Program-made: the position numbers and the translations under genes
Notes under the pieces: generated by a model
The model's database searches: none
What the model saw: the letters and a program-made list of their open reading frames with translations, nothing else
What the model was told of the DNA's origin: nothing
Part shown: piece after piece, positions 1 to 64,000 of the stretch
Layout: each line of letters begins with the position of its first letter
Position numbering within the stretch: the stretch's first letter is position 1
Source of the DNA: Methanolobus chelungpuianus
GTDB taxonomy: Archaea > Halobacteriota > Methanosarcinia > Methanosarcinales > Methanosarcinaceae
DNA length: 64,000 bases
Direction of reading: 5' to 3'
Assembly (NCBI RefSeq): GCF_024500045.1
Contig: NZ_JTEO01000010.1
Coordinates: 1-64,000 of the forward strand

Positions 1-99
1 TATTTCGGAATCGATTATGAGATTGTGTGGGATGTTGTTGGCAATCGTCTGATTGGTTTAAGGGATTCTATCCGGGCAATTCTAATTGAGATAGATTGA
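1..99 (+). CDS. possible C-terminal end of a gene entering from the left edge
   Basis: Frame 1 is open from the first base to a TGA at 97-99 and would encode about 32 residues rich in Ile, Asp and Val. No start codon is available, so it could only be the tail of a gene lying outside the window. I recognise no family, and an open stretch this short can arise by chance, so this is a weak call. Confidence 0.3.
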   Translation, partial: YFGIDYEIVWDVVGNRLIGLRDSIRAILIEID

Positions 100-1218
100 G
101 CAGGAAAACTTTTAACCCATCCCAACGGGAATCGAACTTTGTGTGGAAAAGATTCAGATAATCCTTACAGGCTCCACACAGATCTGTAACCAAAAAATGC
201 ATGCTGCAGAAGGGATAACCTGAGCAAATAAGATAACAAATAGCAATCCATAATTCAGCTTCTTGTCGCACCTCCATTCTCAACATGATCCTTAATCCTT
301 GAGTTTTTCTCAAGAATCAGGATATAGGGATTTTCAAACTGCTGAAAACGGGAATTTTATTCCGCCGAGGACACTTAATGATGGCCTTAGTAAATCCATA
401 TAATTCGTTTGTGGGCTTTTGTACATGTAGGCATGGAATATCTGGTTACACTGAAGATAGACTTACAGGAGAATTATGTGGAATTAACAAAAACTCTAGC
501 ACATTGTTAACTTATTTTCTAAAACAATGGAACATGCAATGTCAAGAATCCTTTAAACATTGTTAACATTGAGTCTTTCATATCTACTTCTAATCCATCT
601 GCAGCCTGTTACCAAGACAGATATAACACAACTGATATCTGATATTGTCAGCCTTCGTGTAACCTGATAGAATGCTCACAGTATCCAGTGCATTCTGATT
701 ATCTTCTCTCACTTTTTTTGCTAAACAGTCATTGATCTAACATCAATTATCATCTCAGTGCACCATCACCTCCATGCTTTATGTTCATTCGTCACCGTGA
801 CCGTGCCGAAGGCACAAACGCCTGACAATAAGCAATAGCAAAAACCTGCTATGAATCACAGTGACTTAAGCAAAAAAGTAGTGTCATTAGACAATGTGTC
901 AAGAAAAGGTGTCATCATAATAGTGTTAAAGTTATTTGCAGAAATCCGTTTCTCACCTATTCGGAAGTGTAATATTCTCTCCAGAAAACAAGTTGCAATG
1001 ATAAATATGGTTTAATCAACCTCCATTGTTCGTGAGAGAGTTCTCTGAATTTCATTCCTATCACTATAATACCATCATGAAAACGTTATCTATAGTTTTG
1101 GCATAAGTTCGATACTCTTAAGCTTAATCAGAATTGAATATATAGCTATAAGATTACTTGGATTAACGTTAACTGTTTTATCACTTTATACCTAGTTGAT
1201 TGTAAATATGAAGATAAT
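100..1218. other. AT-rich intergenic flank, no convincing gene
   Basis: About 1.1 kb with only short open frames that lack ribosome binding sites and look like chance. The only regularity I saw is an 11-base direct repeat ACATTGTTAAC at 501-511 and 557-567, each copy containing the palindrome GTTAAC. The stretch lies downstream of the integrase gene and may be the remains of an integrated element, but I found no attachment-site pair. Confidence 0.5.
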
Positions 1219-2508
1219 TTAGAAGTTTCCCTCTTCATTCATTTTCTCCATCCATTTGTAATCATCCATATTCCCACCGCCATATTTGAAATACTCCTCC
1301 TCATCTTCCTGTTGCGCCTTCAATTTCTTCTGTTTGGCTTTTTGGTATGCCATTATTTTTAGTTCTGTTGCACTGATTCCAAATTCATCCAGCACTTGTA
1401 TGACTGATTTACGGGTGATCTCTTCAGGTGTTTCAACTAACTGGTTATCGTCTTGATGCAAGAAAAGCTTGCAATTGGAACATTTTGCATAGCTATATGG
1501 ATTTACTGTCTGGCAGTTGTTACACTTAATAGTTCTCAACTCATTTTTCACGTCTTCTTCTTCAGTAATCTTAATGCCATATGCTTCACAGATGGCTCGG
1601 TCCTGCATATCTTCGGATACATGTACATAATTCTCTGTCATCCTGCTGCTTGGTTTCCATCCAAACTGTTTTTTCAGTATCTGATCAGATACTAGTGGAG
1701 CCATATGCGTGATCTTGGTGTGCCTGAAGAGATGTGGGAAAACATTTTTTTCAATTTTTGCGTCTCTTGCGGCATTCTTTACAATACGGTATGCTTGTCG
1801 AGTGCTTAATCTCTTAACATCATTTGAAACAAACAAAGGATCAGATGGCTTTTTAGAAGGATGGTCATCAAGGTAATCATTCAGATAGACAACAGAATCC
1901 TTTAGCCTTATTGGTCTCTCACCTGTCTTGCCTCTAACACGGATATACATACCCCTGTTATCTTGTTTTAGATCACCATAATTGCTATTCTCTATCAGCT
2001 CTCCGATTCTTCCACCAGTATCATAGAACATTGCAACAAGTGTTTTATCACGTGTACTTTTACATTTAGAGATCATCAAATCGATCTCTTCGATTGTCAG
2101 CACATCATCAGATGTGTATTTTCTTGGTTCCGTCTTGCATTTGATCCACTTGACCGGCTCTGGCTTATAATCTGTGCTATAGATATACTTGAAAAAGGTT
2201 TGTACAATCATTTTTTCAGTATTAAGGGCAGAATCAGATATTTTCCTGCTTAATAGATAATCTTCCAATTCATGAGCAGTCATCTCTTCATATGGTTTTT
2301 GGATTGATAAAGACAGTCTGTGTAGCACATTAATTGTATTATAAATAGTCTTAAATGAGTGTTTTCTATTTCGCCTGCAGTTTCTAGAATATCTTCCTAA
2401 TGTTTCTCTTTGTTCAGGCAACAATTTCTTTCCAATTCGCCAGTCCCCTTTTTTATATTTTACATCATCAGCAATCCATTTATCAATTAGTTGCTCATAA
2501 TCTATCAT
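1219..2508 (-). CDS. tyrosine recombinase / integrase (XerC/D type) with C-terminal zinc ribbon
   Basis: A 429-residue site-specific recombinase that would cut and rejoin DNA through a 3'-phosphotyrosine. An N-terminal SAM-like core-binding domain spans roughly residues 20-120 and the catalytic domain roughly 135-305. The catalytic set is visible: Arg167 in GGRIGEL, Lys194 in the beta-hairpin, His259 and Arg262 in HLFRHT, Trp284 in the usual His/Trp position, and nucleophile Tyr294 in TENYVHV. After the catalytic domain come Cys329, Cys332, Cys343 and Cys346 in two CxxC pairs, which look like a zinc ribbon, then a Lys/Glu-rich tail. The gene sits alone in an AT-rich region, diverging from the hdrA fusion, which suggests a chromosomal or element-borne integrase rather than a housekeeping XerA. 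It appears intact. Confidence 0.9.
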   Translation of the reverse strand: MIDYEQLIDKWIADDVKYKKGDWRIGKKLLPEQRETLGRYSRNCRRNRKHSFKTIYNTINVLHRLSLSIQKPYEEMTAHELEDYLLSRKISDSALNTEKMIVQTFFKYIYSTDYKPEPVKWIKCKTEPRKYTSDDVLTIEEIDLMISKCKSTRDKTLVAMFYDTGGRIGELIENSNYGDLKQDNRGMYIRVRGKTGERPIRLKDSVVYLNDYLDDHPSKKPSDPLFVSNDVKRLSTRQAYRIVKNAARDAKIEKNVFPHLFRHTKITHMAPLVSDQILKKQFGWKPSSRMTENYVHVSEDMQDRAICEAYGIKITEEEDVKNELRTIKCNNCQTVNPYSYAKCSNCKLFLHQDDNQLVETPEEITRKSVIQVLDEFGISATELKIMAYQKAKQKKLKAQQEDEEEYFKYGGGNMDDYKWMEKMNEEGNF

Positions 2509-2611
2509 ACAATCACCAATAGAGTTATTTATATATTTATCTATCTTGATAATAAGTTTTGCAGATAGGATGACTTAATTATAATCTTCTCTGCAAAAGG
2601 AAGCCACTAAA

Positions 2612-4966
2612 ATGCGGATCGGTGTCTACATCTGTCACTGCGGGCTGAACATAGCTCATGTAATCAACGTCAGATCCCTTCAGGAGAAGGCAGGCAGCTT
2701 AGAGGATGTTGCAGTTGTCAGGGATATCCAGTTCATGTGCTCCGATTCAGGGCAGGATGCTATTATCGAGGACATCAAGGAGAACAAGCTTGACCGCATA
2801 CTGGTGGCTGCATGCTCTCCACACCTGCACGAGCCTACCTTCAAGAGAGTGCTCACAAAGGCCGGGCTCAATCCGTTCATGCTTGAAATGGCCAACATCA
2901 GGGAGCAGTGTTCATGGGTGCATCAGGAAGAGCCTCAGATGGCCACGCAAAAGGCCTTCGACCTTATAAGGATGGGAGTCGCCAGGCTGCGGTTGCTTGA
3001 TCCCCTCCAGGTCCAGAAAGTACCGGTCACCAAAGATGTGCTTGTCATCGGGGGAGGTGTTGCAGGCATCGAGGCCGCGCTGACCCTGGCGGATTCCGGC
3101 TACCATGTGGTCATGGTCGAAAAGGAGCCCACCATCGGCGGTAAGATGGCCCTGCTCAACGAGGTCTTCCCAACCAACGACTGCTCTATATGCGTGCTGG
3201 CGCCCAAGATGACCGATGTGCAGAACCATCCGAACATCGATCTCATCACTATGGCAGAGGTTAGCGAGGTCACGGGGTCCGTGGGCAATTTCCACGTTAC
3301 CGTGAAGCGCAGGCCAAGGTATGTGGATGAGGACAAATGCAAGGGCTGTGTGGAAGAGTGCGGACGCGTGTGCCCTGTGGAGATGGCCAATCCCTTCGAC
3401 TCCGGTCTCGGGAAGACAAAGGCCATCAACATGCCCATACCCCAAGCGGTCCCGCAGGTGGTCTATATCGATAGTAAGTACTGTGTGGGATGCGGTCTCT
3501 GTAAACAGGCATGCCCTGCAGATGCCATTGATTATACTCAGCAGGAGGAAAGTCTTGAATTCACTGTCGGGGCCATCATCCTTGCAACAGGATACAGTCT
3601 CTTCGATGCGGCACGCAAGACTGAGTACGGATATGGTTTGTATCCGGACGTGATAACAAATATGGAGCTCGAGCGACTGCTCAATGCAGCCGGTCCCACA
3701 AGAGGGAAAGTGGTGGTCCCTTCCACAGGCCAGATACCCGGAAAGGTGGCCTTCATCCAGTGCGTGGGTTCAAGGGACGAGAAGGTCGGCAACCCATACT
3801 GTTCCAGGGTCTGCTGCATGGCCAGCATGAAGAATGCACAGCTGCTTAAGGAACGCTATCCCGATATTGAGATCAGTATCCACTATATTGATGTCCGTGC
3901 ATCCGGGGAGATGTACGAGGAATATTACGCAAGGACCCAGTCCATGGGTATAGATTTCATCCGGGGCAGGGTGGCGGAAGTGATGCCTGATGCCGCCGGC
4001 AGGCTCTACCTGCGCTATGAGGACACCCTGGCAGGCGAGGTCCATGAGGAGCCCTATGACCTTGTTGTACTGGCGACCGGCCTGGAGAATGTCCCTGATG
4101 CAGACCGGATATCACGCGTGTTCAACCTTTCCCGTCGTCCGGACCGGTTCTTCTCAATAGCCCATCCCAAGATGAAGCCGGTGGATTCCCATGTAAAGGG
4201 TATTTACATAGCAGGCTGCGCCTCGGGACCCAAGGAGATACAGGTCTCCATAGCTCAGGGCAGTGCTGCAGCCTCCAAGGCAATGCAGCTACTTTCAAAG
4301 GGTGAGCTGGAGTCCGATCCTCTCAGCGCCCACGTGGAAGCCGATGCATGTATAGGATGTGGCATCTGTGAGGATGTGTGCAAGTTCAATAAGATAAGCA
4401 TGGTTGACCGCAAGGCGGTTGTGGAAGAGCTGTCCTGCATGGGCTGTGGTGCATGCAGCGCCTCATGCCCCTCGGATGCAATAACCATGCGCAACAGCAC
4501 CGATGAGCAGATTATGGCGCAGATCCAGGCAGCCACCGAGGTAAGGTCGGAGTTCCCGCTTATAATAGCGTTCCTGTGCAACTGGTGCAGCTACACATGC
4601 GCAGACCTTGCAGGTACGTCAAGGATACAGTACCCCACCAATATCAGGCCCATCAGGGTCTCCTGCGCCGGACGCGTGGACCCCGCATTCGTGCTTGAGT
4701 CTTTCGAGCGCGGGGCCGACGGCGTGCTGGTTGCCGGTTGCCGGCTGGGAGAGTGCCACTACGTATTTGCGAACTATCATGCTAAGCACAGGATGGAATC
4801 CCTGCAGAAAGTGCTGGATGATATCGGTATAGCTCCGCAGCGCCTTCGGGTCGAGTGGATATCCGCAGCAGAAGGTGAAAGGTTTGCAAACTCCATCCGG
4901 ACCTTCGTGGAAGAGCTGGAAAAGATTGGTCCGATAGGTTCGGAACTGCAGGAGGGGCCGCAGTGA
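2612..4966 (+). CDS. hdrA: heterodisulfide reductase subunit A fused to MvhD-type subunit
   Basis: A 784-residue soluble iron-sulfur flavoprotein. An N-terminal HdrA domain with CHCG is followed by an FAD-binding Rossmann motif GGGVAG near residue 147 and the HdrA-specific NDCSIC cluster motif near 190. An inserted ferredoxin pair comes next (first motif CKGCVEECGRVCP has one extra residue between cysteines), and a C-terminal ferredoxin pair lies near 577-620. From about residue 640 the chain becomes an MvhD domain, with CNWCSY, a C-GRVDP segment and GECHY. HdrA carries the bifurcating FAD and MvhD normally delivers electrons to it, so the fusion makes a two-in-one electron entry module. From memory, HdrA2 of Methanosarcina has a similar fusion. 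The downstream polyferredoxin overlaps by 4 bases. A TATA-like TTATAAT lies near 2577 and GGAAG precedes the ATG. Confidence 0.93.
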   Translation: MRIGVYICHCGLNIAHVINVRSLQEKAGSLEDVAVVRDIQFMCSDSGQDAIIEDIKENKLDRILVAACSPHLHEPTFKRVLTKAGLNPFMLEMANIREQCSWVHQEEPQMATQKAFDLIRMGVARLRLLDPLQVQKVPVTKDVLVIGGGVAGIEAALTLADSGYHVVMVEKEPTIGGKMALLNEVFPTNDCSICVLAPKMTDVQNHPNIDLITMAEVSEVTGSVGNFHVTVKRRPRYVDEDKCKGCVEECGRVCPVEMANPFDSGLGKTKAINMPIPQAVPQVVYIDSKYCVGCGLCKQACPADAIDYTQQEESLEFTVGAIILATGYSLFDAARKTEYGYGLYPDVITNMELERLLNAAGPTRGKVVVPSTGQIPGKVAFIQCVGSRDEKVGNPYCSRVCCMASMKNAQLLKERYPDIEISIHYIDVRASGEMYEEYYARTQSMGIDFIRGRVAEVMPDAAGRLYLRYEDTLAGEVHEEPYDLVVLATGLENVPDADRISRVFNLSRRPDRFFSIAHPKMKPVDSHVKGIYIAGCASGPKEIQVSIAQGSAAASKAMQLLSKGELESDPLSAHVEADACIGCGICEDVCKFNKISMVDRKAVVEELSCMGCGACSASCPSDAITMRNSTDEQIMAQIQAATEVRSEFPLIIAFLCNWCSYTCADLAGTSRIQYPTNIRPIRVSCAGRVDPAFVLESFERGADGVLVAGCRLGECHYVFANYHAKHRMESLQKVLDDIGIAPQRLRVEWISAAEGERFANSIRTFVEELEKIGPIGSELQEGPQ

Positions 4967-6276
4967 CGGGACCGGAAGGCTCAAAGGAGGAAGAGTCTCT
5001 CTCTGTAAGCAGGGAAATGGATGTGGATGGCTCCCGTTTCATTTACCGTCTGATCACTGACAGATCGGTTAAGCTCCTTGATTACGATTACAAGCGCTGT
5101 ATGGGATGCGGTATCTGTGTGGGGCTCTGTCCCACGAAAGCCTTGGAGCTCGGGCCAATAAAGGAGATAGCCACCGGCCTCGATGCGCCACCGGTGATGA
5201 TGGACCTTGATAAGTGCACCTTTTGTTCCATGTGCGCAAGCTTCTGCCCGGTGGATGCTTTCAGGATGAGCCAGGAAGGGGATCTTCCTGAGCAGGAGAA
5301 TTTCCCGGAACTGGACACGCATGTCCGCATGAATGAGAAGTGTCTTCCCTGTGCTATCTGCAGGGCAGCCTGCCCGGAAGATGCGATCGATGTGGAATTC
5401 ACCTTCAGGAAAAAGGAAGAGATAGCTCCGTTCAGGGATAGGTCAGGAGGGGATGCCGAAGGCGAGATAGAGATCGATACGGACAAATGTAACTTCTGCG
5501 GCCTTTGCGCAGAGTTCTGCGACGCCTTCCTCCTTGTGGAAAAGGAACCAACGCCCACAGACCCGAACCCATTCGAGCTCCTGCTTGTGGATGAGGACAA
5601 GTGCGATTACTGCGTGCTCTGCCAGGACCTCTGTCCCGAGGATGCCATCCGCGTAATAGGGGAAAAACGCGGTGAGGCTCCGAAAATCGAAGGAAGGCTT
5701 GTGGTGGATGATGACAAATGCACCAGATGCACATGGTGCCAGGCAGTATGTCCCTACGAGGCAGTCGATATCAAAAAACCTTTTGAGGGCGAGCTTACTC
5801 TCATTGACGCCAACATCGGCAAATGTGACCCTCAGGGCTGCCACGGATGCTTCAATGTCTGCCCCTCGCATCTGTGGTACGTGCCTGGGGATGGCAAGAA
5901 CAACATCGCGATAAAGGAGGATTACTGCATTTACTGCGGCGCATGTGTAAATGCCTGTCCCAAGGATGTAATGAAGGTCTCACGTACCGGGGTTTCCCAT
6001 ACAGGCATCCCCGATTCGCCATGGGCGGGCCAGTGGCGGGACGCAGTGGACTTCATAAAGACCGGAAAGCGCAACTATCCTGACATCTCAAGAACACTAT
6101 CCGTAGAAAAAGAGCTTCCACGGGAGCATATTGAAGTGGAACTGCCTGATATCGACCCTTCCCATCTGGAAGCTGCAAAGAAGCGCCTGGAAAAGGCAAG
6201 CTCGCTGCTCAGCAGTCCTAAGTTCAGGAAAGATGTAGAGGCGAAAGTAAAGGAATCAGGTGCAGAGAAACAATAA
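4963..6276 (+). CDS. polyferredoxin with eight [4Fe-4S] motifs (FwdF/MvhB-like)
   Basis: A 437-residue electron-wire protein, translationally coupled to the hdrA-mvhD fusion by a GTGA overlap; the GTG start is preceded by GGAGGGG. Eight cysteine clusters can be counted. Five are classical CxxCxxCxxxCP (starting CMGC, CTFC, CLPC, CDYC, CTRC), as is the last (CIYC). The fourth (CNFCGLCAEFCD) lacks the proline. The seventh is stretched, with the first cysteine followed by a CxxC spaced by three residues. FwdF of formylmethanofuran dehydrogenase also has eight clusters in tandem pairs, so an FwdF-type role linking several redox modules is plausible. The last 80 residues are charged and cysteine-free. 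I infer that it carries electrons between HdrA-MvhD and a ferredoxin partner or the FwdB-like protein encoded on the opposite strand. Confidence 0.88.
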   Translation: MTGPEGSKEEESLSVSREMDVDGSRFIYRLITDRSVKLLDYDYKRCMGCGICVGLCPTKALELGPIKEIATGLDAPPVMMDLDKCTFCSMCASFCPVDAFRMSQEGDLPEQENFPELDTHVRMNEKCLPCAICRAACPEDAIDVEFTFRKKEEIAPFRDRSGGDAEGEIEIDTDKCNFCGLCAEFCDAFLLVEKEPTPTDPNPFELLLVDEDKCDYCVLCQDLCPEDAIRVIGEKRGEAPKIEGRLVVDDDKCTRCTWCQAVCPYEAVDIKKPFEGELTLIDANIGKCDPQGCHGCFNVCPSHLWYVPGDGKNNIAIKEDYCIYCGACVNACPKDVMKVSRTGVSHTGIPDSPWAGQWRDAVDFIKTGKRNYPDISRTLSVEKELPREHIEVELPDIDPSHLEAAKKRLEKASSLLSSPKFRKDVEAKVKESGAEKQ

Positions 6277-6370
6277 AGCGCGATCAGGCTGCAAATTACA
6301 AAAGAAATACAAAAATAAAGCCTAAGCGGTCCCCGGTGGATATCAGGGTCCCGCACGGCTTACTTTAATA

Positions 6371-6559
6371 TCAGTGGCTTTCAGCATACCTCTGGGCAAG
6401 CGTGGCTCTTCTGAGCCTGTGCTGCACCTTCTGTTTGTCCCAGTTGTAGCGTTCGGCCAGGAACACTATGAGCCTTTTCTTGGATGCTCCTTTGAGCCCG
6501 TTGGCCTCCATCATCTCATCCACAAAGGCTTTCTGCTGTTCCTTTTCAAGCTCGGCCAT
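6371..6559 (-). CDS. small basic helical protein at the end of the hdr operon
   Basis: A 62-residue protein that I cannot assign to a family. Its ATG shares one base with the stop of the upstream FwdB-like gene (TGATG), and a GGAGGG lies at the right distance inside that gene, so translational coupling is likely; a start two codons upstream at 6565 is possible. The sequence is highly charged, Lys/Arg-rich in its second half, without cysteines or membrane segments, and probably two or three helices. Position and coupling suggest an accessory or assembly factor for the complex, but that is inference only. Confidence 0.65.
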   Translation of the reverse strand: MAELEKEQQKAFVDEMMEANGLKGASKKRLIVFLAERYNWDKQKVQHRLRRATLAQRYAESH

Positions 6560-8025
6560 CAGCATCCCTCCGCTTTGATCTTAGTGACAGTCGCCGTTGC
6601 GATGGGCAGTTTCCTGCCAGTGAGTATAGTGCCTTCAGGCACCTTTTCCACCTTGTATCGCATATCCATGCTGCCTTTCTCCGAATCCAGCCTTACAGTG
6701 CCGCCTTTTTTCAGTCTGAGGCTTTTGACCATGCCCCTGTCAAGAAGCACAAAGCCGTTGTCATCAGGCTGGCTGAACCACATGAAGGGGTTATACATAT
6801 ATTCCAGCGTGCAGGCACCATTCTGCTGTGCAGGGACAGTTCCGCACTCCATCCTGCAGTATTCCGGCTTCCGGTTCTCACTGGCCAGGGTCTCTATCAT
6901 TCGCTCATGCAGGTAGCCATGCACTTGCCTGTGATCGAAGCCGTCCGCCCCCAGCTCTCTGCTCAGCATGGATATTGCATCTATGCCGTCAATGCCCTGC
7001 CCGCTGTTCTCTTGGAGCTTCCCTTCTGCATTGATGAATGTACCTTTCTTTCGGTAAAGGGGCTCGGTGGCTATGACCACATCGGCTATCGCATTAACAG
7101 GGCTGTCCCGAGAGCTTATCACGATCAGATCCTCAAGCTTCTTGAGCACTTCGACTGCCCTGCTGGTATCGGGCATCAGTTCGACGGGATCACTGTCAAG
7201 CAGTACAAGTGTCCTGATATCTCCTCTCTCGATCCCGCTCATTATCTGTGAGATACCCATCATCCCGGCCCTGCTCTTTGCAAGCCTGTCCGCGCCTTCG
7301 CTGTTCACGAAAGGCTTCATGACCTGCAACCTTGCTCCGGTATCAAGTGCAATGTTGAGCAGTTGCTGTATGTGGCAGGGATCGGTATGGGGGTGCACAT
7401 CCGTTATTATGAGGGAACCGCTGTCAAGGTCCAGTTCTGCACACTGCTCAGGGCTCAGTTTCCTGTTCTCATGAGCAAGATGCAGTTCAGTTCTACCTGC
7501 GGATATGATATATGCGCCGTTGCGCTTTGCAGCCAGCAACCTCCTGACCAGCAGCGGATACTGCACATAGGGGTCTATGAAGAGGACGATCTTTTCTGCG
7601 TTCTCTATGTCGATGAACGGCATGCCCTCAAGATGAGGATGGCACTCGGGCGGCAGTTGGGCGTAGACCGGGATGCCGGTGTGCACTACAGTACCCAGGG
7701 TCTCTGCGAGCTTCATGAATGCTATGTGCTCCTCGCAGGTAGTGTTACCTACTGAGAGCATGGCTATCTTTCCGGCACCCTTGAGCCTTGAAGCGGCTGC
7801 CCTGACTGCATCCTCAGTGCCGCAATCCTGGCCCTCAGCTTTGCCTGAGACAAGCCTGGAATAGTAGTGAGGCAGTCTCATCCCGAACCTGCAGAGTTTT
7901 CCCAGGTTAACCGGACTGCTTTTCAAAAAGTCGACACTGACAGCACCCTTGTCACTCTCCCTGATGTAAAGGCCGCAGCCGATGCTGCATCCTGGGCATA
8001 CTGTAGTGTATATGCTCTCTTTCAT
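6559..8025 (-). CDS. FwdB/FdhA-like molybdopterin oxidoreductase-family subunit with C-terminal FwdD-like domain
   Basis: A 488-residue member of the molybdopterin oxidoreductase family. An N-terminal [4Fe-4S] motif CPGCSIGC with a fourth Cys in GKLC occupies residues 9 to about 44. The core follows, then a GTFINAEGKLQ segment typical of the family near residue 345, and from about 405 a dinucleotide-binding C-terminal domain like FwdD. It is shorter than FdhA (about 680) and longer than FwdB (about 430). Aligned by eye to FwdB, the Mo/W-ligand Cys position (SVCHGP) is occupied by Tyr in IPVYAQ, although a Cys-His pair occurs a few residues later in PPECHP. Catalytic competence is therefore uncertain. 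It starts 4 bases inside the FdhB-like gene. It may oxidise formate or formyl groups, or may only scaffold electron transfer. Confidence 0.82.
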   Translation of the reverse strand: MKESIYTTVCPGCSIGCGLYIRESDKGAVSVDFLKSSPVNLGKLCRFGMRLPHYYSRLVSGKAEGQDCGTEDAVRAAASRLKGAGKIAMLSVGNTTCEEHIAFMKLAETLGTVVHTGIPVYAQLPPECHPHLEGMPFIDIENAEKIVLFIDPYVQYPLLVRRLLAAKRNGAYIISAGRTELHLAHENRKLSPEQCAELDLDSGSLIITDVHPHTDPCHIQQLLNIALDTGARLQVMKPFVNSEGADRLAKSRAGMMGISQIMSGIERGDIRTLVLLDSDPVELMPDTSRAVEVLKKLEDLIVISSRDSPVNAIADVVIATEPLYRKKGTFINAEGKLQENSGQGIDGIDAISMLSRELGADGFDHRQVHGYLHERMIETLASENRKPEYCRMECGTVPAQQNGACTLEYMYNPFMWFSQPDDNGFVLLDRGMVKSLRLKKGGTVRLDSEKGSMDMRYKVEKVPEGTILTGRKLPIATATVTKIKAEGC

Positions 8026-9173
8026 TTCAGCATCACCTCCAGGAAAGGCGGCCTGGTGAGATCCATGCCCGGCTCATAGTTGCGCTTCTTCTGGGCAGGA
8101 TCCGCAAAGCGCCTGAAGATGCTGGTTACCGGGATATCCACCGGGCATACATCTGAACATTGTCCACAGCCGATACAGCTGTCGGAAAGATGGAGCAGGC
8201 GGACCATATGGTACATGCTCATCCGGTAGTTGTCTGCAAGACTGTGGAACATGGTGCATTTGGAATCTTCGCCGCATGTGCATACAGGGCAGACCTCCTT
8301 GCAGGCCCCGCAGTGGATACAGTCAGCGAACTGCTCCATGTAATATGTGAGACGCTCCTGGTCGGGTATCCCGGTAAAGACCCTTTCTTTCCATTCGTCT
8401 CCCAGCTTGAGCATGGCGCTGTTGACCTTTTCCCTGATAGCTATAGCTTTCCCGTCAGCAGGCCGGACTTCCACAAATCCGACATCAATGGCATTATCAA
8501 GCAGGCGTTTACCCTTCTCGTTCATGACCTCGCAGAAGGTGGCACTTCCTGCCACCTCACCGATGACTCCCCAGTTACCGCATGCAAGGTCGGCACTTGT
8601 GGGTATCTTCACGGTGCAGTAGCGGCAGTTCTCACGCCTTCCATAGCCTGCGTCCTCGAGCTCGTCTATGGATATGGCTTTCTCTTCCCCGTCCTTTGTC
8701 CTGAAGATGAGCTTGCCCTTCTCGATCTCCTCACCGGCTACATCCTCCGGGTCTGTCTCATACATCCTGACGAGCATCTCCCTGGTGACCACGGGATGCA
8801 TCGTCCCTCCGCAGTTGAGTCCCACGATGTATGTGCTCTCAAGATCGACCCCATTACGCTTGGCCTGCTCGATGACACCCCTGACATCGCATGGTTTGCC
8901 CGGCATGGCTATCTTCCTGCCCGCGGCATATTTTGCCAGGTTCACGGGCACTGCATGCATGCTGCCTCCGGATGCCAGCACTTCCTGCACATCGTCTGTG
9001 ATCACTGGTATGGCTTCGTACTCATCTATGCGCTTGAGCACGACCACGCCTTCCACAAGTCCTTTCTCAAGGGCTGCGGCCAGGACTGCGGTGACTAACC
9101 CACCGGATGCTCCCCTGCTCCGAACATCCGGATCGGTCGCGTATCCAATCAGTTTGTCCCCTACCCTGACCAT
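8022..9173 (-). CDS. F420-dependent oxidoreductase, FdhB/FrhB family, with C-terminal 2x[4Fe-4S]
   Basis: A 383-residue flavoprotein of the coenzyme F420 hydrogenase/dehydrogenase beta family, which moves hydride between F420 and an FAD/Fe-S chain. Seen: the family N-terminus with RGASGG, the MPGKPCDVRG segment, CRYC and ACGNWG in the central domain, and then two C-terminal clusters (CIHCGACKEVCP near residue 290 and CIGCGQCSDVCP near 340). The latter resemble the ferredoxin and HdrC-like ends seen in FdhB. Stop and start overlap those of its neighbours on both sides, so it is part of the same transcript as mvhD and the FwdB-like gene. In this setting it is the likely F420H2 entry point to HdrA through MvhD. 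Confidence 0.9.
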   Translation of the reverse strand: MVRVGDKLIGYATDPDVRSRGASGGLVTAVLAAALEKGLVEGVVVLKRIDEYEAIPVITDDVQEVLASGGSMHAVPVNLAKYAAGRKIAMPGKPCDVRGVIEQAKRNGVDLESTYIVGLNCGGTMHPVVTREMLVRMYETDPEDVAGEEIEKGKLIFRTKDGEEKAISIDELEDAGYGRRENCRYCTVKIPTSADLACGNWGVIGEVAGSATFCEVMNEKGKRLLDNAIDVGFVEVRPADGKAIAIREKVNSAMLKLGDEWKERVFTGIPDQERLTYYMEQFADCIHCGACKEVCPVCTCGEDSKCTMFHSLADNYRMSMYHMVRLLHLSDSCIGCGQCSDVCPVDIPVTSIFRRFADPAQKKRNYEPGMDLTRPPFLEVMLK

Positions 9174-9601
9174 CAGTTCACCCCCTCAGGTTTCAGGGGA
9201 CTTGGTCCCAGCTGCTTTACCTGTGCGGTGACATCCCTCACGAAATTCGCGAACTTCTCTCCCTCACTGGCGCTTATCCAGTTGAGCTGGAGTCGCTCCG
9301 GTTCCAGTCCGAGCTCCCTGACCATTTCCTCAAGGAAACGGTACCTCACCTCGGCTTTGTAGTTGCCGTTAACATAGTGACAGTCACCGATATGGCATCC
9401 TGTCACAAGCACTGCATCTGCACCTTCAAGGAATGCATTGAGCACATGCATCGGGTCGATACGTCCCGAACACATGACCCTGATGATCCTCAGGGACGAG
9501 GGTTGCTGGAACCTGCCCATGCCTGCCGTATCTGCACCGCCGTAGCTGCACCAGTTGCAGCAGAAGGCCACTATCTTTGGTTCCCATTCATTGTCTGTCA
9601 T
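9173..9601 (-). CDS. mvhD: MvhD-family [2Fe-2S] electron transfer subunit
   Basis: A 142-residue soluble protein of the MvhD/VhuD family, which docks on HdrA and passes electrons from a hydrogenase, formate dehydrogenase or F420 oxidoreductase. The family cysteines are present: [11 protein letters not shown] near residue 14, MCSGRIDP near 49, and GCHIGDCHY near 75. It is nearly collinear with the C-terminal third of the HdrA fusion at 2612-4966, so the window holds one fused and one free copy. The start touches the stop of hdrA with a 2-base gap and its stop overlaps the F420 oxidoreductase start, consistent with tight stoichiometric expression. Confidence 0.93.
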
Positions 9602-9603
9602 TT

Positions 9604-11607
9604 TTATTCTCCCTCGAATATGAAAGCGCTCCTTACCTGGGCAAGAATCTGGTTATTCTTGAAATGATCCTGCTGCAGGGCTCCTGTGGGACATGCTACG
9701 GCGCAGGTACCGCAGCCCTTGCAGAGTGCCTTGATTATCTCCAGTTTTCCGTCTGTCATGGATAATGCCTGGAAAGGACACATGGGCACGCAGATACCGC
9801 ATCCCACGCAGGTATCGCGATCTACGTCAACGGTAATGCCTTCAGTGCTAGCCTTGCCCTGGGCCAGGTAGCGCGTAGCCCTCGCAGCGCAGGCGCTTCC
9901 CTGGGATACCGAGTACGGTATGTCCTTTGGCCCCTGGGTCACGCCACCGATGAAGATGCCGTCAAGGGTAGTGTCCACCGGCTTGAGCTTGGGATGTGCT
10001 TCCATCATGAAGCCATCCGCCGCCCTGCTGACCTTGAGCAGCTGCCTGACGCGCTCCGAGCTCTCACTGGCAACTGCGCCCACGCTGAGCACCAGCAGGT
10101 CAAGCTCAAGGTTATAGATATTGTTTGTCAGGGTGTCTTCCACGCGGACCGTGATGTTGCTATCCTTGTCTTCGGTCACCCGGCCCGGCTTTCCGCGGAT
10201 GAACTTGATGCCCATGTCCCTTGCCCTGTCATAGAACTCCTCATAGTTCCTGAAGGGCGCCCTGATGTCCATGTACATGATATATACTTCGGAGTCGGGA
10301 TACTTTTCCCTGATGAGCTGTGCATCTTTAAGCGCATACATGCAGCAGAAGCCTGAGCAGTACCTGTTGCGTTTCTTGTCCCTGCTGCCCACGCACTGGA
10401 TAAAACCTATCCTCTTCGGAGGCCTGACATCGCTGGGCCTGACAAGCTTGCCCATGGTGGGGCCGCTGGCGTTGAGCAGGCGCTCAAGCTCCATTCCGGT
10501 AATGACATTGTCGTAGAGGCCGTAGCCAAAGTCATGTGTCGGTTCCGGATTATATACATCGTACCCGGTGGTGACAACAATCACCCCTACTTCAAGGTCG
10601 GAGAACGTCTCTTCCTGCTCCATATTAATGGAATGGCTCTCACAGGCTTTACTGCAGGCTCCGCAGTCTATGCACACAGACCTGTCCACGACTGCCCTGA
10701 GCGGCACTGCCTGTGGGAACGGAACGTAGATGGCCTTCCTTGTACCAATGCCCTCATTGAACTCAAAGTCCGGAACCTCTATAGGGCATTTCTGGACACA
10801 TAATCCGCATCCTGTACAGGTGGTGATATCCACGAAGCGGGGCTTATGCCTGACCTTTGCCTTAAAGTTGCCTACGTAACCATTCACTTCCTCCACTTCG
10901 GAATATGTCATTAGTTCGATATTCCTGTTCCTTGACACTTCCACCATCTTGGGACCAAGGATACAGATGCTGCAGTCATTGGTCGGGAAAGTCTTGTCAA
11001 GCTGTGCCATCTTGCCTCCTATGGAGGGGTTCTTTTCCACCAGGTAGACCTTGTATCCCATGTCGGCTATATCCAGGGCCGCCTGCATGCCCGCAACGCC
11101 GGCTCCGATGACAAGCGCCCTGTTTGTGACGGGAACCTCTGTGGACTGGAGAGGTTCAAGGAGCCTTGCCCTGGAAATACCCATGCGCACAAGCTCACTG
11201 GCTTTCATTGTAGCACTCTCCTTGTCCTGCATGTGTATCCAGCTGCAGTGCTCCCGTATGTTGACAAATTCGAAAAGGTAAGGGTTCAGGCCTCCTTCCT
11301 CCACACATGCCCTGAATATGGATTCATGTGTCTTGGGTGTGCATGATGCCACAAGGACGCGGTTAAGATCATATTCCATTATCGCCTGCTTGATCTCTGA
11401 CTGTCCTGCATCACTGCATGTATACTTGTTAACAGTGGAATGCACAACTCCAGGCAGCGTGGCAGCATAGTCCGCCACAGCCCTGCAGTTCACAACGCCG
11501 CCTATGTTCACGCCACACTCGCATACAAAAACCCCTATCCTGGGGTCACTTGCTTCTTCAGTTTCAATGAATTCTTCAGTCTCAGTGATTGATTCTTCTT
11601 GAGCCAT
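9604..11607 (-). CDS. hdrA: heterodisulfide reductase subunit A
   Basis: A 667-residue flavin-containing core subunit of soluble heterodisulfide reductase. An acidic N-terminal tail precedes the HdrA domain (CECGVNIGG). The FAD motif GAGVAG and NDCSIC cluster follow, then an inserted ferredoxin pair ([23 protein letters not shown]) and a terminal pair ([24 protein letters not shown]). I chose the ATG at 11607 because GGAAG lies just upstream; the frame stays open to 11652. The inserted ferredoxin module is the HdrA2 type rather than the shorter hydrogenase-linked HdrA. A 140-base gap separates it from hdrB upstream, so a separate promoter or processing site there is possible. Confidence 0.94.
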
Positions 11608-11747
11608 ATTTGATCTTCCAGGCTGGTACAATAGCACAGCTCCTGCAATCACGTATGAGGGCGTGTTTACCAGCAGAGGCTATATTTTAGTTTAGATAGG
11701 TCTATAGGTTAAAGTGTATAAATTTAAAAAGCACAGTGAATGAGAAT

Positions 11748-12665
11748 TCATACACTGGTGCAGACTTCGTTCTCTAAGGTTTCCGTCTTTACCTTTTCGA
11801 TAAACCTGGAGGTATCAACAGCGTTCATGGCTATGCCCAGCTCTTCCGGCGAGAAGCCCATGGCAAGTCCCAGAAGCTGTGTATAATGCAGGACCGGCAG
11901 GTCATAGTTCGTTCCGAACTTCTGGTTGATCTCCGACTGTCCCATGTCGAACTGCAGGTGACAGAACGGACAGGCGTCGACAATGCAATCTGCTCCTGCC
12001 TCTTTCATGTGTTCGAGCTTCTTGTTAGCTATCTTCAGGGTTGCGTCAAGGACCGCGGTCCTGGCTCCGCCTCCGGCGCCGCAGCAGCTCATCTTATCCT
12101 CGTAGTCCACACTGGTAGCTCCAGTTGCCTCAACAAGCTCGTCAAAGAAAGTGGGCTCATCAGCGATCTCCAGGTTTGAATCCTTAAGTGGCTGAATGAG
12201 ATGGCAACCATAGTGTACGGCAACCCTGAGGTTCAGCGGCCTTGTGACCGCCTCCCTTACCCTGTCAGTCCCTACTTCCCGATAAAGATACTCAATGACA
12301 TGCCTGACATCCTGGGTACCTCTGTACTCGTGTCCTATCTCTGCGAGCTTGGAATTGACCTCTTTCTTGAGGGTGGCATCCTCCTTGAGGATGTCGTTTG
12401 CATCCTTAAGGGTACTGAAGCATCCGTTACAGATAGTGAGAATATCATCACTTTTCTTTTCGGAGAGGGTGATGTTCCTTGACGCAAGGGTCAGCCAGGT
12501 GACCTTATCGAGGGACTTGAAGACCCCTGGTGCAGGGCAGCAGGAGGCTCCTTCAAGATCGGCAAGTTCAACACCCAGTCTTGAGAATACTTTCTTGGCA
12601 GCAACTTCTATTCCCGGATACCTGTTAGGTGCGACACAACCCAGGAACAGCGAGAGCTCTGTCAT
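11748..12665 (-). CDS. hdrB: heterodisulfide reductase subunit B
   Basis: A 305-residue catalytic subunit. HdrB holds two non-cubane [4Fe-4S] clusters that cleave the CoM-S-S-CoB disulfide. Both CCG domains are visible: GC near residue 9, ASCCPAPG near 40 and CNGC near 79, then HYGCHL near 152, MSCCGAGGG near 192 and CPFCHL near 233. The length is normal for the family. Its start overlaps the hdrC stop by 4 bases, so hdrC and hdrB are translated together. The tail beyond residue 285 is acidic and ends in CTSV. Together with hdrA downstream it makes a complete HdrABC set separate from the membrane-bound HdrDE. Confidence 0.95.
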   Translation of the reverse strand: MTELSLFLGCVAPNRYPGIEVAAKKVFSRLGVELADLEGASCCPAPGVFKSLDKVTWLTLASRNITLSEKKSDDILTICNGCFSTLKDANDILKEDATLKKEVNSKLAEIGHEYRGTQDVRHVIEYLYREVGTDRVREAVTRPLNLRVAVHYGCHLIQPLKDSNLEIADEPTFFDELVEATGATSVDYEDKMSCCGAGGGARTAVLDATLKIANKKLEHMKEAGADCIVDACPFCHLQFDMGQSEINQKFGTNYDLPVLHYTQLLGLAMGFSPEELGIAMNAVDTSRFIEKVKTETLENEVCTSV

Positions 12666-13129
12666 GCCTTCTCCTCGGCAACTATCTGGTCAAAACCAGA
12701 CAGGTTCAACAGTATCTTGATATCGTTAAGCTGCTTCTCTGAGCTTGCAACGGTGGGTGGCATCTCCGTGAGTCCCAGCTGCAGACGCCTCTTCTTTGCA
12801 TCCTCGTTGCCCGGGACTGCGTGGCCGCTGTCCATGAGCATCTGCCCGATCTTCCTGTGAGCAGGCAGTATGTTACCATTGCGCACAGCAGCTTCCCTTA
12901 TGCTAAGCAGGCCATCGACTATCTTTACACCCTGAGGGCAGTTGTCCTGGCACTTATAGCAGGTCGTGCAATAGAATATGAACGGGATAGCCATTGGCTC
13001 TTCACTTTTAAGGCCAAGCTTCTCCATCTGCAGGAACCTTCTGATCTTGTAGGCCTGTTCCTGCTCAGCCATCGGGCAGGCGGCTGTGCATTGCCCACAC
13101 TGGTAGCAGCGTTCGATATTTGACGACAT
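12662..13129 (-). CDS. hdrC: heterodisulfide reductase subunit C
   Basis: A 155-residue iron-sulfur protein that relays electrons from HdrA to HdrB. Two [4Fe-4S] motifs are seen: CYQCGQCTAACP near residue 8 and CTTCYKCQDNCP near 54, followed by a helical C-terminal domain of the kind that binds HdrB. It is the first gene of the minus-strand operon, which runs hdrC-hdrB-hdrA-mvhD-F420 oxidoreductase-FwdB-like-small ORF. A TATA-like TTATAAAT on the minus strand lies about 65 bases upstream, in the shared intergenic region with gatE. Confidence 0.94.
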   Translation of the reverse strand: MSSNIERCYQCGQCTAACPMAEQEQAYKIRRFLQMEKLGLKSEEPMAIPFIFYCTTCYKCQDNCPQGVKIVDGLLSIREAAVRNGNILPAHRKIGQMLMDSGHAVPGNEDAKKRRLQLGLTEMPPTVASSEKQLNDIKILLNLSGFDQIVAEEKA

Positions 13130-13683
13130 CTTGCAAACTCCTATCCTTAACGATTAACAGTTAGTTTTCAACAAGATATTGTACATGATTATCACTTATA
13201 AATGCTTCGCATCTATCATGAATTATCCTTATAATATTTCAGCCTCCCAAATATTCGTGATGGTCACCAAAGCCCCGCAGAGCAAAAACAGTTCCGGACA
13301 TCCGATATTGGGAACTGACCATAGCAGCCTGAATTATAAGCCACTGATAAGCCCCTGTTTTTCCAGGTCATCAGGCATGGAAGCCTAAATGCAGCAGTTT
13401 CCTGCAGGTGCCTTCCACAACCTTATATAGGGCCTGGCTAGACTGCTTATTCCATTGTAAATGATTGTAGATTATAAACCTTTCGAGTCAGAACTATTCA
13501 TTTATTCCGTTCCTTGCCTCCATTCATTACAGATCCTCGCTGCGGACCTGGCGGATAGACAATACCTTTATACATCCTGAGGCTGTTTCATGAGTGAACC
13601 GACGTATGTTCGACATGTATGTAAGATGTGCATGTTCTGCGTTTATCTTATAAGTACCCTGATAATTACCTGGTGAGATATTC
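13130..13683. promoter_or_regulatory. divergent intergenic region between hdrC and gatE
   Basis: About 550 bases without a convincing gene. On the minus strand a TATA-like TTATAAAT near 13193-13200 fits an hdrC promoter. On the plus strand CTTTATACAT near 13565 and TTATCTTATAAG near 13644-13655 are candidate gatE promoters, and GGTGAGAT sits just before the gatE ATG. The small open frames here lack start signals. The gap is long for this compact genome, so upstream regulatory sites for the hdr operon are possible, but I saw no clear repeat or riboswitch fold. Confidence 0.45.
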
Positions 13684-15582
13684 ATGAGTGACAAATTCGA
13701 TTATGCCGGACTGGGGCTGAAATGTGGTCTTGAGATCCATCAGCAGCTTGACTCCAGACAGAAGCTCTTTTGCAGATGCCCCACCCGGATAAGGGACATC
13801 ACTGAATCCACTTATGAATTCTTCCGTTACCTGCGCCCCACGGCAAGCGAGATGGGCGAGACCGACAGGGCGGCTCTTGAGCAGTCCAAGCTCAGGCGTA
13901 AGTATATATATAAGGGCTATGACAGCACATGCCTCGTGGAGAACGATGACGAGCCGCCAACAGGGGTTAACCAGGAGGCTCTTGATATCGCGCTGGGAAT
14001 CACTAAACTGCTGCACATGAAACCTGTTGACCAGGTGCACGTCATGCGTAAAATAGTAGTGGACGGCTCCAATACATCAGGTTTCCAGCGGACGGCTTTT
14101 CTTGCAAAGGACGGGCACATTGACACCTCTGCAGGGCCGGTAGGCGTTGGCGTGCTCTGTCTGGAAGAAGAGGCATGCCAGAAAATAGAGGACAAGGGCG
14201 ACTCAATAATATATTCACTGGACCGCCTGGGGATACCTCTTGTCGAGATAGGGACGGAGCCTGACATCATATCTCCTGCCCATGCAAAGGAAACAGCTCA
14301 GCAGATAGGGATGTTACTGCGCTCTACAGGCAAGGTCAAGCGCGGCCTTGGCACCATTCGCCAGGATGTCAATATATCCATAGCCAGGGGTGCCCGCGTT
14401 GAGCTTAAGGGTGTACAGGCACTGGACATGATAGAGACCATCGTGGAGCGCGAAGTCGAACGGCAGGTGAACCTGCTTGCTATAAGGGACGAACTCCTGG
14501 CAAAGGGTGCTTCGGCATGCGATACCATATTTGATGTCACTGGTGTTTTCAAGGGGACAAGGTCAAAGGTCATTGTTAATGCCCTGAAGAAAGGAAAGGT
14601 GCTTGCAGTCCTGCTGCCAGGCTTTGCAGGATTCACAGGCAGGGAGGTGCAGCCAGGAAGGCGCATAGGCACTGAGTTCTCCGACCGGGCCAAGACCTCC
14701 GGTGTCGGAGGCATCTTCCATACGGACGAACTTCCCAATTACGGTATCACACCCGAGGAGGTCACCATGCTGCGCGAGGCCGTAGGTGCGGCTGAGGGTG
14801 ACGCCGTGGTGATGGTGGCAGACCTTGAAGTGCGCGCAAGAGGGGCCATGGAAAGTGTCATCATCCGGGCAAAAGAAGTCCTTGAGGGAGTGCCCGAGGA
14901 AACCCGCCGTGCACTGCCGGACGGCAACAGTTCCTACCTCAGGCCTCTTCCGGGAGCCGCCAGGATGTATCCGGAGACCGATGTGCCTCAGGTGGAGGTC
15001 TCTGCGGATTATTTCAACTCCATAGAGACTCCGGAACTTCTCACAGAACGCGCAAAACGTTTTGAGTCAGATTACGGCCTTCACAGGGAACTTTCCGAGA
15101 AGATCGTGTACTCCCAATACCTTCCACTGTTCGAGGAAATGATGAGGAGATTTGCAGAAAATCCTGTTGTCAGCGCCACCCTTGTGGTCAGGACGCTCAC
15201 AGGCATGCTGCCCGAGCTCAAGCGTGACGGCGTGGATGTTGACAGGCTGGAAGACTGCCATTTTATGGATGTGTTCGGACTGGTGGCCGAAGGCGGGATA
15301 ACAAAGGAGGCCATAGACAGCATACTGAGGACAATAGCTGCGGAGCCCTGCATGTGTGCGAAGGATGCGGCAGTAAAGCTGGGAATGGACGGCATCGATA
15401 TGGACCTCGTCGAAAAGTTCATTGACCAGGTCATCAGGGATCGCATCGACTTCGTAAAGGAAAAAGGCCCTGCCGCAGTCGGCCCCCTTATGGGGATCGT
15501 CATGGCAGAATTCAGGGGCAAGGTTGACGGGAAGGTGCTTAGTGAAGCCTTAAAACAAAAGATTAATATCCATAGTAGATAA
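13684..15582 (+). CDS. gatE: glutamyl-tRNA(Gln) amidotransferase subunit E
   Basis: A 632-residue archaeal GatE, the tRNA-binding subunit of GatDE that converts Glu-tRNA(Gln) to Gln-tRNA(Gln). The GatB/E cradle domain begins with [12 protein letters not shown], has CRCP near residue 29, and carries the archaeal signatures RPTASEMGE and [12 protein letters not shown]. An AspRS-like inserted domain occupies the centre ([22 protein letters not shown]), and a YqeY-type helical tail ends the protein. The length matches the family. gatD, its usual asparaginase-like partner, is not adjacent in this window. The downstream propeller gene follows after only 13 bases, so they may share a transcript. Confidence 0.95.
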
Positions 15583-15595
15583 TATTATATTTTTA

Positions 15596-16675
15596 ATGTG
15601 TGTGGATTCTTGTTCAAGGCATGCAAGAAATGCAGTATATATCAGCTTCCTGGTTTTGGCAGTAGCAGCACTGGTGCCCCTGGCGTACGGAGCAGGGGAC
15701 ATTATTGTTGACGAGGAACTTCAACTGACACGGGGAAGTAACTGTAACCATCCTTCGTGGAGCCCTGATGGCAGGAAACTGGTCTATGCCTATGACCAGG
15801 GCATATGGATGATAAACCCGGACGGATCGGGTGCAACCAAGCTCTACAGCACACTTTCGTGGATAGGAGAGCCTGTATTTGATCCTTCAGGCACTAAGAT
15901 ATATTATGCCACTGAAAGCAAGACCACCTATTCGGCACGTTATGTCAGTCTTCATGTAATGAATGCCGATGGAAGTGATAATGTAAAACTTACGGGTACG
16001 TCTGACTGCAGAGACCCGTCGGTAAGCCCTGACGGGCGCAGCATAGCATATCTTTCCAAGCTTGCAGGCAATTATGACATATGGGTGATGGATGTCAACA
16101 CCAGGAAAAGTGTACAGGTCACGGACAGCAAGGGTGATGAATCCTCTCCTTCCTGGAGCCCTGACGGGACCCGGCTGATTTACTCTTTTGCAGGAGACAT
16201 ATATACCCAGGAACCGGATGCTGCCAAGGCAGTGCGCCTGACGGACGATGGATTCAATAACATTGAGCCTTCATACAGTCCTGATGGCGATATGATCGTC
16301 TTTTCATCGGACAGGGATGGCAGTTATGATCTCTGGATCATGCATGCAGACGGCACGCATATGAAAAAGCTCACTATGGACAGGTCAAGCGAAAGAGCGC
16401 CTGTCTGGAGCCCTGACGGGAACTGGATAGCCTATATATCCAATTCTGCCGGAGAATTCAATATGTGGGCCTTAAGAATGAGGATGGAGAGCACCGATCA
16501 GGTTTCCACGGTAACTTATGCGCCGGAAGAAAAGGAAGTTGAAGTAAACCCCTATGTGCACAGCGTAAGGTCATTTGCAATGAATGACCCTAAGAAGTTC
16601 ATCATATCGGTCTTATTAATATCTTTTGTTGTAGTGTCGGGTATAGTCTACTCTTTCTTAAGGAAGATCCGATAA
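15596..16675 (+). CDS. secreted/membrane-anchored TolB-like beta-propeller protein
   Basis: A 359-residue protein with an N-terminal hydrophobic signal segment (residues 13-33, ending ALVPLAYGAG). About six PD40/WD40-like repeats follow, each marked by a SPDG or DPSG turn (near residues 50, 95, 140, 185, 225 and 270). A C-terminal transmembrane helix (about residues 332-352) is followed by a short basic tail RKIR. The expected topology is a propeller on the outside of the membrane tethered at its C-terminus. Bacterial TolB works in the Tol-Pal system, which archaea lack, so the partner is unknown. It may be a surface binding scaffold. The start directly follows gatE. Confidence 0.8.
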   Translation: MCVDSCSRHARNAVYISFLVLAVAALVPLAYGAGDIIVDEELQLTRGSNCNHPSWSPDGRKLVYAYDQGIWMINPDGSGATKLYSTLSWIGEPVFDPSGTKIYYATESKTTYSARYVSLHVMNADGSDNVKLTGTSDCRDPSVSPDGRSIAYLSKLAGNYDIWVMDVNTRKSVQVTDSKGDESSPSWSPDGTRLIYSFAGDIYTQEPDAAKAVRLTDDGFNNIEPSYSPDGDMIVFSSDRDGSYDLWIMHADGTHMKKLTMDRSSERAPVWSPDGNWIAYISNSAGEFNMWALRMRMESTDQVSTVTYAPEEKEVEVNPYVHSVRSFAMNDPKKFIISVLLISFVVVSGIVYSFLRKIR

Positions 16676-16768
16676 GTCCTTCATTTTTATCTGATGTGGG
16701 GAGCAAATCCCGCAATCCCATCGCAATACTTATAGCCTATTCCTTACATGTAAACGCAGGTTCTTACA

Positions 16769-17863
16769 ATGAATGCAGTATTAGGATTAGAAGATGGGAC
16801 AATCGTTAAGGGCACTGGTTTCGGTGCCGAAGGTATCGTTACGGGGGAACTTGTTTTCACCACTCAGTACACAGGTTATGAGGAGGCTTTGACCGACCCT
16901 TCCTACAAGGGTCAGATCCTTATGTTCACTTACCCGCTGATAGGCAATTACGGTGTCAGCGAAAACTGTTTTGAATCAGACGGTGTCAAGGCAGAAGGCC
17001 TTGTCATTAGGGAGGAATGCCCTGAGCCCTCCCATTATCTCTCAAAGAAAAGTATCTTCAAGTTAATGGAAGATGCGGGAAAACCAGGCATCTCAGGTAT
17101 CGACACGCGCATGCTCACAATAAAGAGCCGTGAGTATGGTACTATGCGCGCAGCCCTCATCAATGGGAGCGATGACGGGGAAGAAGCTGTGAGGCTTGCC
17201 AGGGAACTGCCAAGCATCTCTGATATGGACCTCATATCAAAGGTAACCTGTCCGCAGCCCTTCAGGATAGAGAGCCCGCTGCGCGACCCCAGTAACCCGA
17301 TAAACGTGGTGCTGATGGATTTCGGAAGGAAACTGAGCATAGAGAAGAGCCTGCTGGCCCGTGGCATGGATGTCACTGTGGTGCCTGCAAACACAAGTCC
17401 TGCAGAAATAAGCGCATATGAGCCAGATATGCTCTTCCTGTCAAACGGTCCCGGAGACCCGCTCAGTGCAAAGGGAGGCATAAAGGCCGTAAAGGAACTT
17501 GCAGGCGAACTTCCCATAGTAGGCATCTGTCTTGGCCACCAGATAATATCACTGGCCCTTGGCGGAGAGACATACAAGCTCAAGTTCGGTCACAGGGGTG
17601 CAAACCAGCCGGTGAAGGACTTCGAGACAGGTATAGTGCACATTACATCCCAGAACCATGGATTCGCTGTGGACCCCCATTCATTTGAAGAGGAGAATGT
17701 TCAGGTCACACAGGTCAACGCTAACGACAAGACCGTGGAAGGCGTATGCCACAAGTATCTTGACATGTTCAGCGTGCAGTATCATCCTGATGCACATCCG
17801 GGCCCTCTTGACACGGAAAAGCCCTTCTTTGACAAGGTACGTAAGATTGCAGGGAGGAAGTAA
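16769..17863 (+). CDS. carA: carbamoyl-phosphate synthase small subunit
   Basis: A 364-residue glutaminase subunit that supplies ammonia to CarB for carbamoyl phosphate, used in arginine and pyrimidine synthesis. The N-terminal CPSase small-chain domain is followed by a class I glutamine amidotransferase domain with nucleophile Cys in GICLGHQ near residue 254 and the catalytic His-x-Glu region in QYHPDAHPGP near 337. The length is normal. It lies 3 bases upstream of carB, so the pair is one operon. A TATA-like ACTTATAG occurs near 16727. Confidence 0.96.
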   Translation: MNAVLGLEDGTIVKGTGFGAEGIVTGELVFTTQYTGYEEALTDPSYKGQILMFTYPLIGNYGVSENCFESDGVKAEGLVIREECPEPSHYLSKKSIFKLMEDAGKPGISGIDTRMLTIKSREYGTMRAALINGSDDGEEAVRLARELPSISDMDLISKVTCPQPFRIESPLRDPSNPINVVLMDFGRKLSIEKSLLARGMDVTVVPANTSPAEISAYEPDMLFLSNGPGDPLSAKGGIKAVKELAGELPIVGICLGHQIISLALGGETYKLKFGHRGANQPVKDFETGIVHITSQNHGFAVDPHSFEEENVQVTQVNANDKTVEGVCHKYLDMFSVQYHPDAHPGPLDTEKPFFDKVRKIAGRK

Positions 17864-17866
17864 GCA

Positions 17867-20800
17867 ATGCCAAAACGTGAAGATATTAAAAAGGTACTTT
17901 TGATCGGCTCAGGCCCGATAATGATCGGCCAGGCGGCGGAGTTCGACTTTTCCGGAAGCCAGGCATGCCGGTCCCTCAAAGAGGAAGGGATCGAAGTAGT
18001 ACTCGTGAACTCCAACCCTGCGACCATCATGACAGATCCTGAGATGGCGGATGCTGTCTACATAGAGCCCCTGGATTACAGGTCCGTTGAGAAGATAATA
18101 GCAAAGGAAAGGCCTGACGGCATAATCGCCGGTATTGGCGGCCAGACAGGACTGAACGTGACCAGTGAGCTTGCAGAGCACGGCATCCTGGACAAGTATG
18201 GAGTGAAACTGCTCGGCACTCCCCTTGACGCTATCAAGAACACCGAGGACCGCGAACTGTTCAAGCAGACCATGCAGAGAATAGGAGAGAAGGTCCCGCG
18301 CAGCAGGGCAGTGTCATCCCTGAAGGAGGCAGAGGAGGTTATTGATGAACTCGGCCTTCCGCTGATCATTCGCCCGGCCTACACGCTTGGAGGCGCAGGA
18401 GGCGGCATTGCCCACTCAAGGGAAGAGCTTCTCGAGATATGTGAGAGGGGACTCAGGCGCAGCCGCATCCATCAGGTACTGATAGAGGAGAGCGTGCTCG
18501 GCTGGAAAGAGTTCGAGTACGAGGTCATGCGTGACGCAAACGATACCTGCATAGTCATCTGTAACATGGAGAACCTTGACGCCATGGGAGTCCATACCGG
18601 TGAATCCATGGTGGTCACCCCGTCCCAGACCCTCAATGATCAGGAGCACCAGATGCTCAGGACAGCCGCAATCAAGATCATACGCGCTTTCGGTATCGAA
18701 GGCGGATGTAATATCCAGTTCGCCCTCAAGGATGGTGATTACAGGATAGTCGAGGTCAACCCCCGTGTGTCCCGTTCATCCGCACTTGCTTCAAAGGCCA
18801 CCGGTTACCCTATTGCCAGGGTGACCGCAAAGATTGCTCTTGGAATGAGGCTTGACGAGATCCTCAATAACGTCACAAAGCAGACCCCGGCTTCCTTTGA
18901 ACCTACCATTGACTATGTTGTTACCAAGATCCCAAGATGGCCTTTCGACAAGTTCGTTAACGCCGACAAGACCCTGACCACCGCAATGAAGAGCACGGGA
19001 GAGGTAATGGCTATCGGCCGTACCATCGAGGAATCACTGCAGAAGGCTATCCGCTCCCTTGATATCAAGATGGACCTTGGGTCCGATGAGTGGAACAGCA
19101 GCGAGGTCAGGACCCTTCTGCAGACTCCAACAAGCGAGAGGCTGTTCGTTATCTATTATGCCCTTCGCAATGGTTTCACGCCTGAGGAGATCTCCCAGCT
19201 GACATCAATAGATGTCTTCTTCATCAAGAAGATCAAGAACATCGTGGACATGGAAAATGCCCTTGAGGAAAGTGCAAAAGCAGGAGAGATGTCAGCAGAT
19301 CTCCTGCGCCGCAGCAAGCGCATGGGCTTCACCGACTCCAAGATCGCAAAACATACCGGCAGGACCCGTGAGGAGATAAATGATCTCAGGCGCAAGGCAG
19401 GTATAAATGCAACCTACAAGATGGTGGACACCTGTGCAGCGGAATTTGCGGCAGCAACTCCCTACTATTACTCTTGTTATGAGACGATGTGCGAAACAAA
19501 GCCCTCGGACCGCAAGAAGATCGTTATCCTGGGCTCAGGCCCAATAAGGATAGGCCAGGGTATTGAGTTTGACTATTGTACCGTGCATGCGGTGTCGGCC
19601 ATCAGGGAAGCAGGCATAGAGGCCCAGATCATCAACAACAACCCTGAGACCGTTTCCACTGACTATGACACCTCTGACAAGCTCTTCTTCGAACCGCTTA
19701 CCCTTGAGGATGTAATGAATGTCATCGAGCGCGAGAAACCCTATGGTGTGCTTGTGCAGTTCGGAGGACAGACATCCATAAACCTCGCTCTGCCGCTTGA
19801 AAAGGAGCTCAAGAGGCGTGAGGACCTCAATACTGTGATACTCGGAACCTCACCGTCGGACATAGACGTTGCAGAGGACCGCGAGAAGTTCAACCTGCTC
19901 ATGCAGAAGCTGGATATCAAGCAGCCTGATGCGGGTTATGCTAAGTCACAGGCCCAGGCCATTGAGATAGCTGCACGTATCGGATATCCTGTGCTTGTCA
20001 GGCCCTCCTATGTGCTGGGAGGCAGGGCAATGGAGATCGTCTACGACAGGAACGATCTCGAGCGCTACATGCGCGAGGCTGTGAAGGTGTCCCCGGAGCA
20101 TCCTATCCTCATCGACGACTTCCTTGAGAGCGCAGTGGAGATCGATGTTGATGCCGTATGTGACGGCAAGGATGTGCTTATAGGCGCCATCATGGAGCAC
20201 ATCGAAGAAGCAGGTGTCCACTCCGGTGACTCTGCATGTGTTATTCCTCCGCAGTCCCTCTCTGAGGAGACCCTGGCGATCGTGCGCGACTATACACGCA
20301 GGATAGCACTGGCACTGAACGTAAAGGGACTCATAAATCTCCAGATGGCAAAGAAGGGCGATACTGTATATGTGCTTGAGGCGAACCCGCGCTCAAGCAG
20401 GACCATACCCTTCGTATCCAAGGCCGTTGGACTGCCGCTGGCAAAGATCGCCGCGCAGGTCATCATAGGCAAGAGCCTGAAGGAACTTGGCTACAACCTG
20501 GAGAAAGAGCCGACCGTGAAGCATGTATCCGTGAAGGAAGTACTGCTCCCGTTCGATAAGCTGCCGGGTGCAGATCCGGTTCTCGGCCCTGAGATGAAGA
20601 GTACCGGAGAGGTAATGGGGATTGATTACGATTACGGGCGCGCTTTCTTCAAGGCCCAGCTAAGTGCCGATAACATACTGCCGCTTACGGGCAAGGTGTT
20701 CATGTCCATAAGGAATGTGGACGAAGAGCAGCTGCTAGAGGTCGCACGCAAGCTCAAGGATGCAGGAATTGAACTGGTAGGCACCAAGGGTACCGCAGAG

Positions 20801-21100
20801 TTCCTTGAGAAGAACGGCATCGAGATGGGCATCATCAAGAAAGTGCACGACGGCAGCCCCAATGTCATCGATATGATGCGCAGGGACGAGGTCGCCCTTG
20901 TGATCAACACGCCGACCAACAAGCAGGCTCGGAAGGACGGCTCCAGGATCCGCCGTGCGGCTGTGGACTTCAAGGTCCCCTATATCACGACGATCCAGGC
21001 GGCACTGGCAGCAGCCTCTGCAATAACTGCAATGAAGATGGGCGAGGGAACTGTAAAGTCCATCAACGAATACCATAAAGAGATAGCCACCAACAATTGA
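17867..21100 (+). CDS. carB: carbamoyl-phosphate synthase large subunit
   Basis: A 1077-residue enzyme with two homologous ATP-grasp halves. The first half (residues 1 to about 400) phosphorylates bicarbonate; the second (about 555 to 935) phosphorylates carbamate. Each half opens with the repeated motif GSGPI-IGQ (residues 12 and 560), followed by SNPATIMTD in the first and NNPETVSTD in the second. An oligomerisation domain lies between them, and an MGS-like allosteric domain (from about 940, TGKVFMSIRN) closes the protein. It is a single intact gene, unlike the split carB found in some archaea. argG follows after 27 bases, grouping arginine-pathway functions. Confidence 0.97.
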   Translation: MPKREDIKKVLLIGSGPIMIGQAAEFDFSGSQACRSLKEEGIEVVLVNSNPATIMTDPEMADAVYIEPLDYRSVEKIIAKERPDGIIAGIGGQTGLNVTSELAEHGILDKYGVKLLGTPLDAIKNTEDRELFKQTMQRIGEKVPRSRAVSSLKEAEEVIDELGLPLIIRPAYTLGGAGGGIAHSREELLEICERGLRRSRIHQVLIEESVLGWKEFEYEVMRDANDTCIVICNMENLDAMGVHTGESMVVTPSQTLNDQEHQMLRTAAIKIIRAFGIEGGCNIQFALKDGDYRIVEVNPRVSRSSALASKATGYPIARVTAKIALGMRLDEILNNVTKQTPASFEPTIDYVVTKIPRWPFDKFVNADKTLTTAMKSTGEVMAIGRTIEESLQKAIRSLDIKMDLGSDEWNSSEVRTLLQTPTSERLFVIYYALRNGFTPEEISQLTSIDVFFIKKIKNIVDMENALEESAKAGEMSADLLRRSKRMGFTDSKIAKHTGRTREEINDLRRKAGINATYKMVDTCAAEFAAATPYYYSCYETMCETKPSDRKKIVILGSGPIRIGQGIEFDYCTVHAVSAIREAGIEAQIINNNPETVSTDYDTSDKLFFEPLTLEDVMNVIEREKPYGVLVQFGGQTSINLALPLEKELKRREDLNTVILGTSPSDIDVAEDREKFNLLMQKLDIKQPDAGYAKSQAQAIEIAARIGYPVLVRPSYVLGGRAMEIVYDRNDLERYMREAVKVSPEHPILIDDFLESAVEIDVDAVCDGKDVLIGAIMEHIEEAGVHSGDSACVIPPQSLSEETLAIVRDYTRRIALALNVKGLINLQMAKKGDTVYVLEANPRSSRTIPFVSKAVGLPLAKIAAQVIIGKSLKELGYNLEKEPTVKHVSVKEVLLPFDKLPGADPVLGPEMKSTGEVMGIDYDYGRAFFKAQLSADNILPLTGKVFMSIRNVDEEQLLEVARKLKDAGIELVGTKGTAEFLEKNGIEMGIIKKVHDGSPNVIDMMRRDEVALVINTPTNKQARKDGSRIRRAAVDFKVPYITTIQAALAAASAITAMKMGEGTVKSINEYHKEIATNN

Positions 21101-21127
21101 TCAGTTTCAGGACCAGGATAGGATAAC

Positions 21128-22309
21128 ATGTCAAAGAAAGTAGTACTTGCTTACTCGGGCGGACTTGACACATCCGTGTGCATCCCGCTGCTTAAGGAAA
21201 AATACGGTTACGACAAGGTCATTACTGTTTCTGTGGATGTAGGCCAGCCCCCGCAGGAAGTGCAGGAAGCCGAGCAGAAGGCCAAGAAGATCAGTGACGG
21301 ACACTACACCATTGATGCAAAGGAAGAGTTCGTGAAGGATTACATCTTCCCGCTCATCAAGGCCAACGGCGACTATGAAGGTTACGTGATGGGCACTTCC
21401 GTAGCCCGTCCCCTGATCGCAAGGAAAGTCGTGGAGATCGCGGACAAGGAGGGCGCAGTTGCACTGGCCCATGGCTGTACCGGCAAGGGCAACGACCAGC
21501 TCAGGTTCGAGGCTGTTTTCAGGCTCACCGACCTGGACGTTGTCGCACCCATGAGAGATATGAACCTCACCCGTGAATGGGAGATAGATTACGCCAGGAA
21601 ACATGGCATCCCCGTGGCAGCTACCAGCGCCAAGCCCTGGAGTGTTGACGAGAACATATGGAGCCGCAGCATCGAGGGTGGCCGGCTGGAAGACCCGGGC
21701 TTCATCCCTCCTGAGGAGATATACCAGTGGACTGTCTCTCCGGCAAATGCACCGGAGGCGCAGACCATTGTTATCGGTTTCGAGAAAGGTGTCCCGGTCT
21801 CTCTTGATGGCAAGAAAATGGGTGGTGTGGAGCTTATCAATAAGCTCAACAAGATTGCAGGCTCCCACGGAGTCGGCCGCACCGACATGATCGAGGACCG
21901 CGTTCTCGGCCTCAAGGCACGCGAGAACTACGAGCACCCCGCAGCCACGGTACTGCTTGCAGCCCACAAAGACCTGGAGAAGCTGGTCTTAAGCCGCGCC
22001 GAGCTCAAGTTCAAGAAGATAGTCGATGAGCAGTGGTCCGAGCTTGCCTATTCCGGCCTGGTCGACGAGCCCCTCTACCACGACCTGAACGCTTTCATCA
22101 ACAAGACCCAGGAACGTGTCACAGGCGCTGTCACCGTCAAACTCTACAAAGGCAGCGTGACAATCCTCGCCCGCAGCTCCCCCTGTGCCCTCTACTCCGA
22201 GGACATGGTATCCTTCGACAGCGCCATCCTCAACCAGAAGGACGCCGAGGGCTATGCGAAGTATCATGGCTTCCAGGCAAGATTGTACAAGAAGGTTGTC
22301 GAGAAGTGA
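21128..22309 (+). CDS. argG: argininosuccinate synthase
   Basis: A 393-residue enzyme that joins citrulline and aspartate at the cost of ATP in arginine synthesis. The N-terminal PP-loop ATP pyrophosphatase motif [10 protein letters not shown] is at residues 8-17. The [13 protein letters not shown] motif near residue 118 and the SPANAPEAQ region near 203 are characteristic of ArgG. The length is normal for the family. It follows carAB and likely belongs to the same transcription unit. A hairpin overlaps its stop codon and may end transcription. Confidence 0.97.
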
Positions 22310-22324
22310 AGTTCATCTTCACTT
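22304..22324 (+). terminator. stem-loop at the argG stop codon
   Basis: AAGTGAAG at 22304-22311 pairs perfectly with CTTCACTT at 22317-22324 around a 5-base loop, followed by a T-rich stretch (TCTAAATCTTATTTTC). The stem includes the argG stop codon. Confidence 0.5.
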
Positions 22325-22341
22325 TCTAAATCTTATTTTCA

Positions 22342-22594
22342 TTATTCATACCGGTACTGCTCATTCAGTATGTTTTTCCCATATTGGGCTTCAAGGCACT
22401 TTTAACACCAGATCCACCTTGATTTCCAAAGTGTCAGAAAGATAATTCTCAAGTCCGATGAATTCAAGAAGGCCAGGGGCTTCATTGAACTCGATCAATA
22501 CATCAAGATCACTGGCATCTGTCTGCTCTCCCCTTACATAAGAACCGAAAACAGCAAGAGACCTAACCTTGAACCTGTCTTCCAGTTCCGGCAA
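22342..22594 (-). pseudogene. decayed MNT-type minimal nucleotidyltransferase (antitoxin family)
   Basis: The intact part encodes 67 residues with the nucleotidyltransferase motif GSYVRGEQTDASDLDVLIEF (Gly-Ser, then Asp-x-Asp), as in MNT proteins that pair with HEPN toxins. No ATG is available: the frame opens at a TTG, and recognisable N-terminal sequence continues upstream of it. The frame breaks after VDLVLK. Adding one base in the AAAA run restores the family sequence KSALKPN, and a second single-base restoration gives GKNILNE and a stop at 22342. Two indels plus the missing start point to a pseudogene, or to consensus errors. No HEPN partner is adjacent. Confidence 0.7.
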
Positions 22595-22861
22595 TATTTC
22601 ATGGAGCTGCTGAGTGTATTTCTTTGTTGCGTTAGGTTTGAATAAGGGAACATATTACACGTCCGGAATACCATTCACATAAAATGAATTCTGGATCAAG
22701 TTCCCATAATTCGACAAATATTTATTTCATAATCCCCGACTAAAATTGTGGTGCCTTTCCAAAAAGGTAATGTGGGTAATATCTGGATGACAGTTGTTAT
22801 GGTAAAGACTGTGCACAGACTATGAAACATACATTGACGCCTGCCCTTGAAAGCGACTTTC

Positions 22862-23326
22862 ATGAATGCCGAAAATGTTGCAGCGATTGAACCTGATCCT
22901 GCGCTCAAAGCCCTGGACATATTCGTGGGCAAATGGATCACAGAGGGAGAAATAAAAGATGCCTCCGGTCTGGTTATAGCCCGGCTGAGTGCTGCAGACA
23001 CTTACGAGTGGCTCCGGGGAGGCTTTTTCCTCCTTCATCGCTGGGAAGCGCAGATGGACGGTGACAACTCTGAGGGTATTGAAATAATTGGATATGATCC
23101 CTCGGGTCAGACTTACCTGACACAGACTTTTGATAGCAAGGGAAACTTTCTCATTTACCGGGCCACCCTGCAGGACAAAAGATGGAATATTTGGGGGAGA
23201 ACGGAGCGGTTTACGGGCATGTTCGGCAGTGATGGTAAAACTTTAACGGGCACCTGGGAGAGGCTCAATGGCAATTCTGCCTGGGTGCCTTGGATGGATA
23301 TACAGTTGACCAAAAAGGGTGAGTGA
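22862..23326 (+). CDS. DUF1579-like protein
   Basis: A 154-residue soluble protein (frame open from a TTG at 22847; ATG at 22862 preferred). The opening LKALDIFVGKWITEGE and later WEAQMDG, FDSKGNF and LTGTWERL segments resemble the small beta-barrel DUF1579/lipocalin-like family, whose role is not established. No signal peptide. The 3' end overlaps the frame leading to the VOC protein downstream, suggesting co-transcription. A TATA-like ATATTTATTTC lies near 22717, and the AT-rich upstream region separates it from the decayed MNT gene. Confidence 0.65.
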   Translation: MNAENVAAIEPDPALKALDIFVGKWITEGEIKDASGLVIARLSAADTYEWLRGGFFLLHRWEAQMDGDNSEGIEIIGYDPSGQTYLTQTFDSKGNFLIYRATLQDKRWNIWGRTERFTGMFGSDGKTLTGTWERLNGNSAWVPWMDIQLTKKGE

Positions 23327-23439
23327 CACATGGTAAAGCAGGATCACACTTCATCCACAGATGCGGACCTCATCACTATTCCAAGATATTAAAACAGAAA
23401 AACATGATGATTGATAGAACGAGAAAGGAAGGAGAAGCT

Positions 23440-23835
23440 ATGTTTAAAGACACGAAAGCATTCAGCAGTTTTTCTGTTGACGACTTGGCAAAAGCTAAAG
23501 CCTTTTATGGTGAAACGCTTGGCCTTGAAGTGACCGAAGAAATGGGCATGGGACTGAAACTTCACATTGCAGGCGGTATGTGGATCTTCGTCTATCCAAA
23601 AGAAGACCACCAACCGGCAACGTTTACGATTTTGAACTTCCTGGTTGACGACATCGACAGGGCGGTAGACGAATTGAAAGCCCGCGGTGTCGTTTTTGAG
23701 AAGTATGGGGGCAAGCTGCAGACCGATGAAAAAGGCATAGCCCGCAGTAAATCTGCTGAAGAGGGTCCTGATATCGCATGGTTCAAAGACCCGGCAGGGA
23801 ATTTCTTATCCGTGTTGACGAAAGAGAAGGCATAA
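23440..23835 (+). CDS. glyoxalase/bleomycin-resistance (VOC) family protein
   Basis: A 131-residue protein with two beta-alpha-beta-beta-beta modules of the vicinal oxygen chelate fold: FSSFSVDDLAKAKAFYGETLGLEV at the start and FLVDDIDRAVDELKARGV in the second half, ending with WFKDPAGNFLSVL. The frame is open from 23323, but GGAGA just before the ATG at 23440, and the family N-terminus, place the start there. Substrate unknown; VOC proteins range from lyases to dioxygenases and antibiotic-binding proteins. It follows the DUF1579-like gene by about 110 bases. Confidence 0.85.
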   Translation: MFKDTKAFSSFSVDDLAKAKAFYGETLGLEVTEEMGMGLKLHIAGGMWIFVYPKEDHQPATFTILNFLVDDIDRAVDELKARGVVFEKYGGKLQTDEKGIARSKSAEEGPDIAWFKDPAGNFLSVLTKEKA

Positions 23836-23940
23836 TAATAAAAACCCGTATAATTAGTAATAAGATCAACTAAACTCAACAGCCAGAGATATTATTGTCC
23901 AATAGCTCCGGATACTTGCCGAATCATTTACCGAGTCTGA

Positions 23941-24287
23941 TTACCTTTCTGATGTGCCTGGTTCCTTGAAGGGATGAGCTACATCGGTGATCAGTCTCAT
24001 TTCCTTCACCGGGTTCAACCTTTCTGAGTCCGCCTGTTCATGTCTGTTTACAGGACTATCCAGGCTGCTCACCATCAGCAATTCAGGGGCTTTTACGCCG
24101 TGTAACCCGCTCCTTGCAGGATAAGGCCGGTCACCTCTGGAAAAACGGTCCTGGCCTGTTCATTATCATAAAAATTGCAGCAATGCGCAGGAAGGTCACA
24201 TCCGGGGAGAGTGGACTGGATAAGGGCAATAGATTCGCTTTGTCCTGCCTTTGAAGTTTCCACAGGGAATCCCCTGACAACGATCAT
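23941..24287 (-). pseudogene. frameshifted gene of about 115 residues, family unknown
   Basis: The frame from the ATG at 24287 runs 64 codons to a stop at 24093. The next frame then continues protein-like (HGVKAPELLMVSS ... PVNRHEQ ... HPFKEPG) to a TAA at 23941. Inserting one base near 24100 joins the two into a single product of about 115 residues. A minus-strand TATA-like TTTTAAAG near 24310 would place transcription start almost at the ATG, so this was probably a real leaderless gene. I do not recognise the family. It is either a recent frameshift mutation or a one-base consensus error. Confidence 0.5.
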
Positions 24288-24353
24288 TTGTCTGCAGTAT
24301 TTATCTTTAAAATGCCCAGATGTAACATTTATACTGAATTCTGATTTGCAGTG

Positions 24354-24362
24354 TTTAAATAT
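24354..24362 (+). promoter_or_regulatory. TATA box for the c-type cytochrome gene
   Basis: TTTAAATAT lies about 41-49 bases before the ATG at 24403, predicting transcription start near 24385 and a short leader containing GGGAGTCGGGTGATGAT. Confidence 0.5.
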
Positions 24363-24402
24363 CTGGTCAACAGCTATTACTTAATGGGAGTCGGGTGATG
24401 AT

Positions 24403-24849
24403 ATGAAATATAGATTATTTTTGATGGTGCTTTCAGTACTGCTTATTGTGCCTGGGATATCTGTGGTATCAGCCATACCCAGTTACCTGGAGTCTTTCAA
24501 CCAGCAGTACGATACCAACGGCACCAGGCTTGATTCATGCAATATCTGTCATACAGATACCGAGAAAGAATCAATTAACTCTTATGCAAGTGACTATTCA
24601 GAAAGCGGAAGAGACTTTTCATCAATTGAGGCACTTGACTCAGATGAAGATGGATTCACGAATATAGAGGAAATCAATGCCCTGACCTTACCGGGAGACC
24701 CTGCAGACCGACCGCAAACTACAGAGGCCCCGTCAGAAACCGGGGCTAATGAAACCGATGAGCAACAGACTCCGGGGTTTGAAGGTATTGCTGCAGTTAT
24801 AGGGCTAATGGCAGCAGTATATCTGATGGGTAGAAACAGCCGCATGTGA
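24403..24849 (+). CDS. small monohaem c-type cytochrome with Ca-binding-like repeat and PGF-CTERM-like anchor
   Basis: A 148-residue exported protein. A signal peptide (residues 1-24, cleavage after VVSA) is followed by one CxxCH haem motif, CNICH at residues 46-50. Next come an Asp-rich calcium-binding-like segment DSDEDGFTNIEE near 84-95, a Thr/Glu/Pro-rich linker, and a C-terminal PGF, hydrophobic helix and basic NSR tail, as in PGF-CTERM archaeosortase substrates. It should therefore be displayed on the cell surface with covalently bound haem. The ccmABC genes 12 kb away would supply haem export for it. The calcium-binding-like motif next to a cytochrome motif suggests a cell-surface electron carrier, which is inference. 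Confidence 0.78.
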   Translation: MKYRLFLMVLSVLLIVPGISVVSAIPSYLESFNQQYDTNGTRLDSCNICHTDTEKESINSYASDYSESGRDFSSIEALDSDEDGFTNIEEINALTLPGDPADRPQTTEAPSETGANETDEQQTPGFEGIAAVIGLMAAVYLMGRNSRM

Positions 24850-24900
24850 AAGATCTTACTCGAAAATCCGGCAAAAAAGTGATGATCTTTATCGGACCAT

Positions 24901-24918
24901 CTTTCTTTTTTCCTTTTT
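24901..24918 (+). terminator. T-rich terminator after the cytochrome gene
   Basis: CTTTCTTTTTTCCTTTTT lies about 50 bases after the stop, matching the oligo-T terminators of archaea. It sits between convergent genes. Confidence 0.5.
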
Positions 24919-24948
24919 AGTTGATTTCCGTATCCTGCAACCAGTAGT

Positions 24949-26133
24949 TTAATCCGAATTAAGTTCCCGCAGGCATCCCGCCAGCCTTTTGATTCCTTCT
25001 TCTATCTTATCGAAGTCCGAGTTGGAAAAGTTCAGCCGTAGCGTGTTGATTCCCATACCGTCCCGGGTATAGAATGGACTGCCTGGGACAAAGGCAACAT
25101 TTTCCTTAATTGCAAGCTCGAACAGATCCATTGACGATATCCCTTCAGGCAGCGTCACCCATACAAACATCCCGCCTTCTGGCTTTGTGTAGCCGATGCC
25201 CTCCGGAAAATGCTCTTCCATCAGCCCGATCATCAGGTCACGGCGTTTTCCATAGGCGTCCTTTATTTTCAGTATATGTTCATCGATATCGTTATCCAGG
25301 AGGTATTGGTAGATGATGCGCTGGGAAAGATAATTTGAATGCAGGTCAGCAGCCTGTTTTGCTATGAGCAGTTTCTCCATGGTCTCTCCCTGGGCGCATA
25401 TCCATCCCATTCTGATCCCGGGAGCTATTATCTTTGAAAATGAGCCCAGCAGGATAGTGTTATCGGAAAAGTTCCTGATTGTGGGCAGATCCTCGCCTGC
25501 GAATCTCAGTTCCCAGTATGCATTATCCTCTACACAGACAATGTTATGCCTTTGGAGGATCTTGGCTGTCTCTTCTCTTTTCTGCCTGGAGTACGTAATG
25601 CCGGATGGGTTCTGGAAGGTGGGGACCGTATAGAAAAGCTTTCCACTGCTTCCGGCCAGGATCCTGTCAAGCTGGTCGGTGTCTATACCGTCTTCCAGCA
25701 GGGGAACTTCCACAAATTCCGGCTCGAAGATGGAAAACGCCTGGATCGCTCCAAGATAACCGGGACTTTCAATGACAACCCTGTCTCCTTTATTCAGGAA
25801 GACCTTTCCGATAAGGTCGATGCTCTGCTGGGAGCCGTTCGTTATAAGAATCTCATCAGGGTCGATCTTCAGCCCGCTTTTTAGGAGATATCTTTGTGCG
25901 ATGAACTCTCTCAAAGGCAGGTATCCCTCAGTGGTACTGTACTGAAGGGCATTCCTTCCCTCCTCTGACAGGACCTTCGCAGCGGCCGCTGCTACCTCAT
26001 CCACCGGGAAAAGACCGGGGTTTGGCAGTCCGCCTGCAAAGGATATGACCTCCGGCTGCTGGGTGACTTTCAGTATCTCCCTGATGAAGGACTTGCGGGT
26101 ATTCTCCATCCTGTCAGCGAATATTGTGCTCAT
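24949..26133 (-). CDS. PLP-dependent aminotransferase, class I/II (LysN/2-aminoadipate type)
   Basis: A 394-residue fold-type I aminotransferase. Visible: the FAGGLPNPGLFP N-terminus typical of the MocR/LysN-like group, the ITNGSQQSIDLI cofactor-phosphate segment near residue 99, the FQNPSG motif near 180, and the PLP-binding Lys in GSFSKIIAPGIRMGW near 238, followed by the TLRLNFS Arg that binds the substrate carboxylate near 372. ATG at 26133 is preferred over the TTG at 26151. Such enzymes act on branched, aromatic or aminoadipate substrates, and the exact specificity cannot be read from sequence. It is a single gene, with the MprF-like gene upstream on the same strand. Confidence 0.88.
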   Translation of the reverse strand: MSTIFADRMENTRKSFIREILKVTQQPEVISFAGGLPNPGLFPVDEVAAAAAKVLSEEGRNALQYSTTEGYLPLREFIAQRYLLKSGLKIDPDEILITNGSQQSIDLIGKVFLNKGDRVVIESPGYLGAIQAFSIFEPEFVEVPLLEDGIDTDQLDRILAGSSGKLFYTVPTFQNPSGITYSRQKREETAKILQRHNIVCVEDNAYWELRFAGEDLPTIRNFSDNTILLGSFSKIIAPGIRMGWICAQGETMEKLLIAKQAADLHSNYLSQRIIYQYLLDNDIDEHILKIKDAYGKRRDLMIGLMEEHFPEGIGYTKPEGGMFVWVTLPEGISSMDLFELAIKENVAFVPGSPFYTRDGMGINTLRLNFSNSDFDKIEEGIKRLAGCLRELNSD

Positions 26134-26196
26134 GAAGACTTTCCCAGGCAATGTTACAAATTAAATGTTTCCATCGATGTCATGAAGATAGCAGGC

Positions 26197-28770
26197 TTAC
26201 TTTGAGAATATTTCCTTCGTCCCGCCCGCTATGAGCAGCGCCACGTCCTTGAGCACGAACATCTGCTTGAAACCTTTTGGCAAGGCTATATACCTGGGCT
26301 CCCAGACGGGGTTGAACTTCTCTTTATAGGCGCGCAGCCCCTTGAAATTGTAGAAATATTCCCCGTGAGTGAATATAGTTGCCCCGATCTTGTTCCAGAG
26401 GGGTGCCAGAGTCCTGTTCTCCAGGCCGGACAGCGGCGACATGCCAAGGGAGAAGTACCTGTAGCCGTTCTCCTTGCCCCAGAGCATCAGCTTCACGAAG
26501 AGATATTCCATCGTTGTGTTTGATATTCCGGGGTCGAAGCGCATAAGGTCAATGGCGAGCTCTTCTTTTTCAGCTCCGATCCATATATTTGCAAAAGCTG
26601 CTATCTGCTCTCCCTTTTTTACAACTGCTAGAGGGAAATGACTCAGGTATCCTATATCGAAGGAACCCATAGAGAAGCCTTTTTCCTTGGTGTTTTTAGT
26701 CTCCAGCCAGGCATCAGATATGCTTTTCAGCTCACCCTCATGCTTTGCCACATCTTCTGGCTGAATTATCTCAAAGTGGTAGCCTTCCTTCTCCTCCATT
26801 CGCTTCACAGAATAGCGAAAATCCTTTCCTGCACTCCCTTCGAGGGAAAAGGATGAGAGCGGGACCTTGCCTTCCTCTCCTATCTTAATAAGGGTCAGGC
26901 CAATGTCCAGATAATATGGAATGAACTTTTCACTGATCTCATAGAAAACGGTCCATCCCTGATGCAGGTTTGCCATTTCATGGAAATCCCATATAAGCTC
27001 CTTCATGCGCTCACATTTCCCAATAGGATCGCCCATACATATCCAGCTCTTGCCTGAAACTCCGTACATGAGGAATGCACTCCCGGGCTCGTTGAACATC
27101 AGGTACTTGTCCTTCAGCAGTGCCAGGTAGCCGTTTGTATCCTTGCTGTCTTGAGATATCGCTTTTGCTCTGGCCATTTCGTCTTCATCCGGTAGTTCAA
27201 GGCTCTTGCTGGAGCCACCCAGCAGTTTCATGAGTCCTATTACAGACAGTATGAAAAGGGCGGCCACAACTGATCTCAGGAATCTTGGCACATGCAGGTC
27301 GGTGCCGAACTGCCACAAAAGGCTTTGTGAATATTCGATATGTTCGTGCGCAAAGAGCCCGATCCAGATAAAACTGATGACCACCACGGCTATCGCAATG
27401 ATATTGTCGCTGCTAAAGGACTGGTCCAGAAGGGACGATTTCCTGTAGAAGTATTTCCTGTTAGGCAGCAACAGCAGGAAAATAATGAACAGGATAATGG
27501 ACTCGGTATAATCGAAGCCTTTAAGGATCGAAAGTATGCTTCCCAGGAGAAGTATCGAGACCGATAGCAGGTAAGCACCGTCAACTCTCTTCCAGAGCCC
27601 GTTGGCAAGTATCAGGAGCATGACGCCTATAATGCTGCTCAGGAGACTTGACCACTCCACTAGCGACAGGGGAATTATCCTTGTAAGGATGCGGATACTT
27701 TCTATCTGGGGAGGGAGGGCCTCAGAAAAGAGCAGTATTACTCCTGCAAAGAAGACGAGCACGGAAAATACCTGGGGAGTGAAAGCCGATAGTTTCAGCG
27801 TCTTCTTATGCAGCCTTATCAGGACCTTTTTCCTCGCATTGAACTCAGTATATGAGAGGATAGCAATTCCGACAAGCAGCGGAGTAAGATAGTATACTGC
27901 CCTGAACACTAGAAGCGATACAATGACATCTGATACTCCTGCATAAGGGGCAAGGGTGAAGAGCATGATAGCCTCAAATACACCGATGCCTCCAGGCACA
28001 GTACTTGCATAGGCAACTGTCTGCGCCACAAGGAACATTGCAAGCAGATATGTGAAAGAGACCTCCCCATACTGGGAGAGAAGGAAATAGAGTGCGCTTC
28101 CTGCAAAGATGGAATCAAGAGATGATATAAGTATCTGGAGCAGTGCAGTCCTGATATCCGGGAACTTCACTTCCTCCCCCTTTATGACAAAGACCTTCTT
28201 CTTCAGGCAAAGAGCAAGATAAAAAGACAGTGCTACTAGCAGGCTGCCTCCAAGTATCTTCAAGAGGAGAGGACTTAGGAAAGGGGCAGAGGGAAGACCT
28301 GCCGGATAGAAGGCAAGCAGCAATCCCCCAACAAAGCATATGCCGGCCCAGAAGGTGATACTGCAGAAAGTTATGACCTTCCCGATCTGTATCGCTGTAA
28401 GCCCATAGGCCGAGTATGACCTGTAGCGGAGATAGCCTCCTGTGGAAAGATGAAAACCGATATTATTACTTATAGATGTGCTCGTGAAAGAGGATTTTGC
28501 GATTTCCCTGTAGGAGACCGACTGTCCTATGTAGCGCATTGCCAGGAAATCATAGCCCATCAATGCCATATAGCTCAGGAAAGTGAATAAAAGTGCCAGC
28601 AGTATGCTCCCGGATGCAAGTTCTGTAAAAACAGATGGCACTTCCTGCAGGTGCACCAATTGCAACTGACTGCTAAGGAAAGCCAGTGAAAGCGCAAAAA
28701 TGGCTATCGGTACGAGATAACTGGCTGCTTTTTGTAGCTCGAGGTTCCTGAAATTGTTTTTCTTTAGCAA
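26197..28770 (-). CDS. mprF: MprF-like bifunctional lysylphosphatidylglycerol synthase/flippase
   Basis: An 857-residue membrane enzyme. The N-terminal half has about 12-14 hydrophobic helices of the UPF0104/flippase type (residues about 15-525). The C-terminal half is a soluble DUF2156/GNAT-like aminoacyl-transferase domain (about 545-850) with FLMYGVSGKSWICMGDP, IDLMRFDP and YFSLGMSPLSG motifs. In bacteria MprF transfers Lys from Lys-tRNA to phosphatidylglycerol and flips it, giving resistance to cationic peptides. The archaeal lipid acceptor is not known. The start is a TTG preceded by AGGGG at normal spacing. The next gene upstream is a MATE transporter on the same strand. Confidence 0.87.
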   Translation of the reverse strand: MLKKNNFRNLELQKAASYLVPIAIFALSLAFLSSQLQLVHLQEVPSVFTELASGSILLALLFTFLSYMALMGYDFLAMRYIGQSVSYREIAKSSFTSTSISNNIGFHLSTGGYLRYRSYSAYGLTAIQIGKVITFCSITFWAGICFVGGLLLAFYPAGLPSAPFLSPLLLKILGGSLLVALSFYLALCLKKKVFVIKGEEVKFPDIRTALLQILISSLDSIFAGSALYFLLSQYGEVSFTYLLAMFLVAQTVAYASTVPGGIGVFEAIMLFTLAPYAGVSDVIVSLLVFRAVYYLTPLLVGIAILSYTEFNARKKVLIRLHKKTLKLSAFTPQVFSVLVFFAGVILLFSEALPPQIESIRILTRIIPLSLVEWSSLLSSIIGVMLLILANGLWKRVDGAYLLSVSILLLGSILSILKGFDYTESIILFIIFLLLLPNRKYFYRKSSLLDQSFSSDNIIAIAVVVISFIWIGLFAHEHIEYSQSLLWQFGTDLHVPRFLRSVVAALFILSVIGLMKLLGGSSKSLELPDEDEMARAKAISQDSKDTNGYLALLKDKYLMFNEPGSAFLMYGVSGKSWICMGDPIGKCERMKELIWDFHEMANLHQGWTVFYEISEKFIPYYLDIGLTLIKIGEEGKVPLSSFSLEGSAGKDFRYSVKRMEEKEGYHFEIIQPEDVAKHEGELKSISDAWLETKNTKEKGFSMGSFDIGYLSHFPLAVVKKGEQIAAFANIWIGAEKEELAIDLMRFDPGISNTTMEYLFVKLMLWGKENGYRYFSLGMSPLSGLENRTLAPLWNKIGATIFTHGEYFYNFKGLRAYKEKFNPVWEPRYIALPKGFKQMFVLKDVALLIAGGTKEIFSK

Positions 28771-28840
28771 TGTTATTCCCCTGAGATAAAGGATTTAATG
28801 GGAATTATCCTATTTTATATTTTTCAGGTTGGCTCCAGCA

Positions 28841-30265
28841 TCACATAATGCCTTCTTCTATGATCGATTCCTCGGTTATCTGTTCTGTGATCCTGATCTC
28901 CTCGGTCATACTGCGCTCTTTCCAGCCGCCCTTGTGGAAGTATGCAACAGATATGGCTGCTGCAATGATATTTGTCACAGGGAAAGCCCACCATATTCCA
29001 TTCTCGGCGAGCGTAGTGTGCTTTGACAGGACATAGGAGAGGGGGAACTGCAGCATCCAGAGTGTGACAATAGCGAGCACCATGGCTACAAAAGTGTCGC
29101 CGGCTCCCCTGAATGCTCCCGTGAGCACCTGCTGCATACCCATGAAACCGAATGTAAGGGCCATTATCCTGATGAACGTCGCACTGGACCGGATAGCTTC
29201 TGTCTCTCCAGGAATAAAGAACGCAGAAAGCGGCTCAGCCAGGAAGAAGATAACGATACCTGCCAGCGTGAGTGAGATAAAGCCTATCCGGGTACTCATT
29301 TTAGTAATCCTCACAGCCCTCTCTGTCTTTCCCGCACCTATGTTCTGTCCCACCAGCGTAGAGGTGGCCATGGACAGGCCAAGGGCAGGAATTATGACGA
29401 AACTGAGCACCCTGCTTCCGATACCATATGCTGCGACAGTGATAGTGCCAAAGCTTGCTACAAGCAGGGTAAGTACTGCTATCCCCAGGGAGCGGGTGGA
29501 CTGTTCTACTGAGGACGGAAGACCCAGCCTGAACATCTTTCTGATAAGCTCTGCATCAGGCTTCAGGTCCTTTGTATGGACCTGGACGCCATACCTGCCA
29601 CTTATCAGCATCGAGACTCCGATAACTGAAGCTATTCCCTGGGTTCCGATGGTGGCTATGGCGGCACCTGTGACCCCATAGCCTGGAATGGGGCCGTATC
29701 CGAATATAAAAAGAGGGTCAAATATAAGGTTCAGCAGCACAGTGCACAGCACCAGGTACATGGGAGTCTTCACATCCCCGACGCCTCTCATGAGGGACTG
29801 GTACACAAAATATGCGAACATGAACACAAGCCCCAGGAAAGATATCTGAAGGTAGGAAACCGCATCATCGAACACATCCGGTTCCGCTCCCATGAGTGTC
29901 ATCAGGCCGGGGGACAGGTAGTACCCGATCACGGATAGTAGCAATGATACGATGAACATCATCAACAAGGTCTGCGATGCAATGTGGTCCACACTCTTCT
30001 TCTCTCCTTTTCCTTGATACTGGGCCACAAGTATCGTCCCCGCTATCGCGAGCCCTCCGCCAAGTGATATAAGGAGGAATATGAAGGGGAAGCTCAAAGA
30101 GACCGCAGCCACTGCCTCATGTCCAAGCCTCCCTACCCAGAAGGTGTCCACAAGCTGATAGGCTGTCTGAAGCACGTTTGCAAATATGATCGGGACCGCC
30201 AATGCGATAAGCGACCTCATTATCGGTCCTTCGGTCAGTCTGTCAGAAGAATATTTTCTGTCCAT
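28841..30265 (-). CDS. MATE family efflux transporter
   Basis: A 474-residue integral membrane protein with 12 predicted helices in two homologous halves. The N-terminal motif LTEGPIMRSLIALAVPIIF, VDTFWVGRLG and the VAQYQGKGEKK loop are typical of the NorM/DinF MATE superfamily, which export organic cations or drugs in exchange for H+ or Na+. The second half opens with RLGLPSSVEQSTRSLG, and GQNIGAGK forms its loop. The C-terminal tail is acidic and Ile/Glu-rich. Substrate unknown. It follows the YkgJ gene and precedes the MprF-like gene; adjacency to a lipid-modifying MprF hints at an envelope-defence group. Confidence 0.93.
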   Translation of the reverse strand: MDRKYSSDRLTEGPIMRSLIALAVPIIFANVLQTAYQLVDTFWVGRLGHEAVAAVSLSFPFIFLLISLGGGLAIAGTILVAQYQGKGEKKSVDHIASQTLLMMFIVSLLLSVIGYYLSPGLMTLMGAEPDVFDDAVSYLQISFLGLVFMFAYFVYQSLMRGVGDVKTPMYLVLCTVLLNLIFDPLFIFGYGPIPGYGVTGAAIATIGTQGIASVIGVSMLISGRYGVQVHTKDLKPDAELIRKMFRLGLPSSVEQSTRSLGIAVLTLLVASFGTITVAAYGIGSRVLSFVIIPALGLSMATSTLVGQNIGAGKTERAVRITKMSTRIGFISLTLAGIVIFFLAEPLSAFFIPGETEAIRSSATFIRIMALTFGFMGMQQVLTGAFRGAGDTFVAMVLAIVTLWMLQFPLSYVLSKHTTLAENGIWWAFPVTNIIAAAISVAYFHKGGWKERSMTEEIRITEQITEESIIEEGIM

Positions 30266-30296
30266 GGGATTTCAACAGCTTTAGATTATCTTTTGC

Positions 30297-31352
30297 TTAC
30301 AATATAAGTCCATAACTCGGCTCTGTTGCCAGGTACCCGTCAGAGAAGATGATGGTCTCCATGATAATACGGGCATCGATGCGTTCGACTTCTTCGAACG
30401 ATGCCAGCAGGTTTGCCCTCAGCAGGAGCGATGCAGCTATATCTTCCAGATATTCAAGTGCCAGTCCGATAAGAGGCTTCTTATTTTCAGGGTTCAGTGC
30501 ACGCAGGTATGCAACACCTGCAAAATGGTCCCTTTGAACTATCTTTCTAAGATAGTCCCTCAGTACCTCGATGCTATCCTCCGCCAGAGGCCTTGTGTGG
30601 AAGCCCGGCCAGTCAATACTGGCCGTAATCCCGACCTCACCTGTGCGCTCCAGTCTCATCCTCTCCACAATCCCTTCGTCCAGCCTGAAAACAAGCCACT
30701 GCATGTCTTCTGTGAGGTAGGTGGGCAGGTCGATGAACTCCTCTGACGAGAGCTGGGATATGAAAGCAGCCTTGCTCTTCTCAGAGATCGATGCATTACT
30801 CAGGTCCATAGCATTTACATGGTCAAGCAGCTTGGCCTGCAGGATCCCGGGTGGTATGTAGTCGAGCAGCTTCCCCGGCAATGAACCATACATCTCCCTG
30901 CCCTTGTTCATCATTTCCTCCTTCATCTGAGCTGGCAGCTGCTGCATTATTTCTTCTCCGGTGCGGCGCAGGCCCGAATCAGCATCATGCGAAAAGCCCC
31001 TGCATATCTGGCTGGTATAGAGCTGGACCCTGTGCCCGAAGAAGATCTTTATCGGGAATATCCTGCACAAGAGCGAGCGCACGGTATAGATCCCGCATCT
31101 TCGGTCATCTTTCAGGAACATGCAGGCTCCCCTGTCCTGATGCTGTCTCATCGTGTAGACATTACAGAAATATGGGTCGTCCGTTTCCCATTTTTTAAGG
31201 CCGTTACTGTCAATATTCAGTATTTCTTTGAAACTGGGCTCGCATTCTCTCACCTCAGCCGGGAAAGTACAGCAAAAGCCGCAGTTTTCCAGGCACGTGA
31301 AGTCCATTCCTTCAAGTAAGGAGTAATCTATCTTGGTTGTCGTATCAAACAT
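30297..31352 (-). CDS. YkgJ family cysteine cluster protein
   Basis: A protein of about 351 residues. Its N-terminal 130 residues carry the YkgJ/FliB-like cysteine set: CLENCGFCC, then CNVY, the GACMFLKDDRRCGIY pair, and LLCRIFP followed by ICRG. This is thought to bind zinc or an iron-sulfur cluster. The remaining 220 residues are helical, with no recognised motif. The frame is open from a GTG at 31382; the ATG at 31352 (MFDTTTK) is my preferred start, but neither has a strong ribosome binding site. Members include the flagellin lysine N-methylase, but no flagellin gene is nearby, so the substrate is unknown. Confidence 0.75.
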   Translation of the reverse strand: MFDTTTKIDYSLLEGMDFTCLENCGFCCTFPAEVRECEPSFKEILNIDSNGLKKWETDDPYFCNVYTMRQHQDRGACMFLKDDRRCGIYTVRSLLCRIFPIKIFFGHRVQLYTSQICRGFSHDADSGLRRTGEEIMQQLPAQMKEEMMNKGREMYGSLPGKLLDYIPPGILQAKLLDHVNAMDLSNASISEKSKAAFISQLSSEEFIDLPTYLTEDMQWLVFRLDEGIVERMRLERTGEVGITASIDWPGFHTRPLAEDSIEVLRDYLRKIVQRDHFAGVAYLRALNPENKKPLIGLALEYLEDIAASLLLRANLLASFEEVERIDARIIMETIIFSDGYLATEPSYGLIL

Positions 31353-31558
31353 CCCCTGAAAAGCAAAATAATGGCAATGCACACCTGGATGTGCTCATTG
31401 CCCCGGATATGACTATCATTAGAGGTAAATTAAGATCTCCGTGCTTCTAGAAGTAGTGCTGTTCTGGCAGTAAATGGCTATCTCAAGATTTAAGGCTTTC
31501 ACATGGGACATTGTTCCTATGATTATTTTATATATATCCGGAGTGCATTATAGCCTGC

Positions 31559-32146
31559 ATGGCCTACTACTCCTTTGTCAATGAGATTCTGCGCAAAGGC
31601 ATTCATCTTACTTCCATAATCATAGTGCTGGTTTACGCACTCTTTGGCAAACAGGCTGTGCTTGCTCTGCTTATCACCTACCTTGTGATCATACTGGTGA
31701 TCGAGCACATGCGACTTGACAGGGGCCTGAAGCTTCCTTTTGTTAATTGTCTCTTCCGCCAGAAAGAGCTTTCAGCTGTAGGGTCCCATGTATTCTTCAC
31801 ACTTGGAGCACTTGCTGCAGTGGCAGTGTTCAGTGAGGATGTGGCTTATGCCGCTCTTCTGATGACCACCTTCGGCGACATGAGTGCAGCACTTGTTGGC
31901 CGGAAGATGGGTAAAACTAAGGTAGCCGGTGGTGCAAAATCACTGGAAGGATGCGCTGCTGAGTTCATTGTGGACCTTTTCATAGGCTACATCTTCCTCT
32001 CAAGCCTGCCTCTTGCGATACTGATGGCACTTACTGCAACATTAGTTGAAACCCTGTTCGTTCACATCGACGATAACCTTGCGATCCCGGTCTTTTCGGG
32101 TTTCGTTGTGGAAACGTACCTTTATTTGTTGTCGTCCGTCCTGTAA
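31559..32146 (+). CDS. diacylglycerol/polyprenol kinase (SEC59-like) membrane protein
   Basis: A 195-residue protein with about six transmembrane helices. The opening EILRKGIHLTSI and the central FGDMSAALVGRKMGKTK plus KSLEGCAAEFIVD motifs match the CTP-dependent dolichol/diacylglycerol kinase and CDP-diglyceride synthase-like superfamily. It probably phosphorylates a polyprenol or other lipid alcohol for glycan or lipid salvage. A strong TATA-like ATTTTATATATA at 31525-31536 lies about 25 bases from the ATG, so the transcript is probably leaderless. Neighbours give no further hint of substrate. Confidence 0.82.
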   Translation: MAYYSFVNEILRKGIHLTSIIIVLVYALFGKQAVLALLITYLVIILVIEHMRLDRGLKLPFVNCLFRQKELSAVGSHVFFTLGALAAVAVFSEDVAYAALLMTTFGDMSAALVGRKMGKTKVAGGAKSLEGCAAEFIVDLFIGYIFLSSLPLAILMALTATLVETLFVHIDDNLAIPVFSGFVVETYLYLLSSVL

Positions 32147-32311
32147 AAACCGTTATCGAGGAATGTTTCCGGGACCTTCTTCAATCAGAGGATATCAGAC
32201 TGGTTCCTGAACCCAGTACTCCTTAAATCCGTGTTCATCCGCGCAGATCCGTATCGCAAAGAAGATTGAGAAAACATGGATCTGAATGAAAATAGCAAGT
32301 GTAAACTCAGA

Positions 32312-32518
32312 TCAGTTATTATAGGCATCGTATATCTGCCATAGCCATATAATAGGCAGCAGTATGAATCCTATCAGGACGAACTGGAGGAGCCAGCTGA
32401 CGCCAAGTGCTATCCATATCAGTATGGCTTTAATAACCTGGCCTTTTACGATCTGCCCCAGCCCGGGTACGAAAAATGACAGCAGTGCCGGAACGCCATA
32501 TGTTCTCTTTTCCCTCAT
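32312..32518 (-). CDS. small TM2-like membrane protein
   Basis: A 68-residue protein with two hydrophobic helices joined by a short turn. The first, PALLSFFVPGLGQIVKGQ, is the signature opening of TM2/DUF5683-like small membrane proteins, and the second ends in the aromatic WLWQIYDAYNN tail that also marks the group. The basic N-terminus MREKRTYG should stay inside. Function unknown. Monocistronic and convergent with the upstream kinase-like gene. Confidence 0.7.
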   Translation of the reverse strand: MREKRTYGVPALLSFFVPGLGQIVKGQVIKAILIWIALGVSWLLQFVLIGFILLPIIWLWQIYDAYNN

Positions 32519-32675
32519 ACTTGTGACCTTCTGGATGACCTGTTACAATGATATGATGGAATCGGATATGTAAAAGACTTTTCGCTTATGGCAGGCTCTT
32601 TCTTATTCACTGCTGCGGATATTTCTTCAAAAGGGTTTTAAAAAACGAGCCCATACTATTAAATTGGGGAGAACA

Positions 32676-32906
32676 ATGCCATACAGTAAGAACTCAGAAT
32701 TGCCGGAAACAGTCAGGGATAAGGTTCCCGAGCATGGTCAGGATATCTACAGGAAAGCCTTTAACAGTGCATGGGAACAATACAAGGACCCTTCGGAAAG
32801 AAGGGAAGGCACTTCCAGGGAAGAGACTGCTCACAGGGTTGCATGGAGTGCCGTGAAGAACGAGTACGAAAAGGACTCGAAGGGGAACTGGGTACCAAAG
32901 GACTAA
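32676..32906 (+). CDS. ChaB-like protein
   Basis: A 76-residue soluble protein. ELPETVRDKVPEHGQDIYRKAFNSAWEQY, followed by a charged middle and an AHRVAWSAVKNEYEKDSKGNWVPK end, is the ChaB fold seen in bacteria, where ChaB was described as a cation-transport regulator but lacks a proven mechanism. The ATG at 32676 has GGGGAGA just upstream; the frame extends to a TTG at 32664. It is single-copy here, with no ChaA transporter nearby. Confidence 0.83.
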   Translation: MPYSKNSELPETVRDKVPEHGQDIYRKAFNSAWEQYKDPSERREGTSREETAHRVAWSAVKNEYEKDSKGNWVPKD

Positions 32907-33000
32907 GCCTGTGTCCAAGAGGAGCAGGCACATTGTGCAACAGTAGTAGAATATTAGAGTACTGCATAAAACCTGGCGAAAACAGAAGTACAAGCTAAGG

Positions 33001-33050
33001 TTTAAATATAGAAGCACACTACATATGTAGTGTAGACACTACATATGCAG
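33001..33050 (+). promoter_or_regulatory. TATA box plus tandem Bla/Cop-box-like operators
   Basis: TTTAAATATA at 33001-33010 is a clear archaeal TATA box. At the expected start point comes a perfect 16-base palindrome, CACTACATATGTAGTG (33017-33032). Exactly 20 bases on, two helical turns, is a degenerate second copy beginning CACTACATATGCAG (33037-33050). The core CTACANNTGTAG matches what I recall as the operator of BlaI/MecI/CopY-type repressors. Occupancy would block RNA polymerase, so repression is the likely mode. The cognate protein is not evident here, as the nearby regulator is ArsR-like. Confidence 0.6.
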
Positions 33051-33086
33051 GTATGAAAGAATCCTGCAAACAAGGAAGGTGTAAAA

Positions 33087-33578
33087 GTGAAGAAAATAAC
33101 AGCAATACTCCTTGCAGGAATGCTTATTGCAGTTACAGCAGGAGTGGGAATCGTGGCCGCAGCTAACGGACAGACAGGCAATTCAGGTTACTTTGGTTCC
33201 ATGCACCAGTGGGCGGCCAACAGGATGAACCAGTATGGTTACGGCGGATGCCCGTTCTACCAGTCCTATGTGAACGATGGCAACAATACAGTTGAGCTTG
33301 AGGTTTCAACGATCGAAGAAGCCATAACAGTCGCAGAGGCAGAGACCGGCCAGGACATCTCGGAAGATAACGTCTACCAGATGGGAAGATGGTGGGTGTT
33401 CAGCTATGCGGATGATGAAGGCACCATCAAGCAGGGACGTATCGACGCATATACAGGTGAGGTCATAGAGGACTTCTATGCAGGCTCCGCAAACCAGGGA
33501 CAGTACCAGAATGGCCGTGGGATGATGCGTGGCGGCGGATATGGTGGCGGATACTGCGGTGCATATTATAACAGATAA
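33087..33578 (+). CDS. secreted PepSY-like protein with Gly/Tyr-rich ends
   Basis: A 163-residue exported protein. The signal peptide is residues 1-26 (cleavage after VAAA). The mature N-terminus is rich in Gly, Tyr, Met, Trp and Asn and includes a single Cys in GGCPFYQ. A PepSY-like alpha/beta segment follows (VSTIEEAITVAEAETGQDISEDNVYQM ... GRIDAYTGEVIEDF, about 70-132). The tail is Gly/Tyr/Met-rich, with MMRGGGYGGGYCGAYYNR at the end. The GTG start has GGAAGGT upstream. Met/Cys/His-bearing low-complexity ends suggest metal binding, which is inference. It is controlled by the palindromic operator immediately upstream and probably belongs with the small membrane protein and regulator that follow. 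Confidence 0.7.
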   Translation: MKKITAILLAGMLIAVTAGVGIVAAANGQTGNSGYFGSMHQWAANRMNQYGYGGCPFYQSYVNDGNNTVELEVSTIEEAITVAEAETGQDISEDNVYQMGRWWVFSYADDEGTIKQGRIDAYTGEVIEDFYAGSANQGQYQNGRGMMRGGGYGGGYCGAYYNR

Positions 33579-33620
33579 AGCAATAGGCATCAGATTCTAT
33601 AGCGAACAATAGCAAATATA

Positions 33621-33639
33621 ATATGGACCTCCACCATAT
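33621..33639. promoter_or_regulatory. inverted repeat next to a TATA box
   Basis: ATATGG (33621-33626) and CCATAT (33634-33639) are separated by 7 bases and sit directly upstream of the TATA-like TTTTTAAAAATA (about 33643-33654) that would drive the small membrane protein gene. The location over the BRE fits an operator. Confidence 0.4.
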
Positions 33640-33674
33640 ACCTTTTTAAAAATAGTTTATGAGAGGTGAACTTT

Positions 33675-33890
33675 ATGATGGGCAGCGGCATGTATGGTGC
33701 ATATTCCTTCTGGGGCATACTAGTGAATATCTTCGTCATTCTATTAATCGTAGGAATAGTGGTCCTGCTATTGAACAGGTCCGAGTTCGTAAGTTCCGGG
33801 AATAACGAACGGCTGGCAAGGCTTGAAAAAGATGTGGACGAGATCAAGAGGACAGTGCAGGCCATAAAGGAAAAGCTCGATGAGATCTGA
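33675..33890 (+). CDS. small membrane protein with coiled-coil tail
   Basis: A 71-residue protein: a Gly/Met/Tyr-rich start (MMGSGMYGAY), one transmembrane helix (about residues 13-34), then a charged coiled-coil (NNERLARLEKDVDEIKRTVQAIKEKLDEI). GAGGTGA lies upstream of the ATG pair; a GTG at 33666 is also in frame. It overlaps the regulator gene by 11 bases. No family is recognised with confidence. The Gly/Met/Tyr-rich start resembles the ends of the secreted protein upstream, so the two may act together at the cell surface. Confidence 0.65.
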   Translation: MMGSGMYGAYSFWGILVNIFVILLIVGIVVLLLNRSEFVSSGNNERLARLEKDVDEIKRTVQAIKEKLDEI

Positions 33891-34215
33891 GCTGTCTTCA
33901 TTGATCCGGAAAAGTGGCACGATGACAAAGACGCTTCAGCAGATCACGGATATAGGCGAGGCTATATCGCACCCTGTCCGTTTAAAGTTGCTATACCTGC
34001 TCTCAGAGAGAGAGAGGTATGTATACGACCTGGCAAAGGACCTTAACCTTTCGCGCCAGGTCGTACAGTTGCACCTGAAACGGCTGGAGAATGCGGGATT
34101 TGTTGAAAGTGACCTCCGGCTTGAGGACAATGACATGAGAGCAAAGAAGTTCTTTAAACTGAAAGACTTTGATGTCAGAATCGGAATTGATGATCTCATG
34201 AAGATATTCGAATGA
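33880..34215 (+). CDS. ArsR-type winged-helix transcriptional regulator
   Basis: A protein of about 111 residues (or 97 if it starts at the ATG at 33922). The winged helix-turn-helix domain reads IGEAISHPVRLKLLYLLSERERYVYDLAKDLNLSRQVVQLHLKRLENAGFVES, the standard ArsR/TrmB-like arrangement with the recognition helix near SRQVVQLHLKRL. No cysteine or histidine metal site is present, so it is unlikely to be a metal sensor of the classical ArsR kind. The coding start overlaps the small membrane protein, so the two are co-expressed. It may regulate its own operon through the inverted repeat at 33621-33639. Confidence 0.82.
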   Translation: MRSELSSLIRKSGTMTKTLQQITDIGEAISHPVRLKLLYLLSERERYVYDLAKDLNLSRQVVQLHLKRLENAGFVESDLRLEDNDMRAKKFFKLKDFDVRIGIDDLMKIFE

Positions 34216-34255
34216 ATTTTCTCACAGCCGGGCGCCAAACAGACAAGTCCCTGGA

Positions 34256-34855
34256 CTATGGTTTTGACCTTATCAGTCTGAAAACATCCTTCAGGGCAAG
34301 GTTCTTTTCTTCAGCAACAGTAAGACCTGCTTTCCTGATGTTTTCAACTGTTTCACGGTTGATGTTGACTCCTGTCAGGCCAGTGGTGACAGGATTGAGA
34401 AGGTCTTCAACTGATGCTATTATTTTGTTACGGCTTCTCATGTGCTCCAGAGTGATGACAGTGCCTTGAGGCTTGCATACACGCCCCATTTCCTTTAAGG
34501 CAGCAGCAGGATCAGGAATGGAACACAGTACGAATGTGGTTATGACGTAGTCAAAGCAGTCATCTATAAACCCCAGATGCTCAGCATCCATTAAGAGAAG
34601 GGAAACGTTCTTTTTTCCTGCCGCCCTCCTTTTTGCACGGGCGAGCATTTTACTGCTTATGTCAATCCCCACCATCTCGCAGTCGTCCGGATAATAAGGG
34701 ATGTTCTTTCCGGTTCCCACGCCTACCTCAAGCACCCTTCCCTTCAGGCCGGCGAAAACTTCCCGCCTCCAGTCGCCATATCTCATCAGTTCCATAGGTG
34801 TTTCCATAAGGTCGTACACATGAGAGAAGCGGTCGTACTTTGAGATAATGGACAT
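34256..34855 (-). CDS. class I SAM-dependent methyltransferase (UbiE/PEMT-like)
   Basis: A 199-residue Rossmann-fold methyltransferase. Motif I VLEVGVGTGKNIPYYP near residue 40, the acidic motif II GIDISSKMLARAKRR near 60, and the FDYVITTFVLCSIPDP motif near 105 are present. Closest in style to UbiE/phospholipid N-methyltransferases and the YcgJ group, but the substrate cannot be inferred. Convergent with the ArsR-like gene. It stands alone, starting near the divergent promoter with the CoA-binding protein gene. Confidence 0.88.
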   Translation of the reverse strand: MSIISKYDRFSHVYDLMETPMELMRYGDWRREVFAGLKGRVLEVGVGTGKNIPYYPDDCEMVGIDISSKMLARAKRRAAGKKNVSLLLMDAEHLGFIDDCFDYVITTFVLCSIPDPAAALKEMGRVCKPQGTVITLEHMRSRNKIIASVEDLLNPVTTGLTGVNINRETVENIRKAGLTVAEEKNLALKDVFRLIRSKP

Positions 34856-34993
34856 ATATCCATCTCTGGTCTTAATCTTTAAATCCGTACTGCCATTATG
34901 CAGCTTTCAGAGAATAGAGCCACCAGCATATTTAGAAAGTGATATAAACGAACAAGGATTTGATTCATATAAGAGGATCAAAAGAGGAAAAGC

Positions 34994-35422
34994 ATGGTTA
35001 CCAAACAGGAAGAATACTGGAAGAAAGATAATTTCGTAGTCGTTACCGATGGCACAAAACCGGCTATGAAATGGACCATTGACGAACTGAAAAAAAGAGG
35101 AAAGAAAGTGCATGTAGTTGACCTCTCTGACAAGCCAGCCCAAGACACATTCAAGGATGTCGCCCAATTACCGGGAGGCGCAGAGAATGCCATCATTGGT
35201 GTCACAAAGACCGAGCCTGCAAGGATCATTGAAAAGCTTGCATCCAAGGGCATAAGGAATTTCTGGGTGCACTGGAAGACTGATACCTGTGACGTGGAGC
35301 ATCTGACGGCTGATCCGGAACTTAGTATAATAACCGGACGGTGTCCGATGATGTACCTCGGGAAAGGCGCAAGCATGCATGGATTCCATCGATTCGTTGC
35401 ACGTTCCCTTGGCAAATACTGA
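34994..35422 (+). CDS. CoA-binding domain protein
   Basis: A 142-residue protein of the CoA_binding_2 (YccU/COG1832-like) Rossmann family. VVVTDGTKPAMKWTIDELKKRGKKVHVVDLSD is the nucleotide-binding beta-alpha-beta, followed by AIIGVTKTEPARIIEKLASKGIRNFWVH and a C-terminal CPMMYLGKG. Such proteins bind CoA but have no assigned reaction. TATA-like sequences lie upstream near 34945 and the start is preceded by GAGGAAAAGC. The C-terminal MHGFHRF segment is His-rich. Confidence 0.8.
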   Translation: MVTKQEEYWKKDNFVVVTDGTKPAMKWTIDELKKRGKKVHVVDLSDKPAQDTFKDVAQLPGGAENAIIGVTKTEPARIIEKLASKGIRNFWVHWKTDTCDVEHLTADPELSIITGRCPMMYLGKGASMHGFHRFVARSLGKY

Positions 35423-35861
35423 AGATCAAATGCGGGTTTGAGAGGATGGCTTAGACGATGGACACAACATCCTGTGTAACCCGCATGAAATAACTTTTCA
35501 TGTACATACTCGGACAAAACATCACAGATTGCTTATATATGTGTTCACCGTAATTATCCGTTACAGTCAGATCAGAACGATGATTATACAACCATCTAAA
35601 ACGAAGCTTCAAATGCTTCTGCCGATGGTTCTATCACATTAATATAAATGTTGGCAGACAATACTCCCCTCAGATATAATGTACAACAATCCTATACAAA
35701 CGATAATAAGTTTGCTTTCACAATGCCAACATTTATATTATTTCTTCCCAACATCTTTTTAATGCAGGTCTCCCCAGGCAATGGGACTGGTACAGCTTAA
35801 ATAACAAAGATACCTAAATAGTAATGGGAATCAAACGATCTCCCGGGAAAAGGAGTGGAAC
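35423..35861. repeat. intergenic region with a long 17-base inverted repeat (MITE-like)
   Basis: TAATATAAATGTTGGCA at 35640-35656 is perfectly repeated in inverse at 35724-35740, 67 bases apart, so the unit is 101 bases long. The arms contain TATA-like AATATAAATG/CATTTATATT, so they could also act as a back-to-back promoter pair. No flanking target duplication is evident. The rest of this 440-base stretch is AT-rich without a gene. Confidence 0.5.
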
Positions 35862-36161
35862 ATGCTGGAAAATGACGACCTAGACAGTTTGCTTACAGGA
35901 AAGCCCTCAGAGCGCGAACGTGTGAAAATGGAGCATGAGTATATGCATAAAGCTGCTTCTCACCCTATCCGCCGGCAGATCGTAAGGGAGATAGGCGCCT
36001 TCGGTGCAACAAAAGATGATATCCTGAAGGCTGTGGATGTTGACGAGAAGGTGTTCAGGTACCACACGGAATTCCTTATAAACGGCGACCTTCTGAGCAT
36101 GCTGGAAGGCAAGTATTTCCTGACAGAAAAAGGCCTGGAGATACTGGCAAACATCAAATGA
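35862..36161 (+). CDS. winged-helix DNA-binding domain protein
   Basis: A 99-residue protein. HKAASHPIRRQIVREIGAFGATKDDILKAVDVDEKVFRYHTEFLINGDLLSMLEGKYFLTEKGLEILANI reads as an ArsR/MarR-like winged helix (helix 2-turn-helix 3 about residues 48-75), with an acidic N-terminal extension. GGGAAAAGGAG stands just before the ATG. It lies directly upstream of ccmABC on the same strand (85 bases away), so it may regulate or be co-expressed with haem export, but that is inference. No ligand-binding domain is seen. Confidence 0.7.
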   Translation: MLENDDLDSLLTGKPSERERVKMEHEYMHKAASHPIRRQIVREIGAFGATKDDILKAVDVDEKVFRYHTEFLINGDLLSMLEGKYFLTEKGLEILANIK

Positions 36162-36264
36162 GCAAACTAAGTGCGGCCTTACCCTTTATTATATTAACCG
36201 ACTCTTTCCTGTTAATTGGCCCCATAACAAAACGTTAATTTATACTATGGTCAATATACTCCCG

Positions 36265-37014
36265 ATGGACCCTATCATATCAGCCAGCGGATTAAGGAAG
36301 AGCTTTGGTGACCGCGTGGCATTGAAGAGTATCGACCTTGAAGTGAAAAGGGGGCAGTCCGTGGTCATTTTCGGCCCCAACGGAGCCGGCAAGACAACTT
36401 TTCTGAAGATACTGTCCACTGTCATGATGCCCACAGGGGGCACTGTGATCATGGACGGTATCGACATCAAGAAGAAACCTGCAGAGGTCAGACGAATGAT
36501 AGGCGTGATCTCGCACGAGAGCTATCTTTATGATGAACTCACGGCAAGGGAGAACCTGAGATTCTTTGGCAGGATGTACGGCCTTGCAAAAGGCGAACTT
36601 GAAGAGCGTACGGATGAGCTGCTGGCCAATGTGGACCTTCTTAAGCGCGGGGACGACAGGGTGGGCTCCTTCTCACGGGGCATGAAACAGCGCCTGTCCA
36701 TTGCAAGGGCACTGATGCACAAGCCTTCCGTACTGCTGATGGATGAGCCCTATACCGGGCTTGACCAGAAGGCTGCAGAAACTTTTGAGAGCGTGATGGG
36801 TCGTCTGGATACGGATCAGGTAACAAAGGTAATGGTGTCCCATAATATTGAAAGGGCCCTGCAGCTCAGCGACCGGGCTATCATAATGGACAACGGAAAG
36901 ATCGTGCACGATTCCCCGAGTACGGTGTTCTCAGGAACAGAGGATTTCAGGCACACCTATATGTCGCTCGTATGCGGGGATACGGATGCTGAGGGAATTA
37001 CCAACCTCCAGTGA
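36265..37014 (+). CDS. ccmA: haem exporter ATP-binding protein CcmA
   Basis: An ABC ATPase of 249 residues. Walker A is GPNGAGKTTF near residue 32, the ABC signature is FSRGMKQRLSIARAL near 132, and Walker B is LLMDEPYTGLD near 155. With CcmB and CcmC immediately downstream it is assigned to the cytochrome c maturation system I, which delivers haem across the membrane for attachment at CxxCH. A plus-strand TATA-like TTTATAC near 36240 lies about 25 bases before this ATG, favouring a leaderless start here; the frame also opens at 36247. A generic ABC-2 exporter is the alternative reading. Confidence 0.88.
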   Translation: MDPIISASGLRKSFGDRVALKSIDLEVKRGQSVVIFGPNGAGKTTFLKILSTVMMPTGGTVIMDGIDIKKKPAEVRRMIGVISHESYLYDELTARENLRFFGRMYGLAKGELEERTDELLANVDLLKRGDDRVGSFSRGMKQRLSIARALMHKPSVLLMDEPYTGLDQKAAETFESVMGRLDTDQVTKVMVSHNIERALQLSDRAIIMDNGKIVHDSPSTVFSGTEDFRHTYMSLVCGDTDAEGITNLQ

Positions 37015-37028
37015 TACAGGAGATATGA

Positions 37029-37703
37029 ATGATCAAAAGCATCCATATAGCAGCGAAGGATCTGAGGTCAGAGTTCAGGACCAAACAGATGATCAATTCC
37101 ATGTTCATATTCTCCCTGCTTGTGATAGTGATATTCAGTATAGCCCTCGGAGATCTGCTTAGCCGGACCGATATCATTGACAGGCTTGCTCCTGCAGTGC
37201 TCTGGGTATCCTTCATTTTTGCCGGGACCGTGGGGCTTTCACGGGCCTTCGGCTCTGAAATGGACAACGGTTGCCTGGAAGGACTGAAACTGTGCCCTGT
37301 GGACCGTGGGGTCATCTACACGGGTAAAACTATCTCAAGTGCGATCATCATGTTCCTTGTCGAGGCAGTGACAATCCCGGTATTTGTGGTCTTGTTCAAT
37401 TACGATATCAGCGGTCTTGCAGGCCTTTCACTGGTGATAGTTCTTGGAACCCTTGGGTTCATAGTGGTCGGAACGCTGCTCTCCGCCCTGACTGTCAACA
37501 CCCGCGCAAGGGAGATCATGCTCCCGATAATGCTGCTGCCCCTGGTGATACCGGTCCTTATCCCGGTCGTGACGGCAACCGGAAAACTTCTCACTGGCAG
37601 CGATATCGGCGACATATATAATGAACTGCAGCTCCTGATAGTCTACGACCTGATCTTCTTTACAGTGGGCCATCTTGTATTCGAGTTCACCATACAGGAC
37701 TGA
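37029..37703 (+). CDS. ccmB: haem exporter membrane protein CcmB
   Basis: A 224-residue membrane protein with six hydrophobic helices. The N-terminal AAKDLRSEFRTKQMINSMFIF is the usual amphipathic start of CcmB, followed by FAGTVGLSRAFGSEMDNGCLEGL, a segment conserved in CcmB, where it contacts the ATPase. It sits 14 bases after ccmA with AGGAGAT before its ATG. Together with CcmA and CcmC it should form the ABC-type complex that releases haem-loaded CcmE. No ccmE is found in this window. Confidence 0.9.
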   Translation: MIKSIHIAAKDLRSEFRTKQMINSMFIFSLLVIVIFSIALGDLLSRTDIIDRLAPAVLWVSFIFAGTVGLSRAFGSEMDNGCLEGLKLCPVDRGVIYTGKTISSAIIMFLVEAVTIPVFVVLFNYDISGLAGLSLVIVLGTLGFIVVGTLLSALTVNTRAREIMLPIMLLPLVIPVLIPVVTATGKLLTGSDIGDIYNELQLLIVYDLIFFTVGHLVFEFTIQD

Positions 37704-37768
37704 AAGAACAGGCAATTCAAAAGCCTTTATATAAAAGGTAGGGTATCGGTAATTTCACAGGAGACAGC

Positions 37769-38470
37769 ATGTTCTTAAGAAAGAATACAGAGAAAGCACT
37801 TGCAATCGCCACTGCAGCCCTTATGGCACTTGCTGTGGGGATGATATTATTCTACCTGCCGGAAATGAGAAGCGGCACGGGCCAGGTGCTGGACAGCAGC
37901 TTCAATATATTCTATTTCCATCTTCCCATCGCATTCATGGCATACTTCTCTTTCATTATCGTGTTCATTGCAAGCATCATGCAGCTCAGCCAGAACAGCA
38001 GCAGATGGGACATGACAGCACTCTCCGCCGCGGAGGTCGGTGTCGTTTTCGCCTTTCTGGTATTGCTCACAGGTTCCATCTGGGCAAAGGCGACCTGGGG
38101 CTGGTACTGGGTCTGGGAGCCCAGGCTTACCACCTCCCTTGTGCTTCTGCTGGTCTATCTCGCGTACCTGATGCTGCGCCAGGCTATCGGGGAGCCTGAG
38201 AAGAGAGCCAGGCTTGCCGCTGTTTTCGGCATAGCCGGTTTTGTTTCCGTGCCACTGAGCTTCCTTTCCATCCGCCTCTGGCGCTCCACACACCCATTGA
38301 TGTTCGGCTCCTCTGCATATGGAGGCTCCGGAGGAGGGCTTGAAGGTACAAGTCTCCAGTTGACCCTGCTTGTTAACATTCTTGCGTTCTTCATGCTCTT
38401 TGTCACACTGCTTGCATACAGGGTCCGCAATGAGGAACTCCGGGAAGAGTTGCGGGCACAGTATGAATAG
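37769..38470 (+). CDS. ccmC: haem exporter protein CcmC
   Basis: A 233-residue membrane protein with six transmembrane helices and the WWD-type haem-handling motif WGWYWVWEPRLTT near residue 110. It also has the two expected external histidines, one in FYFHLPIAFMAYF near 50 and one in RSTHPLMF near 175. CcmC presents haem to CcmE in bacterial system I. It follows ccmB by 65 bases with its own AGGAGA. The last residues are charged (RNEELREELRAQYE). ccmF, ccmH and ccmE are not in this window and must lie elsewhere or be absent. Confidence 0.92.
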   Translation: MFLRKNTEKALAIATAALMALAVGMILFYLPEMRSGTGQVLDSSFNIFYFHLPIAFMAYFSFIIVFIASIMQLSQNSSRWDMTALSAAEVGVVFAFLVLLTGSIWAKATWGWYWVWEPRLTTSLVLLLVYLAYLMLRQAIGEPEKRARLAAVFGIAGFVSVPLSFLSIRLWRSTHPLMFGSSAYGGSGGGLEGTSLQLTLLVNILAFFMLFVTLLAYRVRNEELREELRAQYE

Positions 38471-38544
38471 CCGCGTATACATGCAGGATATCATCCGGTG
38501 CGTCTGAAGAAAAAGATATAAATCACTGGCTTCAATACCTCGTC

Positions 38545-39633
38545 ATGTTGTTCGAACCGATGAACTTATGCGGATTCGGGACCCGCAATCATTTTGTACG
38601 CTCTGCGACCCACGAATGGATGGCCGAAGCTGACGGGACGCCCACCCCCAGGATAGGCGACATGTATGAAGAGCTTGCCAGGAACGAGACGGGTCTTATC
38701 ATCACAGGCTACGCATATGTAAACCCAAAAGGAAAGAGCGACAATTTCCAGCAGGGAATATATGACGACAGGTTCATCGGGCCTTACAGGGACATTGTTT
38801 CCAGGGTCCATGCACAGGGCGGCAGGATAGTGCTCCAGGTGGTCCACGGCGGCAGGCAGACTATGATAGGCGCCGAAAATCCCTATGCTCTTGCCCCTTC
38901 TGCTGTTACTGTGAAAGGAACCGGAATCACACCTGAAGAAATGAGCGAGCATGATATCCTGGAAACAATAGAAGACTTCGCACAGGCAGTAAGGAGAGCA
39001 AAAGAAGCAGGGTTCGATGCCGTGCAACTGCATTGTGCACACGGGTTCCTGCTGAGCAATTTCATCTCGCCATACACCAACCGCAGGAAGGACAGATGGG
39101 GAGGCAGCACTGTAAAGCGCACACAGGTGATCCTTGATATCATCAACAGAGCCAGGGAATTGGCAGGAAACTATCCGATAATGATAAAACTGAATGTCAC
39201 CGACGACTTTCCAAAAGGATCCAGGGGCAATTCCCTTGATGTCCCCGAATCTGTAGAGATAGCAAAGATACTTGCAGAAGGCGGTGTTTGCGCCATCGAG
39301 GTCAGCGGGGGTATTGCAGATGCAGGGGACGAGATGTTCAGGACTAAAATAAGTTCGCCGGATGAAGAAGCTTACTACAGGGAATATTCCAGGATGCTTA
39401 AGGAAGCGGTGGATATCCCTGTGATACTTGTAGGTGGCATCAGGTCCAGGGCAGTCATGGAGATGCTGCTTGAACAGGAATACGCTGATATGGTATCCCT
39501 GAGCAGACCTTTCATCGCTGAGCCGGATCTGGTTATAAAGCTGAAGAACGGGCAGACCGAAAAGGCAAAATGCGTTTCATGTAACCTATGCTCGGACAGC
39601 AGCGGCATCAGATGCAAATACTTCAAAGACTGA
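38545..39633 (+). CDS. NADH:flavin oxidoreductase / Old Yellow Enzyme family protein
   Basis: A 362-residue FMN-dependent TIM-barrel oxidoreductase. The NHFVRSATHEWMAEADGTPT start, LQVVHGGRQT near residue 97, the active-site-type HCAHGFLLSNFISPYTNRR near 165, and the C-terminal flavin phosphate-binding VGGIRSRA near 298 and VSLSRPFIAEPDL are all visible. Cysteines CVSCNLCSDSSGIRC at the C-terminus resemble the start of the [4Fe-4S] motif of the 2,4-dienoyl-CoA reductase group, but the protein ends there. A TATA-like AGATATAAATC near 38514 places the start at the ATG, so it is probably leaderless. Substrate unknown. Confidence 0.88.
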   Translation: MLFEPMNLCGFGTRNHFVRSATHEWMAEADGTPTPRIGDMYEELARNETGLIITGYAYVNPKGKSDNFQQGIYDDRFIGPYRDIVSRVHAQGGRIVLQVVHGGRQTMIGAENPYALAPSAVTVKGTGITPEEMSEHDILETIEDFAQAVRRAKEAGFDAVQLHCAHGFLLSNFISPYTNRRKDRWGGSTVKRTQVILDIINRARELAGNYPIMIKLNVTDDFPKGSRGNSLDVPESVEIAKILAEGGVCAIEVSGGIADAGDEMFRTKISSPDEEAYYREYSRMLKEAVDIPVILVGGIRSRAVMEMLLEQEYADMVSLSRPFIAEPDLVIKLKNGQTEKAKCVSCNLCSDSSGIRCKYFKD

Positions 39634-39636
39634 GGC

Positions 39637-40305
39637 TTAAGCCTGAATGCAGATATTGTCTTCCGGCTCAAGTCTCATGAGACGGTCCACCAGCTCCCGG
39701 TGGTCCCGGAAGAGGAGATCTGCTCTTTTAAGCTTCCCGGATTCCAGGTAAGTAGGTACTCCGACACAGCAGAGTCCGGCACTTAAGGCCGAATCCACGC
39801 CCATTGGCGCATTTTCCACAACGAAGCACTCATCCTTGCCTATTTTCAGCATAGCGACAGCTTTGAGATATGGATCAGGAGCAGGCTTGCCGTGCCTCAC
39901 GTCATCTCCTGTGACAATTACATCAAAGACCCCCGGGAACTTACTCTCCATTATATCGTAAACTATAGGCTTATCCGAACCCGATACCACAGCAAGCAGG
40001 AACTTCTTCTTAAGTTGGTGGAGGCAAGCCTCCATTCCCCCGAACACCCTGAGCTCTGCAATGCGCCTGAACTCTCCTACGTACTTTTCTACAATAGAGC
40101 CGACGTCATATTTTGAGGGTTCGTTAGTCTCCTTTTCCAGCAGGAACCTGACAACATCCCCGGTCTTTTCGCCTTCCCTCTCGTAGATGTCCTGCGGATC
40201 GATGGAAATACCAAGCTCATTGAACACATTTTCCATCGCCCGTGCGTGGTATGGCATTGAGTCGGTCAATACTCCGTCCATGTCAAATATGACTGCTTTT
40301 AGCAC
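39637..40305 (-). CDS. HAD-superfamily phosphatase, beta-phosphoglucomutase-like
   Basis: A 222-residue haloacid dehalogenase-fold hydrolase. Motif I FDMDGVLTDS (nucleophile Asp and acid Asp) is at residues 8-17, motif II is SGSDKP near 110, Lys is in GKPAPDPYLKA near 143, and motif III is ENAPMGVDSALSAG near 167. The helical cap between motifs I and II places it in subfamily I (Gph/PgmB-like). It may hydrolyse or isomerise a small phosphorylated metabolite. Convergent with the oxidoreductase gene, their ends separated by 3 bases. Confidence 0.9.
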   Translation of the reverse strand: MLKAVIFDMDGVLTDSMPYHARAMENVFNELGISIDPQDIYEREGEKTGDVVRFLLEKETNEPSKYDVGSIVEKYVGEFRRIAELRVFGGMEACLHQLKKKFLLAVVSGSDKPIVYDIMESKFPGVFDVIVTGDDVRHGKPAPDPYLKAVAMLKIGKDECFVVENAPMGVDSALSAGLCCVGVPTYLESGKLKRADLLFRDHRELVDRLMRLEPEDNICIQA

Positions 40306-40406
40306 TTGTTTATCCCCGGCTGTAGTTTATCGCGTTTCAGGGACATCATGATGTCATAATATAAATAGTAAAGTCTAAAATACTAGATTCCCATATTACT
40401 TTTCTT

Positions 40407-41069
40407 ATGAGACTGGATGCATATCTTGTGGAGACCGGGCATTTCAAATCCCGTGCAAGGGCAAAGGCCGCGATACTTGAAGGAAATGTCTGCGTAGGCG
40501 GCACTATTGTAAAAAAACCCTCAAAGGACATAAGTGCCGGTGAAGTCGTCCTTGTAGAGGAAGGCCTGGACATGCCAAAGGGATACTTCAAGCTCAAAAG
40601 GATACAGGAGGCCACCGGGATCATCAGTGAGGGAGACAGCGTGCTTGATCTTGGATCAAGTGCCGGAGGATTTGTTACCTTTGCCTCGGAGATAGCTGCC
40701 AGGGTGCGGGGCGTTGAGTTCAGCAGGGATTTCAGGACCGAGCTCAAAAAGATAGAACATGAGAGAGAAAACGTTTCTATCGTATTTGCAGACGTGTTCC
40801 GGGCTCCACTAAGGGAACTCTCCCCGGATCAGGTGGATGTCCTGCTTATTGATATGACACTCGAGCCCCTTGATTCGGTCCAGGCCCTGGAGAGAGTATC
40901 ACCCCTGCTCAAAATCGGCGGTAAGCTCCTGCTGGTCATCAAGATATCGGACAAGGAAGACAGTGGGCCTTTCATTGAGATGGTGGGGGCTGGCGGGTTC
41001 AGGATACTCGAAGTAATAGACCCGGAGCAGATGGAGATCTACATCATAGCCGAGAAAACGGATACCTGA
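40407..41069 (+). CDS. TlyA-like S4-domain rRNA methyltransferase
   Basis: A 220-residue protein. An S4 RNA-binding domain (MRLDAYLVETGHFKSRARAKAAILEGNVCVGG, residues 1-60) is followed by an FtsJ/RrmJ-like SAM methyltransferase domain with VLDLGSSAGGFVTFA near residue 79 and LLIDMTLEPL near 153. This is the TlyA architecture; in bacteria TlyA makes 2'-O-methylcytidines in rRNA. A TATA-like AATATAAATAG lies near 40358. The DUF2119 gene starts 9 bases after the stop, so the two are probably one operon. Confidence 0.88.
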   Translation: MRLDAYLVETGHFKSRARAKAAILEGNVCVGGTIVKKPSKDISAGEVVLVEEGLDMPKGYFKLKRIQEATGIISEGDSVLDLGSSAGGFVTFASEIAARVRGVEFSRDFRTELKKIEHERENVSIVFADVFRAPLRELSPDQVDVLLIDMTLEPLDSVQALERVSPLLKIGGKLLLVIKISDKEDSGPFIEMVGAGGFRILEVIDPEQMEIYIIAEKTDT

Positions 41070-41077
41070 AGAGGAGC

Positions 41078-41710
41078 ATGACATACAGGATACTTGGAAA
41101 TGGAGAGCCGGTAAGACTTCTTGTAGCCGGCCTCCATGGCAGCGAATGGAAGGATACATCTGACATACTTGAAAATATCCGGGCGCCGAAGGAAGGGACT
41201 CTGGCAGTGATCCCTGTAGTAAGCAAAGGCAACTACGTGTCAACCCTGGACGACACGTATTTTACAGGCATCGGCCAGCCGATCATAGAAGCAGTTGAAG
41301 GGCTGCGCCCCTGTATTTATATCGAGCTGCATTCATACTCTGCAAAGAACCTCGCAGCCCTTACCGATCCTGACAGGCTGAATATCTCGGGTGTGCCCCC
41401 TTTCAGCAGGCTGGACCATGACGTGCTGCTGGGCTCCGTGGGCCCCTTTATCCGCAGGAAATACTTCCCGCCGCAGGCCCTGTGCCTGACATTTGAGATA
41501 CAGAAGGATAATTCCCTCTCAAAACTGCATGCATCTGAACTCATAGATATCGTTAAGGAGTGCATATCCAAGGAGGAGTTCATCAGGTTCATGTTCGGAC
41601 GTTACCCAAAACAGGCAGAGAACGTCATCAGGGATTACAGGAACTTCTACGGCATGCAGGATAACCTGGAAATGTTCATGAAAAAACAAGTTGGAAGGGA
41701 CAGGAAATGA
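41078..41710 (+). CDS. DUF2119 family protein
   Basis: A 210-residue archaeal protein, mostly found in methanogens. The GEPVRLLVAGLHGSEWKDTSDIL opening and VIPVVSKGNYVSTLDDTYF, YIELHSYSAKNLAALTDPDR and LTFEIQKDN segments resemble a succinylglutamate desuccinylase/zinc-peptidase-like fold, with possible metal ligands His in LHGSEW and His in ELHSYS. Function not established. Co-transcribed with the TlyA-like gene upstream and convergent with the thermosome gene. Confidence 0.8.
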   Translation: MTYRILGNGEPVRLLVAGLHGSEWKDTSDILENIRAPKEGTLAVIPVVSKGNYVSTLDDTYFTGIGQPIIEAVEGLRPCIYIELHSYSAKNLAALTDPDRLNISGVPPFSRLDHDVLLGSVGPFIRRKYFPPQALCLTFEIQKDNSLSKLHASELIDIVKECISKEEFIRFMFGRYPKQAENVIRDYRNFYGMQDNLEMFMKKQVGRDRK

Positions 41711-41729
41711 TAAGAGGCCACGCCTCTTA
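41711..41729. terminator. hairpin between DUF2119 and thermosome genes
   Basis: TAAGAGGC (41711-41718) pairs perfectly with GCCTCTTA (41722-41729) around a 3-base loop. It lies between the convergent stop codons, with the thermosome stop inside the right arm, so it could act for both transcripts. T-runs are weak. Confidence 0.4.
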
Positions 41730-43361
41730 CATTCCCATTCCGCTCATATCGTAATTGTGGATGTTGTGCTCGGGAGCTACATCCATCATGGCCTTTTCCC
41801 TGGCACGGAGCATGTCGTCGACGCGCAGGACCATGGTTGCCACTTCGGTAGCTGACTTGATGGCCTGGGTCTTCACCCTGAGAGGGTCGGTGATGCCCAT
41901 TTCGTACATGTTGGAAGCGTCGCCGGTCTCCACATTGAGGCCTGCATGCTTCATTGAGCCGTGACTGGCACGCAGCTTAAGCAGGATATCGATCGCATCA
42001 AAGCCACAGTTCTCTGCTATGGTCCTTGGGATCTCCTCCACGGCTGATGCGAAGGCGTTGATGGCCATCTGCTCGCGGCCCTCCACGCTTGAAGCGTATG
42101 CGCGCAGCTTCTGTGCAACCTCTATCTCGGATGCTCCTCCGCCGGGGACTATTGTACCGTCCTCGAAAACGCATTTTACAACACGCAGTGCATCGTCAAA
42201 GACACGCTCGATATTGTCGGTCACATGCTCGGAGCCGCCTTTGATGAGGATGGTCATGGTCTTTGCATCCCTGAAGCCCTTGATATAGGTCTTTTCCTCA
42301 TACAGATCCTCCTGCTCCACAAGTTCGGCATATCCGAGGTCATCAGCGGTCATTTCCTGGACATTCCTCACAAGGGATGCACCTGTTGAGCGTGTGAGTT
42401 TGAGCATATCCTCTTCCCTGACACGTCTCGTGGCGTACACGCCTGCTTCCTTGAAGAAGTGCAGTGCATAATCGTCCATGGCCTTGGAACAGAACACGAC
42501 GTTGGCGCCGGTATCAATGATCTTCTGTATAGTGTTCCTGAAATTGGCCCTCTCCTGCTCCTTGAATTCCTGGAGCTGTTCAGCCCGGTCAACCATAAGC
42601 TTGGACTTGGTCGAGGTCTTGCCGAAATTAAGCTCGGTGTCGATAAGCGCGATCTTCGCATTCTCTATGCGGTGGGGCATCTCGGGATGGAGTGCCTCCT
42701 GCCTTATGGATATGCCGTTTATGAGCTCGGTGTCATCGATGGTACCGCCCACTTCCTTTGCGATCACAATGTCATCATCTATGTTGACCTTGCCATCCTG
42801 CTCTATTGCAAGTATGGCATCCACGCATATGCCTGCAAGGTGATCATTTGCCATCTCGGATGCCTTACCGGTGATGGATGTCATTGCGATTCTCTTCAGC
42901 GCCTCCCTGTCATTCCTATCTACCTTGATGGCATAGTCCTTGAGGACCTGCAAAGACTTTTCTGATGCCATGCTGAACCCTTTGACAATAACCGTCGGGT
43001 GAACTCCCAGACCTACAAGCTCCTGCGCTTTTTCAAGCAGGGCGCCTGCCATGACCACTGCACTGGTCGTACCGTCCCCGGCTGACTTCTCCTGGGTGCT
43101 GGCTACTTCCACGATCATTTTTGCCGTGGGATGCTCGATGTCCATTTCCTGCAAGATGGTTGCGCCATCGTTGGTGAGAGTGATGTCGCCTATCACATTG
43201 ACAAGCATCTTGTCCATGCCTTTCGGGCCAAGGGTCGATTTGACTATGCTTGCAACGGCTTTAGCTGATGCGATATTGACTGATAATGCATCTTTCCCAG
43301 TGGTGCGCTCTTTACTTGGATCTATGATAATAACGGGCTGACCGCCATATTGTCCTGCCAT
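41727..43361 (-). CDS. thermosome (archaeal group II chaperonin) subunit
   Basis: A 544-residue chaperonin subunit of the TCP-1/thermosome family that forms a double-ring folding chamber. Motifs: [15 protein letters not shown] near residue 38, TNDGATIL near 60, [15 protein letters not shown] near 90 (ATP site), [13 protein letters not shown] near 205, and [12 protein letters not shown] near 395. It ends in the MSGMGM-type Gly/Met tail typical of group II chaperonins. I place the start at the ATG at 43361 because GGAGG sits just upstream; the frame runs on to 43466. Intact and single-copy here; other subunits may exist elsewhere. Confidence 0.96.
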
Positions 43362-43516
43362 GCTTCCAAACCTCCAATCAACAGAATTGATATGATCGTA
43401 ATTACGTAATCTATGAGTGAAACTAACTGTATGTGGTTCTATAAAAATGTTTCGGCTACTTATCATATCGCAGGGAATTCAAAACATTTAACATATAAAT
43501 GGTTGTTATCCAGACC

Positions 43517-44320
43517 ATGCTTACTTTCATAGGACTGGGTCTTTTCGATGAAAAGGATATCTCTCTAAAAGGTCTCGAGGCCATAGAACAGGCAGACATT
43601 GTTTTTGCGGAGTTCTACACCTCTGTGCTCATGGGCGCCACCGTGGAAAAACTTGAGAAGCTCTACGGGAAGAAGGTCCATGTCCTCTTGAGGGAAGAAG
43701 TGGAGCAGGATCCTCACTGGCTTGACCAGGCACAGGAGCAGGATGTCGTGTTCCTTACAGGCGGTGACACCATGGTATCGACCACCCACGTTGACCTGCG
43801 CCTGAGGGCACAGGACAAAGGCATCACCACCAGGCTCATCCATGGGGCATCCATCACATCAGCTATCTGCGGGCTTTCCGGGCTGCAGAATTATCGCTTC
43901 GGGAAAGCTTCGACCATACCCCATCCATATACCAGCAGCAGAGGCGTTACAGTCATTTCCGAAACACCCTATGAGACAATAAAGCTCAACAAGCAGCATA
44001 ATCTTCATACATTGGTATTCCTGGACATCGATAAGGAAAAAGGGTACATGACAGTGAACCAGGCACTTGAGCTGTTATTGAAGGTGGAGGACAAAAGAAA
44101 GGAAGGAGTAATGAACAATGCACTTGCGGTAGGTATCGCCAGGGCAGGCTCCCCAGGGCCAGTAGTGAAGGCTGGCTACGCACAAATGCTCAGGGAGAGC
44201 GATTTCGGCAGTCCGCTGCATATACTTGTTATTCCTGCGTCACTGCATTTTATCGAAGCAGAAGCCCTTGTCAAGCTTGCAGGTGCTCCCTCTTCGCTAA
44301 TGGAAGAGAGCAATGACTGA
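43517..44320 (+). CDS. dph5: diphthine synthase
   Basis: A 267-residue SAM methyltransferase of the tetrapyrrole-methylase fold that methylates the modified histidine of elongation factor 2 on the way to diphthamide. The MLTFIGLGLFDEKDISLKGLEAIEQAD start, FLTGGDTMVSTTHVDLR near residue 76, GASITSAICGLSGLQNYRFGK near 108, and TIPHPY near 133 are the family pattern. A TATA-like ACATATAAATGG at 43489-43500 lies about 20 bases upstream of this ATG, so translation is probably leaderless here. Convergent relations: it diverges from the thermosome gene. Confidence 0.93.
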   Translation: MLTFIGLGLFDEKDISLKGLEAIEQADIVFAEFYTSVLMGATVEKLEKLYGKKVHVLLREEVEQDPHWLDQAQEQDVVFLTGGDTMVSTTHVDLRLRAQDKGITTRLIHGASITSAICGLSGLQNYRFGKASTIPHPYTSSRGVTVISETPYETIKLNKQHNLHTLVFLDIDKEKGYMTVNQALELLLKVEDKRKEGVMNNALAVGIARAGSPGPVVKAGYAQMLRESDFGSPLHILVIPASLHFIEAEALVKLAGAPSSLMEESND

Positions 44321-44417
44321 GAAGCAGAGCTTATGGAAGAACATGAACCCTGCATCCGGGGAAAATATAATAATACGTGTGAATCATATAATAAAGACCA
44401 AGAATGAGGGATGAAAA

Positions 44418-46133
44418 ATGGTTCGAGGTTCAGTAGGCGTTATCTTTGGAGAGACAGGAACCCTTGATTTCAAGTTGCTTGTCTCAGACAGTACAGCGGT
44501 CCACAGAGGCGCATATATCAAAGCCTGGCACGAGACCGACGGCTGGGTACTCGCGCAGGTGTTATCTATCACACGTTCAAGCGATTCCTTCACACTGGAG
44601 GAAGCAAAGAGCGGACAGCGTAAGGACAAGAGCGATGACAGGATAGTGGCAGAGGCCACGGTTATCGGCACCCGTGACAGCGAAGGCATGCTCAGGTCCC
44701 CTGTTATTCCTTTCAGCCCCGGCGACCTTATATATGTTGCCGACGAGGGGCTCATACGCTCAGTACTGGGACTCTCGGGCGAGGATATGAACATCGGCCT
44801 GCTGGAAGGCACTAGCATCAGAGTCCAGTTAAGCGTCAACAGCCTTGTGCAGAAACACTGCAGCATACTTGCCAAGACAGGAAGCGGTAAGTCCTATACT
44901 GCCGCCGTGCTGCTGGAAGAGCTGCTTGACCGTGACATACCACTCCTTATATTAGACCCGCACAGCGAATATGCGTCCCTCAAGGTCGAAGCGCCCGAGG
45001 ATGCAGAAGCTTTCAAGAAGTTCGGCGTGACCTCGAAGTCCTATGCTGACAGAGTTACAGTGTACACCCCCGCCAGCAAGGCAATAAACCCCGGTGCTGA
45101 TGAGCTTTTCAGGCTCAATGGCATCAACCTCACAGTAAAGGACCTGACCTCCATCTTCCCGGAGAACTTCAACACCACACATACCGGAATACTCTACGAG
45201 GCTATACAGAAGCTGCGGGCCGAGATGGAAACCTACACGCTTGAAGACATCATCTTCGCGGTAAGCAACGACAAGAGCAAGGCTAGGTGGAATGTCATCA
45301 GCATGCTTGAGAGCATTAACGAGACAGGCATCCTCTCGCCAAATCCCACACCAATAGAGGCGCTTGTACGAAAGGGCAGGGCTGCCATACTTGACTTCAA
45401 GGGAGTGCCTCCGGACATGCAGAGCATGATAGTGTCCCAGATCTGCTCGGCACTGTTCGAGGCAAGAAAACTGGACCGCGTGCCCCCCGGAATGCTGGTT
45501 GTGGAGGAAGCCCACAACTATGCGCCTGAAAAGGGTTTCAGCAAGACTGCCAGTACCGATATCCTCAGGACCATTGCATCCGAGGGCAGGAAATTCGGTC
45601 TTGGCATGATGGTGATATCCCAGCGCCCTGCAAGGGTCGACAAGAACGTCCTCTCCCAGTGCGGCACCCAGATCATCATGAAGGTCACAAACCCCAACGA
45701 CCTCAAGGCCATCAGTAAGGGTCTCGAGGGCGTGAGCTCATATGTGGAGGACGAGCTTATGCGGCTTCCCCCGGGTGTTGCCATGCTTGTGAGCAATGAC
45801 ATCGAGAGACCCATACTTGTCGATATCAGGATAAGGAAGTCAAAGCATGGAGGAGAATCCGTGAACGTGCTCAAGGCGGCGAAGGCAAAAGGCCCGGCAC
45901 CAGCGCCCGAAGTTGCAACAAAGGTCCCGGTCGCCAAGGCCCGGGAGACCCACGTGCCAACAACCCATGTGCCGACGACACCTGTTACTGCAAAGCCCCC
46001 GGTGCAAGTGGAAGCTCCGCCTGTCCAGGAGCAGGAACAACCTACCAGCCCGCCCCCGAAGAGACAGCCCTCACGCCCTCCAAGGAATGAGGGAGGCAAA
46101 CTGTTCACAAGAATATTCGGCAGCGGTAAATGA
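44418..46133 (+). CDS. herA: HerA-type bipolar DNA helicase/translocase
   Basis: A 571-residue hexameric ATPase. The N-terminal HAS-barrel (residues 1 to about 110) is followed by a RecA-like domain with Walker A AKTGSGKSYTAAVLLEELL near 152, LLILDPHSEYASL near 176 and Walker B MLVVEEAHNYAPE near 360, and an arginine-finger region IVSQRPARVDK near 397. Residues from about 490 on are a Pro/Thr/Gln-rich linker with short repeats (HVPTTHVPTTPV) before a basic end. HerA usually travels with NurA, Mre11 and Rad50; none is here. A TATA-like TATAATAA near 44389 and GAGGGAT support the start. Confidence 0.92.
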   Translation: MVRGSVGVIFGETGTLDFKLLVSDSTAVHRGAYIKAWHETDGWVLAQVLSITRSSDSFTLEEAKSGQRKDKSDDRIVAEATVIGTRDSEGMLRSPVIPFSPGDLIYVADEGLIRSVLGLSGEDMNIGLLEGTSIRVQLSVNSLVQKHCSILAKTGSGKSYTAAVLLEELLDRDIPLLILDPHSEYASLKVEAPEDAEAFKKFGVTSKSYADRVTVYTPASKAINPGADELFRLNGINLTVKDLTSIFPENFNTTHTGILYEAIQKLRAEMETYTLEDIIFAVSNDKSKARWNVISMLESINETGILSPNPTPIEALVRKGRAAILDFKGVPPDMQSMIVSQICSALFEARKLDRVPPGMLVVEEAHNYAPEKGFSKTASTDILRTIASEGRKFGLGMMVISQRPARVDKNVLSQCGTQIIMKVTNPNDLKAISKGLEGVSSYVEDELMRLPPGVAMLVSNDIERPILVDIRIRKSKHGGESVNVLKAAKAKGPAPAPEVATKVPVAKARETHVPTTHVPTTPVTAKPPVQVEAPPVQEQEQPTSPPPKRQPSRPPRNEGGKLFTRIFGSGK

Positions 46134-46157
46134 AATAAAGATATCTGGCGATATGAG

Positions 46158-46439
46158 ATGGCTGCGGAACTGAATGAAAAGGTTAAGAGATATGAGGGAC
46201 TATTGAGGGCTGCGCTTGAGAAAGCCGTTATCGCGCCCATTGACAGGTCCCACATGTACACTGTGGCTACGGACTACCGCACCATGGCTGCATCGTACTA
46301 CAATGACGGGCTGCATTTCATGGAAAATGACGATCCGGTGAACGCACTGGTATGTTTCAGCTACGGGCATGCCTGGCTGGATGCCGGTGCACGGCTTGGC
46401 CTGTTCAATGTGGACGACGATGTCCTATTTACCATTTGA
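46158..46439 (+). CDS. DUF357 family protein
   Basis: A 93-residue helical protein. ELNEKVKRYEGLLRAALEKAVIAPIDRSHMYTVATDYRTMAASYYNDGLHFMENDDPVNALVCFSYGHAWLDAGARLGLF is the archaeal DUF357 pattern, a compact helical bundle with an unknown role. It starts 25 bases after herA and is in the same orientation. The context of herA and the DUF555 protein suggests a housekeeping information-processing or nucleotide role, but nothing specific can be read from the sequence. Confidence 0.85.
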   Translation: MAAELNEKVKRYEGLLRAALEKAVIAPIDRSHMYTVATDYRTMAASYYNDGLHFMENDDPVNALVCFSYGHAWLDAGARLGLFNVDDDVLFTI

Positions 46440-46494
46440 ACGATTAGTATCGATTAATAACTGAAGAAGAAGAGACGTGAATCGGAGAGAAACT

Positions 46495-46836
46495 ATGACG
46501 AATTATCATGTTACGCTTGAAGCTGCCTGGTTGGTAAGAGACGTAAAATCCGGTGATGATGCCATCGGTGTTGCAATTTCCGAGGCAGGCAAGCGCCTGA
46601 ACCCTAAACTGGATTATGTGGAAGTGGACATCGGCACCACATTCTGCCCCTCGTGCAATGAACCTTTCAGCAGCGTTTTCGTTGCAGCCAACACAGCCAT
46701 TGTGGGACTTGTCCTTGAGATGAAAGTATTCGATGCGGAAAGTAAGGAGCATGCAGCAAGGATAGCTAAATCCGTCATCGGCAGGGCATTACGTGATGTG
46801 CCCCTCGATGTTGTTGATGTTGAAGAGTTCGAATAA
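46495..46836 (+). CDS. DUF555/UPF0212 family protein
   Basis: A 113-residue archaeal protein. It begins [47 protein letters not shown] and has a CxxC (FCPSCNEPF) that could bind zinc. GGAGAG before the ATG at 46495 decides the start over the upstream frame opening at 46477. Its conservation in methanogens suggests a central role, still uncharacterised as far as I know. The kinase gene follows after 15 bases. Confidence 0.85.
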
Positions 46837-46851
46837 GGGGCAGGCCAAAAA

Positions 46852-47751
46852 ATGGAAAGTGTTATCACCATCGTCGGACACGCAGCCATAGACCTTCTCT
46901 TCGATGTGGAGAACATCGCTGTGCACGACGAATCACAGCCCATAACAGAGTACCACGAGTATTTTGGCGGAGGCGCTGCCAACATTGCCATAGGGATAGC
47001 AAGACTTGGCGGGAGCTGCCAGCTCATAGCTGCAGTGGGAGGGGATTTCTCATCAAGCGGCTATGAAAAGGAATTGCAGGACCACAGGGTAGATCTCTCG
47101 CTCCTGTACCGGTATCCGGATGAGAAATGCACAAGGGCCTTTGTGTTCACTGACAGGGAACACCGCCAGAGCACATACTTCGACTGGGGCGCATCCGTGC
47201 ACCTGCAGGAACTGGAAGCCCCGACGATCGATTTCGTTCACCTCGCAACGTCAGACTCGACATTCAATGCAAGAGTTGCGAAAAAGGCAAGATTCGTTTC
47301 CTTCGATCCCGGCCAGGACCTTATAACCTATTCCAGGGAGAAACTTGAGAGCATCCTGGAGAACACGAATATCCTTTTCACCAACAGGCATGAGATACAG
47401 CGTGTATGCGATATGACAGGGAAGTCATTCGAGGAGATACTTTGCATGATAGATACCGTGGTTGTGACATATGATGCCAGGGGCAGTGTGATACATCATG
47501 CAGGAGAAGTGATCAACATTCCGATAGTTCCTGTGAAGGCACTAGATCCGACAGGGGCCGGCGATGCATACAGGGCTGGTTTTCTGCTGGCCTTCACCCG
47601 CAACTTCCCTCTTGAGACCTGCGGCAGGATAGGTGCAACTGTGGCCTCCTTTGCAGTGCAGAGCATTGGCTGCCAGACAGACCTGCCATCCTGGGAAAAG
47701 ATGAAGGACAGATATGAAGAGCATTTCGGGAAACTGAAAGGACCCGACTGA
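46852..47751 (+). CDS. PfkB-family carbohydrate/nucleoside kinase
   Basis: A 299-residue ribokinase-like enzyme. The N-terminal GHAAIDLLFDVE, the di-glycine switch YFGGGAANIAIGIARLGG near residue 43, and the catalytic DPTGAGDAYRAGF near 229 (catalytic base Asp) are visible. The size and FGGGAAN form resemble the archaeal nucleoside kinase MJ0406 type, so it could phosphorylate ribose, nucleosides or fructose-6-phosphate. It follows the DUF555 gene closely, and a stem-loop terminator overlaps its end. Confidence 0.9.
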   Translation: MESVITIVGHAAIDLLFDVENIAVHDESQPITEYHEYFGGGAANIAIGIARLGGSCQLIAAVGGDFSSSGYEKELQDHRVDLSLLYRYPDEKCTRAFVFTDREHRQSTYFDWGASVHLQELEAPTIDFVHLATSDSTFNARVAKKARFVSFDPGQDLITYSREKLESILENTNILFTNRHEIQRVCDMTGKSFEEILCMIDTVVVTYDARGSVIHHAGEVINIPIVPVKALDPTGAGDAYRAGFLLAFTRNFPLETCGRIGATVASFAVQSIGCQTDLPSWEKMKDRYEEHFGKLKGPD

Positions 47752-47772
47752 GTTTTACGGGTCTCCTTTTTT
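47740..47772 (+). terminator. stem-loop plus T-run terminator after the PfkB kinase
   Basis: GACCCG (47741-47746) pairs with CGGGTC (47758-47763), followed by CTCC and a run of six T. The stop codon lies in the loop. Confidence 0.6.
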
Positions 47773-47901
47773 ACTTATTTCCGGCCTTCTTTTCACTTTT
47801 CTGTTCCGGTCATGTCCCTTGCATAAAGGTTCACTTATTTTTATATAACATACTTCATAATAATTAATGAGCCACGATATGAACATACCGCATCCGGCAC
47901 A

Positions 47902-48201
47902 GTGGTTGCACTAGTATGGGACAAAGAGCTTACAGAAGTAGAAGCTACATTGAAGGACAACTCGTTCTATGCCGATATCAAGAAAAGGATATCGGGTATT
48001 GTAAAGCCAAGGAGGGAACTCCCTGCCTACGACCTTCAGCTCCACGGACCTCTTGTGAACATCGAGACTCCGATGGGTGCAGGGAGATTGAAAGAATACT
48101 GGCAGACAGAGTGGGGCCGCCTCCCCTTCCAACAGTCCCTTATACATGTGGGCCTATCTTCTCATTGGGGATTTAATGATCAGAGAAGCAATGCTTTATG
48201 A
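47902..48201 (+). CDS. hypothetical protein overlapping the radical SAM gene start
   Basis: A 99-residue GTG-initiated frame. A TATA-like TTTATATAAC at about 47838-47848 would start transcription near 47866, ahead of it. The first 75 residues (WDKELTEVEATLKDNSFYADIKKRISGIVKPRRELPAYDLQLHGP) look like a real protein, rich in charged helices. The last 25 are less so, and overlap the radical SAM gene in another frame. I recognise no family. A short upstream ATG frame stops after 15 codons. It may be a genuine leader gene or a degenerate fragment. Confidence 0.45.
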   Translation: MVALVWDKELTEVEATLKDNSFYADIKKRISGIVKPRRELPAYDLQLHGPLVNIETPMGAGRLKEYWQTEWGRLPFQQSLIHVGLSSHWGFNDQRSNAL

Positions 48202-49213
48202 GAAGCTGGACGATAAGAAGGTCCACTGCAAAGTGTGTGCCCAGAGCTGCACGATCTCTCCGGGGAAGAGAGGATTCTGCAGGGTCAGGGAGAACAGGGA
48301 CGGTACTTTATACACCCTGAACTACAATGTTGTTTCCAGCGAGGCTCTTGATCCCATCGAGAAAAAACCACTCTTCCATTTCTATCCGGGTTCTGCGGTC
48401 TATTCCCTTGGGAGCATTGGCTGCAATTTCAGGTGCAGGCACTGCCAGAACTGGACCATATCCCAGGTAGAGATAGATACGTCCCGCTCTGTGGAAATGA
48501 GCCCTGAGACCGCAGTGTCAAGGGCGCTGCAGTACGGAGCAAGGTCCATCGCCTGGACGTACAATGAGCCGACCATATGGTACGAGTACACCTACGACTG
48601 TGCGAGACTTGCAAAGGAAGCCGGGCTTGCCACGATCTATGTTACGAACGGCTATATCACACCCGAAGCGCTGGAGAAGATATCGCCATACCTGGATGCC
48701 TTCAGGGTGGATTTCAAGGCTTTTAACAATGAGTTCTACAGGAAGATGGCCAGTGCTAGGCTTGAGCCAGTGCTTGAGGCTACAAAGATGGCGCACGGGC
48801 TGGGGATGCATATTGAAGTGGTCAACCTTGTGATACCCACCCACAATGATGACCCCGGGGAGCTTCGGGCTATGTCAAGATGGATTTACGAGAACCTCGG
48901 AGCTGATACACCCATACACTTCACGCGCTTCCATCCGTACTACCAGCTCACCGACGTGCCTCCAACCCCATTGAAAACCCTTGAGATGGCATATGATATT
49001 GCAAAGGAGGAGGGACTGCACTATATCTACATCGGTAATGTGCCGGGCAGTGGGAAGGAGAGCACTTTCTGTCCTGAGTGCAACCAGCTGCTGATAAAAA
49101 GAGGTGTGTTCGACATGGAAGAGTACAATATCACAGATGACAAGGCCTGTCCTAATTGCGGAAAGGACATATGCATCTTTGAAGAGGATGCAGGCGATGC
49201 AAAAACATGTTGA
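48176..49213 (+). CDS. AmmeMemoRadiSam-type radical SAM enzyme (PflA-like)
   Basis: A 345-residue radical SAM protein. An N-terminal CKVCAQSC zinc/Fe-S pair is followed by the radical SAM triad CNFRCRHCQNW near residue 79, AWTYNEPTIWYEY near 125, and VNLVIPTHND near 213. A C-terminal zinc ribbon-like CPECNQLL ... CPNCGK lies near 301-335. This is the group that I know as the radical SAM partner of AMMECR1 and Memo; those partners are not adjacent here. It may activate or modify a protein through a glycyl or other radical. The ATG at 48176 with GGGGA upstream is preferred to 48146. Confidence 0.88.
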   Translation: MIREAMLYEKLDDKKVHCKVCAQSCTISPGKRGFCRVRENRDGTLYTLNYNVVSSEALDPIEKKPLFHFYPGSAVYSLGSIGCNFRCRHCQNWTISQVEIDTSRSVEMSPETAVSRALQYGARSIAWTYNEPTIWYEYTYDCARLAKEAGLATIYVTNGYITPEALEKISPYLDAFRVDFKAFNNEFYRKMASARLEPVLEATKMAHGLGMHIEVVNLVIPTHNDDPGELRAMSRWIYENLGADTPIHFTRFHPYYQLTDVPPTPLKTLEMAYDIAKEEGLHYIYIGNVPGSGKESTFCPECNQLLIKRGVFDMEEYNITDDKACPNCGKDICIFEEDAGDAKTC

Positions 49214-49420
49214 TAATGTCCAGTTTGACAGAAATTACAATGTCACCTGTTACAGGATAAAATAGTTACTTTCAGCCATACCCCTTTGTTTCCGGTGGAA
49301 CATATATTCTGTAAGATATATGATTATCATCATTATCATGATGTGACAGTCAGCATTTATTGCAGGGTATTGCGAGAATGTGCCTGAAAAAACAGGAAAA
49401 ACATGCCATCAATCAAAACC

Positions 49421-49429
49421 TTTAAAAAC
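49421..49429 (+). promoter_or_regulatory. TATA box of the tRNA genes
   Basis: TTTAAAAAC preceded by an AAAACC BRE-like element stands about 50 bases before the mature tRNA-Asn, so the primary transcript would carry a short 5' leader. The first downstream purines near 49446 suit the start point. Confidence 0.55.
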
Positions 49430-49472
49430 AATAAGTGCATTAAGAGGATTCGCGCGTTGGCGCCACCGAAAA

Positions 49473-49545
49473 GCCGCAATAACTCAGTTGGTAGAGTGTC
49501 TGGCTGTTAACCAGAATGTCACAGGTTCGAGCCCTGTTTGCGGCG
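49473..49545 (+). tRNA. tRNA-Asn (GTT)
   Basis: A complete cloverleaf: acceptor GCCGCAA pairs with TTGCGGC, D arm AACTCAGTTGGTAGAG, anticodon stem TCTGG/CCAGA with loop CTGTTAA (anticodon GTT), and T loop GGTTCGAGCC in a CAGGTTCGAGCCCTG arm. Discriminator G, no CCA encoded. No intron. A T-rich ATCTTTTTT follows, before the second tRNA. Confidence 0.95.
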
Positions 49546-49566
49546 CTCTAAATCTTTTTTCATAAC

Positions 49567-49641
49567 GGGCCTGTAGCTTAGCCAGGTTAGAGCGCTCGGC
49601 TCATAACCGAGCGGTCACCGGTTCGAATCCGGTTAGGCCCA
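49567..49641 (+). tRNA. tRNA with CAT anticodon (elongator Met or Ile2)
   Basis: Acceptor GGGCCTG pairs with TAGGCCC (one G-T pair), D arm TAGCTTAGCCAGGTTAGAGC, anticodon stem CTCGG/CCGAG with loop CTCATAA (anticodon CAT), T arm CCGGTTCGAATCCGG, discriminator A, no CCA. The G1-C72 pair and the lack of a three-G/three-C anticodon stem argue against an initiator. Elongator Met and agmatidine-modified Ile2 (reads AUA) cannot be told apart safely by eye. Confidence 0.92.
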
Positions 49642-50147
49642 CTTAAAAACTTTAGATAGTCCTCGCTAGACTCTGTTTTTTGATGAGTTGTTTTAAAACT
49701 GCACCCCTCAACATAACCTGCCATTTCTCATCAGAAATTTCTCTGAACTTCATTCACATCTTCATCTTAATTCGTGGCAAGAAAATAGTTATAATTTCAT
49801 TACGGCTCTGCTTTGGGTGCCCTTTTTTAATTCAATCCACCATAGTTACATACATATGAGTTTCATGTAGTGCCCATTTTATCAAAAATATGTCGTTTTT
49901 TCTGGCATCATGACATCCACACCGCTCCACAGCCTCGTATTTCCTATCTCACTCAACACCTACGACCTCTGACAAGAAACAGTGCGAACAGAGTCAACGA
50001 TTTATTTTTCTATGGTTGGAAAAGAATCAATTATAAGGAGTAAAACTAGTGGAAAGAGCTATTAACACTGAAAATAATAATCTTAGAAGGAAGACGAAAG
50101 TGGCCTTTTAAATGAAACAGCAAATCCCCACCCCCAATTACCACAAA
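49642..50147. other. AT-rich intergenic region, nothing recognised
   Basis: About 500 bases between the tRNA pair and the end of the methylamine operon. No coding frame with a start signal, and no clear repeat. A change to lower GC begins here and holds through about 62 kb, consistent with an accessory region whose left border is the tRNA genes. Confidence 0.5.
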
Positions 50148-50351
50148 CTAATCCGCCATGCATTTGCATTTTTTAGGTGAACGGAAGTGCTCAAAACATC
50201 CTTCTTCCAGAAGAATCTCGTTTTCCATACTCCTTATATGGCGAATGATATCCTCATAAGCTTTGGATGTTTCATGGAGCTTGAACTCCTGTGATACTTT
50301 TAGCAAGAAGGACAAATTCTCAAGTAACTCCGTAGATTCGATCAGAACCAT
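50148..50351 (-). CDS. small protein at the end of the methylamine operon
   Basis: A 67-residue protein, helical and acidic through residue 50, then a Cys/His/Lys-rich tail (EEGCFEHFRSPKKCKCMAD). GGAGTG precedes the ATG, so it is likely translated. It ends at an amber TAG; reading through would add 33 poorly protein-like residues before a second TAG, so I treat the TAG as a stop. The Cys-His-Cys-Cys tail could bind metal. Family unknown. It is 116 bases downstream of mttC, on the same strand, with a hairpin in the gap. Confidence 0.65.
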   Translation of the reverse strand: MVLIESTELLENLSFLLKVSQEFKLHETSKAYEDIIRHIRSMENEILLEEGCFEHFRSPKKCKCMAD

Positions 50352-50416
50352 TTTACACTCCTTTAATCAGGCCGTTAATTTAAATATGTTAGTTTCGCCA
50401 CTTTGACAGAGGAGGA

Positions 50417-50436
50417 GAGGGGTAGATTTACCCCTC
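50417..50436 (-). other. perfect 8-bp hairpin between mttC and the small gene
   Basis: GAGGGGTA (50417-50424) and TACCCCTC (50429-50436) pair around a 4-base loop. The minus-strand RNA has no T-run after it, so it more likely marks an mRNA processing or stability element than a terminator. Confidence 0.4.
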
Positions 50437-50467
50437 AAAAAGGTGTTTAGCATTCCGAACAAGTGTC

Positions 50468-51118
50468 TTATGCAAACAATGCATTGATCTTGTTCACAGC
50501 ATCCCCTGCGTTCTCAGCATAGATGTCTGCACCGATCTTCTTTGCCCAGTCCTGGGTCACAGGTGCACCGCCAACCATGGTCTTGACATTGTAGCGGAAG
50601 CCTGCCTCTTTCAGCTGTTCTTCGATCTGTATCTGACTGACCATAGTGGTTGTCATGAGTGCTGATGAAGCTACAACATCTGCTTTAGTTTCCTTTGCCT
50701 TCTCGACATAGGATTTTATCGGGACATCCCTTCCAAGGTCCACAATCTTGAATCCTGCTATCTTGAGCATTGTTGCCACAATGTCCTTTCCAATGGAGTG
50801 TATATCACCTTCAATTGTTCCAATGACAATTGTACCCCTGGACTTAGTTTGAGCACTGGTTTTCTCAAGTTCAGGTGTTAGAATGGTAATCGCTGCCTGC
50901 ATTGCATCAGCTGCTGCAATAACGTGAGGGAGAAACAGCCCTCCTGCCCCGAACCTCTCACCAACATCCGTCATTGCTGCTGTGAAACCTTCCTCTATGA
51001 GCTCGGCAGGATTAATTCCCGCAGCAAGTGCTTCCTCAGCAACCTCTGTTGCCATTTCATCATCAAATTCCATAATCGCTTCTTTTGCTTTCGCAATGAT
51101 CTCTTCTTTTGTAACCAT
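50468..51118 (-). CDS. mttC: trimethylamine corrinoid protein MttC
   Basis: A 216-residue corrinoid carrier that accepts the methyl group from MttB. The N-terminal helical cap (EIIAKAKEAIMEFDDEMATEVAEEALAAGINP) is followed by a Rossmann-like cobalamin domain. The lower-ligand motif is DIHSIG in GTIEGDIHSIGKDIV near residue 104, with SALMTTTM and GGAPVTQ binding the nucleotide tail. GAGGT stands before the ATG. mttB is 33 bases upstream in the same operon, which supports TMA specificity; the family is otherwise shared with MtbC and MtmC. Confidence 0.93.
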   Translation of the reverse strand: MVTKEEIIAKAKEAIMEFDDEMATEVAEEALAAGINPAELIEEGFTAAMTDVGERFGAGGLFLPHVIAAADAMQAAITILTPELEKTSAQTKSRGTIVIGTIEGDIHSIGKDIVATMLKIAGFKIVDLGRDVPIKSYVEKAKETKADVVASSALMTTTMVSQIQIEEQLKEAGFRYNVKTMVGGAPVTQDWAKKIGADIYAENAGDAVNKINALFA

Positions 51119-51150
51119 AATATTACCTCGTTTTACCAGTTAACGATCCG

Positions 51151-52611
51151 TTAGTTTCCTGCAACCATTTTGTCTATTTTCTTAACGATAGCCTTCATAT
51201 CCTTGAGGATATCAGCATCTATAGGCTTGACCTGATGGTTCTGCAGTATGTCTGTTACTTTGTCATGCGCCGCACTTGCCAGATCCTTTGAACCCGCTCT
51301 CTGCCAGTCCCCGATCATCTGCCTGTTAATTACAGAGGGATGGGAGGGGAGACTGATGTTCTTCAGTGTCGTCTTGTGCGCAAGGAAGTGGCCGCCAAAT
51401 CCTGTATCCCTGATAGCCTTGTAGGCAAGTGTGTCTTCTGTCACAGGGACACCGTCCCTGGATTTCATTATCATACCTATGAAATCATTGTCCATCACAA
51501 GCTGTTCAAGCGAAAAGGTCATACCGAGCTCAAGCATACCTGCACCATATATCACACTGGCACCTGCATATGCGGGAATAAGGCCGGTAATGGTTTTCTC
51601 ATGTCCAGCCTGGGCATCAGGTAGCTTCGAGTCTGCCTACGAGCCTGCTACAATGCAAGGCAGACCATAATACTGTGCCAGCTTTGCAACCCCTGCGCTT
51701 ATCATTGCAAGTTCTGGAGAACCTACAGGGGCTGTACCGCCTTTTATGTCAAATGCAGTTGTGGAACTGCCATATTGAGTGGGATGCCCAGGTTTGAAAA
51801 GTTGGGTCAAAACCACACCGGCAAGCACTTCGGCATTATGGGTCACAAGTGTTCCTGCTATGTGTACTGGAGATGATGCCGCACTCATAGCCATGCTCAG
51901 AACCATCATTGGTATACCATACTTCGTAGCCTGGAGCGCCATCTCACATATAGCATAGTCCAGTTCCAGAGGACTTGTTGGACAAGAACCGACTGTAAGC
52001 AGTGGCTTTTTCACGGCCTCTTCCTCATCTCCACCATAGACAGCCTTGACTAATTCAAAGTAATATGGCATTTTCTCGGGCTCAGGGTCTACCATAATAT
52101 GTTTTGAACAATTCTCCATAACTGCCAGCACTTCATGCATGGTCCTGGAGACCGGCTGGGTGGCTATATCTATTGCAGAGACAGGAGAGCAAAGATAACT
52201 TATATTAGGTGCCCAGTCCACAACTTTAGAGATATTTGCAAGATCCTGTAGAGTGCTGTCCCTTACATGATAATCATTAGGTCCTCTATAATCAGCCACT
52301 TTGGTTCCGATACCAAAATTAGTCCATCTTACTTCTTTTCCGTCGCTTGTCAGAGTAGCATTATATTTTTCGTCACGGCCATAAATAGTGTATGATGAAG
52401 GAGCTGTTTTTATTGCTTTCATCACAAGTTCTTCCGGGAACCTGACAACTCTTGTCTCTTCGTTCACGTCACAGCCATTTTCCTTGAGAACTTTCCTCGC
52501 ATAGTCGTGCGAAATCCTAATTCCTGGATCAGCCAGCACTTTAAGTGTTGTCTGATGAATGGCTTCAATGTCCTCTTTGTCGAAGAGTTCGAATTTAATT
52601 CCATTAGTCAA
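51151..52611 (-). CDS. mttB: trimethylamine methyltransferase MttB (pyrrolysine protein, amber read-through)
   Basis: A 486-residue TMA:corrinoid methyltransferase, displayed as two open frames because of an in-frame TAG at 51637-51639. The frame stays open on both sides (27 codons link the TAG to the second displayed segment). The TAG is codon 325, matching the pyrrolysine position known in this family (near 334), in a context of CIVAGS-Pyl-ADSKLPDAQ. The TTG start has GAGGTG upstream, shorter than Methanosarcina MttB. N-terminal KEDIEAIHQTTLKVLADPGI and later MVDPEPEK are family-like. Expression needs pyrrolysyl-tRNA, encoded outside this window. Its corrinoid partner is mttC downstream. 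Confidence 0.95.
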
Positions 52612-52788
52612 ATTTTCACCTCTATTGTTTTAAGTTTTTTAAATATGTACTCAGCTAATGCTAAGCAACGATAAGCCCGGATAATGCCGAGCTATCAACT
52701 TGATTTCAGCCTTCAGACTGTTTACGTTGAAAGTGGAGCGTGTTTTTCATACTCCACCGTAAATCCCGTCCATAAATTTGAATTGCTA

Positions 52789-53889
52789 TTAATCCACCCT
52801 TCCAATTCCTTCAACAGCCGGCGCACAGTCACGAGTACATTCCATCGCGGAATCGCATCCGCTATCCCAATACATGACAAATGTACCAATAACCGCAATG
52901 CTTGCACCAACGATAATTCCCCACCCAATGGGAACTCCCATGAAAATAGATAGACTGAGGATTGCAAAGACAACGTAGAGTGTACCAATGCTCAGGCCAC
53001 GTCCTACTCCAATGAGGGGATAAGCCTTGTACAAAGCTATATAACAAACACCAAGTGACAAAGCCGCAATTGTCAACCATATAAGGAAAGAAGGACTTGT
53101 AAATGTGCCCACCAATGCTGTTGTCATCACATCAAAGCCAAATAAGAACATCGAAACAGGAACAAGTATAAGGGACCAGATCAGTGCCTCGGATATGAAC
53201 CTCACAACAAGACCTGTGTCTGCATCAGTCATGTCCAGCACACGAGCAGCAATAGCACCTTCAAGACCCCAACCTATGGCAGACATGATACCTCCAAGGT
53301 AGCCAAGCCATACTCCATCTGGAGATGCAGGGTTCATTATCTCAGCCATCATCTGTGAAGGATTCCAGATGAAGATACCACCAAAAAGGATCAATCCGAT
53401 ACCTATCCAGACCCTCCTCGTGATGTTCTCGCTATACCAAACTTTTGCAGCAAAGGCACCCACAACACTACAGAGCAGAGCAGCAGATGCTGAAAAAGCA
53501 GCACCGATGTAGCCAACTGCAAGAGTAGAACCAAATATTGCTATCGGGCCACCAAAAGCAGCAGCAAAAACATACCATTTGGATATCTTATAAGCTCGAA
53601 GCGTCCGTGGAATATCTGCGAGTTTACCCAGACTTCCGGACCATACAATTGCAAGAACTATGCTGAATGCTATGGCCATTGCAGTAGTTATGCAGATGGT
53701 TGCAACGAGGAATCCTGCACTTCCGTCGGGGAAAATCGAAAAATCACCGATCGGTGGAACAATCCATAACATCGAAATTGCCACATATCCAAGACCCCAG
53801 AGCACTGCACAGGTAAATGCCCAGATAAAGCCCCATTTTACACGGCTTTTGTTCTCACTTCTTATAATTTCCTCTATATTATCGACCAT
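52789..53889 (-). CDS. mttP: methylamine permease (MttP-like, EamA/DMT fold)
   Basis: A 366-residue membrane protein with about 10 helices, of the EamA drug/metabolite transporter fold as used by MttP of Methanosarcina. The N-terminal ENKSRVKWGFIWAFTCAVLWGLGYVA, AFGGPIAIFGSTLAVGYIGAAFSASAALLCSV and GIIMSAIGWGLEGAIAARVLDMTDADTGLVVRF are shared almost exactly with the second permease at 54388. The ATG at 53889 with GGAGGTAG upstream is chosen over a frame open to 53937. Located between the dimethylamine and trimethylamine genes and next to mttB, it probably carries trimethylamine. Confidence 0.88.
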   Translation of the reverse strand: MVDNIEEIIRSENKSRVKWGFIWAFTCAVLWGLGYVAISMLWIVPPIGDFSIFPDGSAGFLVATICITTAMAIAFSIVLAIVWSGSLGKLADIPRTLRAYKISKWYVFAAAFGGPIAIFGSTLAVGYIGAAFSASAALLCSVVGAFAAKVWYSENITRRVWIGIGLILFGGIFIWNPSQMMAEIMNPASPDGVWLGYLGGIMSAIGWGLEGAIAARVLDMTDADTGLVVRFISEALIWSLILVPVSMFLFGFDVMTTALVGTFTSPSFLIWLTIAALSLGVCYIALYKAYPLIGVGRGLSIGTLYVVFAILSLSIFMGVPIGWGIIVGASIAVIGTFVMYWDSGCDSAMECTRDCAPAVEGIGRVD

Positions 53890-53943
53890 ACTTTCTACCT
53901 CCAAAATATAGAGAATGAATTTGAGTTCATCCTCCAACTCCAG

Positions 53944-54063
53944 TCATATCTTTTTTGTAAAAGTACGTCCGATGTAGAGAGCCAGCAGGTCAAGTAACAG
54001 AATCAGTACGAGATATACGTAGTCAGCTCCTGCAAATGCCCATATGCCTTCAATATGGAACAT
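53944..54063 (-). CDS. 39-residue single-helix membrane peptide between the two permeases
   Basis: Too short for most gene finders. The ATG at 54061-54063 starts 3 bases after the stop of the 95 aa gene, and a GGAGG ends 7 bases before it. The product begins MFHIEGIWAFAGADYV, has one hydrophobic helix (about residues 15-31, LVLILLLDLLALYIG), then a basic tail RTFTKKI. The next permease gene begins about 55 bases on. I infer a small subunit or regulator of a permease; I do not know a named family. Confidence 0.7.
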   Translation of the reverse strand: MFHIEGIWAFAGADYVYLVLILLLDLLALYIGRTFTKKI

Positions 54064-54066
54064 AGT

Positions 54067-54354
54067 TCAGGCCTCCAGTAATTCTTCAATACGTGCCTTT
54101 CCAAAGTCACTTATATCGTATCTGTACAGCACCTTACCTTTTGCAAAGTGACTGCCATCGTCTGCTTCCGCTTTAACGATATTGAATATACCGCCGCAGG
54201 AAAGCTCAACCATCCAGAAGCGAACCATCCATTTCCAGTAGTCGCCAGACTTGCCGTACTCTGCAAGAAGTTTATCTATGAGTTCATAGTCCCATGACTC
54301 GCCGCCTTCATTAAGAAGTTGAATAAGCCTTGTTTTCATAGGTAGAGTTGTCAC
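54067..54354 (-). CDS. small winged-helix-like protein between the two permeases
   Basis: A 95-residue soluble protein with a GTG start preceded by GAGGTGATAAT. KTRLIQLLNEGGESWDYELIDKLLAEYGKSGDYWKWMVRFWMVELSCGGIFNIVKAEADDG and the end YRYDISDFGKARIEELLEA look like a winged-helix fold, rich in Trp. No DNA-recognition helix is evident. It is in the operon between the two permeases and ahead of the membrane peptide. Function unknown; a conserved accessory of methylamine uptake or corrinoid protein handling is a guess from position. Confidence 0.7.
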   Translation of the reverse strand: MTTLPMKTRLIQLLNEGGESWDYELIDKLLAEYGKSGDYWKWMVRFWMVELSCGGIFNIVKAEADDGSHFAKGKVLYRYDISDFGKARIEELLEA

Positions 54355-54387
54355 ATTATCACCTCTTTAAATATTCTAATTTCAATC

Positions 54388-55443
54388 TTAACGGGTAGAC
54401 TCCATCAGTGATTCACCACTGTCGCCATACATAACAAATATTCCAGCCATTGCAAGACCTGCACCAACGATGATCCACCATGCAGTTGGAATTCCCATGA
54501 AAACGTACAATCCGATGATGGCAAAGAGCACATAAAGTGTAGAAATGCTCATTCCACGTCCAACACCAATTAAAGGATAGGTCTTCCACATGAACACATA
54601 TGAAAAATTAGCAGTCAGGCCGATAATTGCAGCCCATATGAGGAAGGAAGGACTTGATATGGTTGCAGCAAGGGCCGTAATTACTACACCCGGACCAAGA
54701 AGCAACATGTAGATAGGCCAGATGACAACGCTCCATACAAGAACCTCACCTACGAAACGAGTATGCAGGCCTGTATCTGAATCTGTAAGATCAATAACGC
54801 GACCGGCAATTGCTCCTTCAAGGCCCCATCCGATTGTCGCTGCAAAAGCACCGAAATAACCGAGCCACATTCCTTCAGGAGCTGATGGGTTTGTGATCTC
54901 TGCAAGGGTCTGGATAGGATTCAGTATAAAAATACCACCAATAACCATGATTCCAATACCCATCCATGCCCTCTTGGTGATATTTTCGCCATACCATAGC
55001 TTGGCAACAAAAGCACCGACTACAGCTGTAAGAAGTGCGGCAGAAGCTGAAAATGCTGCACCAACATATCCTACAGCCAATACACTACCATAAATCGCAA
55101 ATGGTCCACCAAGAGCTCCTGCAAAAGCATACCATTTGGAAATCTTAGTAGTGCGAATTGTTCTTGGGAGATCTGCAAGTTTACCAGTTCCACCAAGGTA
55201 GAATAGACTCAATATAATAAATGCGATCGTTATCTGAACTGTCATCATTGCAGCGGCTGCCACCAGCATACCCATTGCACCTTCCGGAAATGCCGACATA
55301 GTATCAAAAGGAGGTACCATCCACACTACCGTTAAAGCTACGTATGCCAGTCCCCAAAGAACAGCACAGATTATTCCTATAAGGAAACCCCATTTGATTC
55401 TGTTCTTACTTTCTTTTTGGATAAGTTCATTCAAGTTTACCAT
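54388..55443 (-). CDS. methylamine permease (second copy, EamA/DMT fold)
   Basis: A 351-residue membrane protein with about 10 helices and strong similarity to the permease at 52789-53889 over its whole length (shared blocks: KWGFL.GIICAVLWGLAYVA, GGPFAIYGSVLAVGYVGAAFSASAALLTAVVGAFVAKLWYGENIT). The ATG at 55443 with GAGGTAATT is preferred to a frame opening at 55461. It follows mtbB, so it most likely carries dimethylamine. The pair looks like a gene duplication that kept the flanking small genes between the copies. Confidence 0.88.
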   Translation of the reverse strand: MVNLNELIQKESKNRIKWGFLIGIICAVLWGLAYVALTVVWMVPPFDTMSAFPEGAMGMLVAAAAMMTVQITIAFIILSLFYLGGTGKLADLPRTIRTTKISKWYAFAGALGGPFAIYGSVLAVGYVGAAFSASAALLTAVVGAFVAKLWYGENITKRAWMGIGIMVIGGIFILNPIQTLAEITNPSAPEGMWLGYFGAFAATIGWGLEGAIAGRVIDLTDSDTGLHTRFVGEVLVWSVVIWPIYMLLLGPGVVITALAATISSPSFLIWAAIIGLTANFSYVFMWKTYPLIGVGRGMSISTLYVLFAIIGLYVFMGIPTAWWIIVGAGLAMAGIFVMYGDSGESLMESTR

Positions 55444-55610
55444 AATAATTACCTCATTCAAAATCGGTCGTAATCCGGAGAACGTGCATATCCAGACACA
55501 GGAGGTGGTTTTATGTTAGGGAAGTGTGGAGTATGGAAAGATGTGCATATTCCCCGAATCACGGCATTATTCATTATATCAGACAATATTGAGTTAGGTT
55601 AACCTCCGGT

Positions 55611-56996
55611 TTACCTAAGCAAGTCGACACTAGGAATCTTGATGTCGAGCAGTTCAGCAATCTTTGCTTTAGCCTTGAGGCCCTTTGGCTGACCAGGGAC
55701 AGCATTGATTGTTCCAATGCCAAGTTCCTCCCTGATTTCTTTCATTGCATATTCGTCTGAAAGCGTGAATACATCCGTTCCAAGCTTCTTGGCTACGTAT
55801 TCTTTTGCTTCCTTCAGGCGCATACCTTTGAGCTGCATCCTCATTACAAGGTCACCAGCAGTTCTTATTCCGTGCATTCCGACAGACATCTCATTGGTTA
55901 TGAGGAAACCCACTGGGTCTCCAAGCCCGCACTATATACCATCAGCACGGCCAACTTCTACAAGGGCCTTTGCTGCTCTGGAAACCGCATCGATAGGTGG
56001 TATCTCTACCATTGGTGCACCACATACACCCATACCGAGGTTGGGGTGTATTGGAATATTTGACTGTTTGGAGCACTCCTTCATGACAGCCACTGTCTTT
56101 GCTACGTTCCATGCGACAGATTTCTTGGTGCTGGTATTCACAACAGGACCACAAATGCTTGCTCCGGCCTTTTCTGTAACCTTTACCTGATCGTGAGGCA
56201 TCATTCCGGCAAGTATTTTACCATCATACTCAAGTTCTCCGTGCATACCTAGAACAAAATGGTTTGCCATGTTAATTGCCACTCCCATATCAGTTTCTTC
56301 TTTTATTTTCTCAGTTGCCTTAAGCACAGCAAGAAACTCCGCATCTCCAGCGGCTGCAGTTGTATCGATGTTAAGGGCATCTGCTCCAACCGTTGCCGCA
56401 TTTCTAGCTACAAAAGTGATGTCTTTGATTGAACTTGGGACTATATTCTCGTAGGTTTGTCTTGCTTCCTCTATTTTCCCAGCTGCCATGAGGTCACCAC
56501 AATTCTCGAAAGGACCATCAGGTTTGTAGTATGCACCGAAGTTTGGCATAACGATATAAAAGAGCGGGTTGATGGAGTTCATCAATAGTGATTCTATTTC
56601 CTGCTGGATCTGCATTGCTGAAACGCTTTGCCCTTTTGCATTTCCTCCACGGAACGCATTCTGGACACAATCAAGACCAGTAACCCTTTCTGCTATCATA
56701 TTTGCTGTTACAGTGTCTGCAGGAACTCCCACACCACCATATTCGCTAAAGTTCATTATGATGGTATCAGGTGCTACATCTGTGCTCATAACAATAAGAT
56801 CCTCAGGACTGACACTTACAACTCTTTCAGGAGTAACAAATATGTCCAGAAGATGGTCAAGTTCATCATCAGTAAGGCCGGGCACCTTTCCTTTGGTTGC
56901 ACCGTTGTTGGCGCCATCCTCGATTTCAACTCTCAGCTCTTCACGTGTCATTTCAACACGCCTGCCGTCACCCATTCTAGTATAGATCTTTGACAT
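55611..56996 (-). CDS. mtbB: dimethylamine methyltransferase MtbB (pyrrolysine protein, amber read-through)
   Basis: A 461-residue DMA:corrinoid methyltransferase, split by an in-frame TAG at 55932-55934 whose frame stays open into the downstream segment. The amber is codon 355, almost the family's position (about 356), in a context of VGRADGI-Pyl-CGLGDPV. The N-terminus RMGDGRRVEMTREELRVEIEDGANNG and the VGADALNIDTTAAAGDAEFLAVLKATEKI barrel segment are typical of MtbB. ATG at 56996 with GAGAGGT upstream. Its corrinoid protein, mtbC, is the gene just before it in the operon. Confidence 0.95.
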
Positions 56997-57015
56997 CGCT
57001 ATAACCTCTCAGGGA

Positions 57016-57663
57016 TTAGTTGCTCACCAGTTGACGGACTTTCTGGACGGCTTCACTGGCATTTTCGGCGTATGCATCTGCTCCGATCTTCTCTCTCCAG
57101 TGCTCGGTGCATGGTGCTCCTCCGACCATTGTCTTGACCTTGCAGCGCAGCCCTGCATCTTTAAGCATTTGTTCAAGTGTGGCCTGAAACTGCATGGTTC
57201 CGGTCATCAAAGCAGAGGATGCAACCACATTTGCATCAATTTCCTTGGCCTTATCTACAAAAGAAGTAAGAGGCGCATCCCTGCCCAGATCGAATACTTC
57301 AAAACCGTTTGCCTGAAGGAGGACTTTAACAATGTTCTTACCAATGTCATGCACGTCTCCCTCAACAGTTCCGATAACAACTTTTCCGGTACTTGCGGCT
57401 TTTTGTCCTGCGGGGATATGCTCCTGTACCTTTGCCACGAGTTTGGTCATCAGGGATGATGCCATCATTACCTGTGGGAGGAAGATCTCACCATCTTCAA
57501 AACGGTTGCCTACTTCCAGCATTCCTATTGACAGGCCTTTTTCGATTATTATAACGGGATCAAGGCCTGCTGCCAGACCCTGCTCAATCAGTTTAAGACC
57601 ATCGTTCTCATTGAGATCTACAATGGCTTCTGCTAATTGGCTCAATATTGCATCGTTAGTCAC
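57016..57663 (-). CDS. mtbC: dimethylamine corrinoid protein MtbC
   Basis: A 215-residue corrinoid carrier. A helical cap domain (residues 1-85, LSQLAEAIVDLNENDGLKLIEQGLAAGLDP) precedes the cobalamin domain with GTVEGDVHDIGKNIVKVLL near 100 (lower-ligand His in DVHDIG), SALMTGTM near 150 and GGAPCTEHW near 184. The GTG start has GGAGG upstream. It is the first gene of the operon, and mtbB follows after 19 bases. About 60 percent similar by eye to MttC in this window. Confidence 0.94.
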   Translation of the reverse strand: MTNDAILSQLAEAIVDLNENDGLKLIEQGLAAGLDPVIIIEKGLSIGMLEVGNRFEDGEIFLPQVMMASSLMTKLVAKVQEHIPAGQKAASTGKVVIGTVEGDVHDIGKNIVKVLLQANGFEVFDLGRDAPLTSFVDKAKEIDANVVASSALMTGTMQFQATLEQMLKDAGLRCKVKTMVGGAPCTEHWREKIGADAYAENASEAVQKVRQLVSN

Positions 57664-57762
57664 TTTTTATACCTCCAGAGCTTACAACGCTGGAAAGTTA
57701 CCACTACCGGGCAAATTCAGATATCCACGAACATGCGATTGTGCAAATCCCAGTCCTGTAAG

Positions 57763-57774
57763 CTATATAATATA
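57763..57774 (-). promoter_or_regulatory. TATA box of the methylamine operon
   Basis: On the minus strand TATATTATATAG (plus CTATATAATATA) lies about 100-110 bases upstream of the mtbC GTG, predicting transcription start near 57740 and an mRNA leader of about 75 bases. An A/G-rich GGTA precedes it as a possible BRE. Confidence 0.55.
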
Positions 57775-57839
57775 CCGTATCAACTAATCGTATATAGGAA
57801 AAAGGACGCTGCTAGTGTCAACTGATTTATGACATGTAC

Positions 57840-57854
57840 ATTTAACAATGTAAA
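57840..57854. promoter_or_regulatory. possible regulator site upstream of the methylamine promoter
   Basis: ATTTAACAATGTAAA is an imperfect inverted repeat about 65-90 bases upstream of the TATA box at 57763-57774. It resembles the perfect ATTTAC-AAC-GTAAAT palindrome at 58387-58401 ahead of the adjacent regulator gene, with one extra spacer base. A shared operator is possible, but the match is modest. Confidence 0.3.
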
Positions 57855-58141
57855 CTACATGATACTCAGCCAAGTGCATGTGTCTCATACTTTTGCAGAA
57901 GGTCCATGCTTTTAGTCGAGTGATCAACTCTGTGTTTAAAAGGGATTAATGAAATATCGATGATGCTACTATTGATGTAAATTGAATGCTCTTAAGGTAT
58001 CTGATAAAATGTACTGATTTCAACTGTTATACCTTAACACTCAAGCTTTTGGAGATGACTCAGGATTGCGAATAAGAGTAATACATCACAATATATGAGT
58101 ATATGTTTGTGTGATTTATGTTTTCTATAGCAATAGATACA

Positions 58142-58325
58142 GAGGCTGTCAGAAAAGTCCCTGAACAAGACGATTTCTGCTATGCGCACCTAGTTACATA
58201 GTCATGAAAAATTATAGAATCAGCATCAATAAATACTTTAATCAAAAATGGAGTTGGTGTGTTCTTGGCTATTGTTGCTAAAATTAATTCAAATTGTCAT
58301 ACAAACCGACTTCTCCGACAGTCTC
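58142..58325. mobile_element. MITE-like remnant with 18-base terminal inverted repeats
   Basis: GAGGCTGTCAGAAAAGTC at 58142-58159 and GACTTCTCCGACAGTCTC at 58308-58325 form an inverted repeat matching at 15 of 18 positions, 184 bases end to end. The GAGGCTGTC-type ends resemble the termini of some IS4/IS5-like insertion sequences from memory. The interior has no transposase frame, so this is either a non-autonomous MITE or a deleted IS. A target duplication could not be fixed. The rest of 57664-58426 is AT-rich non-coding sequence. Confidence 0.55.
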
Positions 58326-58386
58326 ATATATAAGGTAAATACCCACATAGAATAGGAAAATAAATTAAATACAGATTAGATTAGTT

Positions 58387-58401
58387 ATTTACAACGTAAA
58401 T
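58387..58401. promoter_or_regulatory. palindrome at the start region of the first regulator gene
   Basis: ATTTAC-AAC-GTAAAT is a perfect 6-base inverted repeat with a 3-base spacer. A TATA-like AATAAATTAAATAC lies about 25 bases upstream, so the palindrome covers the expected transcription start. Autoregulation by the encoded protein is plausible. Confidence 0.45.
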
Positions 58402-58426
58402 CAACACTCTGGGTTATTTGATTAAA

Positions 58427-59206
58427 ATGCAGGCATCACCGATAAATTTCGTCTGGCTCTCAGAAAAAAGGAGAAGCCTTTTGTACTATTTACAAAACGG
58501 TCCAAAGGACATAGAGGAGATAAAGTCACATTTTGGTGTTACTTCCAGACTAATAGTCCCCGAAATAAAGAAGATGGTAAAAGCCGGAATCATGATCGAA
58601 ACTGATGGATTTTACAAGTTGTCCAATATAGGTAAACTTAATCTTGAGAGCCTAGAGGATATCATTAATACAGCAGAACTTATCGAGATAGACCCGGATT
58701 ACTGGGAAAACAGCGATCTTACAGCAATACCTGTCAATCTTTACCAGAGGATTGGCAAGTTGAAGAATAGTACAATTTACAATTATAATCTTGACGACAT
58801 ATGTGATTGCCCTGTACAATTAAGAGAAGGCATAGGTGCATCTAAAGATGTACTTACGTTTATGCCATTTTTACCACCCCTGCAACCTTCTTTGTACTTA
58901 GGACCCATGAGTAAAGGAACACATGTAACAATGATTTTGACAAAGTCAATAATGGAAAAAATGAAAAGGGAATTCCCTTTGGAATATGAAAAGCACCTGA
59001 GATCACCAAATTGTCACTTATATCTCTGTGATGAAGATATATTAAGACCAATGATAGTTGTGACGGATAATTTTTTACTATTGGGATTCTTCAAGAAGAA
59101 TGGGGTATATGGGAACAAAGAACTGATGAGCTATGATAAGAGAGCTCTCGAGTGGGGTAGAGAGCTGTGCCGCCACTACATAAGCATCTCAGAGCCTGTC
59201 AAGTAG
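58427..59206 (+). CDS. winged-helix regulator with FilR1/Msr-type domain (methanogenesis regulator family)
   Basis: A 259-residue transcription factor. The N-terminal winged helix (FVWLSEKRRSLLYYLQNGPKDIEEIKSHFGVTSRLIVPEIKKMVKAGIMIETDGFYKLSNIGKL, residues 5-70) precedes a middle and C-terminal ligand-like domain with DYWENSDLTAIPVNLYQRIGKL near 95 and KSIMEKM and GREL near the end. This arrangement matches the Msr (methyltransferase-specific) regulators of Methanosarcina. The ATG at 58427 is preferred over a TTG at 58418. It diverges from the mtb/mtt operon, so that operon is the likely target. A paralogue follows by 21 bases. Confidence 0.85.
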   Translation: MQASPINFVWLSEKRRSLLYYLQNGPKDIEEIKSHFGVTSRLIVPEIKKMVKAGIMIETDGFYKLSNIGKLNLESLEDIINTAELIEIDPDYWENSDLTAIPVNLYQRIGKLKNSTIYNYNLDDICDCPVQLREGIGASKDVLTFMPFLPPLQPSLYLGPMSKGTHVTMILTKSIMEKMKREFPLEYEKHLRSPNCHLYLCDEDILRPMIVVTDNFLLLGFFKKNGVYGNKELMSYDKRALEWGRELCRHYISISEPVK

Positions 59207-59227
59207 ATTCAAAAACGGAAGTACAAT

Positions 59228-60007
59228 ATGAGATCGTCTATCATTGATACAATAATGCTATCTGAAAAAAGAAGAGACATCATGCTTTTGTTAGCCGGTG
59301 AATCAAAAAGTCGTGGGGAAATAGCCGAATCCCTTGATATGAACTGGAACTTACTGAAGCAGCCAGTTAAGGAACTGAAGGATGCTGGATTGATTTTCCA
59401 GGACGATGACAACTACAGATTATCCAACAACGGGCGGCTCATGGTGAATGCTCTGATGCCTCTGCTGTCAATGGTAAACACCTTTTCATATGATAGCGAC
59501 TACTGGGTAAGCCGGGATCTGCAGGCTGTGCCCCGATTTATGGCAAAGAGGATGGGAGAACTTGAAAATTCTACTCTGCTTGCGCTTTCGCTGGACTACA
59601 TGTTCGAGCCTCTCAAGCAGTTTATAGAAAATATGGAACCACCTGCTTATTTGCATATAGTCCTGTCCTTGTTTGATCCGGAAGCCCCTGCACTCCTTGC
59701 GGAACTTGCAGGGAAAGGTATTGAGATCTCAGTTGTGTTCGAGCAACATATATATGAGAAAATGAACGAGGGTTTTGGAGAAGAGCTGAAAAAGATTAGC
59801 GAGAACAAAAATGTTAGCTTTTGTCAGTTAGAGAACGAAATGAGACCGCCTGAGATAATCTTCACAGACAAAGAAATGGCAATCATATTCTTCAACCAGA
59901 ATGGTAAATATGATTATAGGGAACTGCGCAGTTCTGATGCTGCGGCCATAAAATGGGGAAATGATCTCTTTAATTGCTATAAAGACATTTCAATCTTTGC
60001 TAAGTAG
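59228..60007 (+). CDS. winged-helix regulator, second FilR1/Msr-type paralogue
   Basis: A 259-residue paralogue of the preceding protein with the same plan. The winged helix is MLSEKRRDIMLLLAGESKSRGEIAESLDMNWNLLKQPVKELKDAGLIFQDDDNYRLSNNGRL, then DYWVSRDLQAVPRFMAKRMGELENSTLL. The C-terminal domain has IHIVLSLFDPEAPALLAEL and ends RELRSSDAAAIKWGNDLFNCYKDI. It is 21 bases after the first copy, so the two are co-transcribed. In the known regulators pairs may act together, with one activating one methyltransferase set. Which amine each one senses cannot be read. Confidence 0.85.
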   Translation: MRSSIIDTIMLSEKRRDIMLLLAGESKSRGEIAESLDMNWNLLKQPVKELKDAGLIFQDDDNYRLSNNGRLMVNALMPLLSMVNTFSYDSDYWVSRDLQAVPRFMAKRMGELENSTLLALSLDYMFEPLKQFIENMEPPAYLHIVLSLFDPEAPALLAELAGKGIEISVVFEQHIYEKMNEGFGEELKKISENKNVSFCQLENEMRPPEIIFTDKEMAIIFFNQNGKYDYRELRSSDAAAIKWGNDLFNCYKDISIFAK

Positions 60008-60490
60008 TTTTATCCCAAAACAGGATGCTCCACTTATCCTCGATATTCACACTGAACATTTCACAAATGACGTCTCGATTAACCTTTGCATATGTTTAAC
60101 CCTTCATTATATCAGGGTTTCAATCCTGATGTCTACTTAGACTGATTTCGAGGATTTATTTTTGAACCCTGCATTATAATCTTGTGAATTATTCCGGTTA
60201 GACTCGCTTAAAAACATCACTCCTGCCTGATAAAGCATAATATAGTCTAATTGATCTGAAGATTACAACTTTTTCTGTTGCACTCCCTGATCATGAACCC
60301 AACTATCATGGACAATCTCTCATTGCCTGCATCAGCATGACTTAACATAACTGGTCCTGTCACTTGCAGAACTTGCTTGCAGTCCTCTTTCTTCAGCAGT
60401 CCATCCACATCAGGAACTCGTGCAGTTTTCCCTTTGCTTCTATAATTTTGCATTAAACTAAGATACACATAAAGCAGGTAACAATGGAGA
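60008..60490. other. intergenic region with a weak open frame
   Basis: No convincing gene. A 68-residue minus-strand frame (60247-60453, MQNYRSKGKTARVPDVDGLLKKEDCKQVLQ) begins 38 bases after the stop of the third regulator and could be a small co-transcribed gene, but it lacks a clear ribosome binding site and a recognisable motif. The rest is AT-rich. Confidence 0.3.
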
Positions 60491-61300
60491 TCACACCAGT
60501 GATTCCAAGAGCGGTCGGATCTGGCTAACCGGGGCCGAATCCTTCAGATAGTATCCAAACAGGTCCCTTCCCCATTCAGCAGCAAGCGGGTTGGAGCACA
60601 GGATGCCTTTGCTGTCATATTCTCCATTGCTCTTCAGCAGATGAAGCAGGAGATAGTACTCATTATACATGAAATCCTGAAAAGCGAGTTCCTTTGGATA
60701 AACATAGAAATGAACAGATCTGTTCTTAACAAGACCTTCCAGATTTTTTGAGTAAAAGGTCCCTGCCTTATCGAGCATGGCCCGGGAGAGGATAAGGTAT
60801 ATGGCAACATTCTTTTGAGCAAGGCCGGACAATGATGCCAGGTACTTTGGATCAAAAAGCCGGGTGGCTGCAAAAAGCGAACCAGACATGAAGGAAGTCT
60901 GAACGATCTCCCTGTTAAGCTCATATGCATCTGAAAGAGGAGTATCGATTACCTTGCAGTTCCCAAGCTCATTAATTCTTCCTATCAGTCGATACGGGAT
61001 AAAATCAAGGTTATGGGTCCCCCAATAGTCAATGCCACTGTCCAGGACATCTGCAGTGCTTAACAAAGAGATCATCTTGCTGACCATTAATTGTCCTATG
61101 GTCGTTAATTCCCACATGTCCCCAAACCGGGTAACAAGAAAACTATCTTCCAGGACACTCAGATGCGGAAGTAAAGCCTGTCTGCCTGTTTCAAGCGACT
61201 CGAGGATAAATTCCGTCTCCTGAGGTCCGCTCTTCAGGAAAAGAAGTATCTTCTTCCTCTCCTCGCATGAGAATATAATATCGATAAGTTGCTCACTCAC
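60491..61300 (-). CDS. winged-helix regulator, third FilR1/Msr-type paralogue
   Basis: About 269 residues and on the opposite strand from the first two. The winged helix is SEQLIDIIFSCEERKKILLFLKSGPQETEFILESLETGRQALLPHLSVLEDSFLVTRFGDMWELTTIGQL, then DYWGTHNLDFIPYRLIGRINEL, LFDPKYLASLSGLAQKNVAIYLIL and RDLFGYYL. The start is uncertain: the frame opens at a TTG (61345), but the GGGGA before the GTG at 61300 and the family N-terminus favour 61300. A TATA-like TTTTAAGTATC near 61365 fits. Its target may be another methyltransferase set outside the window. Confidence 0.82.
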   Translation of the reverse strand: MSEQLIDIIFSCEERKKILLFLKSGPQETEFILESLETGRQALLPHLSVLEDSFLVTRFGDMWELTTIGQLMVSKMISLLSTADVLDSGIDYWGTHNLDFIPYRLIGRINELGNCKVIDTPLSDAYELNREIVQTSFMSGSLFAATRLFDPKYLASLSGLAQKNVAIYLILSRAMLDKAGTFYSKNLEGLVKNRSVHFYVYPKELAFQDFMYNEYYLLLHLLKSNGEYDSKGILCSNPLAAEWGRDLFGYYLKDSAPVSQIRPLLESLV

Positions 61301-61562
61301 TATCAGCACGTTTCCCCAAAACTCATCATCCCCATCCCAAATCAAGTATGTGGGCGCAGATACTTAAAACGAGCAGAAGTTCTGATAATGAAGGCAGTTA
61401 AAGTTCACCAAATGTTAAATGAAGCATCCTTTACCCTGCTCAAAGAGCAGTAAATACCTTATTCCGATAGTTGAGTTTCAAACGGATTAATACTGATCAA
61501 AATGTGATGAAGTATAGAAACGTAACTAAAATGTGAGAAACTTAATGAAAATCTGAAAGGTA

Positions 61563-61692
61563 GACCGAGGCACCCTCTGCCACCACGCTTCAGGTGCCTC
61601 TTCCCTTCGGTCCGAAACATTCCCCAATGTCTCAGTAAATACGTCTGTTTACGTCTGTTGATAACCCGCGCGTTACTCCTCGCGCCCACAAT
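61563..61692 (-). ncRNA. candidate structured RNA, family unknown
   Basis: A GC-richer island inside an AT-rich intergenic region. On the minus strand it folds into four successive hairpins by simple pairing: GCGCG/CGCGC (61668-61685), GTAAA/TTTAC (61635-61652), ACATT/AATGT with a GGGG loop (61617-61630), and a 12-pair stem GACC+GAGGCACC/GGTGCCTC+GGTC (61563-61612) with an 8-base bulge. ACGTCTGTT is directly repeated at 61641 and 61651. A minus TATA-like GTTTAAGTT lies near 61721 and the 5' end would be near 61692. It is not tRNA, 5S, 7S or RNase P RNA as I know them. The 76-residue frame across it looks coincidental. Confidence 0.4.
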
Positions 61693-62007
61693 TAAATGTA
61701 AGACTTTCTGTTACTTAACTTAAACCCTGCTTAATTTAATGTGTTGCAGTGTTATCAAAAGAGGTATAAGTTTTTAATGTCATTTTAATTTAAAGTGACA
61801 AATTAATTTTTGCCGACTTTACAGAGGCAAAATATTATTTATTATTGGAAATAACTAAAGTCACTCCATATATTCCTTAATCAGCCCCCCGCCTGTTCCT
61901 ACTATCTCTAGAGATTCCTCCCTCAGCAAAACACGTAAGTAATGTGGGCGACCTCCTTTGTAATGGAATGAGTCAAGGCTTGTTTTAAACGATACTGAGT
62001 TGATACA

Positions 62008-62433
62008 GTGACAATACAAGACGGAGATACTATTAAAATTGATTACACAGGCACCCTTGATGATGGATCGGTATTCGATTGTTCCGCTGACCACGACCAG
62101 CCACTCGAATTCACAGTCGGGGCCGGCCAGGTCATACCAGGTTTTGAGGAAGCTGTCAGAGGCATGGAGCAGGGAGAGGAGAAGCAGTTCAGGATCGAGC
62201 CATCGGAAGCTTACGGTGAGTACGATGAGTCCCTTGCCCAGCAGGTCCCAAAGAACATCCTCCGTTCAGATATGCAGATAGAGGAAGGGATGATGCTGCT
62301 GGTGAAGACCCCTGACGGACAGGAGATACCTGCAAGGGTGACCAGGATAGGTGATGAAGAGATCACCCTGGACATGAACCATCCGCTTGCAGGAAAGGCT
62401 TTGAATTTCAGCATCAAGGTCGTTGATGCATAG
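62008..62433 (+). CDS. FKBP-type peptidyl-prolyl isomerase, SlyD-like
   Basis: A 141-residue folding helper. IQDGDTIKIDYTGTLDDGSVFDCSADHDQPLEFTVGAGQVIPGFEEAVRGMEQGEEKQFRIEPSEAYGEYDE is the FKBP core with the IF insert. The later LVKTPDGQEIPARVTRIGDEEITLDMNHPLAGKALNFSIKVV is the second part of the FKBP barrel after the insert. It has no His-rich metal tail like E. coli SlyD. The GTG start lacks a strong ribosome binding site. It is a housekeeping gene at the edge of the AT-rich region. Confidence 0.93.
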   Translation: MTIQDGDTIKIDYTGTLDDGSVFDCSADHDQPLEFTVGAGQVIPGFEEAVRGMEQGEEKQFRIEPSEAYGEYDESLAQQVPKNILRSDMQIEEGMMLLVKTPDGQEIPARVTRIGDEEITLDMNHPLAGKALNFSIKVVDA

Positions 62434-62470
62434 ATCTGCAAGTGTTACAGCCCTGTGGCTGTGACATCTG

Positions 62471-64000
62471 TTACATCTTTTTCTGCGCCAGTTCCCTGTA
62501 TTCCATTACCTTAACATCCCCGGGTTTTATCTTCAAGGCCTCATCATATGCAGTGACCGCATTCCTGTAATCTCCAAGATAGTACAACGCGATGCCCTTC
62601 TGTACCCAGACGGAACTCTGCCGGCGTCCTGTAGCAATAAGCCTGTTGAAGCACTCAAGGGCAACCTGGTACTTTCTAAGGTGAATACAGGTTATACCTT
62701 TGTTCATGAGTGAGAGGCCGTTATCAGGCTCAAGCTGTAAAGCCGCCTCGAAACATTCATAGGCAGCTGCGTGGTCTTTCTTTTCTCTCCCGGCCCGGAT
62801 CCCTTCGTCGGTCCATTCTGCTGCACTCCTGTTGCCTCTCTGCCGCAGCTTCCTTCTTGCTCTCTCGAGGGCACTCACTGTATCGAAAGGCTTCTCACGT
62901 GACCTTTCCAGCGCTGGTGATCGCACTTGCTCCCTGGGTCCTGACGGAGCCTTTTTCTTCTGCGGGACATAGTCCGGTTTTCCAAGCATCTTCCTGAGCA
63001 GGATGATAGCAGCATCCTTATCAAGCGGATTGTTGTTGTTCCCGCATTTCGGGGACTGGATGCATGAAGGACAGCCACCCGTACAGGGACAGCTTTCAAT
63101 GGATCTCAATGTTACCTCAAGCATTTCCATGATCTTCCCATACCCGCTCTCTGCATAGCCGACCCCGCCCTGATGCCCGTCGTATACGAATATGCCGCTT
63201 TTGCCTGCAAGGTCCGGATGCTCGGTAGCTGATACGCCTCCAATGTCATTCCTGTCTGCAAGCAGGTGCAGAGGATACATCCCTATCATGGCATGCTCGA
63301 TGGCGTGGATACCGCCTGCAAGATCACAGCCATGCAGCTCCACTGCCTGAGAGAACTCTGGAGGTATTTCCAGCCAGAGGGCCTCCGTGCTGAGAGTGAA
63401 CTTTGGCATCTGCAGGGAGTACTGCCCGAGATCCTCATCGGTACGCTGCCTGATCTTCTTGTATCCGGTTACCTGCTGGGTGACATCCACATCCCCGAAA
63501 CCAACCCTGACATCAGCGCAGGCAGGAAGGGACTTGCTGTGGAAAGTCTCTTTGATAACGATATCCGAAGACACCAGCGAGCGTGTATAGTACCCTTCCT
63601 GTGCCTGCTCCACTATTATCTGTCTCTTGCCATGGTCCTGCATTGTGACACAATAGGGCACTCCCTTATTGATGTAGATCGCTCCTTCAAAGGCCTCTCT
63701 GTATGCCTGCAGCCTTGTCATATCCCTCTCAAGAGGCTGCCGGGTAGCCCGGTCTATCATTGTATATGAATCACTGTCTATATTGCGGATTGAGACATTC
63801 CTGTGGGGATTGGGGTCAAGGCATTGTTTAGCATCCAGACCACCTAGCAGGCCTTCATCCTCGAGCACTCTTATAATGGCATCGTACTCATTCCCGAAAT
63901 GCCGGGCATCCTCCGGCTTCAGGGGTATCTCCATGGCTGCACACAACAGATGCCCCGCCTGGATATAGCGGTTGGATACATTGATCACGGCTTCCTCGCA
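62471..64000 (-). CDS. DUF1998-type DEAD/DEAH helicase, C-terminal part, fused to TPR repeats (runs off the right edge)
   Basis: The frame is open to the window end, so the start and the helicase motor lie outside. The visible 500 or so residues begin with a helicase-associated region (NVSNRYIQAGHLLCAAMEI), then DUF1998: AIEHAMIGMYPLHLLADRNDIGGVS, VYDGHQGGVGYAESGYGKI, and the cysteine cluster CPCTGGCPSCIQSPKCGNNNNPLDK, a zinc or Fe-S site as in MrfA-like helicases. A charged linker leads to three TPR repeats (about residues 375-505 of the visible part) ending near the stop. TPRs at the end of this helicase type are unusual. A hairpin/terminator is not evident. Confidence 0.85.
   Translation of the reverse strand, partial: CEEAVINVSNRYIQAGHLLCAAMEIPLKPEDARHFGNEYDAIIRVLEDEGLLGGLDAKQCLDPNPHRNVSIRNIDSDSYTMIDRATRQPLERDMTRLQAYREAFEGAIYINKGVPYCVTMQDHGKRQIIVEQAQEGYYTRSLVSSDIVIKETFHSKSLPACADVRVGFGDVDVTQQVTGYKKIRQRTDEDLGQYSLQMPKFTLSTEALWLEIPPEFSQAVELHGCDLAGGIHAIEHAMIGMYPLHLLADRNDIGGVSATEHPDLAGKSGIFVYDGHQGGVGYAESGYGKIMEMLEVTLRSIESCPCTGGCPSCIQSPKCGNNNNPLDKDAAIILLRKMLGKPDYVPQKKKAPSGPREQVRSPALERSREKPFDTVSALERARRKLRQRGNRSAAEWTDEGIRAGREKKDHAAAYECFEAALQLEPDNGLSLMNKGITCIHLRKYQVALECFNRLIATGRRQSSVWVQKGIALYYLGDYRNAVTAYDEALKIKPGDVKVMEYRELAQKKM

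Follow-up and report, generated by a model that had tools for sequence, protein, structure and literature searches.

The window, a stretch of 64,000 nucleotides from Methanolobus chelungpuianus, carries a methylamine gene cluster on its minus strand. In transcriptional order, the cluster consists of a corrinoid protein gene, mtbB, a permease gene, a gene for a 95-residue protein, the peptide gene studied here, a second permease gene, mttB, and a second corrinoid protein gene. The features are as follows.

57016-57663, minus strand: corrinoid protein, MtbC-like, upstream of mtbB (TIGR02370, 239 bits, over the cut-off; below the MtbC equivalog cut-off)
55611-56996, minus strand: mtbB, dimethylamine methyltransferase (TIGR02368, 444 bits; in-frame TAG, pyrrolysine, at codon 355)
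54388-55443, minus strand: upstream DMT/EamA permease P0004, the permease of the trio described below (Pfam EamA, 30.1 bits against a cut-off of 28.2)
54067-54354, minus strand: 95-residue winged-helix protein, the constant partner (its position matches that of MM_1692, a small "hypothetical protein" in M. mazei)
54072-54076, minus strand: GGAGG motif serving the peptide as ribosome-binding site, 8 nt ahead of its ATG and within the end of the winged-helix gene
53944-54063, minus strand: 39-residue membrane peptide with a single helix, encoded by the third gene in the unit of permease, winged helix, and peptide
52789-53889, minus strand: downstream paralogous permease P0003, which has no trio of its own (EamA, 27.4 bits, just below the cut-off of 28.2)
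51151-52611, minus strand: mttB, trimethylamine methyltransferase (TIGR02369, 633 bits; in-frame TAG at codon 325)
50468-51118, minus strand: corrinoid protein, MttC-like, downstream of mttB (TIGR02370, 290 bits)

The sequence-only reading had placed the peptide between two paralogous permeases. The flanking permeases are indeed paralogues with 58.7% identity, but the direct upstream neighbour of the peptide is the 95-residue gene. Within 52789-55443 (minus strand), one frame is common to the starts of four genes: those of the two permeases, the winged helix, and the peptide. The frames of the winged-helix gene and the peptide often differ in other copies, and the shared frame in the window is therefore probably due to chance. 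Two predicted regulator-like genes (58418-60055 on the plus strand and 60491-61345 on the minus strand) lie by the methylamine genes, and one of them has a weak ArnR-type match.

The peptide is encoded by an ATG open reading frame (ORF) of 39 codons ending in TGA, and its translation is MFHIEGIWAFAGADYVYLVLILLLDLLALYIGRTFTKKI. Three bases (ACT) separate the ATG from the preceding TGA (54067-54069). The short frame with its GGAGG, starting 3 nt past the preceding stop, was thus borne out by translation and coordinates, as was the expected one-helix peptide with a basic tail: a single hydrophobic stretch was found, with an acidic N side and a basic C side. Comparable hydrophobic stretches occurred in 5 of the 175 ATG ORFs of 35-60 residues in the window, indicating that the composition alone is unremarkable. 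A GGAG, GAGG, or GGGG motif preceded the start in all of the 113 fetched copies, against a background of 17%. Searches of Pfam and NCBIfam returned nothing usable for the peptide, the weak matches being read as hydrophobicity noise, and a PDB search by sequence gave noise only. The possibility that the peptide is an extension of the 95-residue protein was ruled out by its separate start and own Shine-Dalgarno (SD) motif, and further by the finding that the frames of the two genes coincide in no more than about half of the copies.

What raises this ORF above chance is its conservation. Compared with orthologues of 87-90% protein identity, its pN/pS was 0.06-0.12, with differences mostly at third codon positions; pooling with one more distant orthologue gave 0.19. 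The same-strand shifted frames over the peptide yielded 1.2 and 1.8, and the three antisense frames 0.40, 1.4, and 2.5. None of the matched frames of 80 genomes contained an internal stop; the lone TGA flagged in the window copy was the stop of the upstream gene, reached by the alignment. Hence, in relatives the frame is intact and its codons are under purifying selection, the two points on which the sequence-only reading had made its claim depend. A chance ORF, translated or not, with no selected product would fit the five window ORFs that likewise have a hydrophobic stretch; it is contradicted by the low pN/pS, by a conserved motif, and by the SD-like motif in every copy, and the Ribo-seq and tagging data on an apparent relative, sORF_05, also speak against it. 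This reading, to which we give practically no weight, is already refuted by the intact frames, the selection, and the profile match described below. The peptide is a genuine, strongly conserved small gene.

A single-sequence search with the peptide recovered its close orthologues, along with numerous weakly matching frames of about 50 residues that end in ALW-x-ARTFVS-x-F. The latter form a long branch of the family (45-54 residues), of which MVQTAAAMEAYNAYWANSFIPAADIMWMVLILILAVIALWQARTFVSKF is a typical sequence. The window peptide belongs to a divergent short branch of 38-40 residues with 28-41% identity to the long branch. A profile made from long-branch sequences only matched the window peptide at E 6.4e-9, the best of 810 decoys scoring 2.5, and all nine short-branch peptides ranked above the 810 decoys, the weakest member at E 0.007. 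Therefore, we concluded that both branches are homologous. One long-branch unit is also present on another contig of the window genome. Only M1, L29, R33, and F35 are invariant, and the most conserved part is the predicted cytosolic end. Of the 77 distinct peptides, 76 carried the more positive charge on their C side, which by the positive-inside rule would place the N terminus outside and the C terminus inside.

The 95-residue protein was modelled with AlphaFold2 from a 57-sequence alignment and showed a confident winged-helix fold (pLDDT 93.5, pTM 0.83), with PadR, MarR, and RosR among the nearest solved folds (VIA-align Z 9-10 over 71-86 residues, with many ties). It shares the fold of these regulators but differs from them in having no detectable sequence family, since searches of Pfam and NCBIfam gave no family match, and in the shortness of its C-terminal helix (residues 89-92). 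The protein is slightly acidic, with a mean net charge of -1.7 and of -4 in the window copy. Given this charge and the short helix, DNA binding and dimerisation are unproven. The model of the upstream permease (pLDDT 82.6) matched DMT carriers, the best being the choline importer LicB (Foldseek E 2e-7); SLC35 was also matched. Together with the EamA score of P0004 over the cut-off, these matches uphold the earlier assignment of the DMT fold. LicB (PDB 7paf, 7b0k), the closest solved match, imports a trimethylammonium compound, which is in keeping with a methylated-amine substrate for the modelled permease, though a common fold proves no substrate; the two proteins share 17% identity, and the LicB entry names no small subunit or winged-helix partner.

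The distribution of the three genes was surveyed in 101 Methanosarcinaceae genomes and 393 genomes of the phylum; Thermoplasmatota (Methanomassiliicoccales) lie outside the reach of this survey. The order of permease, 95-residue winged helix, and peptide was the same in all 57 named loci, which were found via the 95-residue protein, and mttB, mttC, mtbC, or mtbB adjoined in nearly all of them. Within the family, the peptide, the permease, and the winged helix were all present in the same 80 genomes and all absent from the same 21; two genomes with noise-level matches only were left out of the peptide count. mttB was detected in 88 of the 101 genomes, comprising all 80 trio genomes and eight others, and the peptide was absent from all 13 genomes that had no mttB (Fisher p 2.5e-11). 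The mttB loci of seven of the eight trio-less genomes were fetched: mttB and mttC were there, with no winged helix, peptide, or intact permease alongside. As these eight genomes have mttB and have none of the three genes, the trio moves as a unit. Among the 393 phylum genomes, the permease and the 95-residue protein occurred in the same 58; the only one of these outside the family, G118, belongs to another class and has the peptide too. Two further permease copies (G005:C2 and G019:C90), like the downstream permease of the window, have no trio of their own, and therefore an adjacent peptide gene is not strictly needed by the permease.

Some loci showed variant arrangements. In Methanolobus vulcani PL 12/M (L035:8001-9546), the winged-helix gene and the peptide are tandemly duplicated; the second winged-helix copy is split over two frames, and its peptide is intact. 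The trio of G118 (L102:5437-7107) has an in-frame TAG in the winged-helix gene, which may stand for pyrrolysine or reflect decay, and its permease has a TGA close to the end. In an otherwise similar operon of G095 (L114:7242-7702), the mttC-mtbC junction contains no trio, as a result of either clean loss or original absence. Both Methanimicrococcus loci (L058 and L073) have the trio, and their fetched flanks of about 8 kb showed neither mttB nor mtbB.

A small protein with a similar setting has been described in M. mazei Go1. sORF_05 (MM_RS18880) lies in a dimethylamine operon, present in a second copy as well, that also encodes the trimethylamine permease MM_1691 and the hypothetical protein MM_1692; translation of sORF_05 was seen by Ribo-seq, about 80% of the tagged protein was found in the membrane fraction, and its overproduction slowed growth under nitrogen sufficiency (PMC11456600). 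Its authors speculated that it is a permease subunit (PMC11456600, Nat Commun 2024), and the idea of a permease subunit is accordingly not new. This paper was the sole find of a literature search on mttQ and MM_1691/MM_1692. Like sORF_05, the window peptide has a single hydrophobic helix, and its methylamine operon likewise contains genes for a methylamine permease and a small hypothetical protein; the peptide is also homologous to peptides at the corresponding locus of Methanosarcina genomes, as the long-branch profile indicated. Judging from the locus organisation and these Methanosarcina relatives, sORF_05 is apparently a long-branch relative of the peptide. It differs from the window peptide, which belongs to the shorter divergent branch, has an Asp in the helix, and sits between an mtbB-permease pair and a permease-mttB pair. 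The peptide joins, as a divergent newcomer, a family of small proteins of which sORF_05 is apparently the published founder.

We consider that the peptide, with its one helix, is probably an accessory or regulatory subunit of the methylamine permease at 54388-55443, with the winged-helix protein in the same unit. The suggestion that it is a small subunit or regulator of transport gained from the tight co-inheritance with the permease; what it overlooked is the 95-residue winged-helix gene, an equally constant partner. The peptide would serve the permease two genes upstream and perhaps also the 58.7%-identical downstream permease. It is predicted to cross the membrane once, with its N terminus outside and its basic C terminus in the cytosol, and its conserved portion, the lower half of the helix plus the tail (ALY-x-x-R-T-F-x-x-K), could pack on the permease and thereby set its activity or stability. 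Binding to the permease seems likely, although co-inheritance is compatible with any job in methylamine uptake and not with direct binding alone. The most likely cytosolic partner reached via the peptide tail would be the winged-helix protein, and its docking on the conserved cytosolic end is a tentative proposal that we regard as possible rather than probable. A precedent for such an arrangement is sP36 of M. mazei, through which GlnK1 binds AmtB1 (PMC10714827): it too is a small protein joining a cytosolic regulator to a small-amine permease, as proposed for the peptide, and the comparison concerns only how the two may work. sP36 differs in its length of 61 residues, in being dispersed in the cytoplasm under nitrogen limitation and recruited to the membrane, and in its partner, a PII protein rather than a winged helix (PMC10714827).

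A bolder version of this proposal is a transport-sensing trio, in which the peptide of 39-49 residues docks the winged helix on the DMT permease and substrate flux decides its access to DNA. We judge it unlikely; if true, it would be an archaeal case of a transcription factor tethered to a transporter, with a small protein at its core. Alternatively, the peptide could act mainly as a membrane anchor for a winged-helix transcription factor whose release is set by permease traffic, so that flux controls the methylamine operons and the permease is as much a sensor as a carrier. The constant position of the winged-helix gene between the permease and the peptide would suit an anchor, as would the confident winged-helix model with its PadR, MarR, and RosR neighbours and the location of the strongest conservation at the cytosolic end of the peptide. 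On the other hand, the acidic charge and short C-terminal helix leave DNA binding and dimerisation unproven, and other predicted regulator-like genes are close by (58418-61345); we consider this reading rather improbable.

Another possibility is that the peptide is a simple assembly or stability subunit of the permease to which the winged helix has no physical connection, serving only to regulate the operon. Such a role is played by two small proteins with a single helix, AcrZ on AcrB and KdpF on KdpABC, each of which binds a large transporter and tunes it. Both, which the peptide may resemble, are bacterial and belong with other transporter families; the action of AcrZ on AcrB has been described (PMC7267776). 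It is odd for a plain operon regulator that the winged helix is gained and lost with the permease and the peptide and not with the methyltransferases, and this simple arrangement appears quite improbable. The slower growth on overproduction of sORF_05 (PMC11456600) could point to a free-standing membrane-active or toxin-like peptide that is in the operon by happenstance, but growth can slow on overproduction of any membrane subunit. Such a peptide was rejected on the basis of the perfect co-inheritance with the permease and the strong purifying selection, to which its fixed place in a catabolic operon may be added, and we assign it only a very slight chance.

Methylotrophic methanogens use trimethylamine as a major substrate, and MttP is its presumed carrier in them. 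The transport function of MttP was still unvalidated as of 2024 (PMC11708041). The trio supplies three candidate components, retained or lost jointly, and thereby makes the question of methylamine transport directly testable; it also brings a co-inherited winged-helix partner to a small protein about whose partners there had been only guesses. New in this analysis are an invariant trio that includes a winged helix and also occurs beyond the family, the shared gain and loss of its three genes, and a divergent branch whose membrane helix contains an Asp. This residue, D25 of the window peptide, lies in the middle of the helix also in the short-branch peptides of L004, L005, L006, L007, and L033; the position is occupied by Tyr in L008, and the Asp is absent from the long branch. 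The expected substrate of the adjacent carrier is a cation.

Follow-up and report, generated by a model that had tools for sequence, protein, structure and literature searches.

A probable family of structured small RNAs, present in many copies per genome in part of the genus Methanolobus

Introduction

Does the GC-rich island next to a regulator gene in a 64,000-nucleotide stretch of Methanolobus chelungpuianus DNA (the window) encode a structured RNA, and if so, from which strand, in how many copies and with what role? An initial annotation of the window had described four hairpins, including a 12-pair stem, in a GC-richer island of about 130 bases within AT-rich DNA, with a TATA box upstream on the minus strand, and had read them as a candidate structured RNA that matches no known family. 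To our knowledge, few archaeal small RNAs have been defined as families with a structure, a promoter and a distribution.

Results and Discussion

The minus strand of the island and its fold

The GC content is 0.56 at positions 61560-61689, against 0.32 and 0.25 in the flanking 130 bases on either side (61430-61559 and 61690-61819), so that the island is as GC-rich as it had been described. Both strands fold better than any of 200 dinucleotide shuffles, with z of -4.5 for the plus strand and -3.6 for the minus strand; the longer transcript at 61546-61694 stands out less, with z -2.8 and one shuffle among 200 that folds equally well. A stem is indeed present at the place of the 12-pair stem, but it consists of 8+4 pairs with a bulge on the plus strand, and its minus-strand counterpart is a 9-pair hairpin closed by 6 more pairs. 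Three of the four hairpins of the window copy are conserved in position among the aligned copies; the remaining one, near 61641-61654, rests on a private insertion, which is absent from all 10 other aligned copies. With the fold better than shuffles and covariation in relatives (below), the minus strand of 61546-61694 is supported as the one encoding a structured RNA (Table 1).

Table 1. Predicted RNA, its parts and its neighbours in the window
Feature	Position	Strand	Remark
Predicted RNA, about 149 nt	61546..61694	-	ends inferred from promoter position and T-rich stretch; module structure and covariation
Hairpin 0 (GCGCG/CGCGC, loop AGGAGUAA)	61668..61685	-	tentative
Short hairpin	61641..61654	-	insertion private to window copy
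Hairpin 1, loop GGGG closed by UU/AA	61612..61635	-	two-sided changes at 8 of 8 pairs, 67 rows
Hairpin 2 (GAGGCACC/GGUGCCUC)	61567..61600	-	two-sided changes at 7 of 8 pairs, 67 rows
Conserved apical stretch AAGCGUGGUGG of hairpin 2	61580-61590	-	
Outer pairing AAGG/CCUU closing hairpin 2	61555..61608	-	80% of cells paired, two-sided changes at 2 of 4 pairs: weaker
TATA-like promoter element GGGTTTAAGTTAA	61715..61727	-	position conserved in aligned copies
Upstream box TTAAATTAAAATGACATTAAAA, 1 mismatch to TGAAATTNNAAYGNCRTTRAAA	61772..61793	-	genome-wide pattern search
Regulator gene, HTH and FilR1_middle (PF08350)	60491..61345	-	absent beside closest ortholog of window RNA

The covariance models of Rfam 15 gave no match at the locus at the gathering threshold, in agreement with the claim that no known RNA family is involved, and at E<=1 the search of 19 loci returned nothing beyond tRNA, rRNA and isolated matches of low score. 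The only Rfam matches in the window are two tRNAs and two pyrrolysine insertion elements. The latter, on the minus strand at 51540-51639 and 55835-55934 (PYLIS_3 of mttB and PYLIS_2 of mtbB), mark pyrrolysine-read methylamine methyltransferase genes, which share the window with the regulator cluster described below. A listed open reading frame of 76 amino acids (61459-61689, minus strand) was rejected as a small protein gene; it is not conserved, its frame, open in the window, is interrupted by stops in 8 of 11 copies, and gap lengths are mostly not multiples of three.

Covariation among copies

A nucleotide search with positions 61540-61720 gave matches in 10 of 60 relatives, all of the same genus, and at five places in the window's own genome (G000). 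When aligned on the minus strand, the copies have in common hairpin 1 (GGGG), hairpin 2 with AAGCGUGGUGG at its apex, and a flanking promoter-like sequence. The model describes a two-hairpin module, the loop of hairpin 1 being GGGG and that of hairpin 2 AAGCGUGGUGG.

The first model was made from 24 of 31 aligned modules, the other 7 having been shifted by one base by the aligner and left out. The alignment of these 24 rows was produced with MAFFT, independently of the model, and its structure was written on it by hand; two-sided changes were detected at 14 of its 20 pairs, against a shuffled mean of 8.0 (none of 500 shuffles as high) and 2-7 in slid controls. A search of 46 chosen loci with the model gave 74 matches. 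Compensating changes in relatives, on which the initial annotation had staked its reading beforehand, were then found, among 67 distinct sequences, at 17 of the 20 pairs, a count reached by none of 500 shuffles. In this alignment 92.5% of the cells pair, against 39-57% in slid controls; the alignment as a whole leans towards the model, since its rows were fitted to it. Among the 11 closest full-length copies, including that of the window, two-sided changes occur at 7 of 23 pairs (22 of 500 shuffles as high); counted as cells over the same scope, there are 20 two-sided cells against 8.6 after shuffling (0 of 500), and slid controls gave 0-4 pairs. Hairpin 0 is proposed more cautiously than the others, since covariation was sought in these 11 rows and no two-sided changes were found in it. 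The covariation in the 24-row and 67-row alignments rules out chance hairpins, and the copies very probably represent a real RNA family transcribed from the minus strand.

Two forms of the RNA and their distribution

Two forms of the RNA can be distinguished. In copies of the window's type (class II), a GCGC hairpin at the 5' end accompanies a single module. In class I, the 5' hairpin is UGCGGGUCGUGGGG...CCGCA (27 distinct segments), the linker reads GGGAGUGGA, and there is either a single module or a pair spaced by about 110 nt; one two-module unit (L068) folds with z -6.2.

The model matched 13 of the 27 genomes of the genus at E<=0.1, and in 11 of them the best E value was 1.5e-9 or lower. 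The number of matches was 32 in G012, 24 in G026, 23 in G021, 22 in G010, 21 in G000, 17 in G015, 16 in G007, 10 in G023, 7 in G013, 3 in G014, 2 in G003 and 1 each in G017 and G018. Merged into units, these matches correspond to about 19 units in the window's own genome, 18 in G026 (11 of them at 86 bits or more) and 10 in G007. G026 is almost certainly the genome of Methanolobus psychrophilus R15 (see below). Across the order, 17 of 185 genomes gave matches, including four outside the genus (G036, G159, G173 and G180) with weak scores of 21-31 bits. When the GTDB species genomes were scanned with a pattern, 53 stretches came up, 47 of them in Methanolobus records, including M. halotolerans SY-01; the six elsewhere were taken as chance because the model scored them at most 14.4 bits. 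By this comparison of sequences, the family appears restricted to part of the genus Methanolobus.

Weak matches of 26-31 bits at three loci (L042 and L054 in G003, L061 in G036) keep a paired stem with GUGGU-like loops and are possible distant relatives of the family, the one in G036 lying outside the genus. In the open-access full-text literature, no paper was found that describes this RNA as a structured family; it is a previously unnamed one, with many copies per genome in one group of methanogens.

Promoter and upstream box

The TATA box that had been placed upstream on the minus strand corresponds to a TATA-like element that at 61715-61724 reads TTTAAGTTAA and is not canonical. Most class I copies have GGTTATATAA or GGTTAAATAA at the same position. 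Further up than this element lies a box that was described as the 22-base pattern TGAAATTNNAAYGNCRTTRAAA and sought genome-wide with up to 2 mismatches. G000 contains 12 matches, of which 10, including that of the window copy, lie upstream of the RNA on the same strand. In G026, six of nine matches are located upstream of the RNA, two precede apparent degraded remnants of promoter or RNA, and one precedes an apparent coding sequence. The reversed pattern, used as a control, gave no match in either genome. When the best match with up to 4 mismatches was taken, the box was present at 20 of 36 units, against 0.9% of shuffles, a count that is partly circular since the pattern was written after viewing these copies. 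The remaining 16 units are without a recognisable box, including two-module units beside regulators (L081, L082 and L087). At two places in G026 (L158, C1:2928053, and L168, C1:2862534) an intact box and promoter are followed by an apparently degraded or missing RNA; these are possibly remnants or new variants of the RNA.

Genes for FilR1-type regulators near the RNA

The window contains three diverged regulators with FilR1_middle (PF08350) in a row, at 58418-59206 (+), 59228-60007 (+) and 60491-61345 (-). The FilR1 family is expanded in the window's clade, with 39 PF08350 matches in the window's own genome and 6-20 in genomes of the genus that lack the RNA. In G000, 10 of 19 units lie within 1 kb of a PF08350 match (shift mean 0.80, none of 5000 shifts as high) and in G026 10 of 18 (0.42, 2 of 5000), while in G007 the association is weak, 2 of 10 (0.29, 209 of 5000); the shift control also places copies in genic DNA, and placement in intergenic DNA only would raise these expectations somewhat. 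The comparison thus shows a strong excess of RNA copies beside FilR1-type genes in two of the three genomes tested.

The arrangement of RNA and regulator is variable. Among 22 regulator open reading frames within 1 kb of the RNA (from a table of 71 rows, a few of them incomplete), 10 are convergent and downstream, 7 divergent and upstream, and the same-strand cases are 3 downstream and 2 upstream of the RNA; in 6 of the 10 convergent cases, 73-76 nt separate the stop of the regulator gene from the module. At the closest ortholog of the window RNA (L002 in G023), the RNA, the promoter and the box region are kept (81% over 430 nt), and no FilR1 gene was found in its 3.2-kb locus. In G026, the regulator most closely related to that of the window has no RNA nearer than 14.6 kb. 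Two two-module copies in G026, near 2.84 Mb and 3.07 Mb (L081 and L082), have equal scores, the same downstream sequence and a convergent regulator, which suggests a duplication of the RNA together with the regulator.

In a tree of 67 regulators, from which shorter ones were left out, 20 of 21 RNA-adjacent rows fall in one supported branch of 54. Fixed pairs of RNA and regulator were rejected, the adjacent regulators being unclustered on the tree (19 label changes against a shuffled mean of 18.0). Over the 27 genomes, the number of RNA copies correlates with that of FilR1 genes (Spearman 0.73), and genomes with at least 7 RNA copies have 12-57 FilR1 genes against 6-20 in genomes with none. A marker protein, in genomes with a full-length hit, is 73-94% identical to that of the window's own genome in RNA-rich genomes and 64-68% in RNA-less ones. 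The RNA-rich genomes that the marker can place are thus the nearest relatives of the window's own genome; independent co-expansion was therefore rejected, and the correlation may reflect a single event.

Relation to cold-induced small RNAs of M. psychrophilus R15

A study of M. psychrophilus R15 describes nine sRNAs that are highly conserved, have a common upstream 'cold box' and are induced at 8 C compared with 18 C; it counts 195 non-coding starts and places starts 19-22 nt after the TATA element (Li et al. 2015, PMC5378194), a distance that supports the start predicted here for the window RNA. It also describes an internal start at 26,651 in the kinase gene Mpsy_0031, the product of which would keep HisKA and the receiver and lose PAS (PMC5378194). 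Genome G026 is almost certainly that of R15, since its base 26,651 lies in a matching gene, one for a kinase with PAS, GAF, HisKA, HATPase and receiver domains, upstream of the HisKA domain. An Hsp20 gene should lie near gene 75, but 7 open reading frames scanned in a 16-kb stretch of G026, at a guessed position, did not include it.

This genome contains a highly conserved set of intergenic RNAs, namely the 24 matches in 18 units, 11 of them at 86 bits or more, and the box pattern supplies a conserved motif upstream of the promoter, although the published motif may differ. The RNAs described here and those of the R15 study share the genus, a set of mutually conserved intergenic sRNAs and a motif upstream of the promoters. 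They differ in number, nine having been reported (PMC5378194) against 24 module matches or 18 units in G026, and in the available portions of the article (PMC5378194) neither a shared structure nor members in other species nor an association with a regulator is described. On balance, the family of the window's RNA is likely to be that of the cold-induced sRNAs of R15, and the upstream box is probably the 'cold box' of that study. RNAs that had probably come to notice in a single species, and there only as transcripts induced by cold, thus gain a covariance-supported model, a common promoter box and a genomic partner, the FilR1-type regulators. The 'nine conserved cold-induced sRNAs' would thereby become a testable multi-species RNA family and a handle on the control of the cold response in methanogens.

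Proposed mode of action

The whole is best explained, with a probability of roughly 0.7, by a free-standing, cold-induced small RNA gene, the product of which acts in trans through G-rich loops. The minus strand would be transcribed from its own promoter, and transcription would end in the T-rich stretch before the regulator gene. A predicted factor would bind the upstream box and activate the copies jointly at low temperature, in the way reported for the R15 sRNAs. The RNA would then act through repeated, exposed G-rich stretches (UUGGGGAA, AAGCGUGGUGG and GGGAGUGG), and the same site, presented many times to a protein or to the ribosome, would be a likelier mode of action than a long antisense duplex with one target. 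The unpaired stretches that are conserved are in fact G-rich and repeated. Titration of a protein or the ribosome is a possibility that we put somewhat below even odds.

The RNA might instead be a trans-acting antisense RNA with mRNAs as the pairing partners of its conserved loops, perhaps the transcripts of the regulators nearby. The loops are short, conserved and probably exposed, and some convergent regulators end close to the module, at 73-76 nt. Against this stand the duplex energies of four loop and linker probes, which were weaker with the start regions of 35 regulators than with those of 48 other genes, leaving antisense pairing with neighbouring regulator mRNAs unsupported. The complement of the main loop matches the genome G000 at 17 places, 16 of which are the RNA genes themselves, so that a single antisense target reached through the main loop, for which one non-RNA match is left, is unsupported as well. 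Because the complement is nearly exclusive to the RNA genes and the probes do not favour regulators, recognition of the loops by a partner common to the copies, or pairing through short seeds, is preferred to long antisense pairing. Antisense action, for which short seeds of 6-7 nt or targets in 3' untranslated regions may serve, is altogether rather unlikely.

It is improbable that the RNA is a cis-acting leader, similar to a riboswitch or thermosensor, of the FilR1-type gene at 60491-61345. That gene does follow the RNA on the same strand, at a distance of about 245 nt, and the proximity to FilR1 genes in G000 and G026 would agree with such a role. However, a leader is rejected as a general rule since the orientation is mostly convergent or divergent, a same-strand regulator downstream of the RNA being found in only 3 of 22 cases, and since the closest ortholog is without a FilR1 gene nearby; the distance of 14.6 kb noted above for the window regulator's closest relative in G026 points the same way. 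A mobile or repetitive element of the MITE or REP type, with hairpins acting in DNA rather than RNA, would account for the many dispersed copies, tandem modules and restricted clade, but is the least probable reading, given pairing kept by G-U pairs and two-sided changes, a promoter and box kept outside the hairpins, and no terminal inverted repeats in common among the four copies examined.

Returning to the free-standing trans-acting RNA, a wider and decidedly speculative extension, which we consider unlikely, is an archaeal multi-copy RNA regulon of up to about 20 genes per genome, in which one box-binding factor would activate all copies in the cold, tandem G-rich loops would titrate a shared partner, and RNA and FilR1 genes would have expanded together as one network. 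The titrated partner could be an RNA-binding protein, the FilR1-type regulators themselves or the anti-SD region of the ribosome. If so, methylotrophic methanogenesis at low temperature would be under the joint control of the RNA and the regulators, as a single network.

Bacterial RNAs of the CsrB/RsmY type, present in few copies, titrate CsrA through repeated G-rich hairpin loops. The tandem modules with repeated G-rich loops and linkers resemble these RNAs and suggest a possible way of working, but the present RNAs are archaeal and occur in many copies, and their partner is hypothetical, unlike CsrA. sRNA154 and sRNA162 of Methanosarcina mazei, which we take to be archaeal, intergenic and structured RNAs with their own promoters, are similar in these respects; being presumably single-copy RNAs of another genus, they differ from the present RNAs in copy number.

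As to the surroundings of individual copies, six (L004, L005, L008, L009, L018 and L023) are close to tRNA genes, at most a few hundred bases away, the neighbours being tRNA-Arg, -Cys, -Ala, -Ile, -Gly, -Phe and -Val.
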